From assembly GCF_013304385.1 (NCBI RefSeq), contig NZ_JAAITU010000012.1, positions 24,769 through 88,768 of the forward strand: a stretch of DNA of 64,000 nt, in the 5' to 3' direction. Source of the stretch: Blautia glucerasea. Lineage in GTDB: Bacteria; Bacillota; Clostridia; Lachnospirales; Lachnospiraceae. This document shows positions 1 through 64,000 of this stretch, piece after piece. The position numbers were made by a program, and so were the translations under genes. The notes beneath the pieces are model-generated. The model was not told the origin of the DNA, searched no databases, and saw only the letters and a list, made by a program, of their open reading frames with translations. The first letter of the stretch is position 1, and every line of letters begins with the position of its first letter.

Positions 1-158
1 TGCAGGTGTGTCTCGATAGCGGAGCAAAGAAAGTGCTGCTTCCGATTACCAGTGCAGCAGACCTTGGCACCGTGCCGCCGGAGCTGGTGGGCAGTTTTAA
101 TCTGATTTTCTACAGCAGCGCGGAAGATGCGGTGTTTAAGGCGTTGGGAGTAGAGTAA
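1..158 (+). CDS. brxL: BREX Lon-like protein BrxL, C-terminal end (partial)
   Basis: The reading frame enters from outside the window at base 3 and stops at TAA 156-158, giving 51 residues. The peptide contains SGAKKVLLPI and ends in DAVFKALGVE, which I recognise as the end of the Lon-protease-like domain of BrxL, usually the last gene of type 1 BREX phage-defence operons (brxA-brxB-brxC-pglX-pglZ-brxL). BrxL is an AAA+ protein with a Lon-like C-terminal domain, required for BREX defence. The rest of the operon would lie upstream. A generic Lon is less likely because of the distinctive tail, but only the last 51 residues are visible. Confidence 0.75.
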   Translation, partial: QVCLDSGAKKVLLPITSAADLGTVPPELVGSFNLIFYSSAEDAVFKALGVE

Positions 159-191
159 CAGGTCTCTGAATGAAAGAAGGTGTTTTTGCTT

Positions 192-1220
192 ATGCCGTAT
201 AAGGTGCAATCTTCGGAAAAATTAAGAAAATCAGGTGCTGACTTTGAGACAAAGGCGATGCTTTATCTTTTGAATTTTCGGGAAGATAGTTCGCAAATCA
301 ACTATTTTGTCGTGGATTTTTTTAATGATATTACAGGAATGGACAGAATGGCAAGAAAGCTTTGGGATGTCCAGTCAAAGGCATCAAAAACCGGTTCTGC
401 GAAAACAATCGGTCGGGAGCTTGTTACTCTATATAAAAACCATGTGAGCGATTTTGATTTTTTTACATATATTATTTTTTTAGGTGGCGTTCCGGATACT
501 TTCAGGATTGATGCTAAACAGAATGTCTTTCAGTCCACAAATATTACTCCTAAGGCTTTGAAAAGCGTACTTTCAGGTCTGAAAGAAGAATGCACGGAAA
601 AGGAGTATATCGAATCAGATAAGATAACGGATGAATCATTAGAAAAGTTTCTAAAGTTGGTTTGGTTTGTTGTGGATGATAAAGAACCGGCGGATTACAT
701 TAAGGCGATTATTAGTAACCATCCCAAAATAGTTCCATCAGATTCTGAACTGATTGCTATTTTTAATGAAATCAGGAATAAACAATCAGAAAAGAAAAAT
801 ACGATTGTTGAAGGAGTTGTGATAGATCATATTGATGAAGTGCTTTCGTATGGTCGTCACCTGACAACATCAGAAATCAGATTGCTTGTTCTACAAAGAA
901 TTATTAATAGTAATCCTCTTGAAAGAGGAGTTCCTACACCGTTTATTGAGATAGTTTCAAAATTTCCTGAAGAGCAGAGGCAATCAATGATTGAACAATG
1001 CCAGCGATCTTTATGTATGGCGTTATTCAATAATTCCGCTGCACAGGGGTTTTGGAAATTATTTGAAGAAATATATACTTTGCTAATGAAATACCCGAAC
1101 AGGAATATTGACTTTATTTTCCAGCAGATTGCTGATGTCGTAATTGATGAATGCCCTAACTTCGATGTGTTATCACTTAAGTATTTTATAGCAAAGATTA
1201 AGGAGGGATTACTTCCATGA
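192..1220 (+). CDS. PD-(D/E)XK-type nuclease (Cap4/DUF4297-like), putative defence effector
   Basis: A 342-residue protein with no signal peptide. The first ~90 residues carry a restriction-endonuclease-like pattern: Glu19 in GADFETKA, then DFFNDITGMD, then WDVQSKA, giving Asp59-x-Gln61-x-Lys63, the D-x-Q-x-K form of the PD-(D/E)XK active site seen in Cap4/DUF4297 nucleases. The remainder is predicted helical and unrecognised. I start at ATG 192 because the purine-rich AAAGAAGG (173-180) lies 11 bases upstream; a GTG at 180 overlaps that site. The stop overlaps the next gene by 4 bases, so the two are surely co-translated. It follows brxL by 33 bases in an AT-rich stretch. Most likely it is the DNA-cutting effector of a Lamassu/ABC-3C-like pair. 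The nuclease assignment is by motif only. Confidence 0.6.
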   Translation: MPYKVQSSEKLRKSGADFETKAMLYLLNFREDSSQINYFVVDFFNDITGMDRMARKLWDVQSKASKTGSAKTIGRELVTLYKNHVSDFDFFTYIIFLGGVPDTFRIDAKQNVFQSTNITPKALKSVLSGLKEECTEKEYIESDKITDESLEKFLKLVWFVVDDKEPADYIKAIISNHPKIVPSDSELIAIFNEIRNKQSEKKNTIVEGVVIDHIDEVLSYGRHLTTSEIRLLVLQRIINSNPLERGVPTPFIEIVSKFPEEQRQSMIEQCQRSLCMALFNNSAAQGFWKLFEEIYTLLMKYPNRNIDFIFQQIADVVIDECPNFDVLSLKYFIAKIKEGLLP

Positions 1221-2827
1221 AAATTATTAAAGTGGGGCTGGGAAATACTGATGAGGCATATATCGAAAGCGAATTTTCTGATGGGATCAATATCATATAT
1301 AGCGACGAAAACAATAAGGGAAAAACGATAGTGATTCAATCAATGCTGTATACTATCGGAAACAAACCGATTTTTCCGAGCTCATTCAACTATAAGGAAT
1401 ATTATTATTATTTGGAATTTGAAGAAAATAATAAGGTCTATATAGTAGTGAGAAGAGGCGATTCCTACATCGTATCTTGCGCAGGTGATATTAGATTTTT
1501 TGAAGATACTGCTGAATTTAAGAATTTCTGGAACAACAATGTGTTTTCGTTGCCTCAAATATCTGTGAATGGCAACAAGAGAATTGCTGACATGGAACTA
1601 TACGCACAGATGTTCTTTGTTGGGCAAGATGGAAAAGATACATCAACAATTTTTAATTCCGGATTCTATCATAAGGATAACTTCAAGGATATGGTTTGTT
1701 TCTATGCGGGGGAGACTGAATCTACGCTCTCGGCTGATGAGATAACTCGATTAAAAAATCAAATTAAGGAATTAGAAGCAAAACGTAAGGAGCAGCTGGA
1801 AATCAGTGAATTTTATAAAACATCGACACCGGCGAAAGAATATTTGAGTCGAATTCAAGACAAAGTAGCATTTCAAAATAGAATATGCGAAATGGAAGAA
1901 ATAACTGGAAAGATATCTGATTTGCGTAAAATGAGAAACAAGCTGGCAACAAAGAGAAGCTTATGGAATGGAACATTAAAAGAGCTTCGTTCCCTTAATC
2001 GTAATATTGAGGTAGGAGAACTCCGTTGTATGGACTGTGACTCTACGCATATTGCATATAAAGGCAAAGGAAAAATTACATACTCGTTTGATGTGTCTAC
2101 CCCTGAAATGAGATCGCAGATAATTGCGTCCATTGAAGAACGGATTAGTGCGTATACTGAAGAAATAGAAAAGTATGATTTTGAAATTTCTTCTATGCAG
2201 CAACGAATTGAAGAGATAATGCAAGATGAAGACATTACAATCGAGAACATAGTGGCATATAAAAATGGCTTTAGTAGTATTGCTGAAATTGAAGAAAAGG
2301 TACAAAAACTTGATGAAGCCATTGATGACATAAAGCAAAAAGTTAAAGCAGGAAAGAAACAGACAGAGGATTCCAAAAAGGCACAGCAAGATTTTTACGA
2401 AGCGATAGTAGAAGAAATGAATCAGGTGAAGGGGAAAATAGATATCGAAAGCAAGCAATTATACGATGATCTGTTTACCAAAAGAGGCTCAGTTGTATCT
2501 GGAAGTGAGGAAACAGTATATTACATTGCAAGATTGATTAGCATTGCTAAATTAACGAAGCATTCTTGCCCAATTATAATGGATTCTTTTCGTGCGGAAG
2601 ATTTGTCAACGGAGAAGGAAGAACGTGTTTTGGCATTGTTATCTGAATTAAAACGCCAGTGCATTTTAACGACGACATTAAAGGCCGAAGAAAAAGATAA
2701 ATATGTGAAAATGGCTGGAATCAATGCGATTGATTATACAGGTCACCACTCTAATAAAATATTAGGAGCAGAGGAATTGCCGGCGTTTATGAAGTTATTA
2801 AGAGGATTAGGTATTAGTCTACAATAA
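1217..2827 (+). CDS. SMC/Rad50-like ATPase with zinc hook, partner of the upstream nuclease
   Basis: A 536-residue protein. The N-terminal head has a Walker A-like SDENNKGKT (29-37). A coiled-coil arm (about 174-260) leads to CMDC (271-274), a Rad50-type CxxC zinc hook, followed by a return coiled coil (about 300-410). The C-terminal head has a signature-like VSGSEE (427-432) and a Walker B strand PIIMDSF (452-458), where the usual Glu after Asp is Ser. The H-loop region reads ILTTTLK with no His. This layout is that of LmuB/ABC-3C ATPases, which sense DNA structures and control a nuclease partner. The 4-base ATGA overlap with the nuclease gene supports a complex. The degenerate catalytic Glu suggests slow hydrolysis or a sensing role (inference). 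Confidence 0.65.
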   Translation: MKIIKVGLGNTDEAYIESEFSDGINIIYSDENNKGKTIVIQSMLYTIGNKPIFPSSFNYKEYYYYLEFEENNKVYIVVRRGDSYIVSCAGDIRFFEDTAEFKNFWNNNVFSLPQISVNGNKRIADMELYAQMFFVGQDGKDTSTIFNSGFYHKDNFKDMVCFYAGETESTLSADEITRLKNQIKELEAKRKEQLEISEFYKTSTPAKEYLSRIQDKVAFQNRICEMEEITGKISDLRKMRNKLATKRSLWNGTLKELRSLNRNIEVGELRCMDCDSTHIAYKGKGKITYSFDVSTPEMRSQIIASIEERISAYTEEIEKYDFEISSMQQRIEEIMQDEDITIENIVAYKNGFSSIAEIEEKVQKLDEAIDDIKQKVKAGKKQTEDSKKAQQDFYEAIVEEMNQVKGKIDIESKQLYDDLFTKRGSVVSGSEETVYYIARLISIAKLTKHSCPIIMDSFRAEDLSTEKEERVLALLSELKRQCILTTTLKAEEKDKYVKMAGINAIDYTGHHSNKILGAEELPAFMKLLRGLGISLQ

Positions 2828-2882
2828 TAACCCGCACGGGTATATTTTTGCTGCACGAGAGTTTGTGAAAGGGGGGATTATC

Positions 2883-3086
2883 GTGACCAAGAAGAAAGCC
2901 TCGATGTCACAGGTGCTGGCAGATATAAAGCCTTACATAACGAAAAAGTTCATGGCGGCTCCCTGTGTTAAGGAGCAAGACATTCAGGTTATTTGTCAAA
3001 TTCTCCTGCCCAGATACAAGTATTACGGACATGAGCATACATATGGCTACGGATTCTGCGGAAATGGAGGATGCAGTGGGAAGTGA
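2883..3086 (+). CDS. small protein of unknown function at the island edge
   Basis: A 67-residue product starting at GTG 2883, chosen because AAAGGGGGG lies about 6 bases upstream. The first half is basic and helical (TKKKASMSQVLADIKPYITKK). The last 20 residues are rich in Gly, Tyr, His and Cys. I do not recognise it. It begins 56 bases after the ATPase stop, so it could be a third component or a cargo gene of the island. The codon pattern is AT-rich like the two genes before it. The C-terminal tail may come from a frameshift, because the frame of the next gene is open alongside it. Confidence 0.4.
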   Translation: MTKKKASMSQVLADIKPYITKKFMAAPCVKEQDIQVICQILLPRYKYYGHEHTYGYGFCGNGGCSGK

Positions 3087-3114
3087 AGTCTGGACTAGGC
3101 TTCAGGGGGCAAAA

Positions 3115-3381
3115 ATGGATATGGATATAAATGCGATTGTAGAGAGAATTCAAGAGGCAAGTGAGCTGTCATATAATTACTATAAGCCGCTTGTAGATAG
3201 CATTATTGCAGAGAAGGCATCTGAAAAGGAAGTGGAATATCTGCTGGATTACATGCTTGATGCATGTCATGATGAAAGAATGCTGAATCTGTTCAAGAAG
3301 GTTTGTAGACGATATTATAATCTTTATCCCGAAATGATTGTATCTGCGATACTGGCTTATAAGGAATGGTATGAGGATTGA
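3115..3381 (+). CDS. small acidic helical protein, unknown function
   Basis: An 88-residue product; start ATG 3115 has AGGGGG 5-6 bases upstream. The frame is open back to about 2965, overlapping the preceding small gene. The sequence is almost wholly helical and acidic at the C-terminus (YPEMIVSAILAYKEWYED), with no signal peptide or membrane segment. Similar small helical proteins are common as cargo of integrative elements, but I cannot name the family. Its place behind a nuclease/ATPase pair makes a small accessory subunit possible. The function is unknown. Confidence 0.45.
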   Translation: MDMDINAIVERIQEASELSYNYYKPLVDSIIAEKASEKEVEYLLDYMLDACHDERMLNLFKKVCRRYYNLYPEMIVSAILAYKEWYED

Positions 3382-3484
3382 ACGATTCTATTTTAAATCA
3401 AAAGACGAGAATGCATTGGATTACTACATGATTGGGGTATGTTTGGTTAAGCATGATGATGAATTATGGGCATTGAACAAGTAG
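3371..3484 (+). pseudogene. short truncated reading frame at the island/core junction
   Basis: ATG 3371 lies inside the stop region of the preceding gene (overlap to 3381) and reads 37 residues (starting MRIERFYFKSKDENALDYYM) before TAG 3482-3484. The coupling overlap is typical of a real operon gene, but the frame ends just after it enters sequence that belongs to the protease gene. I read it as the 5' piece of an island gene cut off where the island meets the host chromosome. It could also be a genuine 37-residue peptide. Confidence 0.35.
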
Positions 3485-4473
3485 ATTCCATTCTGATGCT
3501 TATGGATATGCAGATGGCAACAGGGGAACTTTTTGAATATAATAATAAGAAGACCTTTCCGGAGAGGCTTATGACAGGCAGGACATATACTGGAAAAGGG
3601 ATCGGAGTGGCAGTGCTGGATACCGGGCTTTTCCCCCATGCAGACTTTGACAGCCGTATCCGTTTTTTTTATGATTTCCTTTTTTACCGCAGACAGCCAT
3701 ATGATGATAATGGACATGGAACCCATGTTACCGGGATCCTGGCAGGAGATGGCAGAATGTCCTCTGGCAGGTATACAGGTGCGGCACCTGGCTGCAGCAT
3801 TATTGCTTTAAAGGTATTAGACAGATATGGGAACGGAAGCAAAGAGGATTTGCTGCAGGCTTTTCAGTGGATCCGAAGCTATAGGGAGGAGTACCGGATC
3901 CGGGTGGTGAATATTTCTGTGGGAACTACCTGCTGTACTTCAAATGAACAGGATGCGCTTCTTGATGCAGTGGATCAGCTGTGGGAGGAAGGACTGGTAG
4001 TGGTAGCAGCGGCTGGAAACCAGGGTCCAAGGTCAGGCAGCATTACAGCGCCTGGCAGCAACAAAAAGGTGATCACTGTAGGTTCCAGTGACCTGCTGGA
4101 AGGAAAAAAAGCAGTTTCCGGACGAGGACCTACAAAAGAATGTGTATGCAAGCCGGATGTGGTTGCGCCGGGAAATCATATCGTATCCTGTATACCTTAC
4201 ACAAAATGGAAACCATTAGAAGGAGGCACCACCGGGATCTACGGATATGGAGTCAAAAGCGGAACCTCTATGTCCACCCCGGTTGTTTCAGGAGCCATTG
4301 CCTGCGCTCTGGAAAAGAATCCCACCCTAACAAATGTGGCTATTAAAAGGATGCTGAAAGAAAGTGCAGACGATATGCAGCTGCCAAGGAATATCCAGGG
4401 ATGGGGTCGCTTCAACCGTGAACGGTTTTTGAATTTGACAAAAAATTATCACTGTAACGTACAAAAGCGTTGA
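3466..4473 (+). CDS. S8 family serine protease (subtilisin-like, no signal peptide)
   Basis: A 335-residue subtilase with the full catalytic triad: Asp52 in VLDTGLFPHADF, His84 in NGHGTHVTG, and Ser268 in SGTSMSTP, with oxyanion Asn185 in AAAGNQGP. There is no signal peptide and no prodomain, so it resembles intracellular subtilisins that degrade cytoplasmic or stress-damaged proteins. An in-frame TGA at 3460-3462 forbids a start upstream of ATG 3466, yet no Shine-Dalgarno precedes that ATG. The native 5' end was therefore probably replaced when the island to the left was inserted. GC content rises from this gene rightward. Confidence 0.9.
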   Translation: MGIEQVDSILMLMDMQMATGELFEYNNKKTFPERLMTGRTYTGKGIGVAVLDTGLFPHADFDSRIRFFYDFLFYRRQPYDDNGHGTHVTGILAGDGRMSSGRYTGAAPGCSIIALKVLDRYGNGSKEDLLQAFQWIRSYREEYRIRVVNISVGTTCCTSNEQDALLDAVDQLWEEGLVVVAAAGNQGPRSGSITAPGSNKKVITVGSSDLLEGKKAVSGRGPTKECVCKPDVVAPGNHIVSCIPYTKWKPLEGGTTGIYGYGVKSGTSMSTPVVSGAIACALEKNPTLTNVAIKRMLKESADDMQLPRNIQGWGRFNRERFLNLTKNYHCNVQKR

Positions 4474-4498
4474 CTTAGATCCTCTTTTTGAGTACAAT
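4470..4498 (+). promoter_or_regulatory. promoter for the citrate synthase/icd operon
   Basis: TTGACT (4470-4475), a 17-base spacer and TACAAT (4493-4498) form a near-consensus housekeeping promoter. It overlaps the stop codon of the protease gene, with AGGAGG at 4551-4556 downstream. Confidence 0.7.
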
Positions 4499-4561
4499 GG
4501 AAACGATGTGAATACAATTCATAGAGTATGAATACTATTCGTGTTCATAGAGGAGGAAATT

Positions 4562-5953
4562 ATGGAAAATAGACGAGTGACAATGAATCGGCATACGAAT
4601 CTGCTTCAGTTAGAGGAACATATGTATCCGCTGGTGGATGTAAAAACACCAAACGTATTCCGAAATCTTTTCCCTTATTCTGAAATACCGAAGATCGCAT
4701 TTAATGACAGGGTGGTTCCCCATCATATGCCGGATGATATCTGGATCACAGATACCACATTCAGAGATGGACAGCAGTCCAGGGCTCCTTACACTACGGA
4801 TCAGATCGTAAGGATTTATGATTACCTTCATAAGCTGGGCGGCCCGGAGGGAAGGATCCGTGCTTCCGAATTTTTCCTCTACAGCAAAAAGGACAGGGAT
4901 GCAGTTGAAAAATGTATGGAACGTGGCTATGAGTTCCCGGAAGTGACCAGCTGGATCCGTGCAAATAAGAAGGATTTCCAGCTTGTGCGTGATATGGGTA
5001 TGCGAGAGACTGGTATCCTTGTAAGCTGTTCTGATTATCATATATTTTATAAGATGAAGATGACCCGTAAGCAGGCCATGGAGCATTATCTCAGTATTGT
5101 GAAGGAATGTTTGGAGATCGGTGTTTCTGTTCGTTGTCATCTGGAGGATATTACAAGAGCAGATATTTACGGTTATGTGATCCCATTCTGTCTGGAGCTT
5201 ATGAAGCTGCGCCAGCATTATGGTATCCCGGTAAAGGTAAGATGCTGCGATACTATGGGCTACGGAGTCAACTACCCGGGTGCTGTGATCCCCCGTTCTG
5301 TACCTGGTATTATTTATGGTATTATGATTCATGCAGGGGTGCCTTCCGAGCTGATCGAGTGGCATGGACATAATGATTTTTATAAGGCTGTAAGCAATTC
5401 CACTACCGCATGGCTGTATGGTGCCTGTGGAGTGAATACCTCATTGTTCGGTATTGGAGAGCGGACTGGAAATACTCCGCTGGAGGCTATGGTATTCGAG
5501 TATGCACAGCTTAGAGGCAATCTGGGCGGTATGGATACCACAGTGATCACAGAACTGGCTGAATATTATGAGAAAGAGATCGGCTATCATATTCCGGAAA
5601 GAACGCCATTTGTAGGCAAGAATTTTAATGTGACAAGAGCAGGTATCCACGCAGATGGTCTTCTGAAGAATGAAGAGATCTATAATGTGTTTGATACAGA
5701 GAAATTCCTGAACAGATCTGCTGAGGTAGCAGTATCCAATACTTCAGGAGCAGCTGGGATCGCCCACTGGATCGATACCCATTACCGTTTGAAAGGCGAT
5801 AAGAAGGTTGACAAGAACAGCGAACTTGTTACAATGATCAAGGCATGGGTAGACAGCCAGTATGAAGACGGCCGTGTTACAGTACTGTCTGATAAGGAGT
5901 TGGAGACTGTGATCGCAGAAACCTGTGAGAGACTTGGTATTACATTGAAATAA
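4562..5953 (+). CDS. isopropylmalate/homocitrate synthase family protein, probable (Re)-citrate synthase
   Basis: A 463-residue DRE-TIM metallolyase: the TIM barrel opens with TTFRDGQQSR, carries EWHGHNDFYK (metal-binding His pair), and a later CGVNTSLFGIGERTGN segment. Members of this family condense acetyl-CoA with a 2-oxo acid. The gene is followed 19 bases later by NADP-isocitrate dehydrogenase, not by leuCDB, so the likely substrate is oxaloacetate. That would be the Re-type citrate synthase role described in Clostridium kluyveri, feeding 2-oxoglutarate and glutamate synthesis. The C-terminal LeuA regulatory domain is absent (463 residues against about 510). ATG 4562 has AGGAGG at a 5-base spacing. 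Substrate assignment rests on context. Confidence 0.75.
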   Translation: MENRRVTMNRHTNLLQLEEHMYPLVDVKTPNVFRNLFPYSEIPKIAFNDRVVPHHMPDDIWITDTTFRDGQQSRAPYTTDQIVRIYDYLHKLGGPEGRIRASEFFLYSKKDRDAVEKCMERGYEFPEVTSWIRANKKDFQLVRDMGMRETGILVSCSDYHIFYKMKMTRKQAMEHYLSIVKECLEIGVSVRCHLEDITRADIYGYVIPFCLELMKLRQHYGIPVKVRCCDTMGYGVNYPGAVIPRSVPGIIYGIMIHAGVPSELIEWHGHNDFYKAVSNSTTAWLYGACGVNTSLFGIGERTGNTPLEAMVFEYAQLRGNLGGMDTTVITELAEYYEKEIGYHIPERTPFVGKNFNVTRAGIHADGLLKNEEIYNVFDTEKFLNRSAEVAVSNTSGAAGIAHWIDTHYRLKGDKKVDKNSELVTMIKAWVDSQYEDGRVTVLSDKELETVIAETCERLGITLK

Positions 5954-5972
5954 GAAGAGGAGGAATATCTAA

Positions 5973-7181
5973 ATGGCAAAAATTCAGATGAACACACCCC
6001 TTGTAGAGATGGACGGAGATGAGATGACCCGTATTCTCTGGAAGCTTATTAAGGATGAACTTCTGAATCCTTTTATTGACTTGAAGACTGAATATTATGA
6101 TCTTGGCCTGGAGCACAGAAATGACACAGATGACCAGGTTACTGTAGATGCAGCAGAGGCAACCAAGAAATACGGAGTTGCTGTAAAATGTGCCACCATT
6201 ACCCCAAATAAGGCAAGAATGGACGAGTATGACCTGAAGAAAATGTACAAAAGCCCTAACGGCACTATTCGTGCCATCCTGGATGGTACCGTATTCCGTG
6301 CACCTATTGTTGTAAATGGAATTGAGCCTTGTGTACGCAACTGGAAAAAGCCGATCACCATTGCACGTCATGCATATGGGGATGTATACAAGAATACAGA
6401 GATGAGCATTGAGAAACCGGGTGACGCATATCTTGTATTTGAAGGTACAGATGGAGAGACTAAAAAAGAACTGATCCATCACTTTGACAATCCAGGTGTG
6501 ATCCAGGGAATGCACAACATTGAGGAGTCCATTGCAAGCTTTGCAAGATGCTGCTTTAACTATGCACTGGATACAAAGCAGGATCTGTGGTTTGGAGGCA
6601 AGGATACAATCTCCAAGATTTATGACGGGAAATTCAAAGAGATTTTTGCAACGATTTATGAAGAAGAATTTAAAGAAAAATTCCAGGAAGCAGGGATCAC
6701 TTATTTCTACAGCCTGATCGATGATATTGTAGCCCGTGTGATGAAAGCAGAGGGCGGTTTTATCTGGGCCTGCAAGAACTATGACGGAGATGTGATGAGT
6801 GACATGGTATCTTCTGCATTTGGCTCTCTTGCAATGATGACTTCTGTACTTGTTTCCCCTCACGGCTACTATGAGTATGAGGCTGCTCATGGTACGGTGC
6901 AGAGACATTACTACAGACATCTGGAAGGAAAAGAAACATCCACCAATTCTGTGGCAACTATTTTTGCATGGACAGGTGCTCTTCGTAAAAGAGGAGAGAT
7001 GGATGGGATCCAGGAACTGCAGGATTTTGCAGACAAGCTGGACAAGGCTACACTTTCAACTATCGAAAGCGGAAAGATGACAAAGGACCTGGCTTTGATC
7101 ACTTCCTTGAAGGATGTAACAGTACTGAACAGCAAAGAATTTATCCTTGCCATCCGTGAGAATCTGGAAAAGCTTCTCTGA
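5973..7181 (+). CDS. icd: NADP-dependent isocitrate dehydrogenase
   Basis: A 402-residue protein of the eukaryote-like homodimeric NADP-IDH class, beginning MAKIQMNTPLVEMDGDEMTR and containing SPNGTIRAILDGTVFR (substrate-binding Ser/Arg loop), DDIVARVMK (metal-binding Asp) and AAHGTVQRHY. It decarboxylates isocitrate to 2-oxoglutarate with NADPH production in the cytoplasm. Full length. It has GAGGAGG upstream of its ATG and sits directly behind the citrate synthase-type gene, so the pair supplies carbon for glutamate. No aconitase gene lies in the window. Confidence 0.93.
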   Translation: MAKIQMNTPLVEMDGDEMTRILWKLIKDELLNPFIDLKTEYYDLGLEHRNDTDDQVTVDAAEATKKYGVAVKCATITPNKARMDEYDLKKMYKSPNGTIRAILDGTVFRAPIVVNGIEPCVRNWKKPITIARHAYGDVYKNTEMSIEKPGDAYLVFEGTDGETKKELIHHFDNPGVIQGMHNIEESIASFARCCFNYALDTKQDLWFGGKDTISKIYDGKFKEIFATIYEEEFKEKFQEAGITYFYSLIDDIVARVMKAEGGFIWACKNYDGDVMSDMVSSAFGSLAMMTSVLVSPHGYYEYEAAHGTVQRHYYRHLEGKETSTNSVATIFAWTGALRKRGEMDGIQELQDFADKLDKATLSTIESGKMTKDLALITSLKDVTVLNSKEFILAIRENLEKLL

Positions 7182-7204
7182 TAAAAAAATATCATCATAA
7201 CAAA

Positions 7205-7234
7205 GGAGGAGCCGGCCATCAGGCCAGCTCCTCC
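7205..7234. terminator. hairpin terminator between convergent icd and ABC-F genes
   Basis: GGAGGAGC (7205-7212) pairs with GCTCCTCC (7227-7234), and GGCC with GGCC inside, around an ATCA loop. One arm is part of the last codons of the ABC-F gene. The leftward flank is T-rich on the minus strand, so it probably serves both genes. Confidence 0.6.
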
Positions 7235-9126
7235 CACTTTTCGTATAATTCCTCTAATTCTGCTGCAATGGCAGCTTTTTCTTTACTTAATCTGGTGCAT
7301 TCTGCTACGTTGGTACAAACTTCAGGAAGAATCATGGTTTCATCAATTTCCTGATCACGGGCTTCCAGTTCTTCAATCCTTTTTTCGGTTTTCTTCAGTT
7401 CGTTTTCCCTTTTACGTTCTTTTGCCTGCTGTTCCTTTTGCTGCTGCCAGGAAAGCTTGTTATCTGAAACCTGGACGGCTTCTTCTTCCTGGGTTGTTAA
7501 AGGAGCATATTTGGCAGTAAGCTCTTCTTTCTTTTCCAGATAATAATCATAGTCCCCAATATAATTCACAATGGCCTGATTGGTCAGATCCATGATCCGG
7601 GTGGCTGTCTGATTGATAAAATAACGGTCATGAGATACGTAAAGGACAGTACCTGTATAACTGTTCAGTGCTTCCTCCAGGATTTCCTTGGAAGCAATAT
7701 CCAGATGATTGGTAGGCTCGTCCAGGATCAGAAAATTGGCTTCTGAGAGCATCAGCTTTGCAAGGGAAACACGGCCTCTCTCTCCACCGGAAAGAGAGGA
7801 AATCACCTTGAATACATCATCCCCTGTGAACAGAAAGGCTGCCAGCATATTGCGGATCTGTGTTTCTGTAAGAGTAGGATAGGTATCGGAGATTTCCTGG
7901 AATACTGTTTTTTCCATATGGAGTACATGATGTTCCTGGTCATAGTAACCGATCTGTACCTTGGAACCAAGGGTAAACTTGCCGGAATCGGCAGGAATCA
8001 CCTGGTTCAGGATCTTAAGTAATGTGGTTTTTCCTGTTCCGTTATTCCCAATAAGGGCTACTCGTTCACCACGCTTGATCTCAAAAGAAATATTCTGGAA
8101 AAGGGTCTGTCCCGGAAAAGTTTTGGAAAGCTCTTCCACAGTCAGCACGTCATTGCCGCTGATGAAGCGAGGCTCCAGGGTGAGACGCATCTGATCGTTT
8201 ATTTCAGCAGGTTTATCCAGACGCTGCATTTTATCCAGCATTTTTTCACGGCTTTCCGCACGGCGGATGGACTTTTCACGGTTAAAGGACTTCAGCTTTG
8301 CAATCACTGCTTCCTGATGCTTAATTTCTCGTTGCTGGTTCAGATAGGCCTTATACTGAGCATCACGAAGCTGGGCTTTTTTCAAGGCATAGGCTGAGTA
8401 ATTGCCACTGTACATCCGTACATATCCGGCTTCGATCTCTACCACTTTTGTTACAACTTTATCAAGAAAGTATCTGTCATGAGATACGATCAGTACAGCT
8501 CCAGGGTAGGTGAGCAGATAATTTTCCAGCCAAGCGATGCTTTCCATATCCAGGTGGTTGGTAGGCTCATCAAGAAGCAGGATATCCGGCTGGGACAGAA
8601 GAAGCTTGCCAAGAGCGACCCTTGTTTTCTGGCCTCCGGAAAGGGTTTCTATCTGCTTGGTGAAATCCTCTTCTGAAAAGCCCAGGCCTTTCAGTACGCC
8701 TGCAATCTGGCTTTTGTAGGCATAGCCATTTTCCAGCTCAAACTGGTGGGTCAGGCGGGAATAGGTCTGCATCAGTTTTTCTAACTGATCTCCCTGGGAA
8801 TTTTTCATTTCCTGTTCCAGAGTACGAATTCTGTTTTCCATATCTATGATGTGCTGTTTGGTGGAGCTAAGCTCATCATAAATGGTTTGATGACCGTGAA
8901 TATCCTGATACTGAGCCAGATAGCCGATCTTTTTGTCCCTGGAGATCACTACAGAACCGCTATCTGCAGAAAGCTCGTTCATAATGATCCGCAGCAGGGT
9001 GGTTTTACCTGCACCATTGTTGCCGATCAGTGCTGCTTTCTCTTTTTCTTCAATATGAAAACATGCATCTTTGATAATCTCTTCTTCACCAAATGCTTTA
9101 CATATGTTCTGACATGATAAAATCAT
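7219..9126 (-). CDS. ABC-F family ATP-binding protein (ribosome-associated)
   Basis: A 635-residue duplicated ABC ATPase with no membrane segments. The first Walker A is GNNGAGKT (35-42), signature LSGGQ (162-166) and Walker B LLLDEP (183-188). The linker is Lys/Arg-rich (about 250-310). The second Walker A is GNNGTGKT (360-367) with LSGGERGR further on, and the tail is a charged coiled coil. ABC-F proteins bind the ribosomal E site and relieve stalled translation; some give antibiotic resistance. The C-terminal coiled coil fits the YfmR/Uup-type housekeeping groups better than resistance types (inference). ATG at 9124-9126 has GGAGG upstream; a longer frame to 9156 lacks such a site. Confidence 0.9.
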   Translation of the reverse strand: MILSCQNICKAFGEEEIIKDACFHIEEKEKAALIGNNGAGKTTLLRIIMNELSADSGSVVISRDKKIGYLAQYQDIHGHQTIYDELSSTKQHIIDMENRIRTLEQEMKNSQGDQLEKLMQTYSRLTHQFELENGYAYKSQIAGVLKGLGFSEEDFTKQIETLSGGQKTRVALGKLLLSQPDILLLDEPTNHLDMESIAWLENYLLTYPGAVLIVSHDRYFLDKVVTKVVEIEAGYVRMYSGNYSAYALKKAQLRDAQYKAYLNQQREIKHQEAVIAKLKSFNREKSIRRAESREKMLDKMQRLDKPAEINDQMRLTLEPRFISGNDVLTVEELSKTFPGQTLFQNISFEIKRGERVALIGNNGTGKTTLLKILNQVIPADSGKFTLGSKVQIGYYDQEHHVLHMEKTVFQEISDTYPTLTETQIRNMLAAFLFTGDDVFKVISSLSGGERGRVSLAKLMLSEANFLILDEPTNHLDIASKEILEEALNSYTGTVLYVSHDRYFINQTATRIMDLTNQAIVNYIGDYDYYLEKKEELTAKYAPLTTQEEEAVQVSDNKLSWQQQKEQQAKERKRENELKKTEKRIEELEARDQEIDETMILPEVCTNVAECTRLSKEKAAIAAELEELYEKWEELA

Positions 9127-9166
9127 AAAGGTTCCTCCAAAAAATAAGAAATCCACAAATCAATCT

Positions 9167-9196
9167 ATTATATAATAAAAAGGCATCGGGTGTCAA
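9167..9196 (-). promoter_or_regulatory. promoter of the ABC-F gene
   Basis: On the minus strand TTGACA (9196-9191) and TATAAT (9172-9167) are separated by 18 bases, about 40 bases before the start codon. Confidence 0.6.
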
Positions 9197-9233
9197 AAAA
9201 TAAATAAAGTAGTCACAAAGTAAGTAACTTAGA

Positions 9234-9262
9234 TTGACAATAAAATATCATTTGAGTATAAT
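9234..9262 (+). promoter_or_regulatory. promoter of rex
   Basis: Perfect TTGACA (9234-9239), 17-base spacer, and TATAAT (9257-9262), about 40 bases upstream of the rex start. I looked for a Rex operator (TTGTGAnnnnnnTCACAA-like) here and saw no convincing one. Confidence 0.75.
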
Positions 9263-9301
9263 TGAGATATAAATTTTAGATATGGGCAGCAGGAGGAAGA
9301 G

Positions 9302-9970
9302 TTGGTGGAAGCAAAGGAGATATCAAAGGCGGTTATTAAAAGGCTGCCCCGGTATTATCGTTATTTGGGAGAGTTGATCGAGGAGAATGTGGAAAGGATT
9401 TCCTCCGGTGATCTCAGTAAAAAAATGCATGTGACTGCATCTCAGATCCGTCAGGATCTTAATAATTTCGGCGGTTTTGGGCAGCAGGGCTACGGATATA
9501 ATGTGCATTATCTGTACATGGAGATCGGCAAGATCCTGGGACTGGATACCATCCATCCTATGATCATCGTTGGAGCAGGTAATCTGGGTCAGGCACTTGC
9601 CAATTACAGTGATTTTGAGAAGAGAGGATTTCGTCTGGTGGGGATCTTTGACGTGAATCCGGTTCTGGAGGGGATTTCTGTAAGGGGTATTGGGATACAG
9701 ATGATAAATACACTTCCTGAGTTCCTTAAGGAAAATCCGGTTGAGATTGCCATACTTACCCTTCCCAAGCATAAAGCAAAAGAAATGGCCAATGTGCTGA
9801 TCAAAAATGGTGTAAAGGCTATTTGGAATTTTGCACACATTGATCTGGATGCTCCGGAGGATGTGATCGTAGAAAATGTTCATCTTTCCGAGAGCCTGAT
9901 GACTCTGTCTTATAATTTAAGCCAGTATCGGAAAGAGCATGTAGAAGAAAAAAAGGAAACAGAGAATTAA
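9302..9970 (+). CDS. rex: redox-sensing transcriptional repressor Rex
   Basis: A 222-residue protein of usual length. The N-terminal winged helix includes SSGDLSKKMHVTASQIRQDL. A Rossmann NADH-binding domain starts at IIVGAGNLGQALANY, and a C-terminal helix allows domain swapping. Rex represses fermentation and NADH-recycling genes when NADH/NAD is low and leaves DNA when NADH binds. AGGAGG (9291-9296) serves either TTG 9302 or GTG 9305; the second gives an 8-base spacing and may be the true start. It stands alone under a consensus promoter, divergent from the ABC-F gene. Confidence 0.95.
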   Translation: MVEAKEISKAVIKRLPRYYRYLGELIEENVERISSGDLSKKMHVTASQIRQDLNNFGGFGQQGYGYNVHYLYMEIGKILGLDTIHPMIIVGAGNLGQALANYSDFEKRGFRLVGIFDVNPVLEGISVRGIGIQMINTLPEFLKENPVEIAILTLPKHKAKEMANVLIKNGVKAIWNFAHIDLDAPEDVIVENVHLSESLMTLSYNLSQYRKEHVEEKKETEN

Positions 9971-9990
9971 GGGAAAGAGTTTTTCCCTTT
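9971..9990 (+). terminator. terminator after rex
   Basis: GGGAAA (9971-9976) and TTTCCC (9982-9987) form a short stem ending in T residues. A second GC-rich hairpin with a T-run (about 9997-10045) follows, so the pair probably ends rex transcription before nnr. Confidence 0.5.
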
Positions 9991-10077
9991 TGGTTAAAGG
10001 CTGCTGCCTGCTGCCGCATGATTCGGCGGTTCAGGGCGGCTTTTTCCATTTAAAAAGACAAAGGAGAGTGGGCGTAT

Positions 10078-11619
10078 ATGAAAAAGGTAGTAACAAGCAA
10101 AGAAATGGCCAGTCTGGACGCGTATACGATTCATGATGTAGGGATTCCCTCCATGGTGCTGATGGAACGGGCTGCTTTGGCTGTGGCAGCTCAGGTCCAG
10201 AAGATTTCTGCCGACAGGGAACGGATCCTGGTTGTTTGCGGAAACGGCAACAATGGTGGAGATGGTGTGGCTGTAGCCAGGCTGTTGTATCTGAAAGGAT
10301 ATCATGTAGATTTGTTTCTTACAGGAAATTCCCAGAAATATTCTGCTCAGATGGCTCAGCAGATTCAGATTGCAAGGCATTATCACGTACCTGAGGTGAA
10401 TAACCCGACATGGCACGAATATACTACTATAGTAGATGCCGTTTTTGGCGTAGGTCTGACCAGGCCGGTGGAGGGAAGATACAAGGAGATCATTCAGAGG
10501 ATGAATGAGACAGATGCCAAAAAGGTGGCAGTAGATATTCCTTCCGGCCTTGACGGAAGCACAGGCAGAGTGCTTGGAACCGCATTTTGTGCAGATCTTA
10601 CTGTTACTTTTGCTTTTATGAAGCAGGGAATGTGCTTCTATCCCGGCAGGAGTCTGTCCGGGAAAGTTGTAGTAGCAGATATCGGGATCTATGATTATCC
10701 TGGCAATTACGGCAGACCGGTGTGGCAGCTGGAAAGAGAAGATATGAAGCAGCTGCCACAGAGAGTTCCCTGGGGGAATAAGGGGACTTTTGGCAAAGTG
10801 CTTTTGGTGGCTGGCTCAAAGGGCATGTGCGGAGCTGCATATTTTGCTGCCTGTGCAGCCTTAAATACAGGAGCCGGTATGGTAAAGGTACAGACAGTGG
10901 AAGAAAACCGGATTCCGCTTCAGTCTCTGCTTCCGGAAGCAATGGTGGAAAGTGTATTTTCAGAAGAAGTAAATCAGCAGCTGTTAAGCTGGTGTGATGT
11001 ACTGGTGATTGGACCAGGTCTTGGATGCCAGGATGAAAGCCGGGAACGGGCCAATTGGTTTCTGACCCATGGGAATCAGGCGGGGAAGCCGGTGATCCTG
11101 GATGCAGATGGTTTGAACCTGCTATCCATGAATCCGGGCTGGAAGCAGTATCTGAAAGGAAATACTGTGCTGACCCCGCATATGGGGGAGATGGGCAGGC
11201 TTACAGGGCTTTCCATTTCAGAATTGAAGGAAGACCCGGTAGGAGCAGCGTCTGATTATGCAAAAGAAACAGGGGCTGTGTGTGTGTTAAAAGATGCCGG
11301 TACAGTTACTGCAGGCTGCAGGGATGAAATATATATTAATATGTCTGGAAATGCGGGAATGGCAGCAGCAGGAAGCGGAGATGTGCTTTCAGGGATGCTG
11401 GCTGGTGTGTTCTGCATGTATCTGAACAATATAAAGGTACCGGATCCGGCAAGGATGGCAGCTCTTGGCGTGTTTCTCCATGGACTATGTGGAGACAGGG
11501 CGGCAGATGCTGCTGGTACAAGAGGGATGAATGCCCACAATATCCTGGATGCGATCCCACTGGTACTTCGGGATTTTGAAACAGGAAACAGGGAGGAACA
11601 TTATGGAAAAATTCAGTAG
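10078..11619 (+). CDS. nnr: bifunctional NAD(P)H-hydrate epimerase / ADP-dependent dehydratase
   Basis: A 513-residue fusion that repairs damaged NADHX and NADPHX. The N-terminal YjeF_N epimerase domain (about 1-215) shows GNGNNGGDGVAVARLL. The C-terminal ribokinase-like dehydratase domain (about 230-500) shows GNKGTFGKVLLVAGS, DADGLN and the nucleotide loop AAGSGDVLSGML. Length and domain order are those of the family. It overlaps alr by 17 bases, and the following mazF gives the arrangement known for Bacillus, where nnr-like, alr and ndoA genes lie close together. Confidence 0.93.
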   Translation: MKKVVTSKEMASLDAYTIHDVGIPSMVLMERAALAVAAQVQKISADRERILVVCGNGNNGGDGVAVARLLYLKGYHVDLFLTGNSQKYSAQMAQQIQIARHYHVPEVNNPTWHEYTTIVDAVFGVGLTRPVEGRYKEIIQRMNETDAKKVAVDIPSGLDGSTGRVLGTAFCADLTVTFAFMKQGMCFYPGRSLSGKVVVADIGIYDYPGNYGRPVWQLEREDMKQLPQRVPWGNKGTFGKVLLVAGSKGMCGAAYFAACAALNTGAGMVKVQTVEENRIPLQSLLPEAMVESVFSEEVNQQLLSWCDVLVIGPGLGCQDESRERANWFLTHGNQAGKPVILDADGLNLLSMNPGWKQYLKGNTVLTPHMGEMGRLTGLSISELKEDPVGAASDYAKETGAVCVLKDAGTVTAGCRDEIYINMSGNAGMAAAGSGDVLSGMLAGVFCMYLNNIKVPDPARMAALGVFLHGLCGDRAADAAGTRGMNAHNILDAIPLVLRDFETGNREEHYGKIQ

Positions 11620-12739
11620 AGTAAAAGCACTGGTGGACCTGGACGCAGTTGCTTATAATTTTGAAGCCATGCATAAAAATATTAAACCAGGCACAAAGAT
11701 GATCGCTGTGGTAAAAGCGGATGCTTATGGACACGGAGCTGTGCCCATTGCCAGGTTGGTCCAGGACTATGATTATATCTGGGGCTTTGCGGTGGCTACC
11801 GAGGAGGAGGCTCTTTCCTTAAGGGAGGCAGGCATCCGCAAGCCAATCCTGGTGCTTGGTCTTGTATTCCCGGAATGTATGGAGGAGCTTGCAAAAAATG
11901 ATATCAGCATTGCTGTAAGCAGCATCAGCCTGGCAAGAGAATATGCAAAAGCAGGCAGGAAACTTTCCAAAACTGTAAAGATTCATCTGGCAGTAGATAC
12001 TGGAATGACCAGGATTGGATTTCATGATGGATCTCAAAGCCTGGAAGAAATAAAGAATATCAGCAAGCTTCCTTATCTGGAGATAGAAGGCATGTTTACC
12101 CATTTTGCAAGAGCAGATGAGTATGATGTAAGTCCTGCAAAGACTCAGCTGGATCGTTTCCTGGCTTTTGCCAGTCTTTTAGAGGAAAACGGTATACATA
12201 TTCCTATGAAGCATTGTTCTAACAGTGCAGGGCTGATACGGATGCAGGAGGCCAATCTGGATGCTGTACGTGCAGGGATCACCATTTACGGGGTGTACCC
12301 TTCCCAGCAGGTTGAGAAGCATATTGTAGAGCTTAAGCCTGTTATGGAACTGAAAAGCCATGTGTCTTTTGTGAAGAAGATCACAAAGGGAACGGCCGTA
12401 AGCTATGGCGGCACCTTTATTGCACCAAAGGATATGCAGCTGGCCACCATCCCGGTAGGATATGCAGATGGATATTCCAGGCAGCTATCCGGAAAAGGCT
12501 GGGTGCTGATCCATGGGAAAAAGGCACCTATCTGCGGAAGAGTCTGCATGGATCAGTTTATGGTAGATGTTACAGAGATTCCGGGAGTAAAAACAGGTGA
12601 TGAAGTAACACTGCTTGGAAAAGACGGGCAGGAGAGAATCGATATAGATACCCTGGGAGATCTGTCCGGACGCTTCTCTTACGAATTCCTCTGCCAGATA
12701 TCCAGCCGTGTGCCCAGAGTATATATAGGAAAACAGTAA
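11603..12739 (+). CDS. alr: alanine racemase
   Basis: A 378-residue PLP-dependent racemase making D-alanine for peptidoglycan. The PLP lysine is Lys38 in VVKADAYGHG. The catalytic Tyr lies in AVSYGGTFIAP near residue 265, and CGRVCMDQFMVD is the second-subunit active-site segment. The start ATG 11603 has GGGAGG 6 bases upstream and lies inside the end of nnr; a longer frame from 11531 would lie entirely in nnr and is rejected. Cytoplasmic, essential unless a second racemase exists. Confidence 0.95.
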   Translation: MEKFSRVKALVDLDAVAYNFEAMHKNIKPGTKMIAVVKADAYGHGAVPIARLVQDYDYIWGFAVATEEEALSLREAGIRKPILVLGLVFPECMEELAKNDISIAVSSISLAREYAKAGRKLSKTVKIHLAVDTGMTRIGFHDGSQSLEEIKNISKLPYLEIEGMFTHFARADEYDVSPAKTQLDRFLAFASLLEENGIHIPMKHCSNSAGLIRMQEANLDAVRAGITIYGVYPSQQVEKHIVELKPVMELKSHVSFVKKITKGTAVSYGGTFIAPKDMQLATIPVGYADGYSRQLSGKGWVLIHGKKAPICGRVCMDQFMVDVTEIPGVKTGDEVTLLGKDGQERIDIDTLGDLSGRFSYEFLCQISSRVPRVYIGKQ

Positions 12740-12812
12740 GGATCCAGCAGAAAACTGTTTCTTTAAGCAGACAAAACCACGCATGTATACACGAAAAAAA
12801 TATGGAAATACT

Positions 12813-12857
12813 GTAACTATTCAGTAGGAAATAACTGTGAGGGTACTGAACAGTTAC
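12813..12857. repeat. intergenic hairpin repeat, copy 1
   Basis: GTAACTATTCAGTA (12813-12826) and TACTGAACAGTTAC (12844-12857) form a 14-base stem with one mismatch around a 17-base loop. A related sequence lies at 52492-52533, upstream of a PH-domain gene, so this looks like a dispersed element rather than a private terminator. No T-run follows. Confidence 0.6.
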
Positions 12858-12905
12858 GAAATACTCAGTTAAACCATAATAAAGGTGAGTTGGAGTGTGA
12901 ATTGT

Positions 12906-13253
12906 GTGGTTATTAAAAGAGGCGATATATTTTATGCAGATTTAAGACCTGTGGTAGGCAGTGAACAGGGCGGGATCCGGCCTGTGCTGATCATACAAAA
13001 TGATGTGGGAAACAGACACAGCCCTACTGTGATCTGTGCTGCCATTACATCTAAGATGAATAAGGCAAAGCTGCCTACACATATAGAGATTGATGCATCT
13101 GCTTATGGAATAGAGAAAGATTCCGTAATCCTTCTGGAGCAGCTTCGCACCATTGATAAACGAAGACTGAAGGATAAGGTATGTCACCTGGATGATGCTC
13201 TGCTTGACAAAGTGAACCATGCTCTGGAGATCAGTCTGGAGCTTACTTTTTAA
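12906..13253 (+). CDS. mazF: MazF/EndoA (PemK) family mRNA interferase
   Basis: A 115-residue toxin-family endoribonuclease. It begins [13 protein letters not shown] and contains [16 protein letters not shown], the conserved RNA-cutting loop, followed by [13 protein letters not shown] (conserved Ser/Thr). This family cleaves single-stranded mRNA at short motifs. I chose GTG 12906 because family members start at this point and GGAG lies 11 bases upstream. No antitoxin gene (EndoAI/MazE type) is visible between alr and this gene; the 166-base gap holds only the hairpin repeat. The antitoxin may be elsewhere or of an unrelated type. Confidence 0.9.
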
Positions 13254-13321
13254 CACCTGCGTCAGGGTCTTTGGAGCTTTTTAGGCTGTGACACAAGGCT
13301 TCTGAGGCTGTGGTGCAGGTA

Positions 13322-13350
13322 TTGACGAAACCGGTTTTCAGTGTTATATT
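13322..13350 (+). promoter_or_regulatory. promoter of the CorC-type gene
   Basis: TTGACG (13322-13327), 17 bases, TATATT (13345-13350), about 60 bases before the start codon. Confidence 0.55.
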
Positions 13351-13410
13351 AAAAAAACAGCTGCAAAAAAGTTTTACAGTTTTGTATTTGGAGGACAAAG
13401 ATTTATATTT

Positions 13411-14766
13411 ATGGAAGATGGCAGTAGTCTGCCCCTATGGGGCATTATAATTTTATTTTTTCTGTTGTGGCTGAATGGTATTTTTTACGGATTTGCTGCA
13501 GCACTCCAGAATCTTAGCGAGAATGATGTAGAGAAGAAAGCAGAAGAGGGAGACCAGAAGTCTATCCGGCTTCTGAAACTGATCCGCCAGCCCTCCCGCT
13601 ATGTGAATGCCATTCCTCTTATGGTTATGGCTTCCGGAGTAAGTGTGGGAGCGTTCTTTATGCCCTGGGCAGCCCGGGTATTTCATCCGTACATAAAACA
13701 TGTACCTGTGCTTATTCTTCTTGTTGCAGTAGGGATCCTTCTTCTTGCGTCCCTTGGAATCCTTACATTCCGCAGGGTGGGTACTTATTCTTCTGAAAAA
13801 TATGCCTACCGTTATCTGGGGATCGTAAGTACTGCCTGCAGCTTTTTGTATCCGTTGACCCTGTTGACTACCAGGCTTGCCAGACTGGTGGCAGCAGCCT
13901 TTGGGATCGACCGGAACCAGGAAGAAAAGGCTATGAGCGAAGAGAAGATCATTTCTATTGTAGATGAGGCTCATGAAAAGGGTGTGATTCAGGAATCAGA
14001 AGCGGAGATGATCCAGAATATCATTTATTTCAATGAGACAGAAGCTCATGATATCATGACCCACAGGAAGGATGTGACAGCCTTTGACCAGGAAGTGCTG
14101 CTGCGGGAGATGGTTGATATTATGCTGGAGGAAGGCTATTCCAGGTATCCCGTATATAAAGAAGAACCGGATAATGTTATAGGAGTGGTGCATTATAAGG
14201 ATGCACTGAAGTTCATTACCAAGAATCCCTGGGCCAGATTTAAGCCATTAAAGGAGCTGCCCGGGCTTTTAAGGGATGTTACATTGATTCCTGAGACACG
14301 CAGTATCGGTGACCTGTTCCAGTTTATGCAGGCAAAGAAGATCCATATGGCAGTGGTTGTAGATGAGTACGGTCAGGCAGCCGGTGTGATCACTATGGAG
14401 GATATCCTGGAGGAGATCGTAGGGGATATTCTGGATGAATATGATGAAGACCAGGTTACATTCCGCCTTTTGAAGGACAACAGTATGATCATCCAGGGAC
14501 TTGCTCCTTTGGAGGATGTGGAAGAGAAGCTGGGAATAGAATTTAAGGCCAGTGAGTTTGAAACATTAAACGGGTATCTTACTTCTGTTCTGGGGCATAT
14601 CCCTACAGAAAAGGACCTGGACAAAGTGATCCATGTAGGAGGGTACACTTTTAAGATACTTTCCCTTGGCAATAAGACCATCGGCAGAGTAAAGGCCGAG
14701 AAGATAAAAAATGAGATAAAAGGAGAAAAGGAAACATGTCAGGACATTCAAAATTCGCAAATATAA
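13411..14766 (+). CDS. hemolysin-family CNNM/CorC protein (DUF21, CBS pair, CorC_HlyC domain)
   Basis: A 451-residue membrane protein. Three hydrophobic segments occur (about 10-30, 65-85 and 95-115) in a DUF21-like part, then [17 protein letters not shown] leads into two CBS domains (about 200-325). The C-terminal CorC_HlyC domain ends near 440. Proteins of this family are implicated in magnesium or sodium efflux across the cytoplasmic membrane, with the CBS pair sensing nucleotides. The family name hemolysin is historic. The last 31 bases overlap yebC. Confidence 0.85.
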
Positions 14767-15464
14767 AGCACAAAAAAGAAAAAAATGATGCAAAAAAGGG
14801 AAAGGTATTTACCATTATTGGCCGTGAGATCGTTATGGCTGTTAAAGCCGGCGGACCGGATCCTAACAACAACAGCAAGCTTCGTGATGTGATCGCAAAG
14901 GCAAAAGCAAACAACATGCCTAACGACACCATTGACCGTGGCATCAAGAAAGCAGCAGGAGCTGATTCCGCAGACAATTACGAAAAAGCCATATACGAAG
15001 GATATGGACCGAACGGAGTTGCGATTATCGTAGAAACACTGACAGACAACAAGAACCGTACAGCAAGCAACGTAAGAAATGCATTCTCTAAAGGAAACGG
15101 AAGTATTGGTACACAGGGCTGCGTATCCTTTATGTTTGACCAGAAGGGTCAGATTATCATTGACAAAGAAGAATGTGAAATGGACGCTGATGAGCTGATG
15201 ATGACTGCTCTGGATGCTGGTGCAGAGGATTTCAACGAAGAAGAAGACAGTTATGAAGTCCTGACAGCTCCGGATGATTTCAGTGCAGTAAGAGAAGCAC
15301 TTGAAGCTGCAGGAGTACCTCTTCTTGAGGCACAGGTTGCCATGATTCCTCAGACAACGGTCGAACTGACAGATGAGAAGGCTGTTAAGGATCTTCAGAA
15401 GACCCTGGATCTTTTGGATGATGATGATGACGTTACAGACGTATGGCACAACTGGGATGAATAA
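14736..15464 (+). CDS. yebC: YebC/PmpR family protein
   Basis: A 242-residue protein beginning [18 protein letters not shown] with the conserved [11 protein letters not shown] and [12 protein letters not shown] segments and an acidic C-terminus ending [15 protein letters not shown]. The family was named as transcriptional regulators, and YebC2 members have been linked to relief of ribosome stalling at proline runs. Full length. It overlaps the CorC-type gene and has AAAGGAG upstream of ATG 14736, so translation is coupled. Confidence 0.92.
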
Positions 15465-15480
15465 ATAATTAGCTTTTTGC

Positions 15481-15520
15481 AAAAAATATCTTCTGGATCA
15501 TGATTCAGGAGGTATTTTTT
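15481..15520 (+). terminator. terminator-like hairpin that contains the next gene's ribosome site
   Basis: AAAAAATATCTTCTG (15481-15495) pairs over 15 positions, two of them G-U, with CAGGAGGTATTTTTT (15506-15520). The 3' arm ends in a T-run and also contains AGGAGG, the only ribosome site for the tepA-like gene at ATG 15522. It can thus end yebC transcription and mask translation of the next gene. Confidence 0.6.
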
Positions 15521-15521
15521 T

Positions 15522-16268
15522 ATGGAGAAAAAACCAAAAAGCGAAAAGCCGGTGGATAGTCAGGAAAAAAAGGATGAGCTGGATAATCAGAACAGCCAGA
15601 ATCAGCAGATCAGGGAAATGGGACAGGTGCTTCTTTCTGAAAACCAGGAAGACATCCGTGTGGAGCTTCTTACCATCATTGGTGAGGTGGAAGGACATGA
15701 GTCAGCTCCTTCACACAGCAAAACAACCAAGTATGAGCATGTACTTCCAAAGCTGGCCATGATTGAGGATGATCAGAGTATTGAAGGCCTTCTGATCCTT
15801 TTGAATACAGTAGGTGGAGATGTGGAGGCGGGGCTTGCCATAGCGGAGATGATCGCATCCCTTAGCAAGCCTACCGTGTCCCTGGTGCTTGGAGGAGGCC
15901 ATTCCATAGGAGTGCCAATGGCAGTATCTGCAGATTATTCCTTTGTGGTACCCAGTGCTACTATGGTGATCCACCCGGTACGTTCCAGCGGTATGTTTAT
16001 CGGGGTAGCTCAGACCTATCGTAATATGGAAAAGATCCAGGATCGGATCACCGGGTTTATTTCCCGGCATTCCGGCATTTCAAAGGAAAGGCTGGAGGAG
16101 CTGATGCTGGATACTACACAGCTGGTAAAGGATGTGGGAACCATGCTGGAGGGTGAGGAAGCAGTAAAGGAAGGGTTGATTGATGAAGTGGGCGGCATAA
16201 ACAGTGCATTACAAAAATTGTACAGTATGATACACACAAAAAAGAAAAAAAGAAAAGAAAATCTGTAA
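15522..16268 (+). CDS. ClpP-family serine protease, TepA/YmfB type
   Basis: A 248-residue protein with a hydrophilic N-terminal extension of about 45 residues and a ClpP/crotonase-fold core. The nucleophile Ser128 lies in GGGHSIGVPMAV, and His151 in MVIHPVRSSG. The C-terminus is very basic (TKKKKRKENL). B. subtilis TepA/YmfB is the nearest named relative and was linked to translocation and sporulation-related signalling. No signal peptide, so it acts in the cytoplasm or at the membrane face. Its ribosome site is buried in the preceding hairpin. Confidence 0.8.
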   Translation: MEKKPKSEKPVDSQEKKDELDNQNSQNQQIREMGQVLLSENQEDIRVELLTIIGEVEGHESAPSHSKTTKYEHVLPKLAMIEDDQSIEGLLILLNTVGGDVEAGLAIAEMIASLSKPTVSLVLGGGHSIGVPMAVSADYSFVVPSATMVIHPVRSSGMFIGVAQTYRNMEKIQDRITGFISRHSGISKERLEELMLDTTQLVKDVGTMLEGEEAVKEGLIDEVGGINSALQKLYSMIHTKKKKRKENL

Positions 16269-16285
16269 TTTTTTGTGAATTTCTG

Positions 16286-16315
16286 TTGTACTAATTCCTT
16301 TTCCTGTGCTATAGT
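16286..16315 (+). promoter_or_regulatory. probable promoter of nfnAB
   Basis: TTGTAC (16286-16291), 18 bases, TATAGT (16310-16315). The ~130-base leader that follows contains a possible GC-rich hairpin (CAGGG near 16398 with CCCTG near 16425) of unknown role. Confidence 0.4.
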
Positions 16316-16454
16316 TATACGGATAGAGTAGAAAAGGAACTGTTGCATAAATGCACATCCATGAATAAATATGCATCTGATCTTACAGGCATACTTATTC
16401 AGGGTGGGTGTGTCCCGCACCAGCCCCTGTAAATATTTATACCAGGAGGGAATT

Positions 16455-17342
16455 ATGTATAAGATTCTGAGAGCAGAAAAACTGTCTTCCAATGTTTTCC
16501 TTATGGATGTGGAAGCACCTCGGGTAGCAAAGCATTGCCTGCCGGGGCAGTTTGTGATCGTTAAGATGGACGAAGTAGGCGAGAGGATTCCGCTTACCAT
16601 CTGCGACTATGATTCTGAGAAGGGAACTGTGACTATCGTATTCCAGCCCATTGGAGCATCTACCACAAAGATGTCAGAGCTGAAAGCAGGAGACGCTTTT
16701 GAAGATTTTGTAGGACCACTTGGCCAGCCGTCTGAGTTTGTCCATGAGGACATTGAAGAACTTAAGAAAAAACGTATTGTATTTGTTGCCGGTGGTGTTG
16801 GTACAGCACCTGTTTATCCACAGGTTAAATGGCTCCATGAGCATGGTATCACTGCGGATGCTATCGTAGGAGCAAAGACAAAAGATCTTCTTATCCTTGA
16901 AGACGAAATGAAGAAGGTATGTAACCTTTACATAACAACAGATGATGGATCCTATGTACGCAAAGGTATGGGTACAGACGTACTCCGTGACCTTGTGCAG
17001 AACCAGGGCAAACAGTATGATGTATGTGTTGCCATCGGACCTATGATCATGATGAAATTCGTATGTCTTCTTACAAAAGAACTGAATATTCCTACTGTTG
17101 TCAGCATGAACCCGATCATGGTAGACGGTACCGGTATGTGCGGAGCCTGTCGTCTGATCGTTGATGGCGAAGTGAAGTTTGCATGTGTGGACGGACCTGA
17201 GTTTGACGGCCACAAGGTTGATTTTGACCTTGCCATGAAGAGAATGCAGATGTATAAGACAGAAGAAGGCCGTGCCCTTCTGAAGCTGAAAGAGGGAGAT
17301 ACCCATCACGGCGGATGCGGCCATTGCGGAGGTGACAAATAA
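16455..17342 (+). CDS. nfnA: NfnA, electron-bifurcating transhydrogenase small subunit (sulfide dehydrogenase alpha type)
   Basis: A 295-residue ferredoxin-NADP reductase-like protein. It has an FAD-binding barrel (RIPLTICDYD), an NAD-binding part with FVAGGVGTAPVYPQVK, and a C-terminal [2Fe-2S] cluster site, CGACRLIVDGEVKFACVDGPEF. With NfnB it couples NADH and reduced ferredoxin oxidation to NADP reduction in the cytoplasm. ATG 16455 has AGGAGG at a 6-base spacing. The stop overlaps the NfnB start by one base (TAATG), so subunits are made together. The C-terminus carries a Gly/His/Cys-rich tail. Confidence 0.92.
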   Translation: MYKILRAEKLSSNVFLMDVEAPRVAKHCLPGQFVIVKMDEVGERIPLTICDYDSEKGTVTIVFQPIGASTTKMSELKAGDAFEDFVGPLGQPSEFVHEDIEELKKKRIVFVAGGVGTAPVYPQVKWLHEHGITADAIVGAKTKDLLILEDEMKKVCNLYITTDDGSYVRKGMGTDVLRDLVQNQGKQYDVCVAIGPMIMMKFVCLLTKELNIPTVVSMNPIMVDGTGMCGACRLIVDGEVKFACVDGPEFDGHKVDFDLAMKRMQMYKTEEGRALLKLKEGDTHHGGCGHCGGDK

Positions 17343-18739
17343 TGGGAGACGTATTAAAGAAAGTACCAGTCAGAGAGCAGCAGCCTAAGGTTCGTGCAAC
17401 CAACTTTGACGAAGTATGCCTGGGTTATAATAAAGAAGAAGCAATGGAAGAGGCAGAGCGCTGCCTGAATTGTAAAAAAGCAAAATGCGTTGAGGGATGC
17501 CCTGTATCCATTAACATTCCTGCATTTGTACATGAAGTTAAAGAAGGCAATTTTGAAAAAGCATATCAGATCATCAGTGAGTCCAGTGCCCTCCCTGCAG
17601 TGTGCGGCCGTGTATGTCCGCAGGAGACACAGTGCGAGGGTCAGTGTATCCGCGGCAAAAAGGGTGAAGCTGTTTCCATTGGTAAGCTGGAGCGTTTTGT
17701 TGCTGACTGGGCAAAAGAGAATGGTATTAAGCCGGCAGCTGCAAAAGAGAAAAATGGTCATAAGGTAGCAGTGATCGGTTCTGGTCCATCCGGACTTACC
17801 TGTGCTGGAGACCTTGCAAAGCTTGGCTATGATGTAACTATCTTCGAGGCTCTTCACAAAGCAGGCGGTGTTCTTGTTTATGGTATTCCTGAGTTCCGTC
17901 TTCCTAAGGACAAAGTAGTTGCTGCAGAGGTTGAGAATGTTAAATCTCTTGGCGTTAAGATCGAGACAAATGTAATCATCGGCAAATCCGTTACCATCGA
18001 TGAACTGTTACAGGATGAAGGCTTTGAGGCTGTATTTATCGGATCCGGTGCTGGTCTTCCTATGTTCATGGGTATTCCGGGAGAGCAGGCCAACGGCGTA
18101 TTCTCTGCAAATGAGTTCCTGACCCGTAACAACCTTATGAAAGCATTCCGTGAGGATTATGATACACCTATCGCACATGGCAAGAAGGTTGCTGTTGTAG
18201 GCGGTGGTAATGTTGCAATGGATGCAGCCAGAACAGCACTTCGTCTTGGAGCTGAGGTACATATTATTTACAGACGTTCTGAGGCAGAGCTTCCTGCCAG
18301 AGCAGAGGAAGTACATCATGCAAAAGAGGAAGGCGTAAACTTCAATCTTCTTTGCAATCCTGTTGAGATCCTTACAGATGACAAAGACTGGGTAACCGGT
18401 ATTAAATGCATCCGTATGGAATTGGGTGAGCCTGATGCATCCGGCAGAAGACGTCCGGTAGAGATCCCTGGCTCTGAGTTTACAATTGATGTAGACACAG
18501 TGATCATGTCTCTTGGAACAAGCCCGAACCCGCTGATCTCTTCCACTACCATTGGTCTGGATATTAATAAGAGAAAATGTATTATCGCTGACGAGGAGTT
18601 CGGCAAGACCTCCAAAGAGGGCGTATATGCAGGCGGTGATGCTGTAACAGGCGCTGCAACCGTTATCCTTGCTATGGGTGCAGGTAAGGCAGGCGCAAGA
18701 GGAATTGACGAATATATCAAGTCCAAATATGCCAAATAA
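17342..18739 (+). CDS. nfnB: NfnB, NADPH-binding large subunit (glutamate synthase small-chain-like)
   Basis: A 465-residue flavoprotein homologous to GltD. N-terminal cysteines CLNCKKAKCVEGCP and CGRVCPQETQCEGQC bind [4Fe-4S] clusters. The first Rossmann motif VIGSGPSGLTCAGDLAKLGYDV binds FAD in part, and the second, VVGGGNVAMDAARTALRLGA, binds NADPH. There is no glutamate synthase large subunit nearby and NfnA is fused by overlap, so the transhydrogenase role is preferred over glutamate synthase. Tandem terminators follow. Confidence 0.92.
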   Translation: MGDVLKKVPVREQQPKVRATNFDEVCLGYNKEEAMEEAERCLNCKKAKCVEGCPVSINIPAFVHEVKEGNFEKAYQIISESSALPAVCGRVCPQETQCEGQCIRGKKGEAVSIGKLERFVADWAKENGIKPAAAKEKNGHKVAVIGSGPSGLTCAGDLAKLGYDVTIFEALHKAGGVLVYGIPEFRLPKDKVVAAEVENVKSLGVKIETNVIIGKSVTIDELLQDEGFEAVFIGSGAGLPMFMGIPGEQANGVFSANEFLTRNNLMKAFREDYDTPIAHGKKVAVVGGGNVAMDAARTALRLGAEVHIIYRRSEAELPARAEEVHHAKEEGVNFNLLCNPVEILTDDKDWVTGIKCIRMELGEPDASGRRRPVEIPGSEFTIDVDTVIMSLGTSPNPLISSTTIGLDINKRKCIIADEEFGKTSKEGVYAGGDAVTGAATVILAMGAGKAGARGIDEYIKSKYAK

Positions 18740-18771
18740 ATAATAATCAATCGATAATAATCAATAAAAAG

Positions 18772-18836
18772 AAAGCCGGTGGAAGGTAGATCCTTTCATC
18801 GGCTTTTGCAGTGCGCCTTGCGGCGCACGTTTCTTT
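18772..18836. terminator. tandem terminators after nfnB
   Basis: Hairpin 1 pairs AAAGCCG (18772-18778) with CGGCTTTT (18800-18807), with inner AAGG/CCTT pairing. Hairpin 2 pairs GTGCGCC (18811-18817) with GGCGCAC (18822-18828) and is followed by T-rich sequence. They separate nfnB from the convergent LytTR gene and may act in both directions. Confidence 0.7.
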
Positions 18837-18864
18837 ATAAGTGATGATTTACGTGAAAAACAGA

Positions 18865-19566
18865 TCATTCCTGCACCAGAACACAGGCACAGTACCCATC
18901 CGTAGGCTGATAACAGTAAACATTCATGGACTTCTCCGGATCAGCTCCAATATCACGGATCACATGCTGTCCGCCATTTAAGGCAACATCTGCATAAGTG
19001 ATCAGCCATTTCTTATCGCCATTGGAAAAAATCTCATAAAATGAGTGGCCGATCATTGCCTCAGATGAAAAACTTGTAAGGGTAGACATGGCCTTGTTGC
19101 AGTAGCGGAAAATAAAATCAATCCCCTTTCCTGCCTTGTCAAATACCAGCTCGATCACACAGTAGGGCAGGGGAAGATCGTCTAAAAGGCTGCATTTTTC
19201 CAAAAGTCCCATAGGGGGATAAAAGTTACCTTCTGCATCTGCTACATGCAGTGCAAGAGCAGCGCGCCGGTTCTTGTGTTCACTGAGATAACGCTTTCTG
19301 CCCTGGATGGTCTTGCCGTCTGTCATGGTATATACTCCTGAATTAGAGATATCTAAGATCTGCTTGACTGCAACGATCACGCCTTTCTGAATGCTGACAA
19401 AATCCTTCTCCGGGAGCATTGTCATGATCTCTTTCATAGGAATGCTGGTAGAAATCTTCTGATTATCCATAAAATATATAACACTTCTTTTGTCTTCTCG
19501 TACAATGTATTTGATAGTATCCGGTATAATATTACGGGAACGAAAAAGATACTGAACTCTGCTCAT
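18865..19566 (-). CDS. LytTR DNA-binding regulator with C-terminal PAS-like domain
   Basis: A 233-residue protein. The first ~95 residues match a LytTR DNA-binding domain: DTIKYIVREDKRSVIYFMD, then SIPMKEIMTMLPEKDFVSIQKGVIVAVKQI, then MTDGKTIQGRKRYL. The C-terminal part resembles a PAS sensor (YCVIELVFDKAGKGIDFIF, YCNKAMSTLTSFSSEAMIGHSFYEIF). No response-regulator receiver domain or membrane segment is present. The start ATG at 19564-19566 has GGAGG on the minus strand 5 bases before it; a longer frame lacks one. Its long leader holds a promoter and a terminator hairpin, and paired direct repeats lie near the divergent surface gene. Confidence 0.85.
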   Translation of the reverse strand: MSRVQYLFRSRNIIPDTIKYIVREDKRSVIYFMDNQKISTSIPMKEIMTMLPEKDFVSIQKGVIVAVKQILDISNSGVYTMTDGKTIQGRKRYLSEHKNRRAALALHVADAEGNFYPPMGLLEKCSLLDDLPLPYCVIELVFDKAGKGIDFIFRYCNKAMSTLTSFSSEAMIGHSFYEIFSNGDKKWLITYADVALNGGQHVIRDIGADPEKSMNVYCYQPTDGYCACVLVQE

Positions 19567-19770
19567 AATTGCCTCCACACATATTGTCATAAGTTGCATT
19601 AAGCATAACATAATATGCATAAAAATACAATCAAAAGACTTAAAATAAAATAATAAAATGAAAATGCAGCGAGAAATGTAAATAAACAGCATTAATGCTA
19701 TGCATATAATCTTTGTCTATGAAGACGGAATGAGAATAAAACACATTTAAAATAAAAAGAAACACAAAAA

Positions 19771-19802
19771 ACACCCTTGCAGGCATAATTCTGCAAGGGT
19801 GT
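19771..19802 (-). terminator. intrinsic terminator in the leader of the LytTR gene
   Basis: A perfect 12-base stem, ACACCCTTGCAG (19771-19782) and CTGCAAGGGTGT (19791-19802), with an 8-base loop. On the minus strand it is followed by TTTTTTGTGTTTC, an ideal terminator tail. It lies about 200 bases before the LytTR start codon and has no gene upstream on that strand. Confidence 0.75.
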
Positions 19803-19867
19803 TGATTCAATGACTTGTTTTAAGATTTATTTAAATAATAATATCATCAATCAGTTTAGTATGATTC

Positions 19868-19896
19868 AGTATAGCATTTGAATTCGGCAAAATCAA
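19868..19896 (-). promoter_or_regulatory. minus-strand promoter upstream of the orphan terminator
   Basis: On the minus strand TTGATT (19896-19891), 17 bases, TATACT (19873-19868). Transcription from it would reach the hairpin at 19802-19771 after about 60-90 bases, yielding a small RNA or an attenuated leader of the LytTR mRNA. Confidence 0.45.
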
Positions 19897-19909
19897 GGGG
19901 AGTGATGTT

Positions 19910-19943
19910 AATGACTTGTTTTTGACGATGAATGACTTGTTTT
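19910..19943 (+). promoter_or_regulatory. paired 21-bp-spaced direct repeats, probable LytTR regulator site
   Basis: AATGACTTGTTTT occurs at 19910-19922 and again at 19931-19943, exactly 21 bases apart, two helical turns on one DNA face. A third copy is at 19809-19821. LytTR regulators bind such paired direct repeats, and a LytTR gene is divergent next door. The pair ends about 22 bases before the putative -35 of the surface protein gene. Confidence 0.55.
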
Positions 19944-19965
19944 CTTGCCTACTGAAAGTTGTGTA

Positions 19966-19994
19966 TTGCGAAATTAAGTTCGATATGCTATTAT
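19966..19994 (+). promoter_or_regulatory. putative promoter of the large surface protein gene
   Basis: TTGCGA (19966-19971), 17 bases, TATTAT (19989-19994). The -35 is poor, consistent with activation. An inverted repeat GTTAGC (19998-20003) and GCTAAC (20028-20033) follows in the early leader. A second AT-rich -10-like TATAAT is at 20008-20013. Confidence 0.4.
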
Positions 19995-20055
19995 CACGTT
20001 AGCAGTATATAATATATATAAGCACACGCTAACAATATGAAAGAGGTACGAACAA

Positions 20056-22869
20056 ATGAAGAAGAAAATAGCACTCCTTGGAGCTGTGGCATTGCTTGTC
20101 AGTTCTTTTGATCAGGGGCTGCTTCTGGCAGCAGAACAGGAAACAGATACACAGCTGGTTGATGTACAGGATGAAGAGATTTTTACAGATGATTCAGAAG
20201 CATCCGCATCTGTTGATACAATACAGTTTTCTGATCAGGATGAGCCGTCTGTAAAAGAGCAGCCTGACGGCCCTGAAGAAACAGTATTTGAAGATAGTGA
20301 TTCAGATCTTTTCAGTTCAGGGGAAGCTTCTTTGGAGTTGAAAACACCACCCAATTTTACTGGTATTGTAGATGGTTCCGGATATAATGACAGTCAGGTA
20401 TTATATGCTGGAGAATCCGGATATGTGGATGGGATCAGCAAGATACTTGTAAATGGCAAGGAATGGAGAAAAACAGATTCTAAACTTGGTCTTTTTTCGT
20501 CTGAAGCTTATTATCTGGTTCCGTCCGAAAATAAAATATATTTTGATGGAAGTGGAAGCGGCATGCTGAAAAGCGGTGATCTGATCACCATTTCCAATCT
20601 GCAGTATAAAGATCTTGTGCTCCAGGTAAAAGGGCAGGGAAATACTTTTGGGGTAGTTGTTTATGATGCACAGGCGGGTAATGACAAGGAAGGTCCTTCA
20701 GATGGAGAAAATACTTTGTTTGTCAGATTGGTAGGCAGCTTTGAAGGAGCACTGACAGGACAGCAGAAATACGATGCGATCAGTGGCGCATCTACCTCAG
20801 TTTCCTCCAATAAAAACAGTAATGTGGAGGTTCAGGCTGCCATCCTTCCAGATGGAAATGAGCCTGCAGAAGATGACTGGAAGCCTCTTAGCACTGTTGT
20901 AAGTGTTAATTCTAAAAGAACAAAGGTTAATATTGATACAGATTTCTGCGGAATGTCTGGTGTGTATTCTATCTGGGACAGTTCTCTTTCCTTAAGCGGT
21001 GTACCGGATAAAGTAGGTACCTATCCGGTAAGTGTAACAGTTACAGATGAAACAGGCAGAACTGCAGTAAGTAATGAATTATATTTTAAAATATTTGCAA
21101 GAAATGAAAAGCTGGAGGATTATCTGAAACTGGAAAACGCAGTACAGACAGCTGATGGAAAATATATGTATGATATGGAGCCATGGGCTATTCCAAATTT
21201 CGGAGGAACAAATGAAACTGTAACGGTACCAACACAGATCAAGGCATGGTACGGCTCCCATACAAGTGGTACATATGGAGAACTGGGATATTCAGTGGAA
21301 AAGGATCCTGTACAGACACTGATCGTTCCCAATGGATGTACATTGACCATGGTAAATATGAAAATCCTAAGCAGTGTGAAGATTCTGGTTGAAAATGGTG
21401 GCATGCTGAATCTTCGGGATTCTTCTCTTCATGGACAGGTAGAAGTGATGGATGGAGGAAGGCTTTCTGTTAACTACGATGATTATTCCGGGAAATTCCT
21501 TACAGGAACTTCTATTAATGGACAGATCATCCTTGATACAGGCGGAATCCTGGAAAACTCCATCATCTATTCAAATACAAACTTTCTCGCTAACGGCAGC
21601 TGGATACGTCAGAATATTTCACCTGTAATACAGGTAAATGGGAATGGGGTGATCCGGGGAGAGGTTTATGTACGTGGAGATGACGCTCCAACAGGAACAG
21701 ATCCCGCTACAAAGAAAAGCTACAGCGGACAGCCTGCCATAAAGGTATCCTCCGGAAGTCTGAACATTGAGAAGAATAGTGTGTTGGCTGTATTTGGCGG
21801 CGGAAAGATCGCTACCACTTCGGTAGGTGGAAATGCGCTGATCCTGGAAAATAGTCAGGTAACAGGAGAAGGCAAGCTGATCGCTGTAGGAGGAACAGGC
21901 CACAGTGATCAGGGTGGCCATGGAGTTGCGGGAAACGGCACCATTAATACGAAAGAAGCATATCTGGAAGGCGGCGCAAGCCAGATGCCGGGAAACAGCA
22001 GTGTTACAGCAGGTGCAGCTTATACAGAAGGGATTTTGGTGGGTAATGGTGTCCGCCTAAAAGCTGTGCAGGGAAAAAGAATCACTACTAATTATGACAG
22101 TGTAGGGGAAACCTATTGGCGTGATACTACCCAGAAGCCGGATCTGAAGCTTTATGAGATCACAGATACACCACAGCCTACCAGTGCACCACAGCCTACC
22201 AGTGTGCCACAGCCTACCAGTGCGCCACAGCCTACCAGTGCGCCACAGCCTACCAGTGTGCCACAGCCTACTACAGTCCCGCAGCCATCTGATAAATCAC
22301 AATCAGCTATTGCGCCAGATAAAGGCCAGACTAATGAAGGAATACAGGGGCAGGAAGGAACTTCCGGGGCAAACTTTAAGCCTGTGATCCGTGTAAATGT
22401 AAAAACTGTTCCGTTAAAAGTAGGGCAGTCCACAAACAAGGTAAAGGTTACATATGCAAAAGGAGATTCTGTAAAATCTTGGAAATCCAGCAATAAAAAA
22501 GTTGTTACAGTCAATAAAAAGGGCATTCTGAAAGCAGGGAAAAAGACCGGGAAAGCAACAGTAACCGTAACATTGAATAGTGGACTTCAGGCAAAGATTC
22601 AGGTGAAAGTGCAGGAAAATCCAGTGCAAACAGCAAGTATCCGCATATCGAAAAAGAATCTACTTATAAAGAAAGGTTTTAGACACAAACTAACACCTGT
22701 GATCTTGCCGATTACTTCCAGGGAAACAGTAAAATATATCTCCTCGTCCACATCAGTGGTAAGAGTAAGCAAATCTGGAGTGATCACAGCCAGAAAAACA
22801 GGAAAAGCAAGGATTACTATACGTTCTGGAAAGAAAAAAGCAGTGATTTATGTGACAGTGAAAAAGTAA
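20056..22869 (+). CDS. large secreted protein with proline/serine linker and two Big_2-like domains
   Basis: A 937-residue exported protein. The signal peptide is MKKKIALLGAVALLVSSFDQ with cleavage after LLLAA. An acidic stretch follows (about 30-95). The middle (about 100-700) is rich in Gly, Asn, Ser and Thr and looks like beta-sandwich and beta-helix sequence (VPNGCTLTMVNMKI, LENSQVTGEGKLIAVGG) without a family I can name. A PTSAPQ-type linker (about 706-745) leads to two Ig-like Big_2 domains (about 775-937). There is no LPXTG motif or membrane anchor, so wall attachment would be through the basic Big_2 domains (inference). RBS AAAGAGG precedes ATG 20056. It is likely controlled by the divergent LytTR protein. 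Confidence 0.8.
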   Translation: MKKKIALLGAVALLVSSFDQGLLLAAEQETDTQLVDVQDEEIFTDDSEASASVDTIQFSDQDEPSVKEQPDGPEETVFEDSDSDLFSSGEASLELKTPPNFTGIVDGSGYNDSQVLYAGESGYVDGISKILVNGKEWRKTDSKLGLFSSEAYYLVPSENKIYFDGSGSGMLKSGDLITISNLQYKDLVLQVKGQGNTFGVVVYDAQAGNDKEGPSDGENTLFVRLVGSFEGALTGQQKYDAISGASTSVSSNKNSNVEVQAAILPDGNEPAEDDWKPLSTVVSVNSKRTKVNIDTDFCGMSGVYSIWDSSLSLSGVPDKVGTYPVSVTVTDETGRTAVSNELYFKIFARNEKLEDYLKLENAVQTADGKYMYDMEPWAIPNFGGTNETVTVPTQIKAWYGSHTSGTYGELGYSVEKDPVQTLIVPNGCTLTMVNMKILSSVKILVENGGMLNLRDSSLHGQVEVMDGGRLSVNYDDYSGKFLTGTSINGQIILDTGGILENSIIYSNTNFLANGSWIRQNISPVIQVNGNGVIRGEVYVRGDDAPTGTDPATKKSYSGQPAIKVSSGSLNIEKNSVLAVFGGGKIATTSVGGNALILENSQVTGEGKLIAVGGTGHSDQGGHGVAGNGTINTKEAYLEGGASQMPGNSSVTAGAAYTEGILVGNGVRLKAVQGKRITTNYDSVGETYWRDTTQKPDLKLYEITDTPQPTSAPQPTSVPQPTSAPQPTSAPQPTSVPQPTTVPQPSDKSQSAIAPDKGQTNEGIQGQEGTSGANFKPVIRVNVKTVPLKVGQSTNKVKVTYAKGDSVKSWKSSNKKVVTVNKKGILKAGKKTGKATVTVTLNSGLQAKIQVKVQENPVQTASIRISKKNLLIKKGFRHKLTPVILPITSRETVKYISSSTSVVRVSKSGVITARKTGKARITIRSGKKKAVIYVTVKK
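22171..22278 (+). repeat. 18-bp in-frame tandem repeats encoding PQPTSA/V
   Basis: Six tandem 18-base units beginning CCACAGCCTACC; the first five differ at only one or two bases and the sixth is degenerate. They encode the flexible linker between the middle region and the Big_2 domains and could change copy number without a frameshift. Confidence 0.85.
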
Positions 22870-23002
22870 ACGATAATTATGATTGTGGCGGTGATAACCA
22901 GTACCCCATTCCGTTATTTTTTATATAATATGCTAAAATTAATTTATTGCTGTGAAGAGGAAAAATAACAGCTAAAAATTTGCCTAATTTTTCAAGATTT
23001 AA

Positions 23003-23031
23003 TTGCACTTCTTTTATACATTTGTTATAAT
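23003..23031 (+). promoter_or_regulatory. promoter of the mgsA-rsmD-coaD cluster
   Basis: TTGCAC (23003-23008), 17 bases, TATAAT (23026-23031). About 110 bases of leader follow before mgsA. Confidence 0.6.
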
Positions 23032-23142
23032 AAAACGGAAAAGAAGAATTTTAATAAAGAATCGTGATGAGAATCTGTATGGAGACTGCAGTTTGCAGAC
23101 CTGTATGTCTTGGAAGATTTGGACATGAGAAAGGGAGTAACC

Positions 23143-23538
23143 ATGAATTTAGGAATCATCGCACATAATAGTAAAAAAGTTTTGATCGAAGATTTTTGCA
23201 TCGCCTACAAGAATATCCTGGCAAAGCATGAAGTATATGCTACAGGCACTACAGGCCGCAGGATCGAGGAGGCTACCAGCCTTCATGTACACAAATTCCT
23301 GGCAGGAAGCATTGGCGGTGACAAGCAGTTTATGGAGATGGTAGAGCGCCAGGATCTGGATATGGTCATTCTGTTCTACAATCCTGTTATGATCGATCCA
23401 AAGGAACCGGATATCACAGCTATTGTGAGACGCTGCGACCAGTACAATATCCCTGTTGCTACCAATATCGCTACAGCAGAGCTTCTGATCCTTGGACTTG
23501 CAAGAGGCGATCTGGATTGGAGACTGAATCTGAAATGA
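23143..23538 (+). CDS. mgsA: methylglyoxal synthase
   Basis: A 131-residue protein of the MGS-like fold. It contains AHNSKK, TGTTGRRI, GSIGGDKQ and FYNPVMIDPKEPDITA, the segments that bind dihydroxyacetone phosphate and hold the catalytic Asp. It converts dihydroxyacetone phosphate to methylglyoxal and phosphate, a bypass used when phosphate is scarce. A little shorter than E. coli MgsA (152). ATG 23143 has AAGGGAG upstream and matches family starts; a longer frame from 23110 does not. The TGA overlaps the rsmD start (ATGA). Confidence 0.93.
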   Translation: MNLGIIAHNSKKVLIEDFCIAYKNILAKHEVYATGTTGRRIEEATSLHVHKFLAGSIGGDKQFMEMVERQDLDMVILFYNPVMIDPKEPDITAIVRRCDQYNIPVATNIATAELLILGLARGDLDWRLNLK

Positions 23539-24092
23539 GAGTGATCGCAGGAAAGGCAAGACGTTTAAACTTAAAAACAGTACCTGGGATGGAGACCCGT
23601 CCTACTACAGACCGTATCAAAGAGACTCTTTTCAATATGCTGCAGCCTGAGATCCCGGATTGCCGTTTTCTTGATCTGTTCAGCGGCAGTGGAGCCATTG
23701 GCATAGAAGCACTGAGCCGTGGCGCAGCATTTGCAGTCTTTGTTGAAAAGAACCCTAAGGCTTGTGCATGCATCAGGGAAAATCTTTCATTTACAAAACT
23801 TGCAGATAGTGGTAAACTGCTTTCCATGGATGTGCTGCAGGCATTACGCTCCCTGGAAGGCGGAGAGAGTTTTGACTGCATTTTTATGGATCCGCCTTAC
23901 AGACAGGATCTGGAGCAGCAGGTTCTGGCTTATCTTGCAGATAGCAGTCTTGTAGATGAGCATACGCTGATCATTGTGGAGGCTGATCTGGATACTGATT
24001 TTGATTATCTTGATTCCATGGGATTTGCACAGCTGCGTTCCAAGGAATATAAGACCAATAAGCATGTATTCATAACCAGAAAAGAGAACTGA
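23535..24092 (+). CDS. rsmD: 16S rRNA (guanine(966)-N(2))-methyltransferase RsmD
   Basis: A 185-residue SAM methyltransferase. The start [10 protein letters not shown], then [15 protein letters not shown], the SAM loop [20 protein letters not shown] and catalytic DPPY (in [11 protein letters not shown]) are typical. It methylates G966 of 16S rRNA during 30S assembly. The ATGA overlap with mgsA indicates coupling. The order rsmD then coaD is conserved across Firmicutes. Confidence 0.95.
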
Positions 24093-24133
24093 ACACATCT
24101 GTAAATCCTGAAGAGAGTGAGAGAACATCATAC

Positions 24134-24631
24134 ATGGTAGTTGCAGTTTATCCGGGAAGCTTTGACCCGGCAACTTATGGGCATCTGGATGTGATTCAGA
24201 GAGCCAGTGTTTCCTTTGACAAAGTGATCGTGGGAGTTTTGCATAATTCTGCAAAAAGTCCGTTGTTTTCTGTAGAAGAACGTGTTAATATACTAGAAAA
24301 GGCTACGGAACATATCTCAAATGTTGTTATTAAGCCTTTTAACGGACTTTCCGTTAATTTTGCCAGAGAAAATAAGGCACAGGTCATCGTTCGCGGGCTT
24401 CGGGCTGTTACGGATTTTGAGTATGAGCTTCAGATGGCACAGACCAATCGTGTGCTTGCACCGGATGTGGATACAGTATTTCTGACCACCAGTCTGGAGT
24501 ATGCATATTTAAGTTCTACGATTATGAAGGAAGTGGCCATGTTCGACGGGGATATCAGCAAGTTTGCCCCTCCTCAGATCACAGAGGCAGTAAGAGCGAA
24601 GATGTACCAGTTAAGAAATAGAGAAAAATAA
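24134..24631 (+). CDS. coaD: phosphopantetheine adenylyltransferase
   Basis: A 165-residue nucleotidyltransferase that makes dephospho-CoA from 4'-phosphopantetheine and ATP. The N-terminal [18 protein letters not shown] contains the class TxGH signature, and [13 protein letters not shown] and the [16 protein letters not shown] segment are family hallmarks. Full length. RBS is weak (GAGAGTGAGAG region). It lies between rsmD and a coiled-coil protein, as in related genomes. Confidence 0.96.
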
Positions 24632-24643
24632 GGAGAGTGTACT

Positions 24644-25267
24644 ATGAGCAGCAGAATTGAACAGATCATTGAAGAGATTGAAGAGTATGTAGACAGTTGT
24701 AAATACCAGCCTCTTTCTACAACCAAGATCGTTGTCAATAAAGAGGAGATCGAAGAACTTCTTCGTGAACTCAGACTGAAGACTCCGGATGAGATCAAAC
24801 GTTACCAGAAGATCATCAGCAATAAAGATGCTATTCTGGAGGATGCACAGTCTAAGGCAGATGCACTGATTGCAGATGCACAGGCAAAAGCACAGGAGCT
24901 TGTTACCCAGCATGAGATCATGCAGAAGGCATATGCTCAGGCTAACGAGACCATTAATGCAGCGAACCGCCAGGCACAGGAGATCCTGGATTCTGCTACA
25001 CAGGACGCTAACAGCATTCGTTTAAGTGCCATTACTTATACAGATGATATGATGGCTAATATCGGTTCTGTACTGAATCAGACCCTGGAAGATGCAGGCG
25101 GCAAATATAAAGGATTTCTCGAAGCTCTTCAGAGTTGTCTGGATGTGGTTAATCACAACCGTCAGGAGCTTGCTCCTCAGACAGCACAGGCAGCAGCTAT
25201 CTCCAATTCCTATCAGGCACCTGAGCAGGAGTCAGAGACACTGGATGACCTTGGAGAAGATCAGTAA
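24644..25267 (+). CDS. conserved coiled-coil protein, unknown function (DivIVA- or ATPase-subunit-like)
   Basis: A 207-residue cytoplasmic protein with a long, Ala/Gln/Glu-rich coiled coil (about 55-130: EDAQSKADALIADAQAKAQE). The tail is disordered and acidic, ending ETLDDLGEDQ. Databases often label relatives as ATPase or V-type ATPase subunit-like, but this reflects coiled-coil similarity. It follows coaD by 12 bases and precedes ylbJ, a placement I recall as common in Clostridia, which suggests a structural or cell-division role. The function is not established from the sequence. Confidence 0.7.
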   Translation: MSSRIEQIIEEIEEYVDSCKYQPLSTTKIVVNKEEIEELLRELRLKTPDEIKRYQKIISNKDAILEDAQSKADALIADAQAKAQELVTQHEIMQKAYAQANETINAANRQAQEILDSATQDANSIRLSAITYTDDMMANIGSVLNQTLEDAGGKYKGFLEALQSCLDVVNHNRQELAPQTAQAAAISNSYQAPEQESETLDDLGEDQ

Positions 25268-25298
25268 ATTAAATGGATACGTTTCTTTGCCCACTGTG

Positions 25299-26240
25299 TC
25301 ATGTCCCTATCAGGAGGATACAGAGGGTGAGGATTGTACTGAGACATTTGGCAGAGGCGTAAGGGAAGAAAGAAAGTCTTCCATCCAGTACGCTTTTTGT
25401 CTGTGCGGCTACGCATAGTCCTCCAAAAGAGGATAAAGTCATTGCTGCCAGGTATATGGTACGTTCAGGCAGGTTTGAGGATGCAATCCTGTTAAGGCCT
25501 GTAGTCAGTTCCATGATACATAGCAGGATTTCTTTGAAAGTATCAGGGATAAGAGGACACTGGCTGATGCAAGGGGACAGCACAGAGAAAAGCAGGATAT
25601 AGCCGCCCAGCCTGGTTATGGTTTCAAATCCATTCATAATACAGACATCCAGAAGGGCTCCGGTGGAGCATGCCTGGGATGTCTTTTTTTCTGCTATTGC
25701 ATCAGGATCAGGCCACATGTGATCGGTTGCAGTACAGCCTTTGTATACAAAGAATCTGAAAAACAGCATGCAGCAAAGATCTGCCAGAAACAAGGGAATA
25801 AGCAGATCTCTCGCAGGGTAACGTCCTTTCAAACAGGTTTGCCCCAGAAAGGTGAGCAAAAAGACCAGACTTGGATTGCTGCAGAAGGTAAGAAGATATT
25901 CCCCCTCCTGTCTGCAGATCTTTCCTGAATATGTAAGGTCAGAGGCCAGCTTGGCGCCTACAGGGAATCCCAGCAGCTTTCCGAAAAGGAAGGCATACAT
26001 TCCCCAGGGGGACAGTCCGAACAGAATTTTGCACAAGCGAATGCCAGGTTTCGGGATTTGACATGAGATCTTTATATTCATCAGCAATCCTGTAAGGATC
26101 AGAAAAGGCAGCAAAGTGGGCAACAGAGTATTAAACCACAGGGAAAGTCCATCTCTTGCAGCAAGAATGGCAGTTTCAGGATTTGCCAGCAGGAAAACAA
26201 GCAGGAAGCAGATTCCTGCAAAAAACAGTTTTTTTTTCAA
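25299..26240 (-). CDS. ylbJ: sporulation integral membrane protein YlbJ
   Basis: A 313-residue polytopic membrane protein with about 7-8 hydrophobic segments. Recognisable segments are LWFNTLLPTLLPFLILTGLLM, GFPVGAKLASDL and CSNPSLVFLLTF, typical of YlbJ, which is needed for spore cortex formation in Bacillus. The start is a TTG at 26240 with GGGAG 7 bases before it on the minus strand. It is convergent with the coiled-coil gene. Its presence indicates a spore-forming lineage. Confidence 0.85.
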   Translation of the reverse strand: MKKKLFFAGICFLLVFLLANPETAILAARDGLSLWFNTLLPTLLPFLILTGLLMNIKISCQIPKPGIRLCKILFGLSPWGMYAFLFGKLLGFPVGAKLASDLTYSGKICRQEGEYLLTFCSNPSLVFLLTFLGQTCLKGRYPARDLLIPLFLADLCCMLFFRFFVYKGCTATDHMWPDPDAIAEKKTSQACSTGALLDVCIMNGFETITRLGGYILLFSVLSPCISQCPLIPDTFKEILLCIMELTTGLNRIASSNLPERTIYLAAMTLSSFGGLCVAAQTKSVLDGRLSFFPYASAKCLSTILTLCILLIGT

Positions 26241-26315
26241 GCCCTTACTCCCTTTTTCTTTTAGTATATGGGGGCCGGGGAATGATCATTCATAAATTAA
26301 GGAGGTAAGAAAACT

Positions 26316-27770
26316 ATGGCAGTATTAGAGAATTGCAGTCCATCCAGAGTTTTTCATTATTTTGAGGAGATTTGCGGTATTCCACACGGATCCGGGAATA
26401 CACAGGCCATCAGCGATTATCTTGTTGATTTTGCAAAGGATCACAGCCTTGAATACGTACAGGATCACCTGGGCAATGTGGTGATATACAAAAATGGTAC
26501 AGCAGGCTATGAACAGTCACCTACAGTGATCCTTCAGGGACATATGGATATGGTGTGTGAGAAACGTGCAGATGTAGCACATGATTTTTTGAAAGACGGT
26601 TTGAATCTTTCTGTAACAGAAGATGGATATGTAACTGCTAATGGCACTACCCTTGGTGGAGATGACGGGATTGCTGTAGCCTATGGTCTTGCCCTTCTGG
26701 AAAGCCAGGACATTCCCCATCCTCCATTAGAGGTACTGATCACAGTGGATGAGGAAATCGGACTTCTGGGGGCTTTTGATTTCGATTGCAGCGTGCTGAA
26801 AGGCCGTAGATTGATCAATCTTGATTCAGAGGCAGAAGGCAGCCTGTGGGTCAGCTGTGCCGGCGGCATGGGAGGATACAGTAGGATTCCTGTAAAGCGG
26901 GTAGCAGGTGAAGGAGAAGGTATCAGGGTCCGCATTTTTGGACTTGCTGGCGGACATTCCGGAGCTGAGATTGATAAAAACAGAGCCAATTCCAATATTC
27001 TGATGGGAAGAATGCTTTATGAGATGAAGAAGCAGGCAGATTTTGCCATTATTTCCCTGGATGGTGGCACAAAGGACAATGCCATTACAAGAGAATCAGA
27101 ATTTCAGGTTCTGGCAGCATCGGAAGATGTTCTGAAGATCCAGCAGCTTGCGCAGAGATTTCAGGCTGATCTTCGTAAAGAATACGCAGGCACGGATGAA
27201 GGGATTACCATTTCTGCGGAACTTCTTGGCCACATGGAAAAAGAAGTGCTTCATCCGGTCAGTGGTGAAAAGGTAATTTTTTTCCTGATGAACATGCCTT
27301 ATGGTATCCGCAAGATGAGCGGTTCCATTCCTGGACTTGTAGAAACCTCTTCCAACCCTGGGATCGTTGCCCTTCACAAAGACGAATTTGAATCTGTAAG
27401 CAGTGTACGCAGTTCTGTAGGCTCTGCAAAGGATGCATTGTCTGACAAGCTGGAGTATCTGACTGAATTCCTTGGAGGTGAATATGAGATCCAGGGGGCT
27501 TATCCTGCCTGGGAGTACAGGGAGGATTCCCCATTAAGAGATAAGATGGTTGCTGCCTATAAAGCACTCTATAAAGAAGAACCAAAGGTTGTAGCTATTC
27601 ATGCAGGTCTGGAGTGTGGACTCTTCTATGAAAAGATGGAGGGGCTGGACTGTGTATCCATCGGACCGAATATGAAGGATATCCATACTTGTGAGGAGCT
27701 TCTTGATATAGCTTCCGTTGAACGTGTATGGAAGTATCTTCTGAAAGCACTGGAAGATCTGAAGGATTGA
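26316..27770 (+). CDS. pepD: aminoacyl-histidine dipeptidase (peptidase D)
   Basis: A 484-residue M20 metallopeptidase. Metal ligands are visible: His in LQGHMDMVCEK, Asp in LGGDDGIAVAYG, Glu pair in VDEEIGLLGA, Asp in INLDSEAEG, and a late His near SIGPNMKDIHTCEE. The lid domain carries LAGGHSGAEIDKNRAN. It hydrolyses Xaa-His dipeptides such as carnosine in the cytoplasm. Length fits PepD. AGGAGG lies 10 bases before ATG 26316. Confidence 0.93.
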   Translation: MAVLENCSPSRVFHYFEEICGIPHGSGNTQAISDYLVDFAKDHSLEYVQDHLGNVVIYKNGTAGYEQSPTVILQGHMDMVCEKRADVAHDFLKDGLNLSVTEDGYVTANGTTLGGDDGIAVAYGLALLESQDIPHPPLEVLITVDEEIGLLGAFDFDCSVLKGRRLINLDSEAEGSLWVSCAGGMGGYSRIPVKRVAGEGEGIRVRIFGLAGGHSGAEIDKNRANSNILMGRMLYEMKKQADFAIISLDGGTKDNAITRESEFQVLAASEDVLKIQQLAQRFQADLRKEYAGTDEGITISAELLGHMEKEVLHPVSGEKVIFFLMNMPYGIRKMSGSIPGLVETSSNPGIVALHKDEFESVSSVRSSVGSAKDALSDKLEYLTEFLGGEYEIQGAYPAWEYREDSPLRDKMVAAYKALYKEEPKVVAIHAGLECGLFYEKMEGLDCVSIGPNMKDIHTCEELLDIASVERVWKYLLKALEDLKD

Positions 27771-27846
27771 AAATCAAAGAATCTTAAATCAAAGAATCTC
27801 AAATCAGAGAGTTTTAAATCAGAGATTCTGAAAACCTGAGATTCTG
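27771..27846 (+). repeat. 15-bp imperfect tandem repeats
   Basis: Five consecutive units related to AAATCARAGAATCTY: 27771-27785, 27786-27800, 27801-27815, 27816-27830, and a 16-base unit to 27846. They start right after the pepD stop codon and fill most of the gap before the M23 peptidase gene. Confidence 0.85.
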
Positions 27847-27910
27847 AAAAATGCATAAAGCTTTGCCTGTGGGCATACTCTGATAAAGATGGTTTTTCGG
27901 AGGTGCAAGG

Positions 27911-28717
27911 GTGAAGCAAAGACCATGCAGATCATGGATCCTCCTTTTATTTCTGATGCTGTGGATGATGGCACTGATGCTAGTGCTGGAAGAACGAAGC
28001 CGTGTGTCCGGGGTCAATGAAAACAGCATCTATCAAGAAGCTTTTCGCAGGCAGAAGATGCCCGCAGGGCTTTATCGGCAGATCATGGAAACAAATTCCG
28101 AAGATATGTGGGAGGTATTTACCGCCACTATGATTAGTGGTTCCTTTGCACCGGACAGGATCTATGCAGATTATCAGCCTTTTCTGAAATACAAAAAGAA
28201 GGCATACCTGCAGCTGTGCCGAAGTTATCAGGCCATATGGGCAGATCTTAAATGCTTTCCTGTAGCAGGAAAGGATATCTGTTTTGAAGATACCTACGGT
28301 GCATCCAGGGAGTATGGTGGATCGCATACCCATGATGGAACGGATTTGTTCGGCTCTGTTACAGAGCCGGGATACTATCCTGTAGTTTCTGCTACGGATG
28401 GTGTGGTAGAAAGGACAGGGTGGCTGCCTCTTGGCGGATATCGTATGGGGATCCGTTCTCCTCACGGTGGTTATTTTTATTATGCTCATTTGTCAGAATA
28501 TGACCACAGCTTCAGAGAAGGAGAACTGGTTCATGCCGGAGATATTTTAGGTTATATGGGGAATACCGGCTATGGGTCCAAAGGTACAAAAGGCAGATTT
28601 CCGGTACATCTTCATATGGGAATCTATATAAAGACGCCTAAAGCACAGGAGATGAGTGTAGATCCGTATCATATTCTGAAAATGCTTCAGGAAAGTACAG
28701 GCAGATTTGATCTGTAA
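27911..28717 (+). CDS. membrane-anchored M23 family metallopeptidase
   Basis: A 268-residue protein with an N-terminal signal-anchor (WILLLFLMLWMMALMLVL) and an extracytoplasmic M23 (LytM-like) domain from about 125. HTHDGTD supplies the first zinc His and Asp, and VHLHMG the second His pair. Such enzymes cut peptidoglycan cross-bridges or act in sporulation engulfment (SpoIIQ/LytH-like). Start is GTG 27911 behind GGAGG. No LysM or SH3 domain is seen, so its target site is unknown. Confidence 0.82.
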   Translation: MKQRPCRSWILLLFLMLWMMALMLVLEERSRVSGVNENSIYQEAFRRQKMPAGLYRQIMETNSEDMWEVFTATMISGSFAPDRIYADYQPFLKYKKKAYLQLCRSYQAIWADLKCFPVAGKDICFEDTYGASREYGGSHTHDGTDLFGSVTEPGYYPVVSATDGVVERTGWLPLGGYRMGIRSPHGGYFYYAHLSEYDHSFREGELVHAGDILGYMGNTGYGSKGTKGRFPVHLHMGIYIKTPKAQEMSVDPYHILKMLQESTGRFDL

Positions 28718-28804
28718 GATAAGGAAGCAAGGGTATGGCAGTATCATCTGATATAGCCTCCGGCAGGGAGTGCCGAGGTATTCTTAAATTAAGGAGCGGT
28801 TTGA

Positions 28805-29617
28805 ATGGAAATACAGTTATGGAGAAGCATTTTATGTCCTTATGAACTGGCTGTCAAAGAACTGACTGTAAAATTCCAGCATATTATAGAAGAACACAGG
28901 GAAAATGACAGATATTCCCCTATTGAACAGGTAAGCGGCAGGGTAAAAAGTGTGACCAGCATCCTGGAAAAGATGCAGCGGAAGCAAATCCCTATGGAGC
29001 GGATGGAAGAGGAAGTAGAAGACATCGCAGGGGTTCGTATCATCTGTCAGTTTGAAGAGGACATTGAGACGGTGGCGGCCCTGATCCAAAGCCGGACAGA
29101 TATGACGGTGAAAAGTGAAAAGAATTATCTGAAGCATATTAAGCAAAGCGGATACCGCAGCTATCATCTGATCATTTATTATACTGTGGAGACGTTAGAC
29201 GGTCCCAAAAGGCTGCAGGCAGAGATACAGATTCGTACTATGGCCATGAATTTCTGGGCAACCATAGAGCATTCCCTGCAGTATAAGTACAAAGGGGATA
29301 TGCCGCCCCATGTTACGGAGCGGCTTAGCAATGCAGCAGAAGCAATTATTTCCCTTGACAGGGAGATGTCACTGGTGCGAAGCGAGATCATGGATGCACA
29401 GAATTCTTCCCAGGTACAGTCTAATCTGGTAAAAGATATCCTGAATAATATTGAGAATCTTTACAGGTTGTCCAATCAGCGTGAAGTCCTCAAAATACAG
29501 TCAGAATTTCTTCGTGTGTTTAAGACAAAGGATCTGCGTCAGCTGGAACGTTTTCACAGACAGCTGGATATTATTGCGGAAGGGTATCGTGCCCAGGCCG
29601 TATATTTTCAGAATTAA
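28805..29617 (+). CDS. small alarmone synthetase (GTP pyrophosphokinase, RelQ/YjbM type)
   Basis: A 270-residue single-domain RelA/SpoT synthetase. EDIAGVRIICQFEEDI, KQSGYRSYHLII and the segment EIQIRTMAMNFWATIEH.LQYKYK (conserved Arg, Tyr and Glu of the synthetase active site) are all present. No hydrolase, TGS or ACT domain. It makes ppGpp from GTP or GDP plus ATP in the cytoplasm during stress. GGAG lies upstream of ATG 28805. Full length for RelQ-type proteins, with a slightly longer helical tail. Confidence 0.9.
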   Translation: MEIQLWRSILCPYELAVKELTVKFQHIIEEHRENDRYSPIEQVSGRVKSVTSILEKMQRKQIPMERMEEEVEDIAGVRIICQFEEDIETVAALIQSRTDMTVKSEKNYLKHIKQSGYRSYHLIIYYTVETLDGPKRLQAEIQIRTMAMNFWATIEHSLQYKYKGDMPPHVTERLSNAAEAIISLDREMSLVRSEIMDAQNSSQVQSNLVKDILNNIENLYRLSNQREVLKIQSEFLRVFKTKDLRQLERFHRQLDIIAEGYRAQAVYFQN

Positions 29618-29647
29618 ATCACACATAAAGCATATAAGGAGCATCAG

Positions 29648-31507
29648 ATGCAGGATTTTTTACCGGTAACAAGAGAAGAAATGAAAAAAAGAGGGTGGGA
29701 ACAGGTAGATTTCGTCTATGTAAGTGGCGATGCCTACGTGGACCATCCTTCTTTTGGTGCGGCCATTATCGGACGGCTTCTGGAAAGCAGAGGATATAGG
29801 GTGGGGATGATCCCCCAGCCCGACTGGCGCAAGAAAGAAAGTATCCAGGTATTTGGACGTCCCCGGCTTGGATTTCTTGTTACAGCCGGAAACATGGATT
29901 CTATGGTCAATCATTATACAGTTTCCAAAAAGCACAGACAAAAGGATGCTTATTCTCCGGGAGGACAGATGGGTCTTCGACCTGACCGGGCAGTGGTAGT
30001 ATACAGCAACCTGATCCGTCAAAGCTATAAAGACAGTCCTGTGATCCTGGGCGGGATCGAGGCCAGCCTTCGCCGGATGGCTCATTATGATTACTGGGAG
30101 AATAAAGTTAAGCACAGTATTCTTATTGACTCTGGGGCAGATTTGATCTCTTATGGTATGGGAGAGCATTCCATCCTGGAGATCGCAGAAGCACTGGATA
30201 GCGGGATTCCCATTGAAGAGATCACCTATATTGCAGGCACTGTTTACCGGACAAAGGATCTTTTACGAGCCTATGAGCCTATTATTCTTCCATCTTTTGA
30301 AGAGGTTAAAGAAAATAAGGCAGTGTATGCGGAAAGCTTTGCCACCCAGTATAGGAATACAGATCCTTTTACTGCAAAGGCAATGGCAGAAAGCTACGGG
30401 AACCGTGGCTATGTGATTCAAAACCCGCCGGCAATGCCTTTATCTACCCAGGAAATGGATGATGTGTATGATCTTCCCTTTACAGGGGAATACCATCCTA
30501 TGTATAAGAAAAAAGGCGGTATTCCTGCACTGGAGGAAATCAAATTCAGCCTTACCAGCAACAGAGGATGTTTTGGAGGCTGTAATTTCTGTGCCCTTAC
30601 TTTTCACCAGGGCAGGATCCTTCAGACAAGAAGCCACGATTCCATTATCCGGGAAGCTGTAAAGATGACAAAAGCACCGGATTTTAAAGGTTATATCCAT
30701 GATGTTGGCGGGCCTACTGCAGATTTTCGTCATCCGTCCTGCAAAAAGCAGCTGACAAAAGGGGTGTGCCAGAACAGGCAGTGTCTTTTCCCTACGCCCT
30801 GCAAGAATCTGCAGGCAGATCATAAGGATTATGTGCTTCTTCTCCGGAAGCTTCGGGACATTCCCGGAGTAAAAAAAGTGTTTGTCAGGTCTGGAGTGCG
30901 TTTTGATTATGTGCTGGCAGATCCGGATAAAACATTTTTACGGGAGCTGGTAAAATATCATGTAAGCGGACAGCTGCGTGTGGCACCGGAGCATGTGTCG
31001 GATCAAGTGCTTCACTACATGGGTAAGCCTTCTCATCAGGTGTACCTGCGCTTCCTGGAAGAATTTGATAAAGCAGATAAACAGGCACAAAAGGATCAGT
31101 ATGCCATACCTTACTTCATGTCCTCCCATCCTGGGTGTACCATGAAAGAGGCAGTGAAGCTGGCAGAGTATGTAAGGGATCTGGGATATACTCCGGAGCA
31201 GGTGCAGGATTTTTATCCTACACCATCTACCCTTTCCACCTGTATGTATTATACAGGGATCCATCCCATTACAAAGGAAAAGGTATATGTACCGAAAAAT
31301 CCCCATGAAAAAGCCATCCAGCGTGCACTGATGCAGTACAAAAATCCGGCCAACAGGGAGTTGGTGCTGGAGGGACTGAAAATGGCAGGCCGTATGGATC
31401 TGGTAGGGTTTGGCCCCAAATGCCTGATAAGGCCTGAAAACAGCAACAGAAAAAAGGAGCAGTTTCATGAAAAAAACAAAAAAACGAAAAAAAATCGAAA
31501 AAGGTGA
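29648..31507 (+). CDS. YgiQ family radical SAM protein
   Basis: A 619-residue protein. An N-terminal cobalamin-binding-like region (about 15-150) is followed by a radical SAM domain with the cluster motif RGCFGGCNFCALTF (CxxxCxxC). The C-terminal domain has CMYYTGIHPIT and a Lys-rich end. YgiQ is widespread but its reaction is unknown. It overlaps the next gene by 41 bases; the last codons are the poly-Lys/Arg tail that also encodes the start of the neighbour in another frame. Confidence 0.88.
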   Translation: MQDFLPVTREEMKKRGWEQVDFVYVSGDAYVDHPSFGAAIIGRLLESRGYRVGMIPQPDWRKKESIQVFGRPRLGFLVTAGNMDSMVNHYTVSKKHRQKDAYSPGGQMGLRPDRAVVVYSNLIRQSYKDSPVILGGIEASLRRMAHYDYWENKVKHSILIDSGADLISYGMGEHSILEIAEALDSGIPIEEITYIAGTVYRTKDLLRAYEPIILPSFEEVKENKAVYAESFATQYRNTDPFTAKAMAESYGNRGYVIQNPPAMPLSTQEMDDVYDLPFTGEYHPMYKKKGGIPALEEIKFSLTSNRGCFGGCNFCALTFHQGRILQTRSHDSIIREAVKMTKAPDFKGYIHDVGGPTADFRHPSCKKQLTKGVCQNRQCLFPTPCKNLQADHKDYVLLLRKLRDIPGVKKVFVRSGVRFDYVLADPDKTFLRELVKYHVSGQLRVAPEHVSDQVLHYMGKPSHQVYLRFLEEFDKADKQAQKDQYAIPYFMSSHPGCTMKEAVKLAEYVRDLGYTPEQVQDFYPTPSTLSTCMYYTGIHPITKEKVYVPKNPHEKAIQRALMQYKNPANRELVLEGLKMAGRMDLVGFGPKCLIRPENSNRKKEQFHEKNKKTKKNRKR

Positions 31508-32090
31508 ATTTGGCTATTTTAAAAGCGAGAAGAAACGGAGACTGATCCTTACAGCCATTCTTCTTGGCGTGCCTCTTTTTATTTTTGCAACCATGTGGGC
31601 ATATCATGGAACAAGAAATACCATCTGGACAGTGATCGCAGCAGTAGGATGCCTGCCTGGCTGTAAATCTATGGTAGGACTGATCATGATCTGGATGCGT
31701 AAGCCTATGGATTCTGCTCTTTATAAAAAGATTCGAAAACACCAGGGAGATCTGGAAATGGCCTACGAAATGTATATGACTTTTTACGAAAAAAGCGGAT
31801 ATCTGGATGCTTTTGCTGTATGCGGCAACACAGTGGTAGGCTACACCAGTGATCCGGCTGTAGATACTGCTTATATGGAAGAGCATGCCCAGAATATTGT
31901 AAGAGGTAATGGATATAAAGTAGATGTAAAGATCCTGAAGGATATCCGGCCATTTCTGGAAAGACTTGATTCCATGAATCTTCATCAGGATTCATTGAGG
32001 GAAGGGATCAAATTTCGTCCGGACAGCAAGTATCCGGATCTGAACAGAGATCAGTTGGTAAAGCATACATTGCTTGCACTTTGTCTGTAG
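31467..32090 (+). CDS. conserved membrane protein of unknown function
   Basis: A 207-residue protein with a very basic N-terminus (KKTKKRKKIEKG), two membrane segments (about 26-45 and 52-75) and a cytosolic C-terminal domain with FYEKSGYLDAFAVCG. I do not recognise a family beyond a Clostridia-wide hypothetical. ATG 31467 has AGGAG upstream and starts inside ygiQ. The stop TAG is followed in 8 bases by the rluD-like gene, so all three are cotranscribed. Confidence 0.65.
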   Translation: MKKTKKRKKIEKGEFGYFKSEKKRRLILTAILLGVPLFIFATMWAYHGTRNTIWTVIAAVGCLPGCKSMVGLIMIWMRKPMDSALYKKIRKHQGDLEMAYEMYMTFYEKSGYLDAFAVCGNTVVGYTSDPAVDTAYMEEHAQNIVRGNGYKVDVKILKDIRPFLERLDSMNLHQDSLREGIKFRPDSKYPDLNRDQLVKHTLLALCL

Positions 32091-32098
32091 GAGCTGCC

Positions 32099-33091
32099 AT
32101 GAAGGAATTTAGGATCAGGGAAAATGAAGCAGGGCAAAGATTTGACAAATATTTGGCCAAGCTGTTGGAAGAAGCACCAAAAAGCTTTTTTTATAAAATG
32201 ATGCGGAAAAAGAACATTACCCTTAATGGAAAAAAAGCCCAGGGCAATGAAATGCTTTGTACCGGAGATATGGTAAAGCTGTTTTTAAGTGATGAAACTT
32301 TTGAGAAATTTTCATCCGCAAAACAGGCATCTCATGCAAGAGCCAAGCTTCAGATCATATACGAGGATCAGGATGTATTGTTTATCAATAAACCGGCAGG
32401 CATGCTTTCGCAGCCAGCAGGGGATGGTACGCCTTCCCTTGTGGAGTATCTTACAGGCTACCTTTTGGATACAGGGGCATTGAATGCTGCTGATCTGGTT
32501 ACTTTCAGGCCAGGGGTGTGTAATCGGCTGGACCGGAATACCAGCGGATTGGTGGCGGCAGGTAAAAGCCTTACAGGACTGCAGGACTTATCAGCAATGT
32601 TCCATAACAGGAATATGGAAAAGTTTTACCTTTGTCTGGTAGTTGGTGTAATAAAAAATGAAAAATATATTAAAGGATATTTGCATAAAGACGAAAAATG
32701 TAATAAAGTAATAATATCTGCTGACAGAACAGAGGATTCCCAGCCAATAAAGACCAGGTACAGACCTGTATGTGACAATGGGAAGTATACGCTTCTGGAA
32801 GTAGAACTGATCACAGGACGGACCCATCAGATCCGTGCCCATCTTGCCAGTGAGGGACATCCTGTGGCAGGTGATCAGAAATATGGGGATAAGAAGGCTA
32901 ACCAATATTTCCGGGACAGATATCAGCTGAAATACCAGCTGCTTCACAGCAGGCGGATAGTATTTCCAAAGGACTGCGGCCGTCTGAAGGCTTTGGAAGG
33001 CAGGACTGTAACAGCACCCGTTCCCGGACTTTTTGGGCAAGTGCTTCAGGGAGAGAAAATAGACATAACCAGGAGGAATGAAATATTATGA
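32099..33091 (+). CDS. RluA/RluD-family pseudouridine synthase
   Basis: A 330-residue protein with an N-terminal S4 RNA-binding domain and a synthase core. The catalytic Asp is in CNRLDRNTSGLV, and the family hallmarks LINKPAGML-like FINKPAGMLSQP and GRTHQIRAHLA are present. It isomerises uridine in rRNA or tRNA; the exact target (23S positions or tRNA) cannot be told from the sequence. ATG 32099 follows TAGGAG. Overlaps lepB by 4 bases. Confidence 0.9.
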   Translation: MKEFRIRENEAGQRFDKYLAKLLEEAPKSFFYKMMRKKNITLNGKKAQGNEMLCTGDMVKLFLSDETFEKFSSAKQASHARAKLQIIYEDQDVLFINKPAGMLSQPAGDGTPSLVEYLTGYLLDTGALNAADLVTFRPGVCNRLDRNTSGLVAAGKSLTGLQDLSAMFHNRNMEKFYLCLVVGVIKNEKYIKGYLHKDEKCNKVIISADRTEDSQPIKTRYRPVCDNGKYTLLEVELITGRTHQIRAHLASEGHPVAGDQKYGDKKANQYFRDRYQLKYQLLHSRRIVFPKDCGRLKALEGRTVTAPVPGLFGQVLQGEKIDITRRNEIL

Positions 33092-33645
33092 AAGTGTGGC
33101 ATGAAATATGGGACTACATAAAAATGATCATTATTGTGGTTGTTGTAGTTCTTTTGATCAACAATGTGGTACTGATCAATGCAAAGATCCCTTCCGCATC
33201 CATGGAAAAGACGATCATGACCGGCGACCGGATCTTTGGTTTCCGTCTGGCATATGGTGTGAACCTGGATCTGTTTGGCCATGAGATTTCTAAGAAGGTA
33301 AAAGACCCGGAGCGGTTCGATATTGTGATCTTCAAATATCCGGATGATGAAAGCCAGCTGTTCATCAAGCGAGTGATCGGCCTTCCAGGTGAGACTGTGG
33401 AGATCAAAGATGGCAAGGTATATATTGACGGTTCAGAAACACCGCTGGATGATTCCTTTATTCCTGAGACCATGAAGGGCAGTTTCGGGCCATATCAGGT
33501 TCCGGAGGATTGTTATTTTATGCTGGGTGACAACCGGAATAATTCTAAGGATTCCAGATACTGGAAGAATACTTATGTACGTTTCGATCAGATCGTAGGC
33601 AAGGCTGTAATTCGTTATTATCCATCCATTAAGCTAGTACAGTGA
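33088..33645 (+). CDS. lepB: signal peptidase I
   Basis: A 185-residue type I signal peptidase. A single N-terminal membrane segment (about 12-31, VVVVVLLINNVVLI) is followed by the catalytic Ser38 in PSASMEKT and Lys94 in FIKRVIGLPGE, with GDNRNNSKDSRYWG-like box E (GDNRNNSKDSRYWK). It removes signal peptides from exported proteins outside the membrane. Translationally coupled to the pseudouridine synthase by ATGA-type overlap. Typical Gram-positive length. Confidence 0.95.
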   Translation: MKVWHEIWDYIKMIIIVVVVVLLINNVVLINAKIPSASMEKTIMTGDRIFGFRLAYGVNLDLFGHEISKKVKDPERFDIVIFKYPDDESQLFIKRVIGLPGETVEIKDGKVYIDGSETPLDDSFIPETMKGSFGPYQVPEDCYFMLGDNRNNSKDSRYWKNTYVRFDQIVGKAVIRYYPSIKLVQ

Positions 33646-33714
33646 TTATAAAGTAACCACCATATTGATTTGCCTTAATTTTACTGTACTCGTAGACTAT
33701 AGGGAGGACAAAAG

Positions 33715-34248
33715 ATGGCAACCTGGAACAGCAGAGGCCTTCGGGGATCCACCCTGGAGGAACTTGTAAACAGGACTAATGAGCAATACAGGGAAAAAGG
33801 ACTGGCATTGATCCAGAAGATCCCCACCCCCATCACACCTGTGAAGATGGACAAGGACAGCCGCCATATTACATTGGCCTATTTTGACCAGAGAAGTACC
33901 GTAGATTATATAGGAGCAGTACAGGGGATCCCTGTCTGCTTCGATGCAAAAGAATGCTGTGCCCATACCTTTCCGCTGGCCAATATCCATCCTCATCAGG
34001 TGGCGTTCATGAAGGATTTTGAAAAGCAGGGGGGCATTGCATTCTTTCTTATTTTCTTCAGCTCCAGGGATCTTTTCTATTATTTGCCTTTTCGGGAATT
34101 ACTGGTTTTCTGGCAGCGGATGGAAGAGGGAGGGCGTAAAAGCTTCCGTGAGGATGAGCTTCGCCAGGAATATTATCTGCCTGTAAAAAGCGGTATTCTT
34201 GTTCCTTATCTGGAAGGGATCCAGAAGGATCTGCAATTACGGGATTGA
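33715..34248 (+). CDS. recU: Holliday junction resolvase RecU
   Basis: A 177-residue protein. RGSTLEELVNRTNEQY, the metal-binding stretch YFDQRSTVDYIGAVQGIPVCFDAKEC (Asp, Glu-equivalent and Lys of the PD-(D/E)XK fold) and HPHQVAFMKDFEKQGGIAFFL match RecU. It resolves Holliday junctions during recombination and segregation in Firmicutes. GGGAGG lies 8 bases before ATG 33715. The his promoter overlaps its stop. Confidence 0.93.
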   Translation: MATWNSRGLRGSTLEELVNRTNEQYREKGLALIQKIPTPITPVKMDKDSRHITLAYFDQRSTVDYIGAVQGIPVCFDAKECCAHTFPLANIHPHQVAFMKDFEKQGGIAFFLIFFSSRDLFYYLPFRELLVFWQRMEEGGRKSFREDELRQEYYLPVKSGILVPYLEGIQKDLQLRD

Positions 34249-34273
34249 CAACCTGCAGAAAATCCTTTATAAT
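34245..34273 (+). promoter_or_regulatory. promoter of the his operon
   Basis: Perfect TTGACA (34245-34250), 17 bases, TATAAT (34268-34273), overlapping the recU stop codon. A structured leader of about 185 bases follows. Confidence 0.8.
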
Positions 34274-34291
34274 CTTGCTTGTTTCGTATAG

Positions 34292-34394
34292 TAGTATGCT
34301 AACATGGTAGCATACTAAAGTACAAAGATTGTAGGAGTGCATATCACGGAATAATCCGTGTAATCATGATTTTGGTATTTTGCACCAAAATCAT
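34292..34394 (+). promoter_or_regulatory. structured leader of the his operon (three hairpins)
   Basis: Hairpin 1: TAGTATGCTA (34292-34301) with TAGCATACTA (34308-34317). Hairpin 2: CACGGA (34345-34350) with TCCGTG (34355-34360). Hairpin 3: ATGATTTTGGT (34366-34376) with ACCAAAATCAT (34384-34394). No T-box motif or His-rich leader peptide is visible, and no T-run follows hairpin 3. Hairpin 3 recurs at 56027-56056 before an unrelated gene. Confidence 0.5.
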
Positions 34395-34463
34395 ATCATG
34401 CTCCACATAGCAGATCTTTTGGGGCATACATCATGTGAAAGCATAAATGGAGGTAAATATAAG

Positions 34464-35579
34464 ATGCAGCGTATATTTCACACGCCGGAAGGAGTCCGGG
34501 ACATATATAATGACGAATGCAGCCAGAAACGGAGCCTGCAGGAGAAACTACACTGCGTGTTCCGCAGATATGGCTATGAAGATATTGAAACACCTGGTTT
34601 TGAATATTTTGAAGTATTCAGCAGGGAAGTAGGTACGATCCCTTCTAAAGATCTTTATAAATTTTTTGACAGAGAAGGCAATACTCTTGTGCTGCGTCCT
34701 GATTTTACCCCGTCTGTAGCAAGAGCCTGTGCCACTTATTTTTCTCCTGAAAAGGAAGTGGTAAGCCTTTGCTATACAGGCAACACTTTTATTAATAATT
34801 CCAGTTATCAGGGCAGGCTGAAAGAGTCCACTCAGATGGGTGTTGAGCGAATGGGTGACGATTCTGCGGAAGCAGATGCAGAGCTTCTGGCAATGACTGT
34901 GGAGTGCCTTCTGGCTTCCGGCCTTACAGATTTTCAGGTGAGTGTGGGACAGGTGGATTATTTCCGCTCTCTTCTTGAGCAGGCCAGGATGAGCCCTGAA
35001 GATGAGGAGCAGCTTCGCAGCCTTGTTTCCATGAAGAATTATTTTGGTGTAGAAGAGCTGGTAGAACGTCTTGGGATTGACCAGAAGGTTGGCAATGCAC
35101 TGGCACAGCTGCCGCGTATGTTTGGGTCTTCTGATGTACTTGAGAAGGCAAAAGCCCTCACTCAGGAGCCAAAAGCCCTTCAGGCTGTGGCAAGACTGGA
35201 AGAGATTTACCAGATCCTGAAGATTTACGGTTATGAGAAATATATTTCTTTTGACTTTGCTATGGTAAGTAAATATCATTATTATACAGGCATTATTTTC
35301 CAGGCATATACTTATGGTACAGGCGAGCCGCTTGTAAAGGGAGGCCGGTACAATGACCTTCTTAGGCATTTCGGGAAGGCTGCACCATCTATTGGATTTG
35401 CCATTGTTGTAGACAGTCTTTTAACTGCTCTTTCCAGACAGAAGCTGCAGATCCCTGTGGAGGATACTGTGGAAGTGATCACCTACAAACCGGAAGGACG
35501 CAAAGAAGCCATCCGGCAGGCACAACAGCTTCGCAGCCAGGGCAAAAACATAGCACTCAGACCTGGGAAGGAGGACTAG
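34464..35579 (+). CDS. hisZ: ATP phosphoribosyltransferase regulatory subunit HisZ
   Basis: A 371-residue HisRS-like protein without the anticodon-binding domain. It has [14 protein letters not shown], a class II motif-like [16 protein letters not shown], and [28 protein letters not shown]. HisZ forms an octamer with short HisG and gives the first his step its activity and histidine feedback. It lies 4 bases before a short-form hisG, which requires it. The start ATG 34464 has GGAGG 10 bases upstream; a longer frame from 34380 overlaps hairpin 3. Confidence 0.92.
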
Positions 35580-35583
35580 AACA

Positions 35584-36219
35584 GTGAGATATCTGACATT
35601 TGCCCTAACAAAAGGGCGCCTTGCATCAAAGACAATGGATATGTTTGAAAAGATCGGCATTACCTGCGAGGAAATGCGGGATAAGGATTCCAGGAAGCTG
35701 ATATTTGTCAATGAAGATCTGAAGCTTAAATTTTTCCTTGCAAAAGGACCGGATGTGCCTACTTATGTAGAATACGGTGCTGCTGATATCGGGATCGTTG
35801 GTAAAGATACCATTATGGAAGAAGGCAGGAAGCTTTATGAGGTGATGGATCTGAAGTTTGGTGCCTGCAGGATGTGCGTATGCGGGCCTGAAAGTGCACG
35901 GAAGCTTCTGGATTCCAACCAGCTGATCCGGGTTGCTACCAAGTATCCTGTGATCGCTAAGGATTATTTCTACAACAAGAAGCACCAGACAGTGGAGATC
36001 ATCAAGCTGAACGGATCCATTGAGCTGGCTCCTATTGTAGGACTATCTGAGGTGATCGTAGATATTGTAGAGACCGGAAGCACTCTTCGTGAGAATGGGT
36101 TAAAGGTTTTAGAAGAGGTATGCCCTTTGTCTGCCAGGATGGTAGTTAATCAGGTAAGCATGAAAATGGAAGATGAACGTATCCGGAAGCTGATCAATGA
36201 CCTGCGTAAAGTGATCTGA
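35584..36219 (+). CDS. hisG: ATP phosphoribosyltransferase catalytic subunit, short form
   Basis: A 211-residue HisG lacking the C-terminal regulatory domain, as expected beside hisZ. It contains [26 protein letters not shown] and the PRPP loop [13 protein letters not shown]...[15 protein letters not shown]. It condenses ATP with PRPP, the first committed step of histidine synthesis. GTG 35584 follows GGAGG within the end of hisZ. Confidence 0.95.
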
Positions 36220-36241
36220 TAGGAAAGGAAATGATAAACCA

Positions 36242-37555
36242 ATGCGTACAGTAACATTAACAAAAGAATCCACCAAAGATATCCTTGAGAATCTGTTAAA
36301 GAGAAGTCCTTCCAGTTACGGAAAGTATGAGATGGCAGTTGCTCAGATCCTGGATAAAGTTAAGCAGGAGAAAGATCAGGCTCTTTTTGGCTATACGAAG
36401 GAATTCGATAAAGCCGATATTACAGCAGAGAATATAAAGGTAACGGAAGAAGAGATCAAAGAAGCATATGAGCAGGTAGACCCGTCCCTTCTTGCAGTGA
36501 TCCGTAAGGCACTGGTAAATATCCGTACCTATCATGAGAAGCAAAGGCAGAACAGCTGGTTTACAAGCTCAGAAAACGGTACTATGCTGGGTCAGAAGGT
36601 AACTCCACTTTACAGGGTGGGCGTTTATGTACCTGGGGGCAAGGCAGTTTATCCGTCTTCTGTACTGATGAATATTGTTCCTGCTAAGGTTGCAGGAGTT
36701 CCTAATATTGTGATGTGTACCCCTCCGGGAAGAGATGGGAAGGTTTATCCTACCACACTGGTTGCTGCAAGGGAAGCCGGCGCAGATGTGATCTATAAGG
36801 TGGGCGGCGCCCAGGCTGTTGCAGCGATGGCTTTTGGTACAGAAAGCATCCCTAAGGTAGATAAGATCGTAGGTCCTGGCAATATTTTTGTTGCACTTGC
36901 CAAAAAGGCTGTATATGGACATGTAAGCATTGATTCCGTAGCCGGCCCAAGTGAGATCCTGGTTCTTGCAGATGATACAGCTAATCCCCATTATGTAGCG
37001 GCAGACCTTTTGTCCCAGGCAGAGCATGATGAGATGGCTTCTGCCATTCTGATCACTACCAGTACAGAGCTGGCAAAGAAGGTTCAATCAGAAATCGAAG
37101 GATACCTGAAGGTGTTATCAAGAAGAGAGATTATCGAGAAATCCCTGGAGAACTTTGGCTATATCCTGATCGCAGAGGATATGGATGAGGCTATCGAAGC
37201 TGCTAATGAGATCGCTTCTGAGCATCTGGAGATCGTAACAGCCAATGCCTTTGAGGTCATGATGAAGATCCGTAATGCAGGAGCTATCTTTATCGGAGAA
37301 TACAGCTCCGAGCCTTTGGGAGATTATTTTGCAGGACCAAACCATGTGCTCCCAACCAACGGAACAGCCAAGTTTTTCTCTGCACTTTCTGTGGACGATT
37401 TTATTAAGAAATCCAGTATAGTATATTATTCCAGAGAGGCATTAAAGGAGATCCATAAGGATATTGTACAGTTTGCAACTGCTGAGCAGCTGACAGCACA
37501 TGCCAATTCTATAGCAGTACGTTTTGAAAAAGAAGATGAAGGGGATTCATTATGA
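36242..37555 (+). CDS. hisD: histidinol dehydrogenase
   Basis: A 437-residue NAD-dependent zinc enzyme catalysing the last two steps from histidinol to histidine. Conserved segments are [64 protein letters not shown] (zinc ligands), and [14 protein letters not shown]. Full length. It ends with an ATGA overlap with hisB. Confidence 0.96.
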
Positions 37556-38139
37556 TACGAGAGGTTTTGGCACAGAGAAATACCAAAGAGACACAGATCC
37601 AGATGAAGCTGAATCTGGACGGAACCGGAGTTTCAGATATTTCTACAGGTATCGGATTTTTTGATCACATGCTGGAGGGATTTACAAGACATGGCCTTTT
37701 TGATCTTCAGCTGCGTGTGCAGGGGGATCTTCAGGTGGATGACCATCATACCATCGAAGATACCGGGATCGTCCTTGGCTCTGTGATCCGGGAAGCAGTG
37801 GGAGACAAAAAAGGAATCCGCAGGTATGGCAGCTTTATCCTTCCCATGGATGAAACATTGGTGCTTTGTGCAGTAGATCTGTGCGGCAGGCCTTATTTTT
37901 CCTGGGACGCACAGTTTCCCACAGAGAAGATAGGGGGCATGTCTACAGAGATGGTGCGTGAGTTTTTCTATGCAGTTTCTTACAGTGCACAGATGAACCT
38001 TCATATTAAGGTACTTACCCCTGGCAACAGCCATCATATGGCAGAAGCTATGTTTAAAAGCTTTGCAAAAGCCCTGGATATGGCTGTATCCTTTGATCCC
38101 CGTATTACAGATGTTTTATCTACAAAAGGAAGCCTATAA
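37552..38139 (+). CDS. hisB: imidazoleglycerol-phosphate dehydratase
   Basis: A 195-residue monofunctional HisB. Two manganese-binding motifs are present, GFFDHML with DDHHTIED, and a later GNSHHMAEAMFKSFAKALD. It dehydrates imidazole glycerol phosphate to imidazole acetol phosphate. No fused phosphatase domain. Coupled to hisD by overlap. Confidence 0.96.
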   Translation: MIREVLAQRNTKETQIQMKLNLDGTGVSDISTGIGFFDHMLEGFTRHGLFDLQLRVQGDLQVDDHHTIEDTGIVLGSVIREAVGDKKGIRRYGSFILPMDETLVLCAVDLCGRPYFSWDAQFPTEKIGGMSTEMVREFFYAVSYSAQMNLHIKVLTPGNSHHMAEAMFKSFAKALDMAVSFDPRITDVLSTKGSL

Positions 38140-38160
38140 AAAGGAGAATAAAAATAAATC

Positions 38161-39441
38161 ATGAAGAAAAAATTGATTCCCTGCCTTTACCTTCAGTCTG
38201 AAAAGGCAGTAACTGGTTTCGGACAGAGAAATCTGTTAGGTGACGGAGATGTGGAAAAGCTGGCAAGGTTTTACAGCGATAACGGCGGTGATGAACTGCT
38301 TGTATTTGACTTCTCCTCTCAGGACGAGGAGCATGACAAAGCCATCGGCAAGATCCGCGACATTTGTGCAGCTTCTGAAGTTCCGGTAATGGCTGCCGGC
38401 AATATTAAGCGTATGGAAGATGTGAAAAAGCTGATCTACGCAGGCTGTGCCTGTGCTGTGCTGAACTTTTCCAAGGAGAGCAATGTAAAGCTTCTGGAAG
38501 AGGTATCCAAACGTTTTGGGAAAGAAAAGATGGTTGTATGTATTTCTTCCATTGAAGAATTTACTGCAAATAAAGAACTGATCGAGAATTATGCATCTGC
38601 AGTGCTTGCCCTGGATATGGTGCAGGATCAGGTGGCTGAGATTTCCTCCATCCCTGTGATCCTTCATACTGATGAACAGGATGAAGAGAAGCTTACTAAG
38701 CTTCTTGGGTCAGACGCTGTAAGCGGTGTTTCCGGTGCCTTTGTAAGCAATATAGAAAAGGAACTGTTGGATTTTAAGGACAGATGCAAAGGTATGGGGA
38801 TTCCTGTAAATACCTACGAAAGTAATATTGCCTGGAGTGAATTTAAGCTGAACAGTGACGGGATGATTCCTGTGGTTGTTCAGGATTATAAGACAGATGA
38901 AGTGCTGATGGTAGCTTATATGAATGAGCAGGCATTCCAAACCACTTTGAAAACAGGAAGGATGACTTACTGGAGCAGAAGCAGAAATGAGCTTTGGACG
39001 AAAGGCCTTACCTCCGGACATTTCCAGTATGTAAAGTCTCTCACCCTTGACTGTGACAATGATACTATCCTTGCAAAGGTGGATCAGGTAGGTGCAGCAT
39101 GCCATACAGGCAGCAGAAGCTGTTTCTTCCAGCCTCTTATGAAAAAGGAGTATGATGACACCAATCCACTTCATGTATTTCAGGATGTGTATGATGTGAT
39201 CATGGACAGGAAGAAGCATCCAAAGGAAGGCTCTTATACTAATTATCTTTTTGACAAGGGAATCGACAAGATCCTGAAAAAAGTAGGTGAGGAGTGTACG
39301 GAGATCGTTATTGCTGCAAAGAATCCGGATAAAGAGGAGATTAAATACGAGATTTCCGATTTTTTGTATCATGCAATGGTATTAATGGTGGAGAAGGGCG
39401 TTACCTGGGAGGACATTACCAGGGAACTTGCCAGACGGTGA
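38161..39441 (+). CDS. hisIE: HisI-HisE bifunctional enzyme with an N-terminal degenerate HisF-like domain
   Basis: A 426-residue fusion. Residues ~1-215 look like a HisF/HisA TIM barrel ([23 protein letters not shown]), but the first catalytic Asp of HisF (in PCLDV) is Tyr10 here, the phosphate loop GGGIR reads AGNIK, and the second catalytic Asp region reads CISS. Residues ~220-325 are HisI ([37 protein letters not shown]). Residues ~340-426 are HisE ([16 protein letters not shown]). The HisI and HisE parts look active; the barrel looks catalytically dead. hisA, hisF, hisH and hisC are not in the window. Confidence 0.9.
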
Positions 39442-39448
39442 TTTACAT

Positions 39449-40879
39449 ATGAAAAGAAAAGCAAAAAAAGCTTTCAGTATTACAGCGGCTGCAGTGTTTC
39501 TGGCAGCCGTATTGTATCTGGTCTGGTGTGTACTTCTAAATGATTCCGTGATCTGGAAATATGTTCAGGTCAATGGGATTTCCATCCAGGGAAAGACAAA
39601 AGCCCAGGCCAGAGAAGCGATCCTGGCAGATTTTAAAGAAACTTATGAGGATAAGGCTATCCAGGTGAACCTGTCCGACGAAGTTTATCAAGCTTACATA
39701 TTTCCTATGCTTGGCATAGATCCCGGGGAAGTGGTGGAGCAGGCCTATCAGCTTGGCCATGGTGCCTGGTATAAAAGAGGTCTGGACCGGATACGTCTGA
39801 TGACAGATGATAATGCAGAAGAGATCACGCTTCTTCCCCAGGTGACCCATCCGGAGACAGTGTCTTCTGTGATTTCTTATATGGAAATCGAAAAGGTAGA
39901 TACAGTGGTACAGCCTGTATGCCGGATAACAGACGACAGTCTGATCATAAAGAAGGGAAAAACTGGTATTAAGGCAGATACAGATGCTTTAAAGGAGCAG
40001 CTCCTGCATGCAGCTGCCAGCCTGGATCTTGATACACAGATCCAGTGTGCAACCATCAGTGTTACACCAGAGGAGCCGGATTTCAAGGCTTATTATAGGC
40101 AGATCTATCAGGAGCCGGAAGATGCATATATGGATGAAAAGAATGATTATGAGATCGTTCCTTCCAGGACAGGGATATCCTTTGATGTTGCAAAGGCGGT
40201 CAAAGAATATGGACAGGCCAAAGAAGGCAGTGTGTTTACAGTGGCTTTTGAACAGATCTTGCCGGAGGTGACAACCGGGGATCTGACCAGCCGGGTATTC
40301 CGGGATGTACTGGGAAGCTATAATACTTATGGAGGCGGTACTGACAACCGGATCACCAATCTGACTCTTGCTGCAAAGGCAATTGATGGAATTGAACTGA
40401 TGCCTGGTGAGACCTTTTCTTACAATGAAACCTTAGGAGAGCGTACAGCCGAAAGAGGGTATAAGGCTGCCGGTGTGTTTGTAAACGGACAGCATGCAGA
40501 AGGGATCGGCGGAGGCATCTGTCAGGTTTCCACCACCTTGTTTAATGCATGCCTATATGCAGATCTGGAAATTGTAAAGCGTACCAATCATTCCGGCAGG
40601 GTAGATTATGTGCCGGCTGGGCTGGATGCTGCTGTATCCTGGGGAGATCCTGACTTTCAGTTTTGCAATAATACTGAGTATCCTATCCGGATCTCTGCCA
40701 CTTATGCAGATGGTTCCGTTAATGTGAAGATCTATGGTACAAAAACAAATTCCAATACAGTAAAGGTGACTACCCAGCAGCTGGATGCACAAAGCTACAA
40801 AACTTATCGTCATGTATATGACCAGGATGGAAATCTGCTGGAAACGGAGGAAATCTGCAGCAGCCATTACATCAGCTGA
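39449..40879 (+). CDS. VanW family membrane-anchored protein (YoaR-like)
   Basis: A 476-residue protein with a signal-anchor (KKAFSITAAAVFLAAVLYLVW), peptidoglycan-binding-like PG_binding_4 regions (about 45-270), and a C-terminal VanW domain with NRITNLTLAAKAIDGIELMPGETFSYNE and GIGGGICQVSTTLFNACL. The role of VanW is unknown but it is linked to cell wall and vancomycin-resistance operons in some species; there is no van cluster here. I chose ATG 39449, just after the hisIE stop, with a weak ribosome site. Confidence 0.8.
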   Translation: MKRKAKKAFSITAAAVFLAAVLYLVWCVLLNDSVIWKYVQVNGISIQGKTKAQAREAILADFKETYEDKAIQVNLSDEVYQAYIFPMLGIDPGEVVEQAYQLGHGAWYKRGLDRIRLMTDDNAEEITLLPQVTHPETVSSVISYMEIEKVDTVVQPVCRITDDSLIIKKGKTGIKADTDALKEQLLHAAASLDLDTQIQCATISVTPEEPDFKAYYRQIYQEPEDAYMDEKNDYEIVPSRTGISFDVAKAVKEYGQAKEGSVFTVAFEQILPEVTTGDLTSRVFRDVLGSYNTYGGGTDNRITNLTLAAKAIDGIELMPGETFSYNETLGERTAERGYKAAGVFVNGQHAEGIGGGICQVSTTLFNACLYADLEIVKRTNHSGRVDYVPAGLDAAVSWGDPDFQFCNNTEYPIRISATYADGSVNVKIYGTKTNSNTVKVTTQQLDAQSYKTYRHVYDQDGNLLETEEICSSHYIS

Positions 40880-40966
40880 TCTTGCGTGGCGGCTACAGAG
40901 CTGTAAACAGGCATCATAAGAATGTGTGATTTTGTTTGATTTTTCACAATTTTAAAGGAAATCGTA

Positions 40967-40995
40967 TTGATTTCAAAAAATACTTTTGCTATAAT
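40967..40995 (+). promoter_or_regulatory. promoter of the cobalamin riboswitch operon
   Basis: TTGATT (40967-40972), 17 bases, TATAAT (40990-40995). Transcription would begin near 41003, just before the riboswitch. Confidence 0.7.
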
Positions 40996-41014
40996 ACAGG
41001 AAATGAATAAAGAC

Positions 41015-41225
41015 CGTTTACAGTGTCAGCCAGGAGGCAACGATTCCGGCTGTTAAAGGGAATCAGGTGGAAGTCCTGAACGATCCGGTCACTGTGAGCA
41101 GGGAGGATACTGCAGGGACCATTGAGAAGAAGCCTGGATCCGATAGGACTTATGGAAGCCGTCTCTTCTTGAGAAGGAGCAGATATCTGTTGATCTGTGA
41201 GCCAGGAAACCTGCTGTGAATGCTG
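41015..41225 (+). ncRNA. cobalamin (B12) riboswitch
   Basis: The conserved core GGAATCAGGTGGAAGTCC runs from 41059, followed by CGATCCGGTCACTGTGA (to about 41097), and the B12 box GAGCCAGGAAACCTGC lies near 41199-41214. Spacing and order match the cobalamin aptamer class. It normally turns expression off when adenosylcobalamin or related corrinoids are plentiful. It stands alone between a promoter and a terminator hairpin, ahead of the surface protein operon. Confidence 0.93.
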
Positions 41226-41328
41226 AAGATGGAAGCTTCCGACGAAAGCGATTCATTGCTATTTCTTGTATTGTTTTATTGCACATATGTTTTTTGGCTA
41301 TGCATATAATGATATGAGCAATTGTGAT

Positions 41329-41361
41329 GCCTGTTTCCAAGCCGGAAGCAGGCTTCTTTTT
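41329..41361 (+). terminator. expression-platform terminator of the B12 riboswitch
   Basis: GCCTGTTTCC (41329-41338) pairs with GGAAGCAGGC (41344-41353) around a 5-base loop and is followed by TTCTTTTTTT. It lies about 110 bases after the B12 box and 60 bases before the first gene, so corrinoid binding probably promotes termination here. Confidence 0.8.
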
Positions 41362-41420
41362 TGTACAGCAGTACATGTCTTCATTCAAATTGATTGGAAA
41401 TAACAGGAGGATAAAAGATC

Positions 41421-43208
41421 ATGAAAAAACGAAAAATCATTCTTGCAATGCTTCTTTGCGCTGCAATGACAACAGGGAGTGTGCTTCCTGCATTTGGGGA
41501 AGATCTTGCAGCAGAAGTGGATGTACAGGATGTAACAGAGGATGAGGCTTTTGATGAGTCTGAGGAAGCAGATTTTGCTGAGTTTACAGACCAGGAGGAA
41601 GTGACCCCTGATGTATTAGATGGTGCATTTACCGCTTATCCGGAGGAATCCGCACCGGTAGCTGAAGATGCAGAGAATCCGGGAACCGTTGCAGCACAGG
41701 GATATTATACCTTTGATTTTTCTGATGCAGCTGCACCGGGAGTTACCTGTACTGGCACAATGTTCCGGGTAGTAGCAGCTACTTTATATAGTGACAAAGA
41801 TGGAGTAATGACAGCTACCATTACTCTTTCCGGCACTGGCAGGGATAAGCTTTATTTTGGAACAGCAGAGGCGGCAGAGGCAGATACTGCTAATCAGATG
41901 ACTTATTCATCTGTAGTAAAGGATAGTAATGGTAAAGAACAGTATGTATTCGGACCGTTTGCAGTTGCCAAACTGGATAAGGTTATCAATGTGGCTGCAC
42001 ATACTGTCAAGGGAAATAAATGGAAAGATTACACGATCACCTTCAACTCCTCCAAGCTTCTTGCAGCTGCTACAGATCCTGTAGATAACAGCACAGCACT
42101 TCCGGATGGTACATATACACCGGAGAATTTCACAGCTGCCGGCGGTACAGGTAAAGTGACAATTACCTGTCCACAGGTTATTGTTGAAAATGGCAAGGCA
42201 TTTGCAGATGTTACATTCAGCAGCAAGAAATATGTTTATGTAAAGGCAAATAATCAGTTATTTAACGGTACAGTGAATACTTCCGGCGTTACATACAGGA
42301 TCCCGGTTGACCTGAATGAAGATGTGAAGATCCTTGCACTGACTACAGGTATGAGCATGGCACATGAGATCGCCTATACTCTTCATGTAACATTGAATGA
42401 GACACCGGCACCTACTGCTACACCGGCACCTACTGCTACACCAACACCTACTGAGACGCCGGCTCCCACACCTGCAGCAGTTGTAGCAACTTCATTAAAG
42501 GTTTCTGTTTCCAAACTTACCTTAAAGGCAGGAGCCTCCAGGACAGTCAGTGCCATTGCAGCACCTGCAAATACCACAGACAAGGTGGTATACACTTCCC
42601 AGAATCCTTCCGTTGCTACAGTAAACGATGCTGGTAAGATCACTGCAAAAGCAGCAGGTAAGACCAAGATTACTGTAAAAGCAGGATCAAAGGAAAAGAC
42701 CATTGCTGTAACAGTATCAAAAAAAGCAGTAAAAGTAAAATCCCTTAAGATGAAAAAGGCAGCCCTTACCATGAATAAGGGAACTCAGACTTATGTTTCT
42801 TATAAAGTGAATCCAACAGGTGCAACCACAACCCTGAAATGGAAATCTTCCAATAAGAATGTGGCAGCAGTAGACCAGACAGGTAAGATCGTTGCAAAGA
42901 AAGCCGGCAAAGCTACGATTACAGTAACAGCAAACGGCAAGAAGGCAACCGTGAAGGTTTCTGTTGTGGATCCATGCACCAGTGTAAAGGTACAGAGCGC
43001 TCTTACCTTAAAGGCTGGCAAGTCTGCCAAATTAAAAGTAACAACCACTCCCAAAACAACTGGACAGAAAGCAGCATTTAAGTCAAGCAACAAGAAAGTG
43101 GCAACCGTAGATTCCAAGGGAAAAGTAAAAGCCCTGAAAAAAGGAACTGCTAAGATCACTGTTACTGTAGGCAAGCAGAAAGCAACCTGCACAGTAAAAG
43201 TAAAATAA
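41421..43208 (+). CDS. secreted B12-regulated surface protein with NEAT-like domains and three Big_2 domains
   Basis: A 595-residue exported protein. Signal peptide MKKRKIILAMLLCAAMTTGS with cleavage near VLPAFG. An acidic stretch (27-90) precedes domain A (about 94-213: MFRVVAATLYSDKDGVMTAT, DYTITFNSS) and domain B (about 229-325: GGTGKVTITCPQVIVENGKA, TTGMSMAHEIAYTLHV). Both are beta-sandwich-like and recall NEAT heme-binding domains in layout. A PTATPAPT linker leads to three basic Big_2 Ig-like domains (357-595). No LPXTG or anchor. First gene behind the B12 riboswitch, so a corrinoid-capturing role on the cell surface is inferred. RBS AGGAGG precedes ATG 41421. Confidence 0.75.
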   Translation: MKKRKIILAMLLCAAMTTGSVLPAFGEDLAAEVDVQDVTEDEAFDESEEADFAEFTDQEEVTPDVLDGAFTAYPEESAPVAEDAENPGTVAAQGYYTFDFSDAAAPGVTCTGTMFRVVAATLYSDKDGVMTATITLSGTGRDKLYFGTAEAAEADTANQMTYSSVVKDSNGKEQYVFGPFAVAKLDKVINVAAHTVKGNKWKDYTITFNSSKLLAAATDPVDNSTALPDGTYTPENFTAAGGTGKVTITCPQVIVENGKAFADVTFSSKKYVYVKANNQLFNGTVNTSGVTYRIPVDLNEDVKILALTTGMSMAHEIAYTLHVTLNETPAPTATPAPTATPTPTETPAPTPAAVVATSLKVSVSKLTLKAGASRTVSAIAAPANTTDKVVYTSQNPSVATVNDAGKITAKAAGKTKITVKAGSKEKTIAVTVSKKAVKVKSLKMKKAALTMNKGTQTYVSYKVNPTGATTTLKWKSSNKNVAAVDQTGKIVAKKAGKATITVTANGKKATVKVSVVDPCTSVKVQSALTLKAGKSAKLKVTTTPKTTGQKAAFKSSNKKVATVDSKGKVKALKKGTAKITVTVGKQKATCTVKVK

Positions 43209-43338
43209 ATGTAAATGTTCCGTATTTTTACAGTTACAAATAAACAATAGTAGATACAGATAAAGAAAACTGTCCTGTGAAGCATTGTGTGGCACAATAT
43301 TTTGCAGGGCAGATTCCTGTTTAACAGAGGAGATTCAT

Positions 43339-46047
43339 ATGAAACGTAATTCAACAAGATTTCTTGCACTTTTTTTAACCGCTGCCATGTCCGTCACTCC
43401 AGCTGTGGCAGCTTTTGGTGAGAATCAGGAGAACAGTGATCAGATCCCTGCCATTTCCCTGGCTCCCCAGCCATCAGAAATGCCGGAGATATCTGTTTCA
43501 CCTACAGTTGTGCCAGAAAAAGAAGCACTAAATAATGCAGAAACCGATAAAAAGGAAGCTGTTAATGAGTCTAAAGACTCTGAAGGAGAAGATCCGCAAA
43601 AGAAAGATTCCCAGGAAAAGGAATCAGAAAAGAAGGATACTGAAAAGAAGGATACTGAAAAGAAAGATACTGAAAAGAAGGATACTGAAAAGAAAGATAC
43701 TGAAAAGAAAGATACAGAATCTAAAGACTCAGAAAAGAAAGATCCTGAAAAGGAAGATACAGAGAAAAAAGATCCGGAAGAAAAAGACCCGGAGGAAAAA
43801 GATCCGGAAGAGGAAGATATTTTCAAGGATAAAGAGTTCATCCCAAGTATTGCTGATTATACAGCGGCTGAAGACAAGATCACCCTGGTGGTGAAAGGCA
43901 ATGACAGTGTGTTTGACAGACTGTATGTAGGAAAAAAAGAAGATGCAAATAAATCAAAGGTAATACCAGGAACTGCTGATACAGATGGAACCTATCGCTT
44001 TACCTTTGATGTTCCTGCAGAAATGAAAAATCAGGTTCTTTATGTGGTGCCGGGAAACAGTAATAACGGCGGAGAGATCAAATGGTATACAGCCAAAGAC
44101 TGTACCATCACAGTCCCGGATGTGGTGCCGGCTCCCACCAGTATACCACAGCCCACAGATAGTCCCCAGCCTACTGCCATACCGGAACCGACCGCTATCC
44201 CAGAGCCGACCCAGATACCTTCTCCAACCCCAACTCAGACACCAGCTCCGGCTATTCCAAATGGAGTATATAAGATCAATGTTACCTCCAGCGCATTTAT
44301 GTTCCGTGTGGTAGACTGTCAGCTTACCTCCAAAGATGGTGTGATGACAGCAATCCTTACACTTAGCGGCGTAGGCTATGATTATCTGTTTATGGGCACA
44401 AAAGAAGAAGCAGATCAGGCTGACCGCTCCACCTGGATTCCTTTTACTCCAAATGCAGCAGGCAAATACACATATCCGGTACCTGTTTCTGCCCTGGATA
44501 CAGGCATTGCAGTAGCCGGACATTCCAAGAGCCATAATCTGTGGTATGACCGTATCCTTACTTTTAATTCCGGTACTTTGGAAAAGATCGCAGATCTGGA
44601 TGTTCAGGAGGATCCATCCAATCCAGAACAGGAAAATAAGGATAATAACAGTGATCCGAACAAAAAGAAGGATGACAAAAAGAAAAACAATAAAAAGGAT
44701 AAAAATAAAAAAGACAAAAAAGATAAAAACAAGAAAAACAATAAGGTACAAACACCGGGAAAGGATGTGGACAAGGAATCTAAATACAAATCCGATCTTA
44801 GCGGCGGTACATCTAAGGTGGACAGCTCTACAGGGCTGAAGGACGGTTCCTACGTACCGGATAAGTTCTCCTGGTCCGGTGGAACCGGTAAGGTGCAGAT
44901 CAGCTGCAGCAAGGTTTCCATTACAGGCGGTCAGGCATATGCGACCATTACCTTTAGCAGTGATGCATATGGCTATGTGAAAGCTAACGGAAATATGTAC
45001 TATCCAGATCACAGCGGCGGCGGTTCTACATTTGTGATTCCTGTAGCCTTAAATAAAAATAATTCTATCATTGGTATGACCACCAGAATGTCTGTGCCTC
45101 ATGAGATCCAATATAGTATATTTGTATATTTGAATGGTGCAGACAACAAAAGCGACAAAGACAAAGAAAATCCATCTTCTTCTGACAGTATGGTTTCCAC
45201 TGGTAATAAAAAGCTGGACGACAAAGCACCGGAGATCACCGGTCTTGAGTACAAGGATGAAACTACTTTGGAACATGCAAAACACCTGAAAGTGTATCAT
45301 TATGAAAATGACATTACACTTCTTGAGGTGGATATGACCACTGATACTGCCCGTACAAAAGAATCTGTTCAAGCAGAAGGCGAAGCAAATACAGAAGAAA
45401 CAGCAGCAGGCAATGAAGAAACTGCAGCAGTATCTGAGGACGAAGAAACAGCAGCTGTGACTTCTGATGAGGAACAATCCATGGCAGCAGCTCCTGAAGA
45501 GGAGAGCGGTTCTTCTGCTCCTGCAGAGTCTACAGGGGATAAGATCGAACAGCTTTATATGGGAAATGTGATCAAATATCTGATCGTTCCGGAAGATGCA
45601 GATGTTCCGGCAGGTCTTGATAAAGATGTGATCCTGATCCGGAAGCCTGTAGAGAAAACTTATGTGGACTCTGCAAATGCAGCGGAGGCCATGGATAAGC
45701 TGGGATTGACAGACAAGATTTCCATGATAGGATCAGACCTTACCGATCTTCCTGAAGCTCTGTCATCTGCTGTGGAAGCAGGAACTTTGGAAAGCACAGG
45801 GACTTATACAGACCTGGATTATAAGACGATGCTGAAAAGCCAGTGTACCCTTGCTATTCTGCCATCCGATATCCTTCCTAAGACAGAAGAGGATCTGGAT
45901 GCAAAAACAGAAGAACTAAGGAGCACTGCCCAGAGATTTGCACTTCTTGAGATCCCGTTCATCGTTGACCGATCTTCAGATGAAGAAAATGATGAGGCAG
46001 TGGCAGAATGGGAAGAAGTTTACAAGACAATCTTTGATGTGAAATAA
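43339..46047 (+). CDS. secreted B12-regulated surface protein: NEAT-like domains fused to the N-lobe of a BtuF-like binding protein
   Basis: A 902-residue exported protein from ATG 43339 (GAGGAG upstream; the longer frame from 43285 lacks one). After the signal peptide come a Lys/Asp/Glu-rich stretch with EKKDT repeats (about 78-165), a divergent domain (about 170-260), a PTAIPEPT-type linker, a domain A copy (FMFRVVDCQLTSKDGVMTAI), a poly-Lys linker, and a domain B copy (GGTGKVQISCSKVSI, TTRMSVPHEIQYSIFVYL). Residues ~627-902 align with the first half of the next gene's binding protein (KAPEITGLEY against EAPQIPGLTY; VILIRKPVEKTYV against ITVIQKPVSRIYL), interrupted by an acidic insert. The second lobe is missing. 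Probable corrinoid relay component (inference). Confidence 0.75.
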   Translation: MKRNSTRFLALFLTAAMSVTPAVAAFGENQENSDQIPAISLAPQPSEMPEISVSPTVVPEKEALNNAETDKKEAVNESKDSEGEDPQKKDSQEKESEKKDTEKKDTEKKDTEKKDTEKKDTEKKDTESKDSEKKDPEKEDTEKKDPEEKDPEEKDPEEEDIFKDKEFIPSIADYTAAEDKITLVVKGNDSVFDRLYVGKKEDANKSKVIPGTADTDGTYRFTFDVPAEMKNQVLYVVPGNSNNGGEIKWYTAKDCTITVPDVVPAPTSIPQPTDSPQPTAIPEPTAIPEPTQIPSPTPTQTPAPAIPNGVYKINVTSSAFMFRVVDCQLTSKDGVMTAILTLSGVGYDYLFMGTKEEADQADRSTWIPFTPNAAGKYTYPVPVSALDTGIAVAGHSKSHNLWYDRILTFNSGTLEKIADLDVQEDPSNPEQENKDNNSDPNKKKDDKKKNNKKDKNKKDKKDKNKKNNKVQTPGKDVDKESKYKSDLSGGTSKVDSSTGLKDGSYVPDKFSWSGGTGKVQISCSKVSITGGQAYATITFSSDAYGYVKANGNMYYPDHSGGGSTFVIPVALNKNNSIIGMTTRMSVPHEIQYSIFVYLNGADNKSDKDKENPSSSDSMVSTGNKKLDDKAPEITGLEYKDETTLEHAKHLKVYHYENDITLLEVDMTTDTARTKESVQAEGEANTEETAAGNEETAAVSEDEETAAVTSDEEQSMAAAPEEESGSSAPAESTGDKIEQLYMGNVIKYLIVPEDADVPAGLDKDVILIRKPVEKTYVDSANAAEAMDKLGLTDKISMIGSDLTDLPEALSSAVEAGTLESTGTYTDLDYKTMLKSQCTLAILPSDILPKTEEDLDAKTEELRSTAQRFALLEIPFIVDRSSDEENDEAVAEWEEVYKTIFDVK
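43627..43716 (+). repeat. 15-bp in-frame tandem repeats encoding EKKDT
   Basis: Six units of GAAAAGAARGATACW, differing by single bases, then decayed units. They encode the charged wall-spanning stretch near the N-terminus of the second surface protein. Copy number could vary between strains without breaking the frame. Confidence 0.9.
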
Positions 46048-46070
46048 CAACAGAAAGGAGAAACAGATCC

Positions 46071-47258
46071 ATGTTTAATAAAAAAATGAAACAGAGGATA
46101 TGTGCTGTCTTGCTTACTGCTGTGATGGCATTTACTACAGCAGGCATCCCTGTAATGGCAGAAGAAATTGCTTCAGACACAGCAGCGGATGAGGAGTTTA
46201 AGGATGAGGCACCTCAGATCCCTGGACTTACCTATGAGTCAGAAATGGAACTGAAATATGCGCAGTGTTTTCATGTGTTTTATTACAATGACGGATATGC
46301 GCTGATCGATATTAAAGATGACGGTCAGTTCCTTGTGGTTCCGGAAGGCAAAGAAGCTCCGGCAGATATGGACAAAAGCATTACTGTGATCCAGAAGCCG
46401 GTTTCCAGGATCTACCTGGCTGCAACTTCAGCAATGGCTCTGTTTAATGCCATTGACGGGCTGGACAGTATCCGCCTTTCAGGCACACAGGCCTCCGGCT
46501 GGTACGTAGATGAAGCAGCTCAGGCTATGGAAGATGGAAAGATCCTTTTTGCAGGAAAATATGATGAACCGGATTATGAGCTTCTGATCAATGAGGATTG
46601 TGATCTTGCTATTGAATCTACCATGATCCTTCATTCTCCAAAGGTGGCTGAGATGATCAAAGAACTGGGGATCCCGGTTATGATCGATCACTCTAGTTAT
46701 GAAACACATCCGCTGGGAAGAACGGAATGGGTGAAGCTTTACAGCGTGCTGCTTGGTAAAGAGAAGGAAGCAGCGGCATTCTTTGATGATCAGGCAAAGG
46801 TGATCGAGGATTTAAGCGGGTTTACCAACACAGAGAAAACCGTTGCTTATTTCTATATCAATACGGATGGATCCGCAGTAGTTCGTACCAGTGATGACTA
46901 TATTCCCAAGATGATCGAGATTGCAGGGGGAAGATATATTTTTCCTGATCTGAAAAATACAGAAGGCACAGGATCTTCTGTCCGCCTTACCATGGAGGAA
47001 TTCTATAATCAGGCGGTGAATGCAGACTACCTTATTTATAATGCATCCATTGACAGCCCTATTACAAGCATTGACGATCTTCTTGCAAAAAGCGATCTGT
47101 TTGCAGATTTCAAGGCAGTAAAAGATGGTAATGTGTGGTGTACAGGCAAACAGCTGTATCAGGCTACAGACATTGTAGGAGAACTGATCAAGGATGTGCA
47201 TCTGATGCTGACAGACGGAGATGAGAAGGATATGACCTTCCTTACAAGGGTGAGCTGA
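46071..47258 (+). CDS. BtuF-like (periplasmic-binding fold) ABC transporter substrate-binding protein
   Basis: A 395-residue exported protein of the Fe3+/B12 binding class. Signal peptide MFNKKMKQRICAVLLTAVMA, cleavage near PVMAEE. Two lobes: residues ~45-230 (SRIYLAATSAMALFNAIDG) and ~240-390 (TVAYFYINTDGSAVVRTSDDY, IPKMIEIAGGRYIF), joined by a long helix as in BtuF/FhuD. There is no lipobox cysteine at the cleavage site, unusual for a Gram-positive binding protein. It sits under a B12 riboswitch and overlaps the permease start by one base, so corrinoid is the likely cargo; heme or siderophore cannot be excluded. Confidence 0.83.
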   Translation: MFNKKMKQRICAVLLTAVMAFTTAGIPVMAEEIASDTAADEEFKDEAPQIPGLTYESEMELKYAQCFHVFYYNDGYALIDIKDDGQFLVVPEGKEAPADMDKSITVIQKPVSRIYLAATSAMALFNAIDGLDSIRLSGTQASGWYVDEAAQAMEDGKILFAGKYDEPDYELLINEDCDLAIESTMILHSPKVAEMIKELGIPVMIDHSSYETHPLGRTEWVKLYSVLLGKEKEAAAFFDDQAKVIEDLSGFTNTEKTVAYFYINTDGSAVVRTSDDYIPKMIEIAGGRYIFPDLKNTEGTGSSVRLTMEEFYNQAVNADYLIYNASIDSPITSIDDLLAKSDLFADFKAVKDGNVWCTGKQLYQATDIVGELIKDVHLMLTDGDEKDMTFLTRVS

Positions 47259-48313
47259 TGGAGAGATCAACAGAAAATACAAGCTTTCATATGGAAAATT
47301 TCCGGAGACGATCCAGATATGCTGTGGTTTTTATAGGCCTGATCTTTGCATTTTGCCTGATCACTGTACTGAATATTAACACAGGAAGTGTACACATATC
47401 AGTCCCGGATATTTTCAAAATCATTTTTACCAAAAGCGGTGATGCTACAGCATACAATATTATTTGGAAAATCCGTTTTCCCAGGATCCTGATGGCAGCC
47501 ATCCTGGGAGGAGGGCTTTCTCTTTCCGGATTTTTATTACAGACCTTTTTTTCAAATCCTATTGCAGGTCCGTTTGTGCTTGGGATTTCCTCCGGAGCGA
47601 AGATGATGGTTGCTTTGACTATGATCGTATTCCTTCAAAGATTCCATGTGGTTTCTTCCTATACACTGGTTGTGGCGGCTTTTATTGGTTCGCTTATATC
47701 GGTGGCTTTTATCCTTCTGTTTTCCAGAAGGCTGCACAGCATGGCCACCCTTCTGGTAGCCGGAATCATGATCGGATATATCTGTTCTGCCATCACAGAT
47801 TTTGTGATCACTTTTGCGGAGGATTCGGACATTGTAAATCTTCATGGATGGTCCCAGGGCAGTTTTTCCGGAATGAGCTGGAGCAATGTGCAGGTTTCTG
47901 CCATTATCATAGGGATTACCTTTTTGATCCTGTTTTTCATGGCAAAGCCTATTGGTGCATTCCAGCTTGGAGAAGCTTATGCCCAGAGCATGGGTGTAAA
48001 TATTAAAGTATTTAAGATCGCCCTGATCCTTTTATCCAGTATCCTTTCCGGATGTGTTACTGCTTTTGCCGGACCGATCTCATTTGTGGGAATCGCAGTG
48101 CCTCATCTGGTAAAGCTGGCATTGAAAACGGCCAGGCCGCTTGTGGTGATTCCAGGCGTGTTCCTGGGAGGCGCTGTGTTCTGTATGATGTGTGACCTGA
48201 TCGCCAGAATGGCCTTTTCACCACTGGAACTGAATATCAGTACAGTAACATCTATTTTCGGTGCCCCGGTAGTAATCGTAATGATGCTCCGCAAGAAAGG
48301 AAGGCAGGCCTGA
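47258..48313 (+). CDS. BtuC/FecCD-type ABC transporter permease
   Basis: A 351-residue integral membrane protein with about 9-10 hydrophobic helices. FecCD hallmarks: RFPRILMAAILGGGLSLSGFLLQTFFSNPIAGPFVLGISSGA near 65-110 and GPISFVGIAVPHLVK near 270. It forms the translocation channel for corrinoid or iron complexes with the ATPase encoded next. TGATG and GCCTGATGG overlaps at both ends couple translation with its neighbours. Confidence 0.92.
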   Translation: MERSTENTSFHMENFRRRSRYAVVFIGLIFAFCLITVLNINTGSVHISVPDIFKIIFTKSGDATAYNIIWKIRFPRILMAAILGGGLSLSGFLLQTFFSNPIAGPFVLGISSGAKMMVALTMIVFLQRFHVVSSYTLVVAAFIGSLISVAFILLFSRRLHSMATLLVAGIMIGYICSAITDFVITFAEDSDIVNLHGWSQGSFSGMSWSNVQVSAIIIGITFLILFFMAKPIGAFQLGEAYAQSMGVNIKVFKIALILLSSILSGCVTAFAGPISFVGIAVPHLVKLALKTARPLVVIPGVFLGGAVFCMMCDLIARMAFSPLELNISTVTSIFGAPVVIVMMLRKKGRQA

Positions 48314-49401
48314 TGGATTATTATTTTCAGATGAAGGATCTGGCAGTAGGTTATCACAAACAGCCCCTGATCCATGATATTAATATTAACATTGAAAAAG
48401 GTGAGATCGTTACTCTCATCGGGCCTAACGGATCTGGTAAATCTACTATTTTGAAAAGTATTACCAGGCAGCTGGAACTGATCGGCGGGAGAGTCTATAT
48501 TGCCTCCAGGGATCTGCAGGGATTATCTTATAAGACCTTGTCTACAGAAATGGCAGTGGTACTTACTGAAAGGATCCGTCCGGAACTGATGACCTGTCAT
48601 GATATTGTTGCTACAGGGCGTTATCCTTATACAGGAAGACTTGGCGTGCTTTCAAGAGAAGATGAAGACAAAGTGGATCAGGCGATGAAGGCTGTCCATG
48701 CAGTGGAGCTAGGCGGCAGGGATTTTAATGCTATCAGTGACGGTCAGAGACAAAGAGTGTTGCTTGCAAGGGCAATTTGTCAGGAACCGGATATGATCAT
48801 TCTGGATGAGCCTACCTCATTTCTGGATATCCGTCATAAGCTGGATCTTTTATCCATTCTTCGTTCTATGGCAAAGGAAAAAGGGATCACAGTGGTTATG
48901 TCTCTTCATGAGATCGATCTTGCCCAGAAAATTGCAGATAAGATCATCTGTGTAAAGGGAGAGCAGATTTCCCATTACGGGGTTCCGGAGGAGATTTTTA
49001 AAGAAGAGATCATCAGGGATTTGTATGAGATTAACAATGGCTTTTATGATCCTGTTTTTGGAAGTATTGAACTTCCAAGACCGGAAGGGGAGCCAAAGGT
49101 GTTTGTGATTTCTGGGGCAGGAAGCGGGATTCCGGTTTACCGTTCCCTTCAAAAAGAGGGGATACCATTTGCAGCAGGCATCCTTTATACCAATGATATT
49201 GATTATCGATTAGCCAAAGAACTGGCCGCACAAACAGTTACAGAGCAGCCTTTTTCTGACATATCAAAGGAAACCTATGAGCAGGCACTGGCTCTAATGA
49301 AGAAATGTCAGCGTGTGATCGTTACAGATGTGCCGGAAGGAACCTGTAACCATCGCCTGTTTGACTTGATCAAAGAAGCAAGAAGACTGGGGATGGCTTA
49401 A
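48313..49401 (+). CDS. BtuD/FecE-type ABC ATPase with a Rossmann-like C-terminal extension
   Basis: A 362-residue ATPase. Walker A GPNGSGKST (near 37-45), a signature variant ISDGQRQRVLLARAI, Walker B MIILDEPTSFLD, and H-loop SLHE. The ABC domain ends near residue 250. The remaining ~110 residues (EPKVFVISGAGSGIPVYRSL, RVIVTDVPEG) resemble a small nucleotide-binding or regulatory domain of the kind found on some clostridial cobalamin ATPases. Powers the transporter from the cytoplasmic side. Confidence 0.9.
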   Translation: MDYYFQMKDLAVGYHKQPLIHDININIEKGEIVTLIGPNGSGKSTILKSITRQLELIGGRVYIASRDLQGLSYKTLSTEMAVVLTERIRPELMTCHDIVATGRYPYTGRLGVLSREDEDKVDQAMKAVHAVELGGRDFNAISDGQRQRVLLARAICQEPDMIILDEPTSFLDIRHKLDLLSILRSMAKEKGITVVMSLHEIDLAQKIADKIICVKGEQISHYGVPEEIFKEEIIRDLYEINNGFYDPVFGSIELPRPEGEPKVFVISGAGSGIPVYRSLQKEGIPFAAGILYTNDIDYRLAKELAAQTVTEQPFSDISKETYEQALALMKKCQRVIVTDVPEGTCNHRLFDLIKEARRLGMA

Positions 49402-49434
49402 AGGTCAGAGGGGACAAACATTTGACCACAAAAG

Positions 49435-49492
49435 AAGATCCTGTATCAATTCGCAGAAATGATAAGCTGCGGAGTTGGTACAGGATCTTTTT
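49435..49492. terminator. bidirectional terminator between the B12 operon and nrdG
   Basis: AAGATCCTGTA (49435-49445) pairs with TACAGGATCTT (49479-49489), with further inner pairs (CTGC/GCAG), followed by TTTTT on the plus strand and by A/T-rich sequence for the convergent nrdDG transcript. Confidence 0.8.
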
Positions 49493-49516
49493 GATCTGAT
49501 ATTTTATATGCTATAC

Positions 49517-50017
49517 TTATGCCTGCTTACGAATTTCTTGTAAATGCAGGATCCGCTGGTTGCTGCTGCCTCGGAAGGCAAGGGAAATGTCTTTCAAAGC
49601 TTCTACAAATTCACCATCTACAAGAACATCTATACAGGAAAGCATTTCTTCTGTAAATGGGGTATAGACCTTACCTCCCGGGATCAGATCCACATCGTAG
49701 AGATAACCGGTGTAGCACCAGATGGTTTTGTCCGGATAGGTCTTGCGGATATCCTTCAGAAGACCTGCAAGAACCTGCTGGTTCTCAGGCTCGAAAGGCT
49801 CACCGCCAAGAAGAGAGAAGCCTTCTATATATGAAGGCTTCATAAACTCTATGATGGATCTGTGTGTTGCTTCTGTAAAGGGCTGTCCATAATCAAAGTT
49901 CCAGGTTTCGGAATTAAAGCAGCCTTTACAATGATGACGGCAGCCGGAAACAAACAGGCTTACACGAACGCCGGTGCCATTGGCAATGTCATATGGCTTA
50001 ATAGTACCATAATGCAT
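49517..50017 (-). CDS. nrdG: anaerobic ribonucleotide reductase activating protein
   Basis: A 166-residue radical SAM enzyme. The cluster motif is CRHHCKGC in VSGCRHHCKGCFN, and LLGGEPF is the SAM-binding GGE motif. It installs the glycyl radical on NrdD under anaerobic conditions. It lies 32 bases after nrdD on the same strand, so the two are one operon. Full length for the family. Confidence 0.95.
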   Translation of the reverse strand: MHYGTIKPYDIANGTGVRVSLFVSGCRHHCKGCFNSETWNFDYGQPFTEATHRSIIEFMKPSYIEGFSLLGGEPFEPENQQVLAGLLKDIRKTYPDKTIWCYTGYLYDVDLIPGGKVYTPFTEEMLSCIDVLVDGEFVEALKDISLAFRGSSNQRILHLQEIRKQA

Positions 50018-50049
50018 GATATAATCTCCTTTGGAACAGATAATCAGTT

Positions 50050-52239
50050 TTACAGATGAAGCACACGATCCTTAATCTCCTGGGTACGACCCTGATTCCA
50101 GAACTGGGTGCCAATGTATCCGCAGGTCCTGCGGGCTACACTCATTTTATTCTGATCACGGTTACCGCATTTAGGGCATTCCCAGATCAGTTTGCCATTG
50201 TCATCTTCTTTGATCAGGATCTCTCCGTCATAACCGCAGATGTCACAGTAATCGCTTTTGGTATTTAATTCTGCGTACATGATGTTGTCATAAATGAATT
50301 TCATAACAGATAAAACAGCAGGGATGTTATTCTGCATATTTGGAACTTCTACATAACTGATAGCACCGCCAGGAGATAACTTCTGGAATGCGGCCTCGAA
50401 CTTCAGCTTGGTGAAAGCGTCTATTTCCTCTGTTACGTGAACATGATAGCTGTTGGTAATATAATTACGGTCTGTTACGCCTGGGATGATACCAAAGCGT
50501 TTCTGCAGGCATTTAGCAAAACGATAAGTGGTAGATTCCATAGGAGTACCATATACGGAATAACTGATATTTTCAGCTGCTTTCCACTGGGCACATTTGT
50601 CATTTAAACGCTGCATAACCTGAAGGGCAAAGGGGCGGGCTTCCGGATCCGTATGGGATTTGCCTGTCATTCGTACACACATTTCGTGGATACCTGCATA
50701 TCCAAGTGAAATAGTGGAGTAGCCGCCATATAAAAGCTTGTCAATGGTTTCACCCTTCTGAAGTCTGGCAAGTGCACCATACTGCCACAGGATAGGTGCT
50801 ACATCCGAAACAGTACCAAGAAGACGTTCATGTCTGCAGCGGAGTGCACGGTGGCAAAGCTCCAGACGTTCATCCAGGATCTGCCAGAAACGGTCCATAT
50901 TGCCTTCGGAAGAGCAGGCTACATCTACCAGATTGATGGTAACAACACCCTGATTAAAACGGCCATAGAACTTGTAAGAACCATCTGCATTACGCTGAGA
51001 GTCCTCTACTGTCAGGAAAGAGCGGCAGCCCATGCATGGGTAAACATTGCCTCCCTTCAGTTCCCGCATGATCTTGGCGGAAATATAATCCGGAACCATA
51101 CGTTTGGCAGTACATTTGGCAGCTAATTCTGTAAGATACCAGTATCTGGAATCTTCTGTAATATTATCTTCATCCAACACATAGATCAGTTTAGGGAATG
51201 CAGGAGTGATCCAGGCACCACGCTCATTCTTAACACCCTGCATACGCTGTGCCATAACTTCCTCAATGATCATGGCAAGGTCATCTCTGGTGCGGCCTTC
51301 CGGCACTTCATCCAAATACATGAAGATGGTAACAAATGGAGCCTGTCCATTACAGGTCATCAGTGTGATCAGCTGATACTGGATCGTCTGGATACCACTC
51401 TGGATCTCGTCTTTCAGTCTGCGCTCTGTGATCTTGTCAATGATCTCTTCATCCATGGACTCTCCACAGGCGATACGTTCCGCTACAACTTTCTTGCGAA
51501 GCTTCTGACGACTAATATCTACAAATGGAGCCAGATGAGCCAGGGTAAAGGACTGACCGCCATACTGGTTGCTGGCTACCTGTGCAACGATCTGGGTGGT
51601 AACATTACATGCTGTGAAAAAACTGTGTGGCTTCTCGATCATGGTCTGGCTGATCACAGTACCGTTTTGAAGCATATCCTGAAGATTGATCAGATCGCAG
51701 TTGTGTTCCCTCTGGGCATAATAATCTGAATCATGGAAATGGATAATCCCTTCTTCATGTGCACGTACAATATCTTCGGGAAGCAACACACGCATAGTAA
51801 GATCCTTGCTTACTTCACCTGCCATATAATCACGCTGGGTGGAGTTGATAGTAGGATTCTTATTGGAGTTCTCCTGCTTGGCGTTTTCATTGATCTGATC
51901 CAGCAGGGAGAGGATATTATCATCTGTAGTATTGGATTTGCGGGTAAGTTCTCTTTTGTAACGATAGCGTACATATTTCTGTGCTACTTCGTAACCACGC
52001 ATCTCCATAATGCCAGTCTCTACCATATCCTGGATATCTTCTACATTGACTGCATGAGAGGCAGCCAGGGCTCTGGAAGCCACAGTCTCGGCAACTGCCA
52101 TGATCTGGAATTCGCTGAGCTGATGGATCTTCGGAACCTCTTCATTGGCTTTCTTGATCGCATTTATGATTTTGCTTTTGTCGAAGATCACTTCTTCGCC
52201 ATTTCGCTTGATAACATTTGTTCTGATCTCTGTTTCCAT
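50050..52239 (-). CDS. nrdD: anaerobic ribonucleoside-triphosphate reductase
   Basis: A 729-residue class III ribonucleotide reductase. An N-terminal ATP-cone (VIKRNGEEVIFDKSKIINAIKKA) gives allosteric control. The catalytic barrel contains GRFNQGVVTINLVDVA. The C-terminal zinc site is CDICG with CPKCG, and the glycyl radical loop is RRTCGYIGTQFWNQGR. It reduces ribonucleoside triphosphates to deoxy forms with formate. Full length. Tandem NrdR boxes precede it. Confidence 0.96.
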   Translation of the reverse strand: METEIRTNVIKRNGEEVIFDKSKIINAIKKANEEVPKIHQLSEFQIMAVAETVASRALAASHAVNVEDIQDMVETGIMEMRGYEVAQKYVRYRYKRELTRKSNTTDDNILSLLDQINENAKQENSNKNPTINSTQRDYMAGEVSKDLTMRVLLPEDIVRAHEEGIIHFHDSDYYAQREHNCDLINLQDMLQNGTVISQTMIEKPHSFFTACNVTTQIVAQVASNQYGGQSFTLAHLAPFVDISRQKLRKKVVAERIACGESMDEEIIDKITERRLKDEIQSGIQTIQYQLITLMTCNGQAPFVTIFMYLDEVPEGRTRDDLAMIIEEVMAQRMQGVKNERGAWITPAFPKLIYVLDEDNITEDSRYWYLTELAAKCTAKRMVPDYISAKIMRELKGGNVYPCMGCRSFLTVEDSQRNADGSYKFYGRFNQGVVTINLVDVACSSEGNMDRFWQILDERLELCHRALRCRHERLLGTVSDVAPILWQYGALARLQKGETIDKLLYGGYSTISLGYAGIHEMCVRMTGKSHTDPEARPFALQVMQRLNDKCAQWKAAENISYSVYGTPMESTTYRFAKCLQKRFGIIPGVTDRNYITNSYHVHVTEEIDAFTKLKFEAAFQKLSPGGAISYVEVPNMQNNIPAVLSVMKFIYDNIMYAELNTKSDYCDICGYDGEILIKEDDNGKLIWECPKCGNRDQNKMSVARRTCGYIGTQFWNQGRTQEIKDRVLHL

Positions 52240-52265
52240 GCTTTCCCTTCCTTTCTTTTATATAC

Positions 52266-52307
52266 CTATATATTGTGTATAATTGTCTGGTTGGCAACTA
52301 AATATAG
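52266..52307 (-). promoter_or_regulatory. tandem NrdR boxes upstream of nrdD
   Basis: On the minus strand CAATATATAG (52275-52266) and CTATATTTAG (52307-52298) match the core of the NrdR box (acaCwATATwTwGtgt). They are exactly 32 bases apart, the three-turn spacing typical of NrdR sites in ribonucleotide reductase promoters. No nrdR gene is in the window. Confidence 0.75.
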
Positions 52308-52491
52308 TACAAATGTTGCAATATCTATATTACAGGTTTTCAGAGAAAAGTCAAGCCTAAATCGCAAAGAATCCTTTACGAAAATTCAGGTGAGAATATG
52401 GCAATACTCACAAAAAACATTGGAGCTTATACAGCAAGCATTGACAGTTCATCAAAAATAAGGTACATTTTTACTGATCCATTGATTTGCT

Positions 52492-52533
52492 GTAACTATT
52501 CAGAAGGTAATTGTAAGGGTAATGGACCGTTAC
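52492..52533. repeat. intergenic hairpin repeat, copy 2
   Basis: CTGTAACTATTCAG...AGGGTAATGGACCGTTACGA, related to 12811-12860 in order and sequence. The outer GTAAC/GTTAC pairing is kept, while inner positions changed to G-U pairs or small loops. Lies about 75 bases before a PH-domain gene. Confidence 0.6.
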
Positions 52534-52608
52534 GATATGCTTTTGGGTGCAGTGATGCATCTGTTTTTTAGATTTACATGATGGAATCAATGGCAAAGGA
52601 AGGGAGAT

Positions 52609-53004
52609 ATGACTATGACTTACAAAGAAAAAAAGCGTTCCTTGTTGTTTTTGGGCTTACCATGGACTTTTACTTCTTATACTGTAACAGATGAGATCAT
52701 AACTGTAGATTCAGGTTTATTAAAAAAAGAAGAGAATGACTGTTATTTATATAAGGTGATTGATGTTCGTCTTGAGACCCGCCTGTTTGAGCGGATGCTT
52801 GGGCTTGGCACCATTCATTGCTTTACCGGAGATGTAACAGATCCGGATCTTAAACTGCTGCATATCAGGCACGCAAAAGAAATCAAGGATTACATCCTGA
52901 AACAGTCTGAGCAGGAAAGACTGAAAAGAAAAACATTGAATACCCAGCATCTTGACGGCAATCCGGGCATCAGCAAAATGGCCCAGACAGATAGCTGCAG
53001 ATAG
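52609..53004 (+). CDS. bacterial PH domain protein (YdbS-like)
   Basis: A 131-residue protein. The core RSLLFLGLPWTFTSYTVTDEIITVDSGLLKKEENDCYLYKVIDVRLE resembles bPH_2 domains, with a Trp in the first strand. There is no membrane segment, unlike longer YdbS proteins. The C-terminal ~30 residues are polar and divergent. GGAAGGGAG lies before ATG 52609 (a second ATG follows at 52615). The role of such domains is unknown; possibly stress or membrane-surface binding. Confidence 0.75.
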   Translation: MTMTYKEKKRSLLFLGLPWTFTSYTVTDEIITVDSGLLKKEENDCYLYKVIDVRLETRLFERMLGLGTIHCFTGDVTDPDLKLLHIRHAKEIKDYILKQSEQERLKRKTLNTQHLDGNPGISKMAQTDSCR

Positions 53005-53072
53005 GATTGGCAGACAGCAGTTCCAGGAAGCATATGGTATCTGGGATGGCATGTGAAACACGGAGGATGAAT

Positions 53073-53588
53073 ATGGACATTTTAGTTGTGATCGATATGC
53101 AGAATGATTTTATTGACGGAGCCCTAGGCACACCAGAAGCGGAAGCAATCGTGCCTAATGTGGTGGACAAGATAAAGAATTTCAACGGCCTGGTGCTGGC
53201 TACCAGAGATACTCACAGCGGTGATTATCTTCAGACCCAGGAGGGAAGAATGCTTCCTGTGGAGCACTGCATCCGTGGGACATACGGCTGGGAGATCAGG
53301 GATGAGATCGCAGAGCTTCTGGAATCCGGTCCTATTGACAAGCCAACATTTGGCAGCGAAACATTAGGAAAGGTTCTAAAGGAATTTCATAAATCCCAGA
53401 CTATCCACAGTATTACCCTGGTTGGTCTTTGTACAGATATCTGCGTGATCTCCAATGCTATGCTGCTGAAAGCATTTTTGCCGGAGGTGCCAATTATTGT
53501 GGATTCCCTCTGCTGCGCAGGTGTGACGCCCAAGAGCCATGAGCAGGCGCTGGAGGCTATGAAGGCTTGCCAGATAAAAGTAATATAA
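53073..53588 (+). CDS. isochorismatase/nicotinamidase-like cysteine hydrolase
   Basis: A 171-residue hydrolase. Catalytic Asp8 lies in VVIDMQNDF, a Lys in DKPTFGSE and Cys in VGLCTDICVISNA, making the Asp-Lys-Cys triad. It may deamidate nicotinamide in NAD salvage, but substrate range is wide in the family. I start at ATG 53073 because GGAGG (53062-53066) then gives a 6-base spacing; ATG 53067 touches that site. A clear terminator follows. Confidence 0.85.
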   Translation: MDILVVIDMQNDFIDGALGTPEAEAIVPNVVDKIKNFNGLVLATRDTHSGDYLQTQEGRMLPVEHCIRGTYGWEIRDEIAELLESGPIDKPTFGSETLGKVLKEFHKSQTIHSITLVGLCTDICVISNAMLLKAFLPEVPIIVDSLCCAGVTPKSHEQALEAMKACQIKVI

Positions 53589-53605
53589 TATGAGAGAATT
53601 GGAAG

Positions 53606-53634
53606 GCCGCTGTAAAAGCACAGCGGCTCTTTTT
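53606..53634 (+). terminator. terminator after the isochorismatase-like gene
   Basis: GCCGCTGT (53606-53613) pairs with ACAGCGGC (53620-53627), followed by TCTTTTTA. Confidence 0.85.
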
Positions 53635-53729
53635 ATGTCAGACATAAAAGGTAGGTTGATCGGAAATATTTTTATTAGGAAAACCATATATATTTGTCTG
53701 GTTTTTTGACAAAACAGGGGGATTGTTTG

Positions 53730-53759
53730 TTGTTGTTAAGAGAAAGCCTAAGATATAAT
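53730..53759 (+). promoter_or_regulatory. promoter of the transporter remnant
   Basis: TTGTTG (53730-53735), 18 bases, TATAAT (53754-53759), about 42 bases before ATG 53801. Confidence 0.4.
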
Positions 53760-53800
53760 CAAGAAAAATATAGACAAATATAGAAGGAAGTGAAAATTTT

Positions 53801-53902
53801 ATGATGGTAAAATTGGGGAAGAAAATAGTGAAATTCAGGGTGCCCATCTTGATTCTTAGTATTGTATTGCTTCTTGTAACAGAAATCCATTGGTGGCGAT
53901 GA
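53801..53902 (+). pseudogene. N-terminal stub of an MMPL/RND family transporter
   Basis: Thirty-three codons from ATG 53801, with a good ribosome site (GAAGGAAG), before TGA. The product starts MMVKLGKKIVKFRVPILILS, the usual beginning of clostridial MMPL-type exporters with their first membrane helix, then breaks off at EIHWWR. Nothing of the remaining ~650 residues follows. A further stub, MLNFFGAGFPR at ATG 54043, may mark another deletion scar. It could instead be a real 33-residue membrane peptide. Confidence 0.5.
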
Positions 53903-53969
53903 ATAAGAACGTTCTGTATTTAACTTTTTGTTTTTCTATGGATTAAGTCATATCCAGTATTACAAAGTC

Positions 53970-53998
53970 TTGTCTGAAAAAGCAGTAACTGATATAGT
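53970..53998 (+). promoter_or_regulatory. putative promoter of araD
   Basis: TTGTCT (53970-53975), 17 bases, TATAGT (53993-53998). It leaves about 130 bases of leader, including an AAGTA/TACTT inverted repeat at about 54007-54021. Confidence 0.45.
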
Positions 53999-54132
53999 AT
54001 ATAACAAGTACTTTACTTGAAGATATGAGACGAGGTGAAAAGATGTTGAATTTTTTTGGAGCAGGATTTCCAAGATAACCATGTATTTACCGGAAACGAT
54101 GGCTTACGTTGTGTGAAAAGGAGAGAACGAGT

Positions 54133-54828
54133 ATGCTTGAAAAATTAAAAGAAGAAGTTTACAGAGCAAATATGGATCTTCCCAGATATGGATTGGTCAC
54201 TTTTACCTGGGGTAATGTTAGTGGTATTGATCGTGAAAAAGGACTTTTTGTAATCAAGCCCAGTGGTGTAGAGTATGATAAGCTAAGGCCAGAAGACATG
54301 GTAGTAGTTGACCTTGATGGAAATAAAGTAGAAGGTGAATATAATCCCTCTTCTGATACTCCTACACATGTGGTTTTGTATAATGAATTCCCGAATATCG
54401 GAGGAATCGTGCACACACATTCTGAGTGGGCAACCAGCTGGGCTCAGGCCGGCAGATCCATTCCATGCTATGGTACAACACATGCAGATTATATTTATGG
54501 AGAGGTTCCATGTGTGCGTAACCTGACAAAAGAGGAAATCGATGAAGCTTATGAAAAAAATACAGGTGTTCTGATCGCAGAGCATTTCAAACAACTTGAT
54601 TATGAAGCTGTACCTGCTGTGCTCTGCAAGAATCACGGACCTTTTACCTGGGGTAAGGATGCTCATGAAGCCGTGCATAATGCTGTTGTGCTTGAGGAAG
54701 TTGCTAAGATGGCGTGTCGCTGTGAGCTGATCAATTCGCATGTAAAACCGGCACCCCAGGAACTGCAGGATAAGCATTATTACAGGAAGCATGGCAAAAA
54801 TGCCTATTATGGACAGATTAAGAGATAA
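54133..54828 (+). CDS. araD: L-ribulose-5-phosphate 4-epimerase
   Basis: A 231-residue class II aldolase-family epimerase linking arabinose or ascorbate breakdown to xylulose 5-phosphate. Zinc ligands are in [13 protein letters not shown] (two His) and a later His in [15 protein letters not shown]. The acid-base segment [14 protein letters not shown] and GNVSGID are conserved. Full length. ATG 54133 has AGGAG 10 bases upstream. No araA, araB or ulaF-type neighbours, so it stands alone. Confidence 0.92.
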
Positions 54829-54954
54829 GTGAAATATTTTTTCTTTTTACATAACAACCTCTAAAAAACACTTTTCCAACCAGCAGAGCTAATGCTATAA
54901 TTAGAGTAGACAAAAAAGTATAGCTATGAATGAAAGGAAGAATGGTGGCTGGTT

Positions 54955-55550
54955 ATGAAAAATGAAAAAAGAAAGAAGGGAAAGGTCCGGTGCTTGTCTG
55001 TTTTGCTCACAGGCTGCCTGTTGTTGTCTGTGATGCCTGCAACAGCATTTGCAACTGAGGATACTACGGTTGCTGCGGAAGATAAGGATACCATAGCAGA
55101 AAAGACTCAGATGTCAGAGCAGGAAAGTACACCGGGAGAAAACAGAACCGAAGAGAGTGTAACAGACGAAAGCAAAGCAGACGAAAGCAAAGCAGGAGAA
55201 TGCAGTACAGAAGAAAGTAGTGCAGAAGAGGGTAATTCAGGAGAAAGTAAAACAGAAGAAGATATAACAGACGAAATGCAACATATGAAGCGACCTGGAA
55301 GCGTAAACCTGCGCCGACCATACCCCCCAGCGAAAACAAGCCGAATACAGAAGAAACGGAAAAACCAATAACAAGTGAAACGGAAGGTCCTAAAACAAGC
55401 GATACAGCAAGCTCCAAAGCAGAAAAAACCACAATTCCCCAAACAGGTGATACCAGTAATGTGCCTTTATGGTTTGCTATGTTGATTGCCAGTGCCGGTG
55501 TAGCCATCAGCACAGCAATTGTAAGCAAAAAGAAAAGATATAACAGATAA
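54955..55550 (+). pseudogene. LPXTG-type cell-wall protein gene with internal deletion and frameshift
   Basis: The 5' frame gives a signal peptide (SVLLTGCLLLSVMPATAFA) and an acidic Glu/Ser/Thr stretch up to about 55277, then runs into nonsense and stops at 55371. From about 55279 a different frame reads NATYEATWKRKPAPTIP, like the end of an InlB-B/Flg_new repeat, then a Pro/Thr/Glu linker, the sortase motif IPQTG, a membrane helix and KKKRYNR, stopping at 55550. The two halves fit one wall-anchored protein whose middle was lost. The break is near 55275-55285. Confidence 0.7.
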
Positions 55551-55806
55551 CAGAATTATTGTTTTCCCTTGAAACACAGGAGAAAACTCACCAAATACAG
55601 GGTAGTTACACATATTTTGTATAACTGCTCTGTATTTTTCTGAATCATACTTAAGTATGTTAGAAAATGATGCCTCGGACAAAAGCCCGAGGCTATGATA
55701 CCTACGGACTGTTTCGTGCTATGCACTCCCACAATCCTGGTATCACAATAATAAGAGCATGAATTTGTGTAGAATACACAAAATATCAGTTTCTTTTAAA
55801 ATTGAA
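55551..55806. other. noncoding gap with a palindrome and a hairpin
   Basis: No gene seen. A perfect 14-base palindrome CATACTTAAGTATG lies at 55646-55659, and a hairpin GCCTCGG/CCGAGGC at 55672-55693 without a T-run. Confidence 0.5.
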
Positions 55807-55835
55807 TTGACATTTCTGATAAGAAGTGGTATTAA
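55807..55835 (+). promoter_or_regulatory. upstream promoter of the maltodextrin-type locus
   Basis: TTGACA (55807-55812), 17 bases, TATTAA (55830-55835). The first LacI-type operator begins 15 bases downstream. Confidence 0.55.
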
Positions 55836-55849
55836 TAAAGCATAGTTAA

Positions 55850-55971
55850 TGCAAGCGCTTTCATAACGAAGGCGCATATAATTACCAAACTATGCAACCG
55901 CTTGCATAACAAAAAGATGAAAGGAGGTATTGCAAAATATATTTTTTTACCATGGAATGCAACCGCTTGCA
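55850..55971 (+). promoter_or_regulatory. three LacI-family operators
   Basis: TGCAAGCGCTTTCA (55850-55863), TGCAACCGCTTGCA (55893-55906) and TGCAACCGCTTGCA (55958-55971). The last two are identical, and all share the central CG of LacI/GalR-type sites. They lie before a LacI-family gene, the expected binder; the first, TGCAAGCGCTTTCA, also resembles a catabolite (cre) site. Confidence 0.75.
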
Positions 55972-55995
55972 CAATGCTGGATATAAGGTTATAAT
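55967..55995 (+). promoter_or_regulatory. downstream promoter overlapped by operator 3
   Basis: TTGCAC (55967-55972) overlaps operator 3; a 17-base spacer leads to TATAAT (55990-55995). A bound repressor would cover the -35 element. Confidence 0.55.
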
Positions 55996-56026
55996 AACGA
56001 TAAAACAACAGGGTTAATTCAATAAT

Positions 56027-56056
56027 ATGATTTTGGTGTCAAAACACCAAAATCAT
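56027..56056. repeat. perfect hairpin related to the his leader hairpin
   Basis: ATGATTTTGGTGT (56027-56039) and ACACCAAAATCAT (56044-56056) form a 13-base perfect stem with a 4-base loop. The arms share ATGATTTTGGT/ACCAAAATCAT with 34366-34394. No T-run follows, so a terminator is unlikely. Confidence 0.65.
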
Positions 56057-56103
56057 GATTACATAAAGATCAGAAGAATAATCTTATATCAGGGAGGATG
56101 CAT

Positions 56104-57099
56104 ATGAGGGCAACATTAAATGATATCGCAAAAAAAGTGGGAGTTTCTCAATCAACTGTATCAAGAGTGATTAATGGAACAGCACCTATTTCAGATGAGA
56201 TGAAAAATAAAGTTTATAAAGCAATGAAAGAGCTTAATTATCATCCCAACAGCCTTGCACGAAACCTTGCGAAAGGAAAATCTCTTACGATTGGATTAGT
56301 TGTAGATGCTGACAATGAGAATGCATTTGCCAATACCTTTTTCACACGAAGTGTTTATGCAATGGAAAAAGTAGCACAGAGAAACGGTTACAGTCTTTTG
56401 ATCACAAATGATGTGGAAGAAAAAAGTTCTCCGGCATGTGAACTGATTTTTGGACACAGAGTGGATGGTTTAATTCTGACTGCTTCAGAATTAAACCAGA
56501 ATATTTTATCAGCCCTGAAAAATGAAAATATTCCATGGATAGTAATGGGAGAAAAACCGGAAAAAAATGAAACTATGAACTGGGTAGATATGGACAATTT
56601 CCAGGGAAGCGTAAAAGCAGTTGAGCATTTGATTAACTGTGGCTATAAAAAGATTGCTTATGCAGCAGATGATCTGGATGCCATGTTTACCAAACGAAGA
56701 ATCCAGGGTTATGAGAAAACTTTGGATAAAAAAGATACCTGTATTATTTTCAAGGAGAAGAATAAGGAAGAACTGGAAAGAAAAATTATAAAAGCAACAG
56801 AACAGGAAAATGTAGACGCGTTTTTATGTTCTAACAATATAATTGCTTTTCACGTACTGCAGGCTATGAAGAAAATTGGAAAACAGGTACCCAAGGAAAT
56901 TGGAATCGTAACTTTTGATAATTATCCCTTTGCTGAATATATGGATCCGCCACTTACCGTAGTGGATATCGATACCTACAAGCTTGGGGAAATGGCAGCA
57001 GAGGTTTTGATCAATAAAATAAAAGATCAAGATTATATACAAAGAGAGAACCTGATTTCTACAGAGTTAATTGTAAGAGCTTCTACTCAAAATGTATAA
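56104..57099 (+). CDS. LacI-family transcriptional regulator of the maltodextrin-type locus
   Basis: A 331-residue regulator with an N-terminal helix-turn-helix (ATLNDIAKKVGVSQSTVSRVING) and a periplasmic-binding-like sugar sensor domain. Start ATG 56104 has GGGAGG 6 bases upstream; ATG 56098 overlaps that site. The hinge reads SLARNLAKGKS. Downstream genes suggest that it senses maltose or maltodextrins and represses or activates through the three operators upstream. Confidence 0.9.
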   Translation: MRATLNDIAKKVGVSQSTVSRVINGTAPISDEMKNKVYKAMKELNYHPNSLARNLAKGKSLTIGLVVDADNENAFANTFFTRSVYAMEKVAQRNGYSLLITNDVEEKSSPACELIFGHRVDGLILTASELNQNILSALKNENIPWIVMGEKPEKNETMNWVDMDNFQGSVKAVEHLINCGYKKIAYAADDLDAMFTKRRIQGYEKTLDKKDTCIIFKEKNKEELERKIIKATEQENVDAFLCSNNIIAFHVLQAMKKIGKQVPKEIGIVTFDNYPFAEYMDPPLTVVDIDTYKLGEMAAEVLINKIKDQDYIQRENLISTELIVRASTQNV

Positions 57100-57140
57100 T
57101 AACGAAAGTATATCAAAACCAATGCAGAATTGGAGAAAAA

Positions 57141-58949
57141 ATGAATATACCGGCAGTACAACATCACGCAGGCTATCCAGATGTGTATCTTGCCAGCAGA
57201 AAGAGATTAGTGGTGACGATACATGCCGCGGCTGGTGATATCAAAACCTGTGAATTGCTGGTTTTCCCAAGAACTGCACCGGAGAAAATCAGCAGTTATC
57301 CTATGCAGCGTGTGATCAGAGATGAAGTGAGAGACCATTTTACAGCTGAAGTGATTACAACAGATACGTTAAGATATTTGAAATATTATTTCAGGTTGAT
57401 TGACAACACAGGAAAGCTTTATTTTCAGAATGCATGGGACACCAGTGAAAATGAACCCAGAGATGGTTTTTATGAATTTCTCTATGCAAATGAAACTAAT
57501 GTTTTAAAAATTCCTGAATGGGCGAAAGGTGTGATTTACTATCAGATTTTCCCGGAACGCTTTGCTGACGGAAATCCTTCTAATAATCCTCCCGGATGCC
57601 AGGAATGGGGAACTGCTCCTAATAGAGAGAATTATATGGGCGGAGATTTGGCAGGAATCTTGGAAAAATTGGAATACCTGGATTCTCTTGGAGTAGAATG
57701 CCTGTATCTGACTCCTATATTTAAAGGGGATTTTAATCACAAATATGCTACAACGGATTATCTGGAGATCGATCCTTCGTTTGGATCAAAGGAAACATTC
57801 CGGGAACTGGTTGAGACCTGTCATAAATATGGGTTAAAAATCATTCTTGACGGAGTATTCAATCACTGTGGCATTCATTTTGCTCCGTTTCAGGATGTAA
57901 TTGAAAAACAGGAATTATCACGGTATTGTAACTGGTTTTATATCAAGAGATTTCCTGTAGAAGTATCTGAAACCGATGCGGATTATGAATGTGTTGGAGA
58001 TTATGGATACATGCCCAAATTGAATACAGCAAATCCGGAAGTGCAATCATATATTTACAATGTGATGGCCTTTTGGCTGAACGAATATCATATTGATGGA
58101 TGGCGCCTGGATGTAGCTGATGAAATTGATCCCTCTTTGTGGGCCAGAATTAGATACAGAATTAAATCAGCGTATCCGGATTGTCTCCTTTTGGGAGAAA
58201 CATGGGGAGACGGGTTTTCATTGCTAGATGGAAAATCCGTAGATAGTATCATGAATTATGTATTTCGGGATAGTGTGAGAGATTTTTTTGCCAGGGGCAG
58301 TATTGATGCAAAAATGTTTAATCACAGGATTTGCCAGATGCGTTCTCATTATCCGGAAGAAATCAGACAAGCACTTTTCCAGCCATTAGACAGCCATGAT
58401 ACGGAACGGTTTTTATGGAACTGTAAAGGTGATATTCGCCGATTGAAGCTGGCCGCTTTGTTCCAGATGTGTTTTCCAGGAGCTCCAAGCATCTATTATG
58501 GTGATGAAATTGGCTTAAATGGTGATAATGATCCTGATTGTAGAAGATGCATGGAATGGGAAAAAGAAAAACAAAACACGGAAGTATTATCTTTTTATAA
58601 AAAAATAATTAGTATCCGAAAATCATATTCCTGTCTACGAACAGGAAACATTATACCACTTGTATGTAAAAAAATGATATATGGGTATTTATGTCAGTCA
58701 GAAAATCAGCAGATTTACGTTCTTATGAATGGGACAGAAGAGGAATATGAGGTGCGGCTTCCTGTTCTGGAAATTGCCAGGTATAAGAATCTTTTAACTG
58801 GCGAAAGTTATGAGGCAGAAAAGCTGGTAAACACAAAATATTTTAATGAAGACATGATTCCCTGCCGGGGAAGTATAAAATTATCTTTGAAAGCATTTGA
58901 AGGTATCGTATTGAAAACAGGAGGAATGAAAGATGAGAAAAAGCAGTAA
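57141..58949 (+). CDS. GH13 alpha-glucosidase family enzyme (neopullulanase/cyclomaltodextrinase-like)
   Basis: A 602-residue cytoplasmic enzyme without signal peptide. An N-terminal beta domain of about 130 residues (as in GH13_20) precedes the barrel beginning WAKGVIYYQIFPERFADG. The catalytic triad is Asp in DGWRLDVADE, Glu in LLGETWGD and Asp in LDSHDTERF. It hydrolyses imported maltodextrins, cyclodextrins or pullulan fragments. It lies between the regulator and the transporter genes and overlaps the binding protein gene by 17 bases. Confidence 0.9.
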   Translation: MNIPAVQHHAGYPDVYLASRKRLVVTIHAAAGDIKTCELLVFPRTAPEKISSYPMQRVIRDEVRDHFTAEVITTDTLRYLKYYFRLIDNTGKLYFQNAWDTSENEPRDGFYEFLYANETNVLKIPEWAKGVIYYQIFPERFADGNPSNNPPGCQEWGTAPNRENYMGGDLAGILEKLEYLDSLGVECLYLTPIFKGDFNHKYATTDYLEIDPSFGSKETFRELVETCHKYGLKIILDGVFNHCGIHFAPFQDVIEKQELSRYCNWFYIKRFPVEVSETDADYECVGDYGYMPKLNTANPEVQSYIYNVMAFWLNEYHIDGWRLDVADEIDPSLWARIRYRIKSAYPDCLLLGETWGDGFSLLDGKSVDSIMNYVFRDSVRDFFARGSIDAKMFNHRICQMRSHYPEEIRQALFQPLDSHDTERFLWNCKGDIRRLKLAALFQMCFPGAPSIYYGDEIGLNGDNDPDCRRCMEWEKEKQNTEVLSFYKKIISIRKSYSCLRTGNIIPLVCKKMIYGYLCQSENQQIYVLMNGTEEEYEVRLPVLEIARYKNLLTGESYEAEKLVNTKYFNEDMIPCRGSIKLSLKAFEGIVLKTGGMKDEKKQ

Positions 58950-60183
58950 ATTATTCGCTATTTTATCAACAGCAATGTTTGTGACAGCATTGGGCACAGC
59001 ACCCTGTTATGCAGAAGAGGTTACCATTAATTTCTGGCATCATTATAGTGAGCAGTCTGCTGAAAACGAGACATTGAATAATGTTTTGATTCCTGAGTTT
59101 GAAAAAGAAAATCCTGATATTAAGGTAAATGCAGTTTCCCATGAATGGTCAGACCTTCATGAAAAGATTCTGATTAGTGCCAAATCTGAAACACTTCCCG
59201 ATGTAGCACGCCTTGACAGTGCCTGGGTACCTGAGTTTGAAAAAATGGGAATTTTAGTACCGCTAAACCAGGAAATGGATGATTATCAGGAAGTTGCAGA
59301 CGGTCTTCTGGAAAGTGCCATGAGTACTGCGCAAATTGGGCAGGATACATATGGACTTGCGTTAAATACAAATACGAAAATATTATTTTATAATGTAAAA
59401 GCTTTTGAAGATGCCGGTCTTTTGGCACCAACCACTATGGATGAATTTATAGAAGATTGCAAGAAGCTGGCAGGCGAAAATGAAAACGGTCAGCAAATTT
59501 GGGGCTATGATGAACCTGCTTTGGCTGGATGGAATTTATGCCCATTTATCTGGAGCATGGGTGGTTCCATAACCAATGAAGACCAGACTAAAGCCACAGG
59601 ATATTTAAACAGCACAGAAACCGTCAACGCAATCCAGACACTGGCTGATCTGTATAAAGAGGGTGCTATCACTGGATGGAACAGTGGCGATATTCCAATG
59701 ACTGACGGTTTTGGAACTGGAAGATATGCTATGATCATGGATGGTCCATGGAAAATCTCCGAAATGGAAGGCTCATATCCAGATTTTGAATACGCAACAG
59801 CTCCAATGCCAGAAGGCGAGGGTGGTTCCCATTCTGTTCTTGGCGGCGAGGATATTTCCATGTTTAATACGGCAAACAAAGATGCTGCATGGAAATTCAT
59901 GAAATTTATGACTGGTGAATTTGCGCAGGAAGAAATGGCAAAATGCAGTCAGATTCCGGTAAATAAAGCTACTCTCGAAAGCGATACCGTAAAAAATGCT
60001 GATTTTGCACCATTTATCGAGGCCATTAAATCTGCGGAATCCAGACCTACTGTATCCTGCTGGTCTGAAATCGACAGTGAACTTGCAACTGCTGTAAGTG
60101 CTGTTATGAACGAAGAGAAGAGTGCACAGGATGCCATGGATGAACTGGCAGAAAAAGTAGACGATTTATTAGCAGAAGAATAA
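58933..60183 (+). CDS. MalE-like sugar ABC transporter substrate-binding protein
   Basis: A 416-residue exported binding protein (SBP_bac_1). Signal peptide KLFAILSTAMFVTALGTAP with cleavage near CYAEE. The sequence GTAPC is not a valid lipobox, so membrane attachment by lipid is doubtful. The fold shows INFWHHYSEQSAENETLN, a ligand region GYDEPALAGWNLCPFIWSMGGS and GRYAMIMDGPWKISEME. It delivers maltodextrins or related glucans to the permeases. Start ATG 58933 lies in the GH13 gene with AGGAGG 8 bases before it. Confidence 0.88.
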   Translation: MRKSSKLFAILSTAMFVTALGTAPCYAEEVTINFWHHYSEQSAENETLNNVLIPEFEKENPDIKVNAVSHEWSDLHEKILISAKSETLPDVARLDSAWVPEFEKMGILVPLNQEMDDYQEVADGLLESAMSTAQIGQDTYGLALNTNTKILFYNVKAFEDAGLLAPTTMDEFIEDCKKLAGENENGQQIWGYDEPALAGWNLCPFIWSMGGSITNEDQTKATGYLNSTETVNAIQTLADLYKEGAITGWNSGDIPMTDGFGTGRYAMIMDGPWKISEMEGSYPDFEYATAPMPEGEGGSHSVLGGEDISMFNTANKDAAWKFMKFMTGEFAQEEMAKCSQIPVNKATLESDTVKNADFAPFIEAIKSAESRPTVSCWSEIDSELATAVSAVMNEEKSAQDAMDELAEKVDDLLAEE

Positions 60184-60217
60184 AAGAACAGACTCTTAAG
60201 TTAACGGGAGGGATCGT

Positions 60218-61102
60218 ATGAAAACAAAGAAAAGCCAGAATATCCAGATTGGATTTCTTCTCCTTCCAGGTATTTTGATTTTTGGATTCTTTACCATTTA
60301 TCCAATCGTAAAGTTATTTATCACCAGCTTTTTCAAATGGGATTTTGGCTCTATGTTTGATCAGGAGTTCATCGGATTTGCCAATTATAAAGAGGTATTA
60401 ACAGATTCATATTTTCACCTGGCATTTTCCAATTCTATTGTGTATACGCTGATAACAGTACCTGCACAAATGATACTGGGACTTCTGATCGCCATGCTCA
60501 TAAACAATATTAATAAATTTTCTATTAGTTATCGAGTGGCATATTACCTTCCCGTTATCACCTCCTGGGTAATTGCATCCTTAGTGTTTAAATATGTTTT
60601 TAACACCGAAGGACTGTTAAACTATTTTCTCACCAAAGTAATACATCTGACCAGTGGAAACATCCATTGGCTGGACAGTCGATGGGGTGGAATGAGTGTT
60701 GCAATGCTATTGGGAACCTGGAAAGGAATTGGCTGGAATATGGTAGTATTTTTAGCTGCTTTGCAGACGGTTCCAAGGGACTTATATGAATCTGCAGCAT
60801 TAGATGGTGCAGGAAGCATTGCTAAATTTTTCTATGTAACGATTCCGTCCATAAAAGGAACGATTCTGTTTGCACTTGTAATGCTCACCATTGGTGGCTT
60901 TAATGTATTTACATCTATCAAAATGATTACAGATGGAAATCCAGGGCATAAGACAGAAAGTGTATTAACCTGGATGTACTATAAAGCTTTCAGCACAGGT
61001 GAATTTGGTTACTCCGCAGCGCTTTCCTTTATTATTGCAGTAGTATTGGGAATATTGGCAATTGTTCAATTTCGGATGATGGACCACAGTAAACTTGATT
61101 AG
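60218..61102 (+). CDS. MalF-like sugar ABC transporter permease
   Basis: A 294-residue protein with six membrane segments. The inner-membrane ATPase-contact motif is ESAALDGAGSIAKFFYVTIPSIKG (EAA loop). It forms a heterodimeric channel with the next product. Ribosome site GGGAGG precedes ATG 60218. It is 34 bases after the binding-protein gene in the same operon. Confidence 0.9.
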   Translation: MKTKKSQNIQIGFLLLPGILIFGFFTIYPIVKLFITSFFKWDFGSMFDQEFIGFANYKEVLTDSYFHLAFSNSIVYTLITVPAQMILGLLIAMLINNINKFSISYRVAYYLPVITSWVIASLVFKYVFNTEGLLNYFLTKVIHLTSGNIHWLDSRWGGMSVAMLLGTWKGIGWNMVVFLAALQTVPRDLYESAALDGAGSIAKFFYVTIPSIKGTILFALVMLTIGGFNVFTSIKMITDGNPGHKTESVLTWMYYKAFSTGEFGYSAALSFIIAVVLGILAIVQFRMMDHSKLD

Positions 61103-61115
61103 GGGGTGTGGGAGT

Positions 61116-61961
61116 TTGAAAATATCCAAGAAAGCGGCTTATAAAGGAATCATATACCTGATTCTCACTCTGGGACTTATCATTGTTGTTCTTCCAATGA
61201 TTTATATGCTGAGTACTGCGTTGAAGCCAAATGGCGCATTATATGAATATCCTCCCAGATTTTTTCCAAAAATAAAAGAAATTACTTTGGAAAATTTCCA
61301 GTACATTTTACGACAGAAAAAATTTGGAAACAATTTTATTAACAGTATTTTTGTTTCCACTGTAACAGTTGCCATAGCGGCCGTCGTTGCCGCAGCAATG
61401 GCATTCTGTATTGCCAGGTTTAGATTTCTGGGACGTAAATTTTTATTCACATTCATCATGTTAACCATGATCATACCTGGAACTACTTTAATCGTTCCTC
61501 AGTATGAGTTAGCCGTTAAATTGAAGGTGATCAATAAGTTATCTGGATTGATTCCGTTTTATGTCGCATGGGTTATTCCATATTCTACATTTATGATAAA
61601 AGGATTTGTAGAGAATATTCCCAGAGAGTTAGACGAGGCAACCTATATAGACGGAGGAAGCGTATTTACTGTTTTTTTTCAGATTATTCTTCCATTAACC
61701 AAACCAGGAATTGCTTCCGTATCCATTTTTAATTTTCTTACCGCATGGGAAGAGTTTCCCTGGGCCAATACGGTCATCAATGATGACCTGAAAAGGACCT
61801 TACCCATTGCTATTTCAGGATTTTTCGGACAGCATCAGTTTACACAGTGGGGATATGTTTTTGCTCTTTCTGTGCTGAGTCTAATTCCAATACTTGTAGT
61901 TTTTATTTCCTGTCAGAGATTCTTCATTGAAGGATTGACTGCAGGAAGTGTAAAAGGTTAA
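61116..61961 (+). CDS. MalG-like sugar ABC transporter permease
   Basis: A 281-residue protein with six membrane segments and the EAA loop ELDEATYIDGGSVFTVFFQIILPLTKPG. The start is TTG 61116 (MKISKKAAYKGIIYL) with AGGGGG about 9 bases before it; an earlier TTG at 61095 overlaps the previous gene. It ends the operon, followed by a terminator. No ABC ATPase gene accompanies it; a shared MsmX/MsiK-type ATPase elsewhere is expected. Confidence 0.88.
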   Translation: MKISKKAAYKGIIYLILTLGLIIVVLPMIYMLSTALKPNGALYEYPPRFFPKIKEITLENFQYILRQKKFGNNFINSIFVSTVTVAIAAVVAAAMAFCIARFRFLGRKFLFTFIMLTMIIPGTTLIVPQYELAVKLKVINKLSGLIPFYVAWVIPYSTFMIKGFVENIPRELDEATYIDGGSVFTVFFQIILPLTKPGIASVSIFNFLTAWEEFPWANTVINDDLKRTLPIAISGFFGQHQFTQWGYVFALSVLSLIPILVVFISCQRFFIEGLTAGSVKG

Positions 61962-61977
61962 TATACATACTTACAGG

Positions 61978-62024
61978 AAAATCGGGTAGAAAGCCATTAA
62001 CAGCAGACTTTCTGCTCGATTTTT
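61978..62024 (+). terminator. terminator of the maltodextrin-type operon
   Basis: AAAATCG (61978-61984) and AGAAAG (61988-61993) pair with CTTTCT (62008-62013) and CGATTTT (62017-62023), ending in a T-run. Confidence 0.65.
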
Positions 62025-62118
62025 ATCTCAGTCGAGAAGACTCCCGCCTCTTTCAGATGGTCAGGTGGTGAGTAACAGCAAGTTCGTCTCAGTGGGAGTC
62101 CAATCTCCGACTGAGATA
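62024..62118. mobile_element. structured IS200/IS605-end-like remnant
   Basis: TATCTCAGTCG (62024-62034) pairs perfectly with CGACTGAGATA (62108-62118), and inside it GACTCCC (62039-62045) with GGGAGTC (62094-62100). The sequence between (TCAGGTGGTGAGTAACAGCAAGTTCGTCTCAGTGGGAG) resembles the transcribed right end of IS200/IS605 elements, which in TnpB systems gives the guide RNA scaffold. No tnpB gene is attached to it. Confidence 0.45.
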
Positions 62119-62196
62119 AACGCTCCGCGAGGATGCGCAGTGCAGGAAAATTGGCTGTTGTTGAAAATACAGATTTAGAGTTATATACATATATAG

Positions 62197-62940
62197 CCGA
62201 AGAATAGTGTTAGAAGTGCTGTAGAAAAGGAGAAAGACTTTTGGGATCCGAAAGATGTGGTGCCTTATATTGAAGGCGAACCATTTATTAACTCTGTTCC
62301 AATAGATACAGGTCTTACTAATACTGTTATTAAAAATGATGAATCTCGTGTGATTGGTCTTAATTCTGAAAATCCTGAGCTTCATGAGGGAATGATACGA
62401 TTTGACATTATATTCTATGTCAGGATGAGAGATGGATTGTCACAGATTATTATTAATGTGGAAGCCCAAAAGGACGAACTGAACGGATATGATATATTGA
62501 ATCGGGCAATCTTTTATGTAAGCCGAATGATTTCCTCACAGAAAGAAAGAGATTTTTCAAATTCAAATTATAATGATATCAAGCGAGTCTATTCCATTTG
62601 GGTCTGTATGAATATGCCGAAAAATAGTCTAGAACATATTCACCTGGTAAAAGACAGTGTTGTAAATTCCTATACGTGGAAGGGAAATATGGATTTGATT
62701 AATATCGTAATGATTGGGCTTGCCGAAGAACTTCCGAAGCATGAGGAGAAATATGAGTTACATAGGTTACTGGGAGCATTGTTATCTCAAGATTTAACGG
62801 TAAACGAAAAACTGGACATCATTGAAAATGAATATGCGATTCCAATGGAAAAGGATTTTAGGACAAAAAGCGGGAATCCTCGGCAATTCAATTACCGAGA
62901 TGAAAGCGCGAGAGTGTGCATATCTGCACAATGCAAATAG
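62197..62940 (+). pseudogene. truncated Rpn/PD-(D/E)XK family transposase-nuclease
   Basis: The frame is open from 62197 without ATG; GTG 62257 would give 227 residues. MIRFDIIFYVRMRDG, IINVEAQKD (Glu-x-Gln-Lys active site), FYVSRMISSQ and YSIWVCMNMPKNSLEHI match the Rpn-like nuclease/transposase proteins common in Lachnospiraceae. The usual first ~70 residues are missing, and the last ~30 (RTKSGNPRQFNYRDESARVCISAQCK) are off-family, so both ends are lost. An IS-end-like sequence abuts the 5' side and an IS200/IS605 left end the 3' side. Confidence 0.7.
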
Positions 62941-62957
62941 TATAATACTCCTCATCC

Positions 62958-62985
62958 TTTGATATTAATGCTTTGATATTAATGC
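62958..62985 (+). repeat. 14-bp perfect tandem duplication
   Basis: TTTGATATTAATGC occurs at 62958-62971 and immediately again at 62972-62985, just upstream of the left-end hairpins of the IS element. Confidence 0.85.
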
Positions 62986-63020
62986 CGTAACCGGCATATA
63001 ATAAGAACGAAAATACGTTC
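62982..63020. mobile_element. left-end hairpins of an IS200/IS605 element
   Basis: ATGCCG (62982-62987) with CGGCAT (62992-62997) and GAACG (63005-63009) with CGTTC (63016-63020) form two small hairpins 45-80 bases before tnpA. Subterminal hairpins recognised by TnpA are typical at this place. The exact end is not determined. Confidence 0.5.
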
Positions 63021-63064
63021 GAATAATTATTGCGTGTTACAATTCAATATGATATACTATATGT

Positions 63065-63475
63065 ATGAAAGAAAAACTAATACATTACAGAACTTGTGTG
63101 TGTAATATCAACTACCATATGGTGTGGTCGGTGAAATACCGGCGGAAGATATTAAAACCAGAAATTGAGGAATATCTTCAGGAACTGGTGCAGCAGATTG
63201 CTGAGGATAAGGGATTTACTGTTCATTTATTTGAATGTGGTGAAGGGGATCATGTCCACTGTTTTGTATCAGCTCCGCCAAAGTTATCCATAACAGCAAT
63301 CGTCAAGTATCTGAAGGGGATCACCGGAAGAAAACTGTTCGAACGTTTTCCGGAAATAAGAAACCAGCTATGGAAGGGAGAGCTGTGGAACCATTCCTAT
63401 TATGTGGAAACGATTGGATCTGTATCTGAGGAAAATATCCGCCGTTATATTGAACATCAGAGCAAGTCGTATTAA
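63065..63475 (+). CDS. tnpA: IS200/IS605 family Y1 transposase TnpA
   Basis: A 136-residue HUH single-strand transposase. The HUH motif is HVHCF and the catalytic Tyr lies in NHSYYVETIGSVSEENIRRYIEHQ. The start CNINYHMVWSVKYRRKIL is typical. Full length and intact. It excises and inserts single-stranded DNA near replication forks. tnpB follows 55 bases later on the same strand. Confidence 0.95.
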   Translation: MKEKLIHYRTCVCNINYHMVWSVKYRRKILKPEIEEYLQELVQQIAEDKGFTVHLFECGEGDHVHCFVSAPPKLSITAIVKYLKGITGRKLFERFPEIRNQLWKGELWNHSYYVETIGSVSEENIRRYIEHQSKSY

Positions 63476-63530
63476 TTTAAAGCGGACTGTGAATACAGAT
63501 CCGCAAGATTGTCTGAAGGGGGGAAGAGGA

Positions 63531-64000
63531 ATGCTGCTGTCACACAAAATATCTACAAAAATCCGGCCGGAATATTCCAATATCATAGGGCATATGTGTT
63601 ATGCAGCTTCCAAACTCTGGAATATCTGCAACTATGAACGTCATCATTATAAAGAACTGGGACTGGCAAAGTATCCTGACTGGTATTATCAGAAAAGAGC
63701 ACATAAAGGTGATCTATGGTACAGACAGCTTCCGTCACAGACAGCGCAGGAGACCTGCAAGCAGCTGGATAAAGCCTGGAAATCTTTTTATATCCTGAAA
63801 AAGACCGGAGGGATCAAAGATCCAAATCCGCCCCGTTTTAAACAGGACAATATACCGGTCACATACATGCAGATGGGGATCCGGCATGAGAAAGGCTCAG
63901 ACCAGCTGCGGCTGTCCCTGCCAAAGGATCTGAAAAGCTATATGGAAGAAACCTACGGAATCCATGAAAAATTTCTATATCTTGAAAATAAGATTTTCAG
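63531..64000 (+). CDS. tnpB: IS200/IS605 family TnpB, N-terminal part (runs off the window)
   Basis: The frame from ATG 63531 (AAGGGGGGAAGAGG upstream) is open to the window end, 156 complete codons. The sequence KISTKIRPEYSNIIGHMCYAASKLWNICNYERHH, WYRQLPSQTAQETCKQLDKAWKSFY and KDPNPPRFK is that of the TnpB/OrfB N-terminal wedge and REC-like parts. TnpB is an RNA-guided DNA endonuclease, ancestor of Cas12, that helps the element persist. The RuvC and zinc-finger parts lie outside. Confidence 0.9.
   Translation, partial: MLLSHKISTKIRPEYSNIIGHMCYAASKLWNICNYERHHYKELGLAKYPDWYYQKRAHKGDLWYRQLPSQTAQETCKQLDKAWKSFYILKKTGGIKDPNPPRFKQDNIPVTYMQMGIRHEKGSDQLRLSLPKDLKSYMEETYGIHEKFLYLENKIF

What the first reader, a model, noticed from the sequence alone, without database searches (positions are those of the whole stretch)
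40967..49401. B12-riboswitch operon encoding an Isd-like cell-surface corrinoid capture relay
A clear cobalamin riboswitch with its own promoter and terminator controls two large secreted proteins, a binding protein, a permease and an ATPase, with tight or overlapping gene junctions. The surface proteins share two beta-sandwich domain types (A and B) and lack sortase motifs. Corrinoid uptake in Gram-positive gut anaerobes is usually described only at the level of BtuFCD; surface receptors such as BtuG/BtuH are known from Bacteroides. The layout here is like the Isd heme system (NEAT proteins, binding protein, ABC transporter) but under corrinoid control, so it may be an undescribed wall-level B12 acquisition system. 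The riboswitch and gene order are seen directly; the corrinoid-binding role of domains A and B is inferred.
Basis: partly seen in the sequence, partly recalled or inferred. Interest (0 to 1): 0.8.

Follow-up and report, generated by a model that had tools for sequence, protein, structure and literature searches.

The report
NEAT surface relay feeding B12 synthesis
Relatives of the gut bacterium Blautia that carry genes for making vitamin B12 often also carry, mostly just behind B12-sensing RNA switches, genes for predicted surface proteins that are predicted to fold like heme-catching proteins and that likely gather cobalt, possibly held in a heme-like ring, for building the vitamin.

The parts
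40967..40995 (+). promoter-like hexamers TTGATT-17-TATAAT
   Evidence: consensus scan, 10 of 12
41004..41232 (+). cobalamin riboswitch aptamer RF00174
   Evidence: 84.8 bits, E 1.8e-19
41329..41353 (+). terminator-like hairpin followed by a T run
   Evidence: -19.2 kcal/mol, z -4.6
41421..43208 (+). ORF1, predicted secreted surface protein (A, B, 3x Big_2), 595 aa
   Evidence: signal peptide judged by eye
41694..42062 (+). ORF1 domain A (predicted NEAT fold by homology to the modelled ORF2 A)
42090..42416 (+). ORF1 domain B (predicted NEAT fold by homology to the modelled ORF2 B; HEIAY motif)
43339..46047 (+). ORF2, predicted secreted surface protein (A-like, A, B, C-terminal half binding protein), 902 aa
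44251..44589 (+). [not shown]
44830..45138 (+). [not shown]
45208..46047 (+). ORF2 C-terminal truncated copy of the binding protein
   Evidence: 28% identity, E 7e-16; an A/B protein with a binding-protein-like part recurs in 60 of 64 named loci
46071..47258 (+). class III substrate-binding protein (Peripla_BP_2); no lipobox seen here
   Evidence: 4.7e-41; lipobox-like pattern in 42 of 53 relatives
47258..48313 (+). FecCD-family permease
   Evidence: 7.6e-78
48313..49401 (+). ABC ATPase with a C-terminal extension of about 115 aa
   Evidence: 3.2e-29; NCBIfam corrinoid-ATPase model aligned to residue 342, below its cut-off

Best explanation
An operon headed by a cobalamin-riboswitch match encodes two predicted-secreted proteins with predicted NEAT folds plus an ABC importer, and it likely gathers cobalt at the cell surface, perhaps as a cobalt-tetrapyrrole, for the cell's own B12 synthesis rather than taking up finished B12. 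Shown by sequence: riboswitch, gene order, recurrence of the module in many genera, and its ties to cbiD and CbiK. Predicted: secretion, NEAT folds, and repression of the operon when B12 is plentiful. Inferred mechanism: when B12 runs low the operon is switched on; a secreted CbiK-type chelatase, encoded here at a second riboswitch locus on contig C21 and next to or fused with A/B in many relatives, loads cobalt into a tetrapyrrole such as sirohydrochlorin outside the membrane; A and B domains pass the product along to the binding protein, perhaps helped by the half-copy in ORF2; the FecCD permease and ATPase bring it in, where the cbi enzymes finish the corrin ring. Weaker form of the same idea: the carrier is not a tetrapyrrole and the module only concentrates Co(II), as reported for CbtJKL.
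For: Riboswitch link: 53 of 70 domain B places downstream, same strand, within 10 kb of a listed RF00174, about 0.19 expected; five more after local scans. In 64 named loci a B12-box lies within 3 kb upstream of an A/B gene in 39 of the 48 that are not truncated. Synthesis link: A in 54 of 150 genomes, all 54 with CbiD (90 of 150), p 7.5e-17; B in 56, 55 of them with CbiD; CbiD within 20 kb of B in 18 of 55, same strand in all 18, about 0.9 expected; cbi operons headed by CbiK-A/B-SBP-FecCD-ATPase in five loci read (L132-L136); ATPase-CbiD fusion in L133. Cobalt link: among 90 CbiD genomes, CbiM within 5 kb downstream of a listed riboswitch in 0 of 55 with B and 20 of 35 without, p 6.4e-11. 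Chelatase link: 47 of the 51 A/B genomes that have a CbiK have one within 5 kb of A/B; in 32 of 55 every CbiK found is of that kind; in the window's genome the one CbiK found has a signal-peptide-like start, and the CbiX model found nothing there. That CbiK matches solved FetB (3.3e-38) and CbiK 1qgo (2.2e-37), with H145, E175 and H207 of 1qgo aligned to identical residues. Fold. Precedents: PMC7689651 passages (CbtJKL), PMC13402209 passages (FetB).
Against: No ligand or transport data. The 150 genomes share ancestry, so the Fisher values overstate independence. Only 150 riboswitch places were listed, so counts of riboswitch-linked genes are for listed places. Four A/B genomes also have a short CbiM (G019, G020, G047, G104), 14 of 55, the window's own genome among them, have a long CbiM not linked to a listed riboswitch, and 12 CbiD genomes have neither A/B nor a short or riboswitch-linked CbiM. 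Four A/B genomes show no CbiK (G002, G031, G077, G121). In L125 a CbiK without signal peptide stands beside the secreted-type one, so the secreted copy need not be the pathway enzyme. The CbiX search was not exhaustive: at its threshold it missed even the window genome's own CbiK, which matches CbiX in a direct scan. CysG/Met8-type chelatases were not searched. A tetrapyrrole exporter is needed: an ABC-2 pair was beside A/B in only 4 of 131 sequences searched, 92 of them 6 kb or longer. The permease scores best with BtuC and the ATPase second-best with a corrinoid ATPase, both below cut-off. B12 makers can also salvage corrinoids (recalled).
Confidence: 0.5

Rival explanations
1. Corrinoid capture relay: A and B bind cobamides or incomplete corrinoids at the surface and hand them to a BtuFCD-like importer in bacteria that also make B12.
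For: Cobalamin riboswitch; transporter family shared with BtuFCD (PMC2667541 passages); permease best, though below cut-off, with BtuC, and ATPase aligned over most of its length to a corrinoid ATPase model; NEAT fold suits a flat tetrapyrrole.
Against: In the 150 genomes found almost only with CbiD (55 of 56 for B, 54 of 54 for A), the reverse of what a scavenging system of B12 auxotrophs would show; no overlap with listed riboswitch-linked CbiM; often beside a chelatase; heads cbi operons in loci read; ATPase fused once to CbiD, a ring-building enzyme. DUF4430 genes, recalled as transcobalamin-like, are enriched in CbiD-negative genomes (49 of 78), and 24 of 125 places sit behind listed riboswitches.
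Confidence: 0.25
2. Plain Co(II) acquisition like CbtJKL: A/B and the CbiK-like protein act as cobalt-binding surface proteins, with no tetrapyrrole cycle.
For: CbtJKL is a riboswitch-controlled ABC importer first taken for a cobalamin transporter and then reported to carry Co(II) (PMC7689651 passages); no overlap with riboswitch-linked CbiM.
Against: NEAT and CbiK are both tetrapyrrole-handling folds (recalled), and class III binding proteins usually take chelates (recalled), so a bare ion would be a poor fit.
Confidence: 0.22
3. Heme or iron uptake of the ordinary Isd kind that happens to sit behind a cobalamin riboswitch.
For: Predicted NEAT fold; the secreted-type CbiK resembles the heme-binding protein FetB; the binding protein's only NCBIfam hit is IsdE, far below cut-off.
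Against: NEAT domains above the Pfam cut-off in the same genomes are elsewhere, 0 of 17 within 10 kb of a listed riboswitch, against 53 of 70 for B on the same list; the YxxxY heme motif is not kept.
Confidence: 0.03

Closest known systems
Isd heme system (NEAT surface proteins, IsdE binding protein, IsdF-type permease)
   Same: predicted NEAT folds on predicted surface proteins, followed by a class III binding protein and FecCD-family permease
   Different: cobalamin riboswitch instead of iron control (recalled), no LPXTG-like motif, HxxxY instead of the heme YxxxY in domain B, almost confined to cbiD genomes, linked to CbiK and cbi genes
CbtJKL cobalt ABC transporter of Sinorhizobium meliloti (PMC7689651 passages)
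   Same: BtuF-like ABC importer under an adenosylcobalamin riboswitch, first taken for a cobalamin transporter
   Different: no NEAT-type proteins or secreted chelatase mentioned in the passages read
CbiMNQO cobalt ECF transporter
   Same: riboswitch-linked in 20 CbiD genomes here; appears to be replaced by the A/B module
   Different: unrelated transporter type
FetB of Porphyromonas gingivalis (PMC13402209 passages; PDB 9b86 is named FetB and assumed to be the same protein)
   Same: CbiK-family protein described as a porphyrin chelatase, its products accumulating at the cell surface
   Different: inserts manganese into protoporphyrin; no NEAT or B12-riboswitch partner mentioned in the passages read
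BtuG/BtuH and DUF4465 B12-binding proteins of Bacteroides (search listings only)
   Same: surface capture of B12 in gut bacteria
   Different: different folds (recalled), Gram-negative, finished cobamides

Membership tests
NEAT domain superfamily | NEAT immunoglobulin-like fold | tested here: met
   [not shown]
NEAT domain superfamily | PF05031 match above the curated cut-off | tested here: not met
   None for the window domains; weak hits at E 0.01 in 3 of 72 B and 12 of 72 A members; below-cut-off genome hits at several A and B places
heme-binding NEAT | YxxxY heme-ligand motif in the last strands (recalled) | tested here: not met
   B has HxxxY, His in 68 of 72 and Tyr in 72 of 72; A has Trp-Tyr (69 and 59 of 72) without the second Tyr in the window copies. 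The equivalence is by sequence; residue superposition was not seen.
Isd system | sortase-anchored NEAT proteins | tested here: not met
   no LPXTG-like motif in ORF1 or ORF2
BtuFCD | equivalog-level match of binding protein, permease and ATPase | tested here: not met
   BtuC 212.7 bits against cut-off 334; corrinoid ATPase 202.1 against 537; binding protein only IsdE 20.6 against 298.65
CbtJKL-like cobalt importer | class III ABC importer behind a cobalamin riboswitch | tested here: met
CbtJKL-like cobalt importer | Co(II) transport shown by mutant phenotype | not testable with these tools
   needs a deletion strain
CbiK cobaltochelatase (companion protein on C21) | CbiK domain with the metal-site residues | tested here: met
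   PF06180 2.1e-74; H145, E175, H207 of 1qgo aligned to identical residues (residue roles recalled)

The most novel reading that the evidence does not exclude
These B12 producers insert cobalt outside the cell membrane: a tetrapyrrole, most simply sirohydrochlorin, is exported as a home-made cobaltophore, a surface CbiK loads it with cobalt, NEAT-type domains with a histidine in place of the heme tyrosine catch the cobalt-tetrapyrrole, and a riboswitch-controlled ABC importer brings it back as a ready intermediate for corrin synthesis, replacing the CbiMNQO cobalt pump.
Probability: 0.28. Interest if true: 0.93.

Novelty: new variant of a known kind. Interest (0 to 1): 0.8.

Why it matters
If right, NEAT domains, known for heme (recalled), also serve the cobalt branch of tetrapyrrole metabolism; a family of gut commensals acquires cobalt for B12 by a route that none of the listings or passages I saw describes; and many riboswitch-linked BtuFCD-like annotations in these bacteria would be wrong, as happened with CbtJKL. 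It makes a concrete question testable: where in the cell is cobalt inserted in B12 producers whose only CbiK found carries a predicted signal peptide?

Tried and rejected
Heme or iron uptake: rejected because B follows listed cobalamin riboswitches (53 of 70) and true NEAT domains do not (0 of 17). Chance riboswitch proximity: about 0.19 expected against 53 of 70. Corrinoid salvage by auxotrophs: rejected by near-confinement to CbiD genomes. CbiM in general as the replaced pump: long CbiM proteins showed no exclusion (14 of 55 against 7 of 35, p 0.62); only the short (4 of 55 against 21 of 35) or riboswitch-linked kind did. CbiX as the missing cytosolic chelatase: every listed hit but one (G069, E 3.0e-4) fell on a CbiK place, but the search was not exhaustive. 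PDB sequence search with the domain profiles gave weak NEAT hits for B (E 0.36, behind an unrelated fiber protein at 0.11) and no NEAT for A; with an A/B lipoprotein it gave nothing. An exporter as a general partner: found beside A/B in only 4 of 131 sequences, so kept as weak. No paper held the terms NEAT domain, cobalamin and riboswitch together; the listings (each capped at 8 to 25 papers) showed no title or abstract on this system. Most subscription papers are not in the library. PMC7689651, PMC2667541 and PMC13402209 were read as passages only; all others as listings.

Rows dropped before counts: A1 left out three distant B rows and A2 nine A rows of those; A4 and A5 used 70 of 87 B and 70 of 169 A segments (the lists were thinned for redundancy and cut at 70 by score, so lower-scoring copies are missing), plus two window segments each. 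The CbiM comparison used the 58 strong places and left out nine weak ones (E 3e-7 or worse), four of them in A/B genomes. The NEAT control used the 17 places above cut-off, on listed riboswitches only, without the local scans that B had; the like-for-like figure for B is therefore 53 of 70. One search used 50 of 64 loci (those left out were cut at the contig edge or unannotated); its contig numbers could not be matched to the loci, so only RF00174 in 49 of 49 genomes was taken. One search scanned 15 of the 20 loci (L063-L067 left out). The tallies rest on lists that I copied by hand from the outputs.
Full report
What is there. The window (contig C32 of the host genome) holds a cobalamin riboswitch at 41004-41232 with a promoter-like site just upstream and a stable terminator-like hairpin between it and the first gene, then five collinear genes. 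ORF1 and ORF2 start with typical signal-peptide-like sequences (judged by eye; no predictor was run) and share domains A and B. ORF1 ends in three Big_2 domains. ORF2 ends in a half copy of the next gene's binding protein. The binding protein, FecCD permease and ATPase follow with tight junctions. The nearest named protein is from a Blautia glucerasea MAG (98% over the query region).

Recurrence at riboswitches. A search of 150 genomes of the same family found domain B in 56 genomes at 70 places and RF00174 in 130 genomes (only 150 of its places were listed). Of the 70 places, 53 lie downstream on the same strand within 10 kb of a listed riboswitch, where 0.19 would be expected; local Rfam scans added five, making 58. 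Of the other 12 places, ten showed no gathering-level hit in the stretch fetched (several at contig ends), one is divergent from a riboswitch, and one was not scanned. As a control, the 17 Pfam-level NEAT places in the same genomes have none within 10 kb of a listed riboswitch; they had no local scans, so the like-for-like comparison is 0 of 17 against 53 of 70. In 64 named loci a B-bearing gene is followed on the same strand by binding protein, FecCD and ATPase in 39; many of the other 25 are cut by contig ends, two have another gene order (L117, L119), and some lack recognised parts. An A/B protein with a binding-protein-like part is in 60 of 64. A B12-box lies within 3 kb upstream of an A/B gene in 39 of the 48 loci not truncated; in four more (L109, L114, L119, L125) a box sits near the start of the gene cluster. 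The pattern found 9 of 10 known riboswitches and gave 60 boxes against 3 to 7 in shuffled sequence. The host genome has six RF00174 matches. Besides this operon, one lies before a 1381-aa protein with B and two A domains (L011) and one before a CbiK protein followed by a small A protein (L013).

The turn away from corrinoid capture. Domain A occurs in 54 genomes and all 54 have CbiD; domain B in 56, of which 55 have CbiD (the exception, G063, is a weak B hit); CbiD is in 90 of 150. In 18 of 55 genomes CbiD lies within 20 kb of domain B, in all 18 on the same strand. Read in full, five loci (L132-L136) show CbiK, A/B, binding protein, FecCD and ATPase and then cbi genes as one run (cbi names beyond CbiD are from reading the sequences); all five genomes have a listed riboswitch upstream of the module. 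In L133 the ATPase and CbiD are one 650-aa protein (PF00005 4.4e-32, PF01888 3.5e-85). Among the 90 CbiD genomes, CbiM close behind a listed riboswitch occurs in 20, none of them with A/B (0 of 55 against 20 of 35); short CbiM proteins in 4 of 55 against 21 of 35. Long CbiM proteins show no such exclusion (14 of 55, the window's genome included, against 7 of 35). The A/B module thus tends to stand where the riboswitch-linked cobalt pump otherwise stands. All genomes come from one family, so these tests are not phylogenetically independent.

The chelatase. 47 of the 51 A/B genomes with any CbiK have one within 5 kb of A/B, and in 32 of 55 every CbiK found is of that kind (nearness was counted, secretion was checked by eye only in fetched loci). 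In the window's own genome the only CbiK found is the C21 protein with a signal-peptide-like start, and the CbiX model found nothing, although a cbi cluster with CbiD is present. That CbiX search is not exhaustive, since it missed this CbiK as well, which matches CbiX in a direct scan. The protein aligns to three PDB chelatase-family proteins, FetB, CbiK (1qgo) and 2xvx, with the residues equivalent to H145, E175 and H207 of 1qgo kept (numbering worked out from the alignment, roles recalled). FetB is described as a chelatase that makes manganese-protoporphyrin, with porphyrins accumulating on the outer-membrane surface (PMC13402209 passages), so metal insertion outside the cytoplasm by this fold may have a precedent. 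P0064 fuses CbiK with A and B. L125 has a box, a secreted-type CbiK, a precorrin-methylase-like gene, an ABC-2 pair, a CbiK without signal peptide, an A/B protein, an A-B-binding-protein fusion, FecCD and ATPase in one direction.

Mechanism and its limits. The evidence joins four things: B12 repression (inferred from the riboswitch), corrin synthesis, cobaltochelatase and a NEAT-type relay with an importer. Cobalt supply for synthesis explains all four; corrinoid salvage explains the first and last only. That cobalt travels in a tetrapyrrole is the further step suggested by NEAT plus CbiK. It needs an exporter, for which only four loci offer a candidate, and it is weakened by genomes with a second CbiK lying apart from A/B and by four A/B genomes with none. 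CbtJKL shows that a BtuFCD-like, riboswitch-controlled importer can carry Co(II) and be mistaken for a cobalamin transporter (PMC7689651 passages). PMC2667541 states that BtuFCD is hard to tell from related systems (passages).

Verdict. The proposed corrinoid cargo is probably wrong, and a cobalt or cobalt-tetrapyrrole supply for de novo B12 synthesis is the better reading, at about even confidence.

Noticed in passing
L017:1047-6257 (+), host contig C142: A 1736-aa predicted surface protein with DUF4430 (4.6e-14, recalled as transcobalamin-like) and a weak prenyltransferase-toroid match (0.0079). By eye it follows a leader with a terminator-like hairpin; Rfam gave no match above a cut-off on that strand. 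Possibly a bacterial transcobalamin-like B12 binder.
   Followed up: partly
same-family genomes: DUF4430 is enriched in CbiD-negative genomes (49 of 78) and 24 of 125 places sit behind listed cobalamin riboswitches: a candidate corrinoid-capture family in B12 auxotrophs.
   Followed up: partly
L012:7421-7625 (-): Cobalamin riboswitch whose next long frame on that strand reads, by eye, as a BspA-like leucine-rich-repeat protein (6416-7300), an unusual partner.
   Followed up: no
L139 (host contig C157): Another long frame (1491 aa, running off at least one end of a 4.7-kb contig) with a domain A copy at 3019-3357.
   Followed up: no
P0063: Acetitomaculum ruminis protein joining domains B and A with an FMN-binding domain, which might reduce the bound metal.
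   Followed up: no
P0065, P0067: Distant B-like domains in large proteins without the HxxxY motif; P0065 ends in a membrane-anchor-like tail.
   Followed up: no
window:46071-47258: The binding protein here lacks, by eye, the lipobox-like pattern found in 42 of 53 relatives, and so do Blautia copies L089, L093 and L131; how it is held at the membrane is unclear.
   Followed up: partly
L055, L057, L061, L125: The same ABC-2 exporter pair stands beside A/B genes in four loci; in L055 a tetrapyrrole-methylase gene is next to it (Pfam) and in L125 a similar one by eye.
   Followed up: partly
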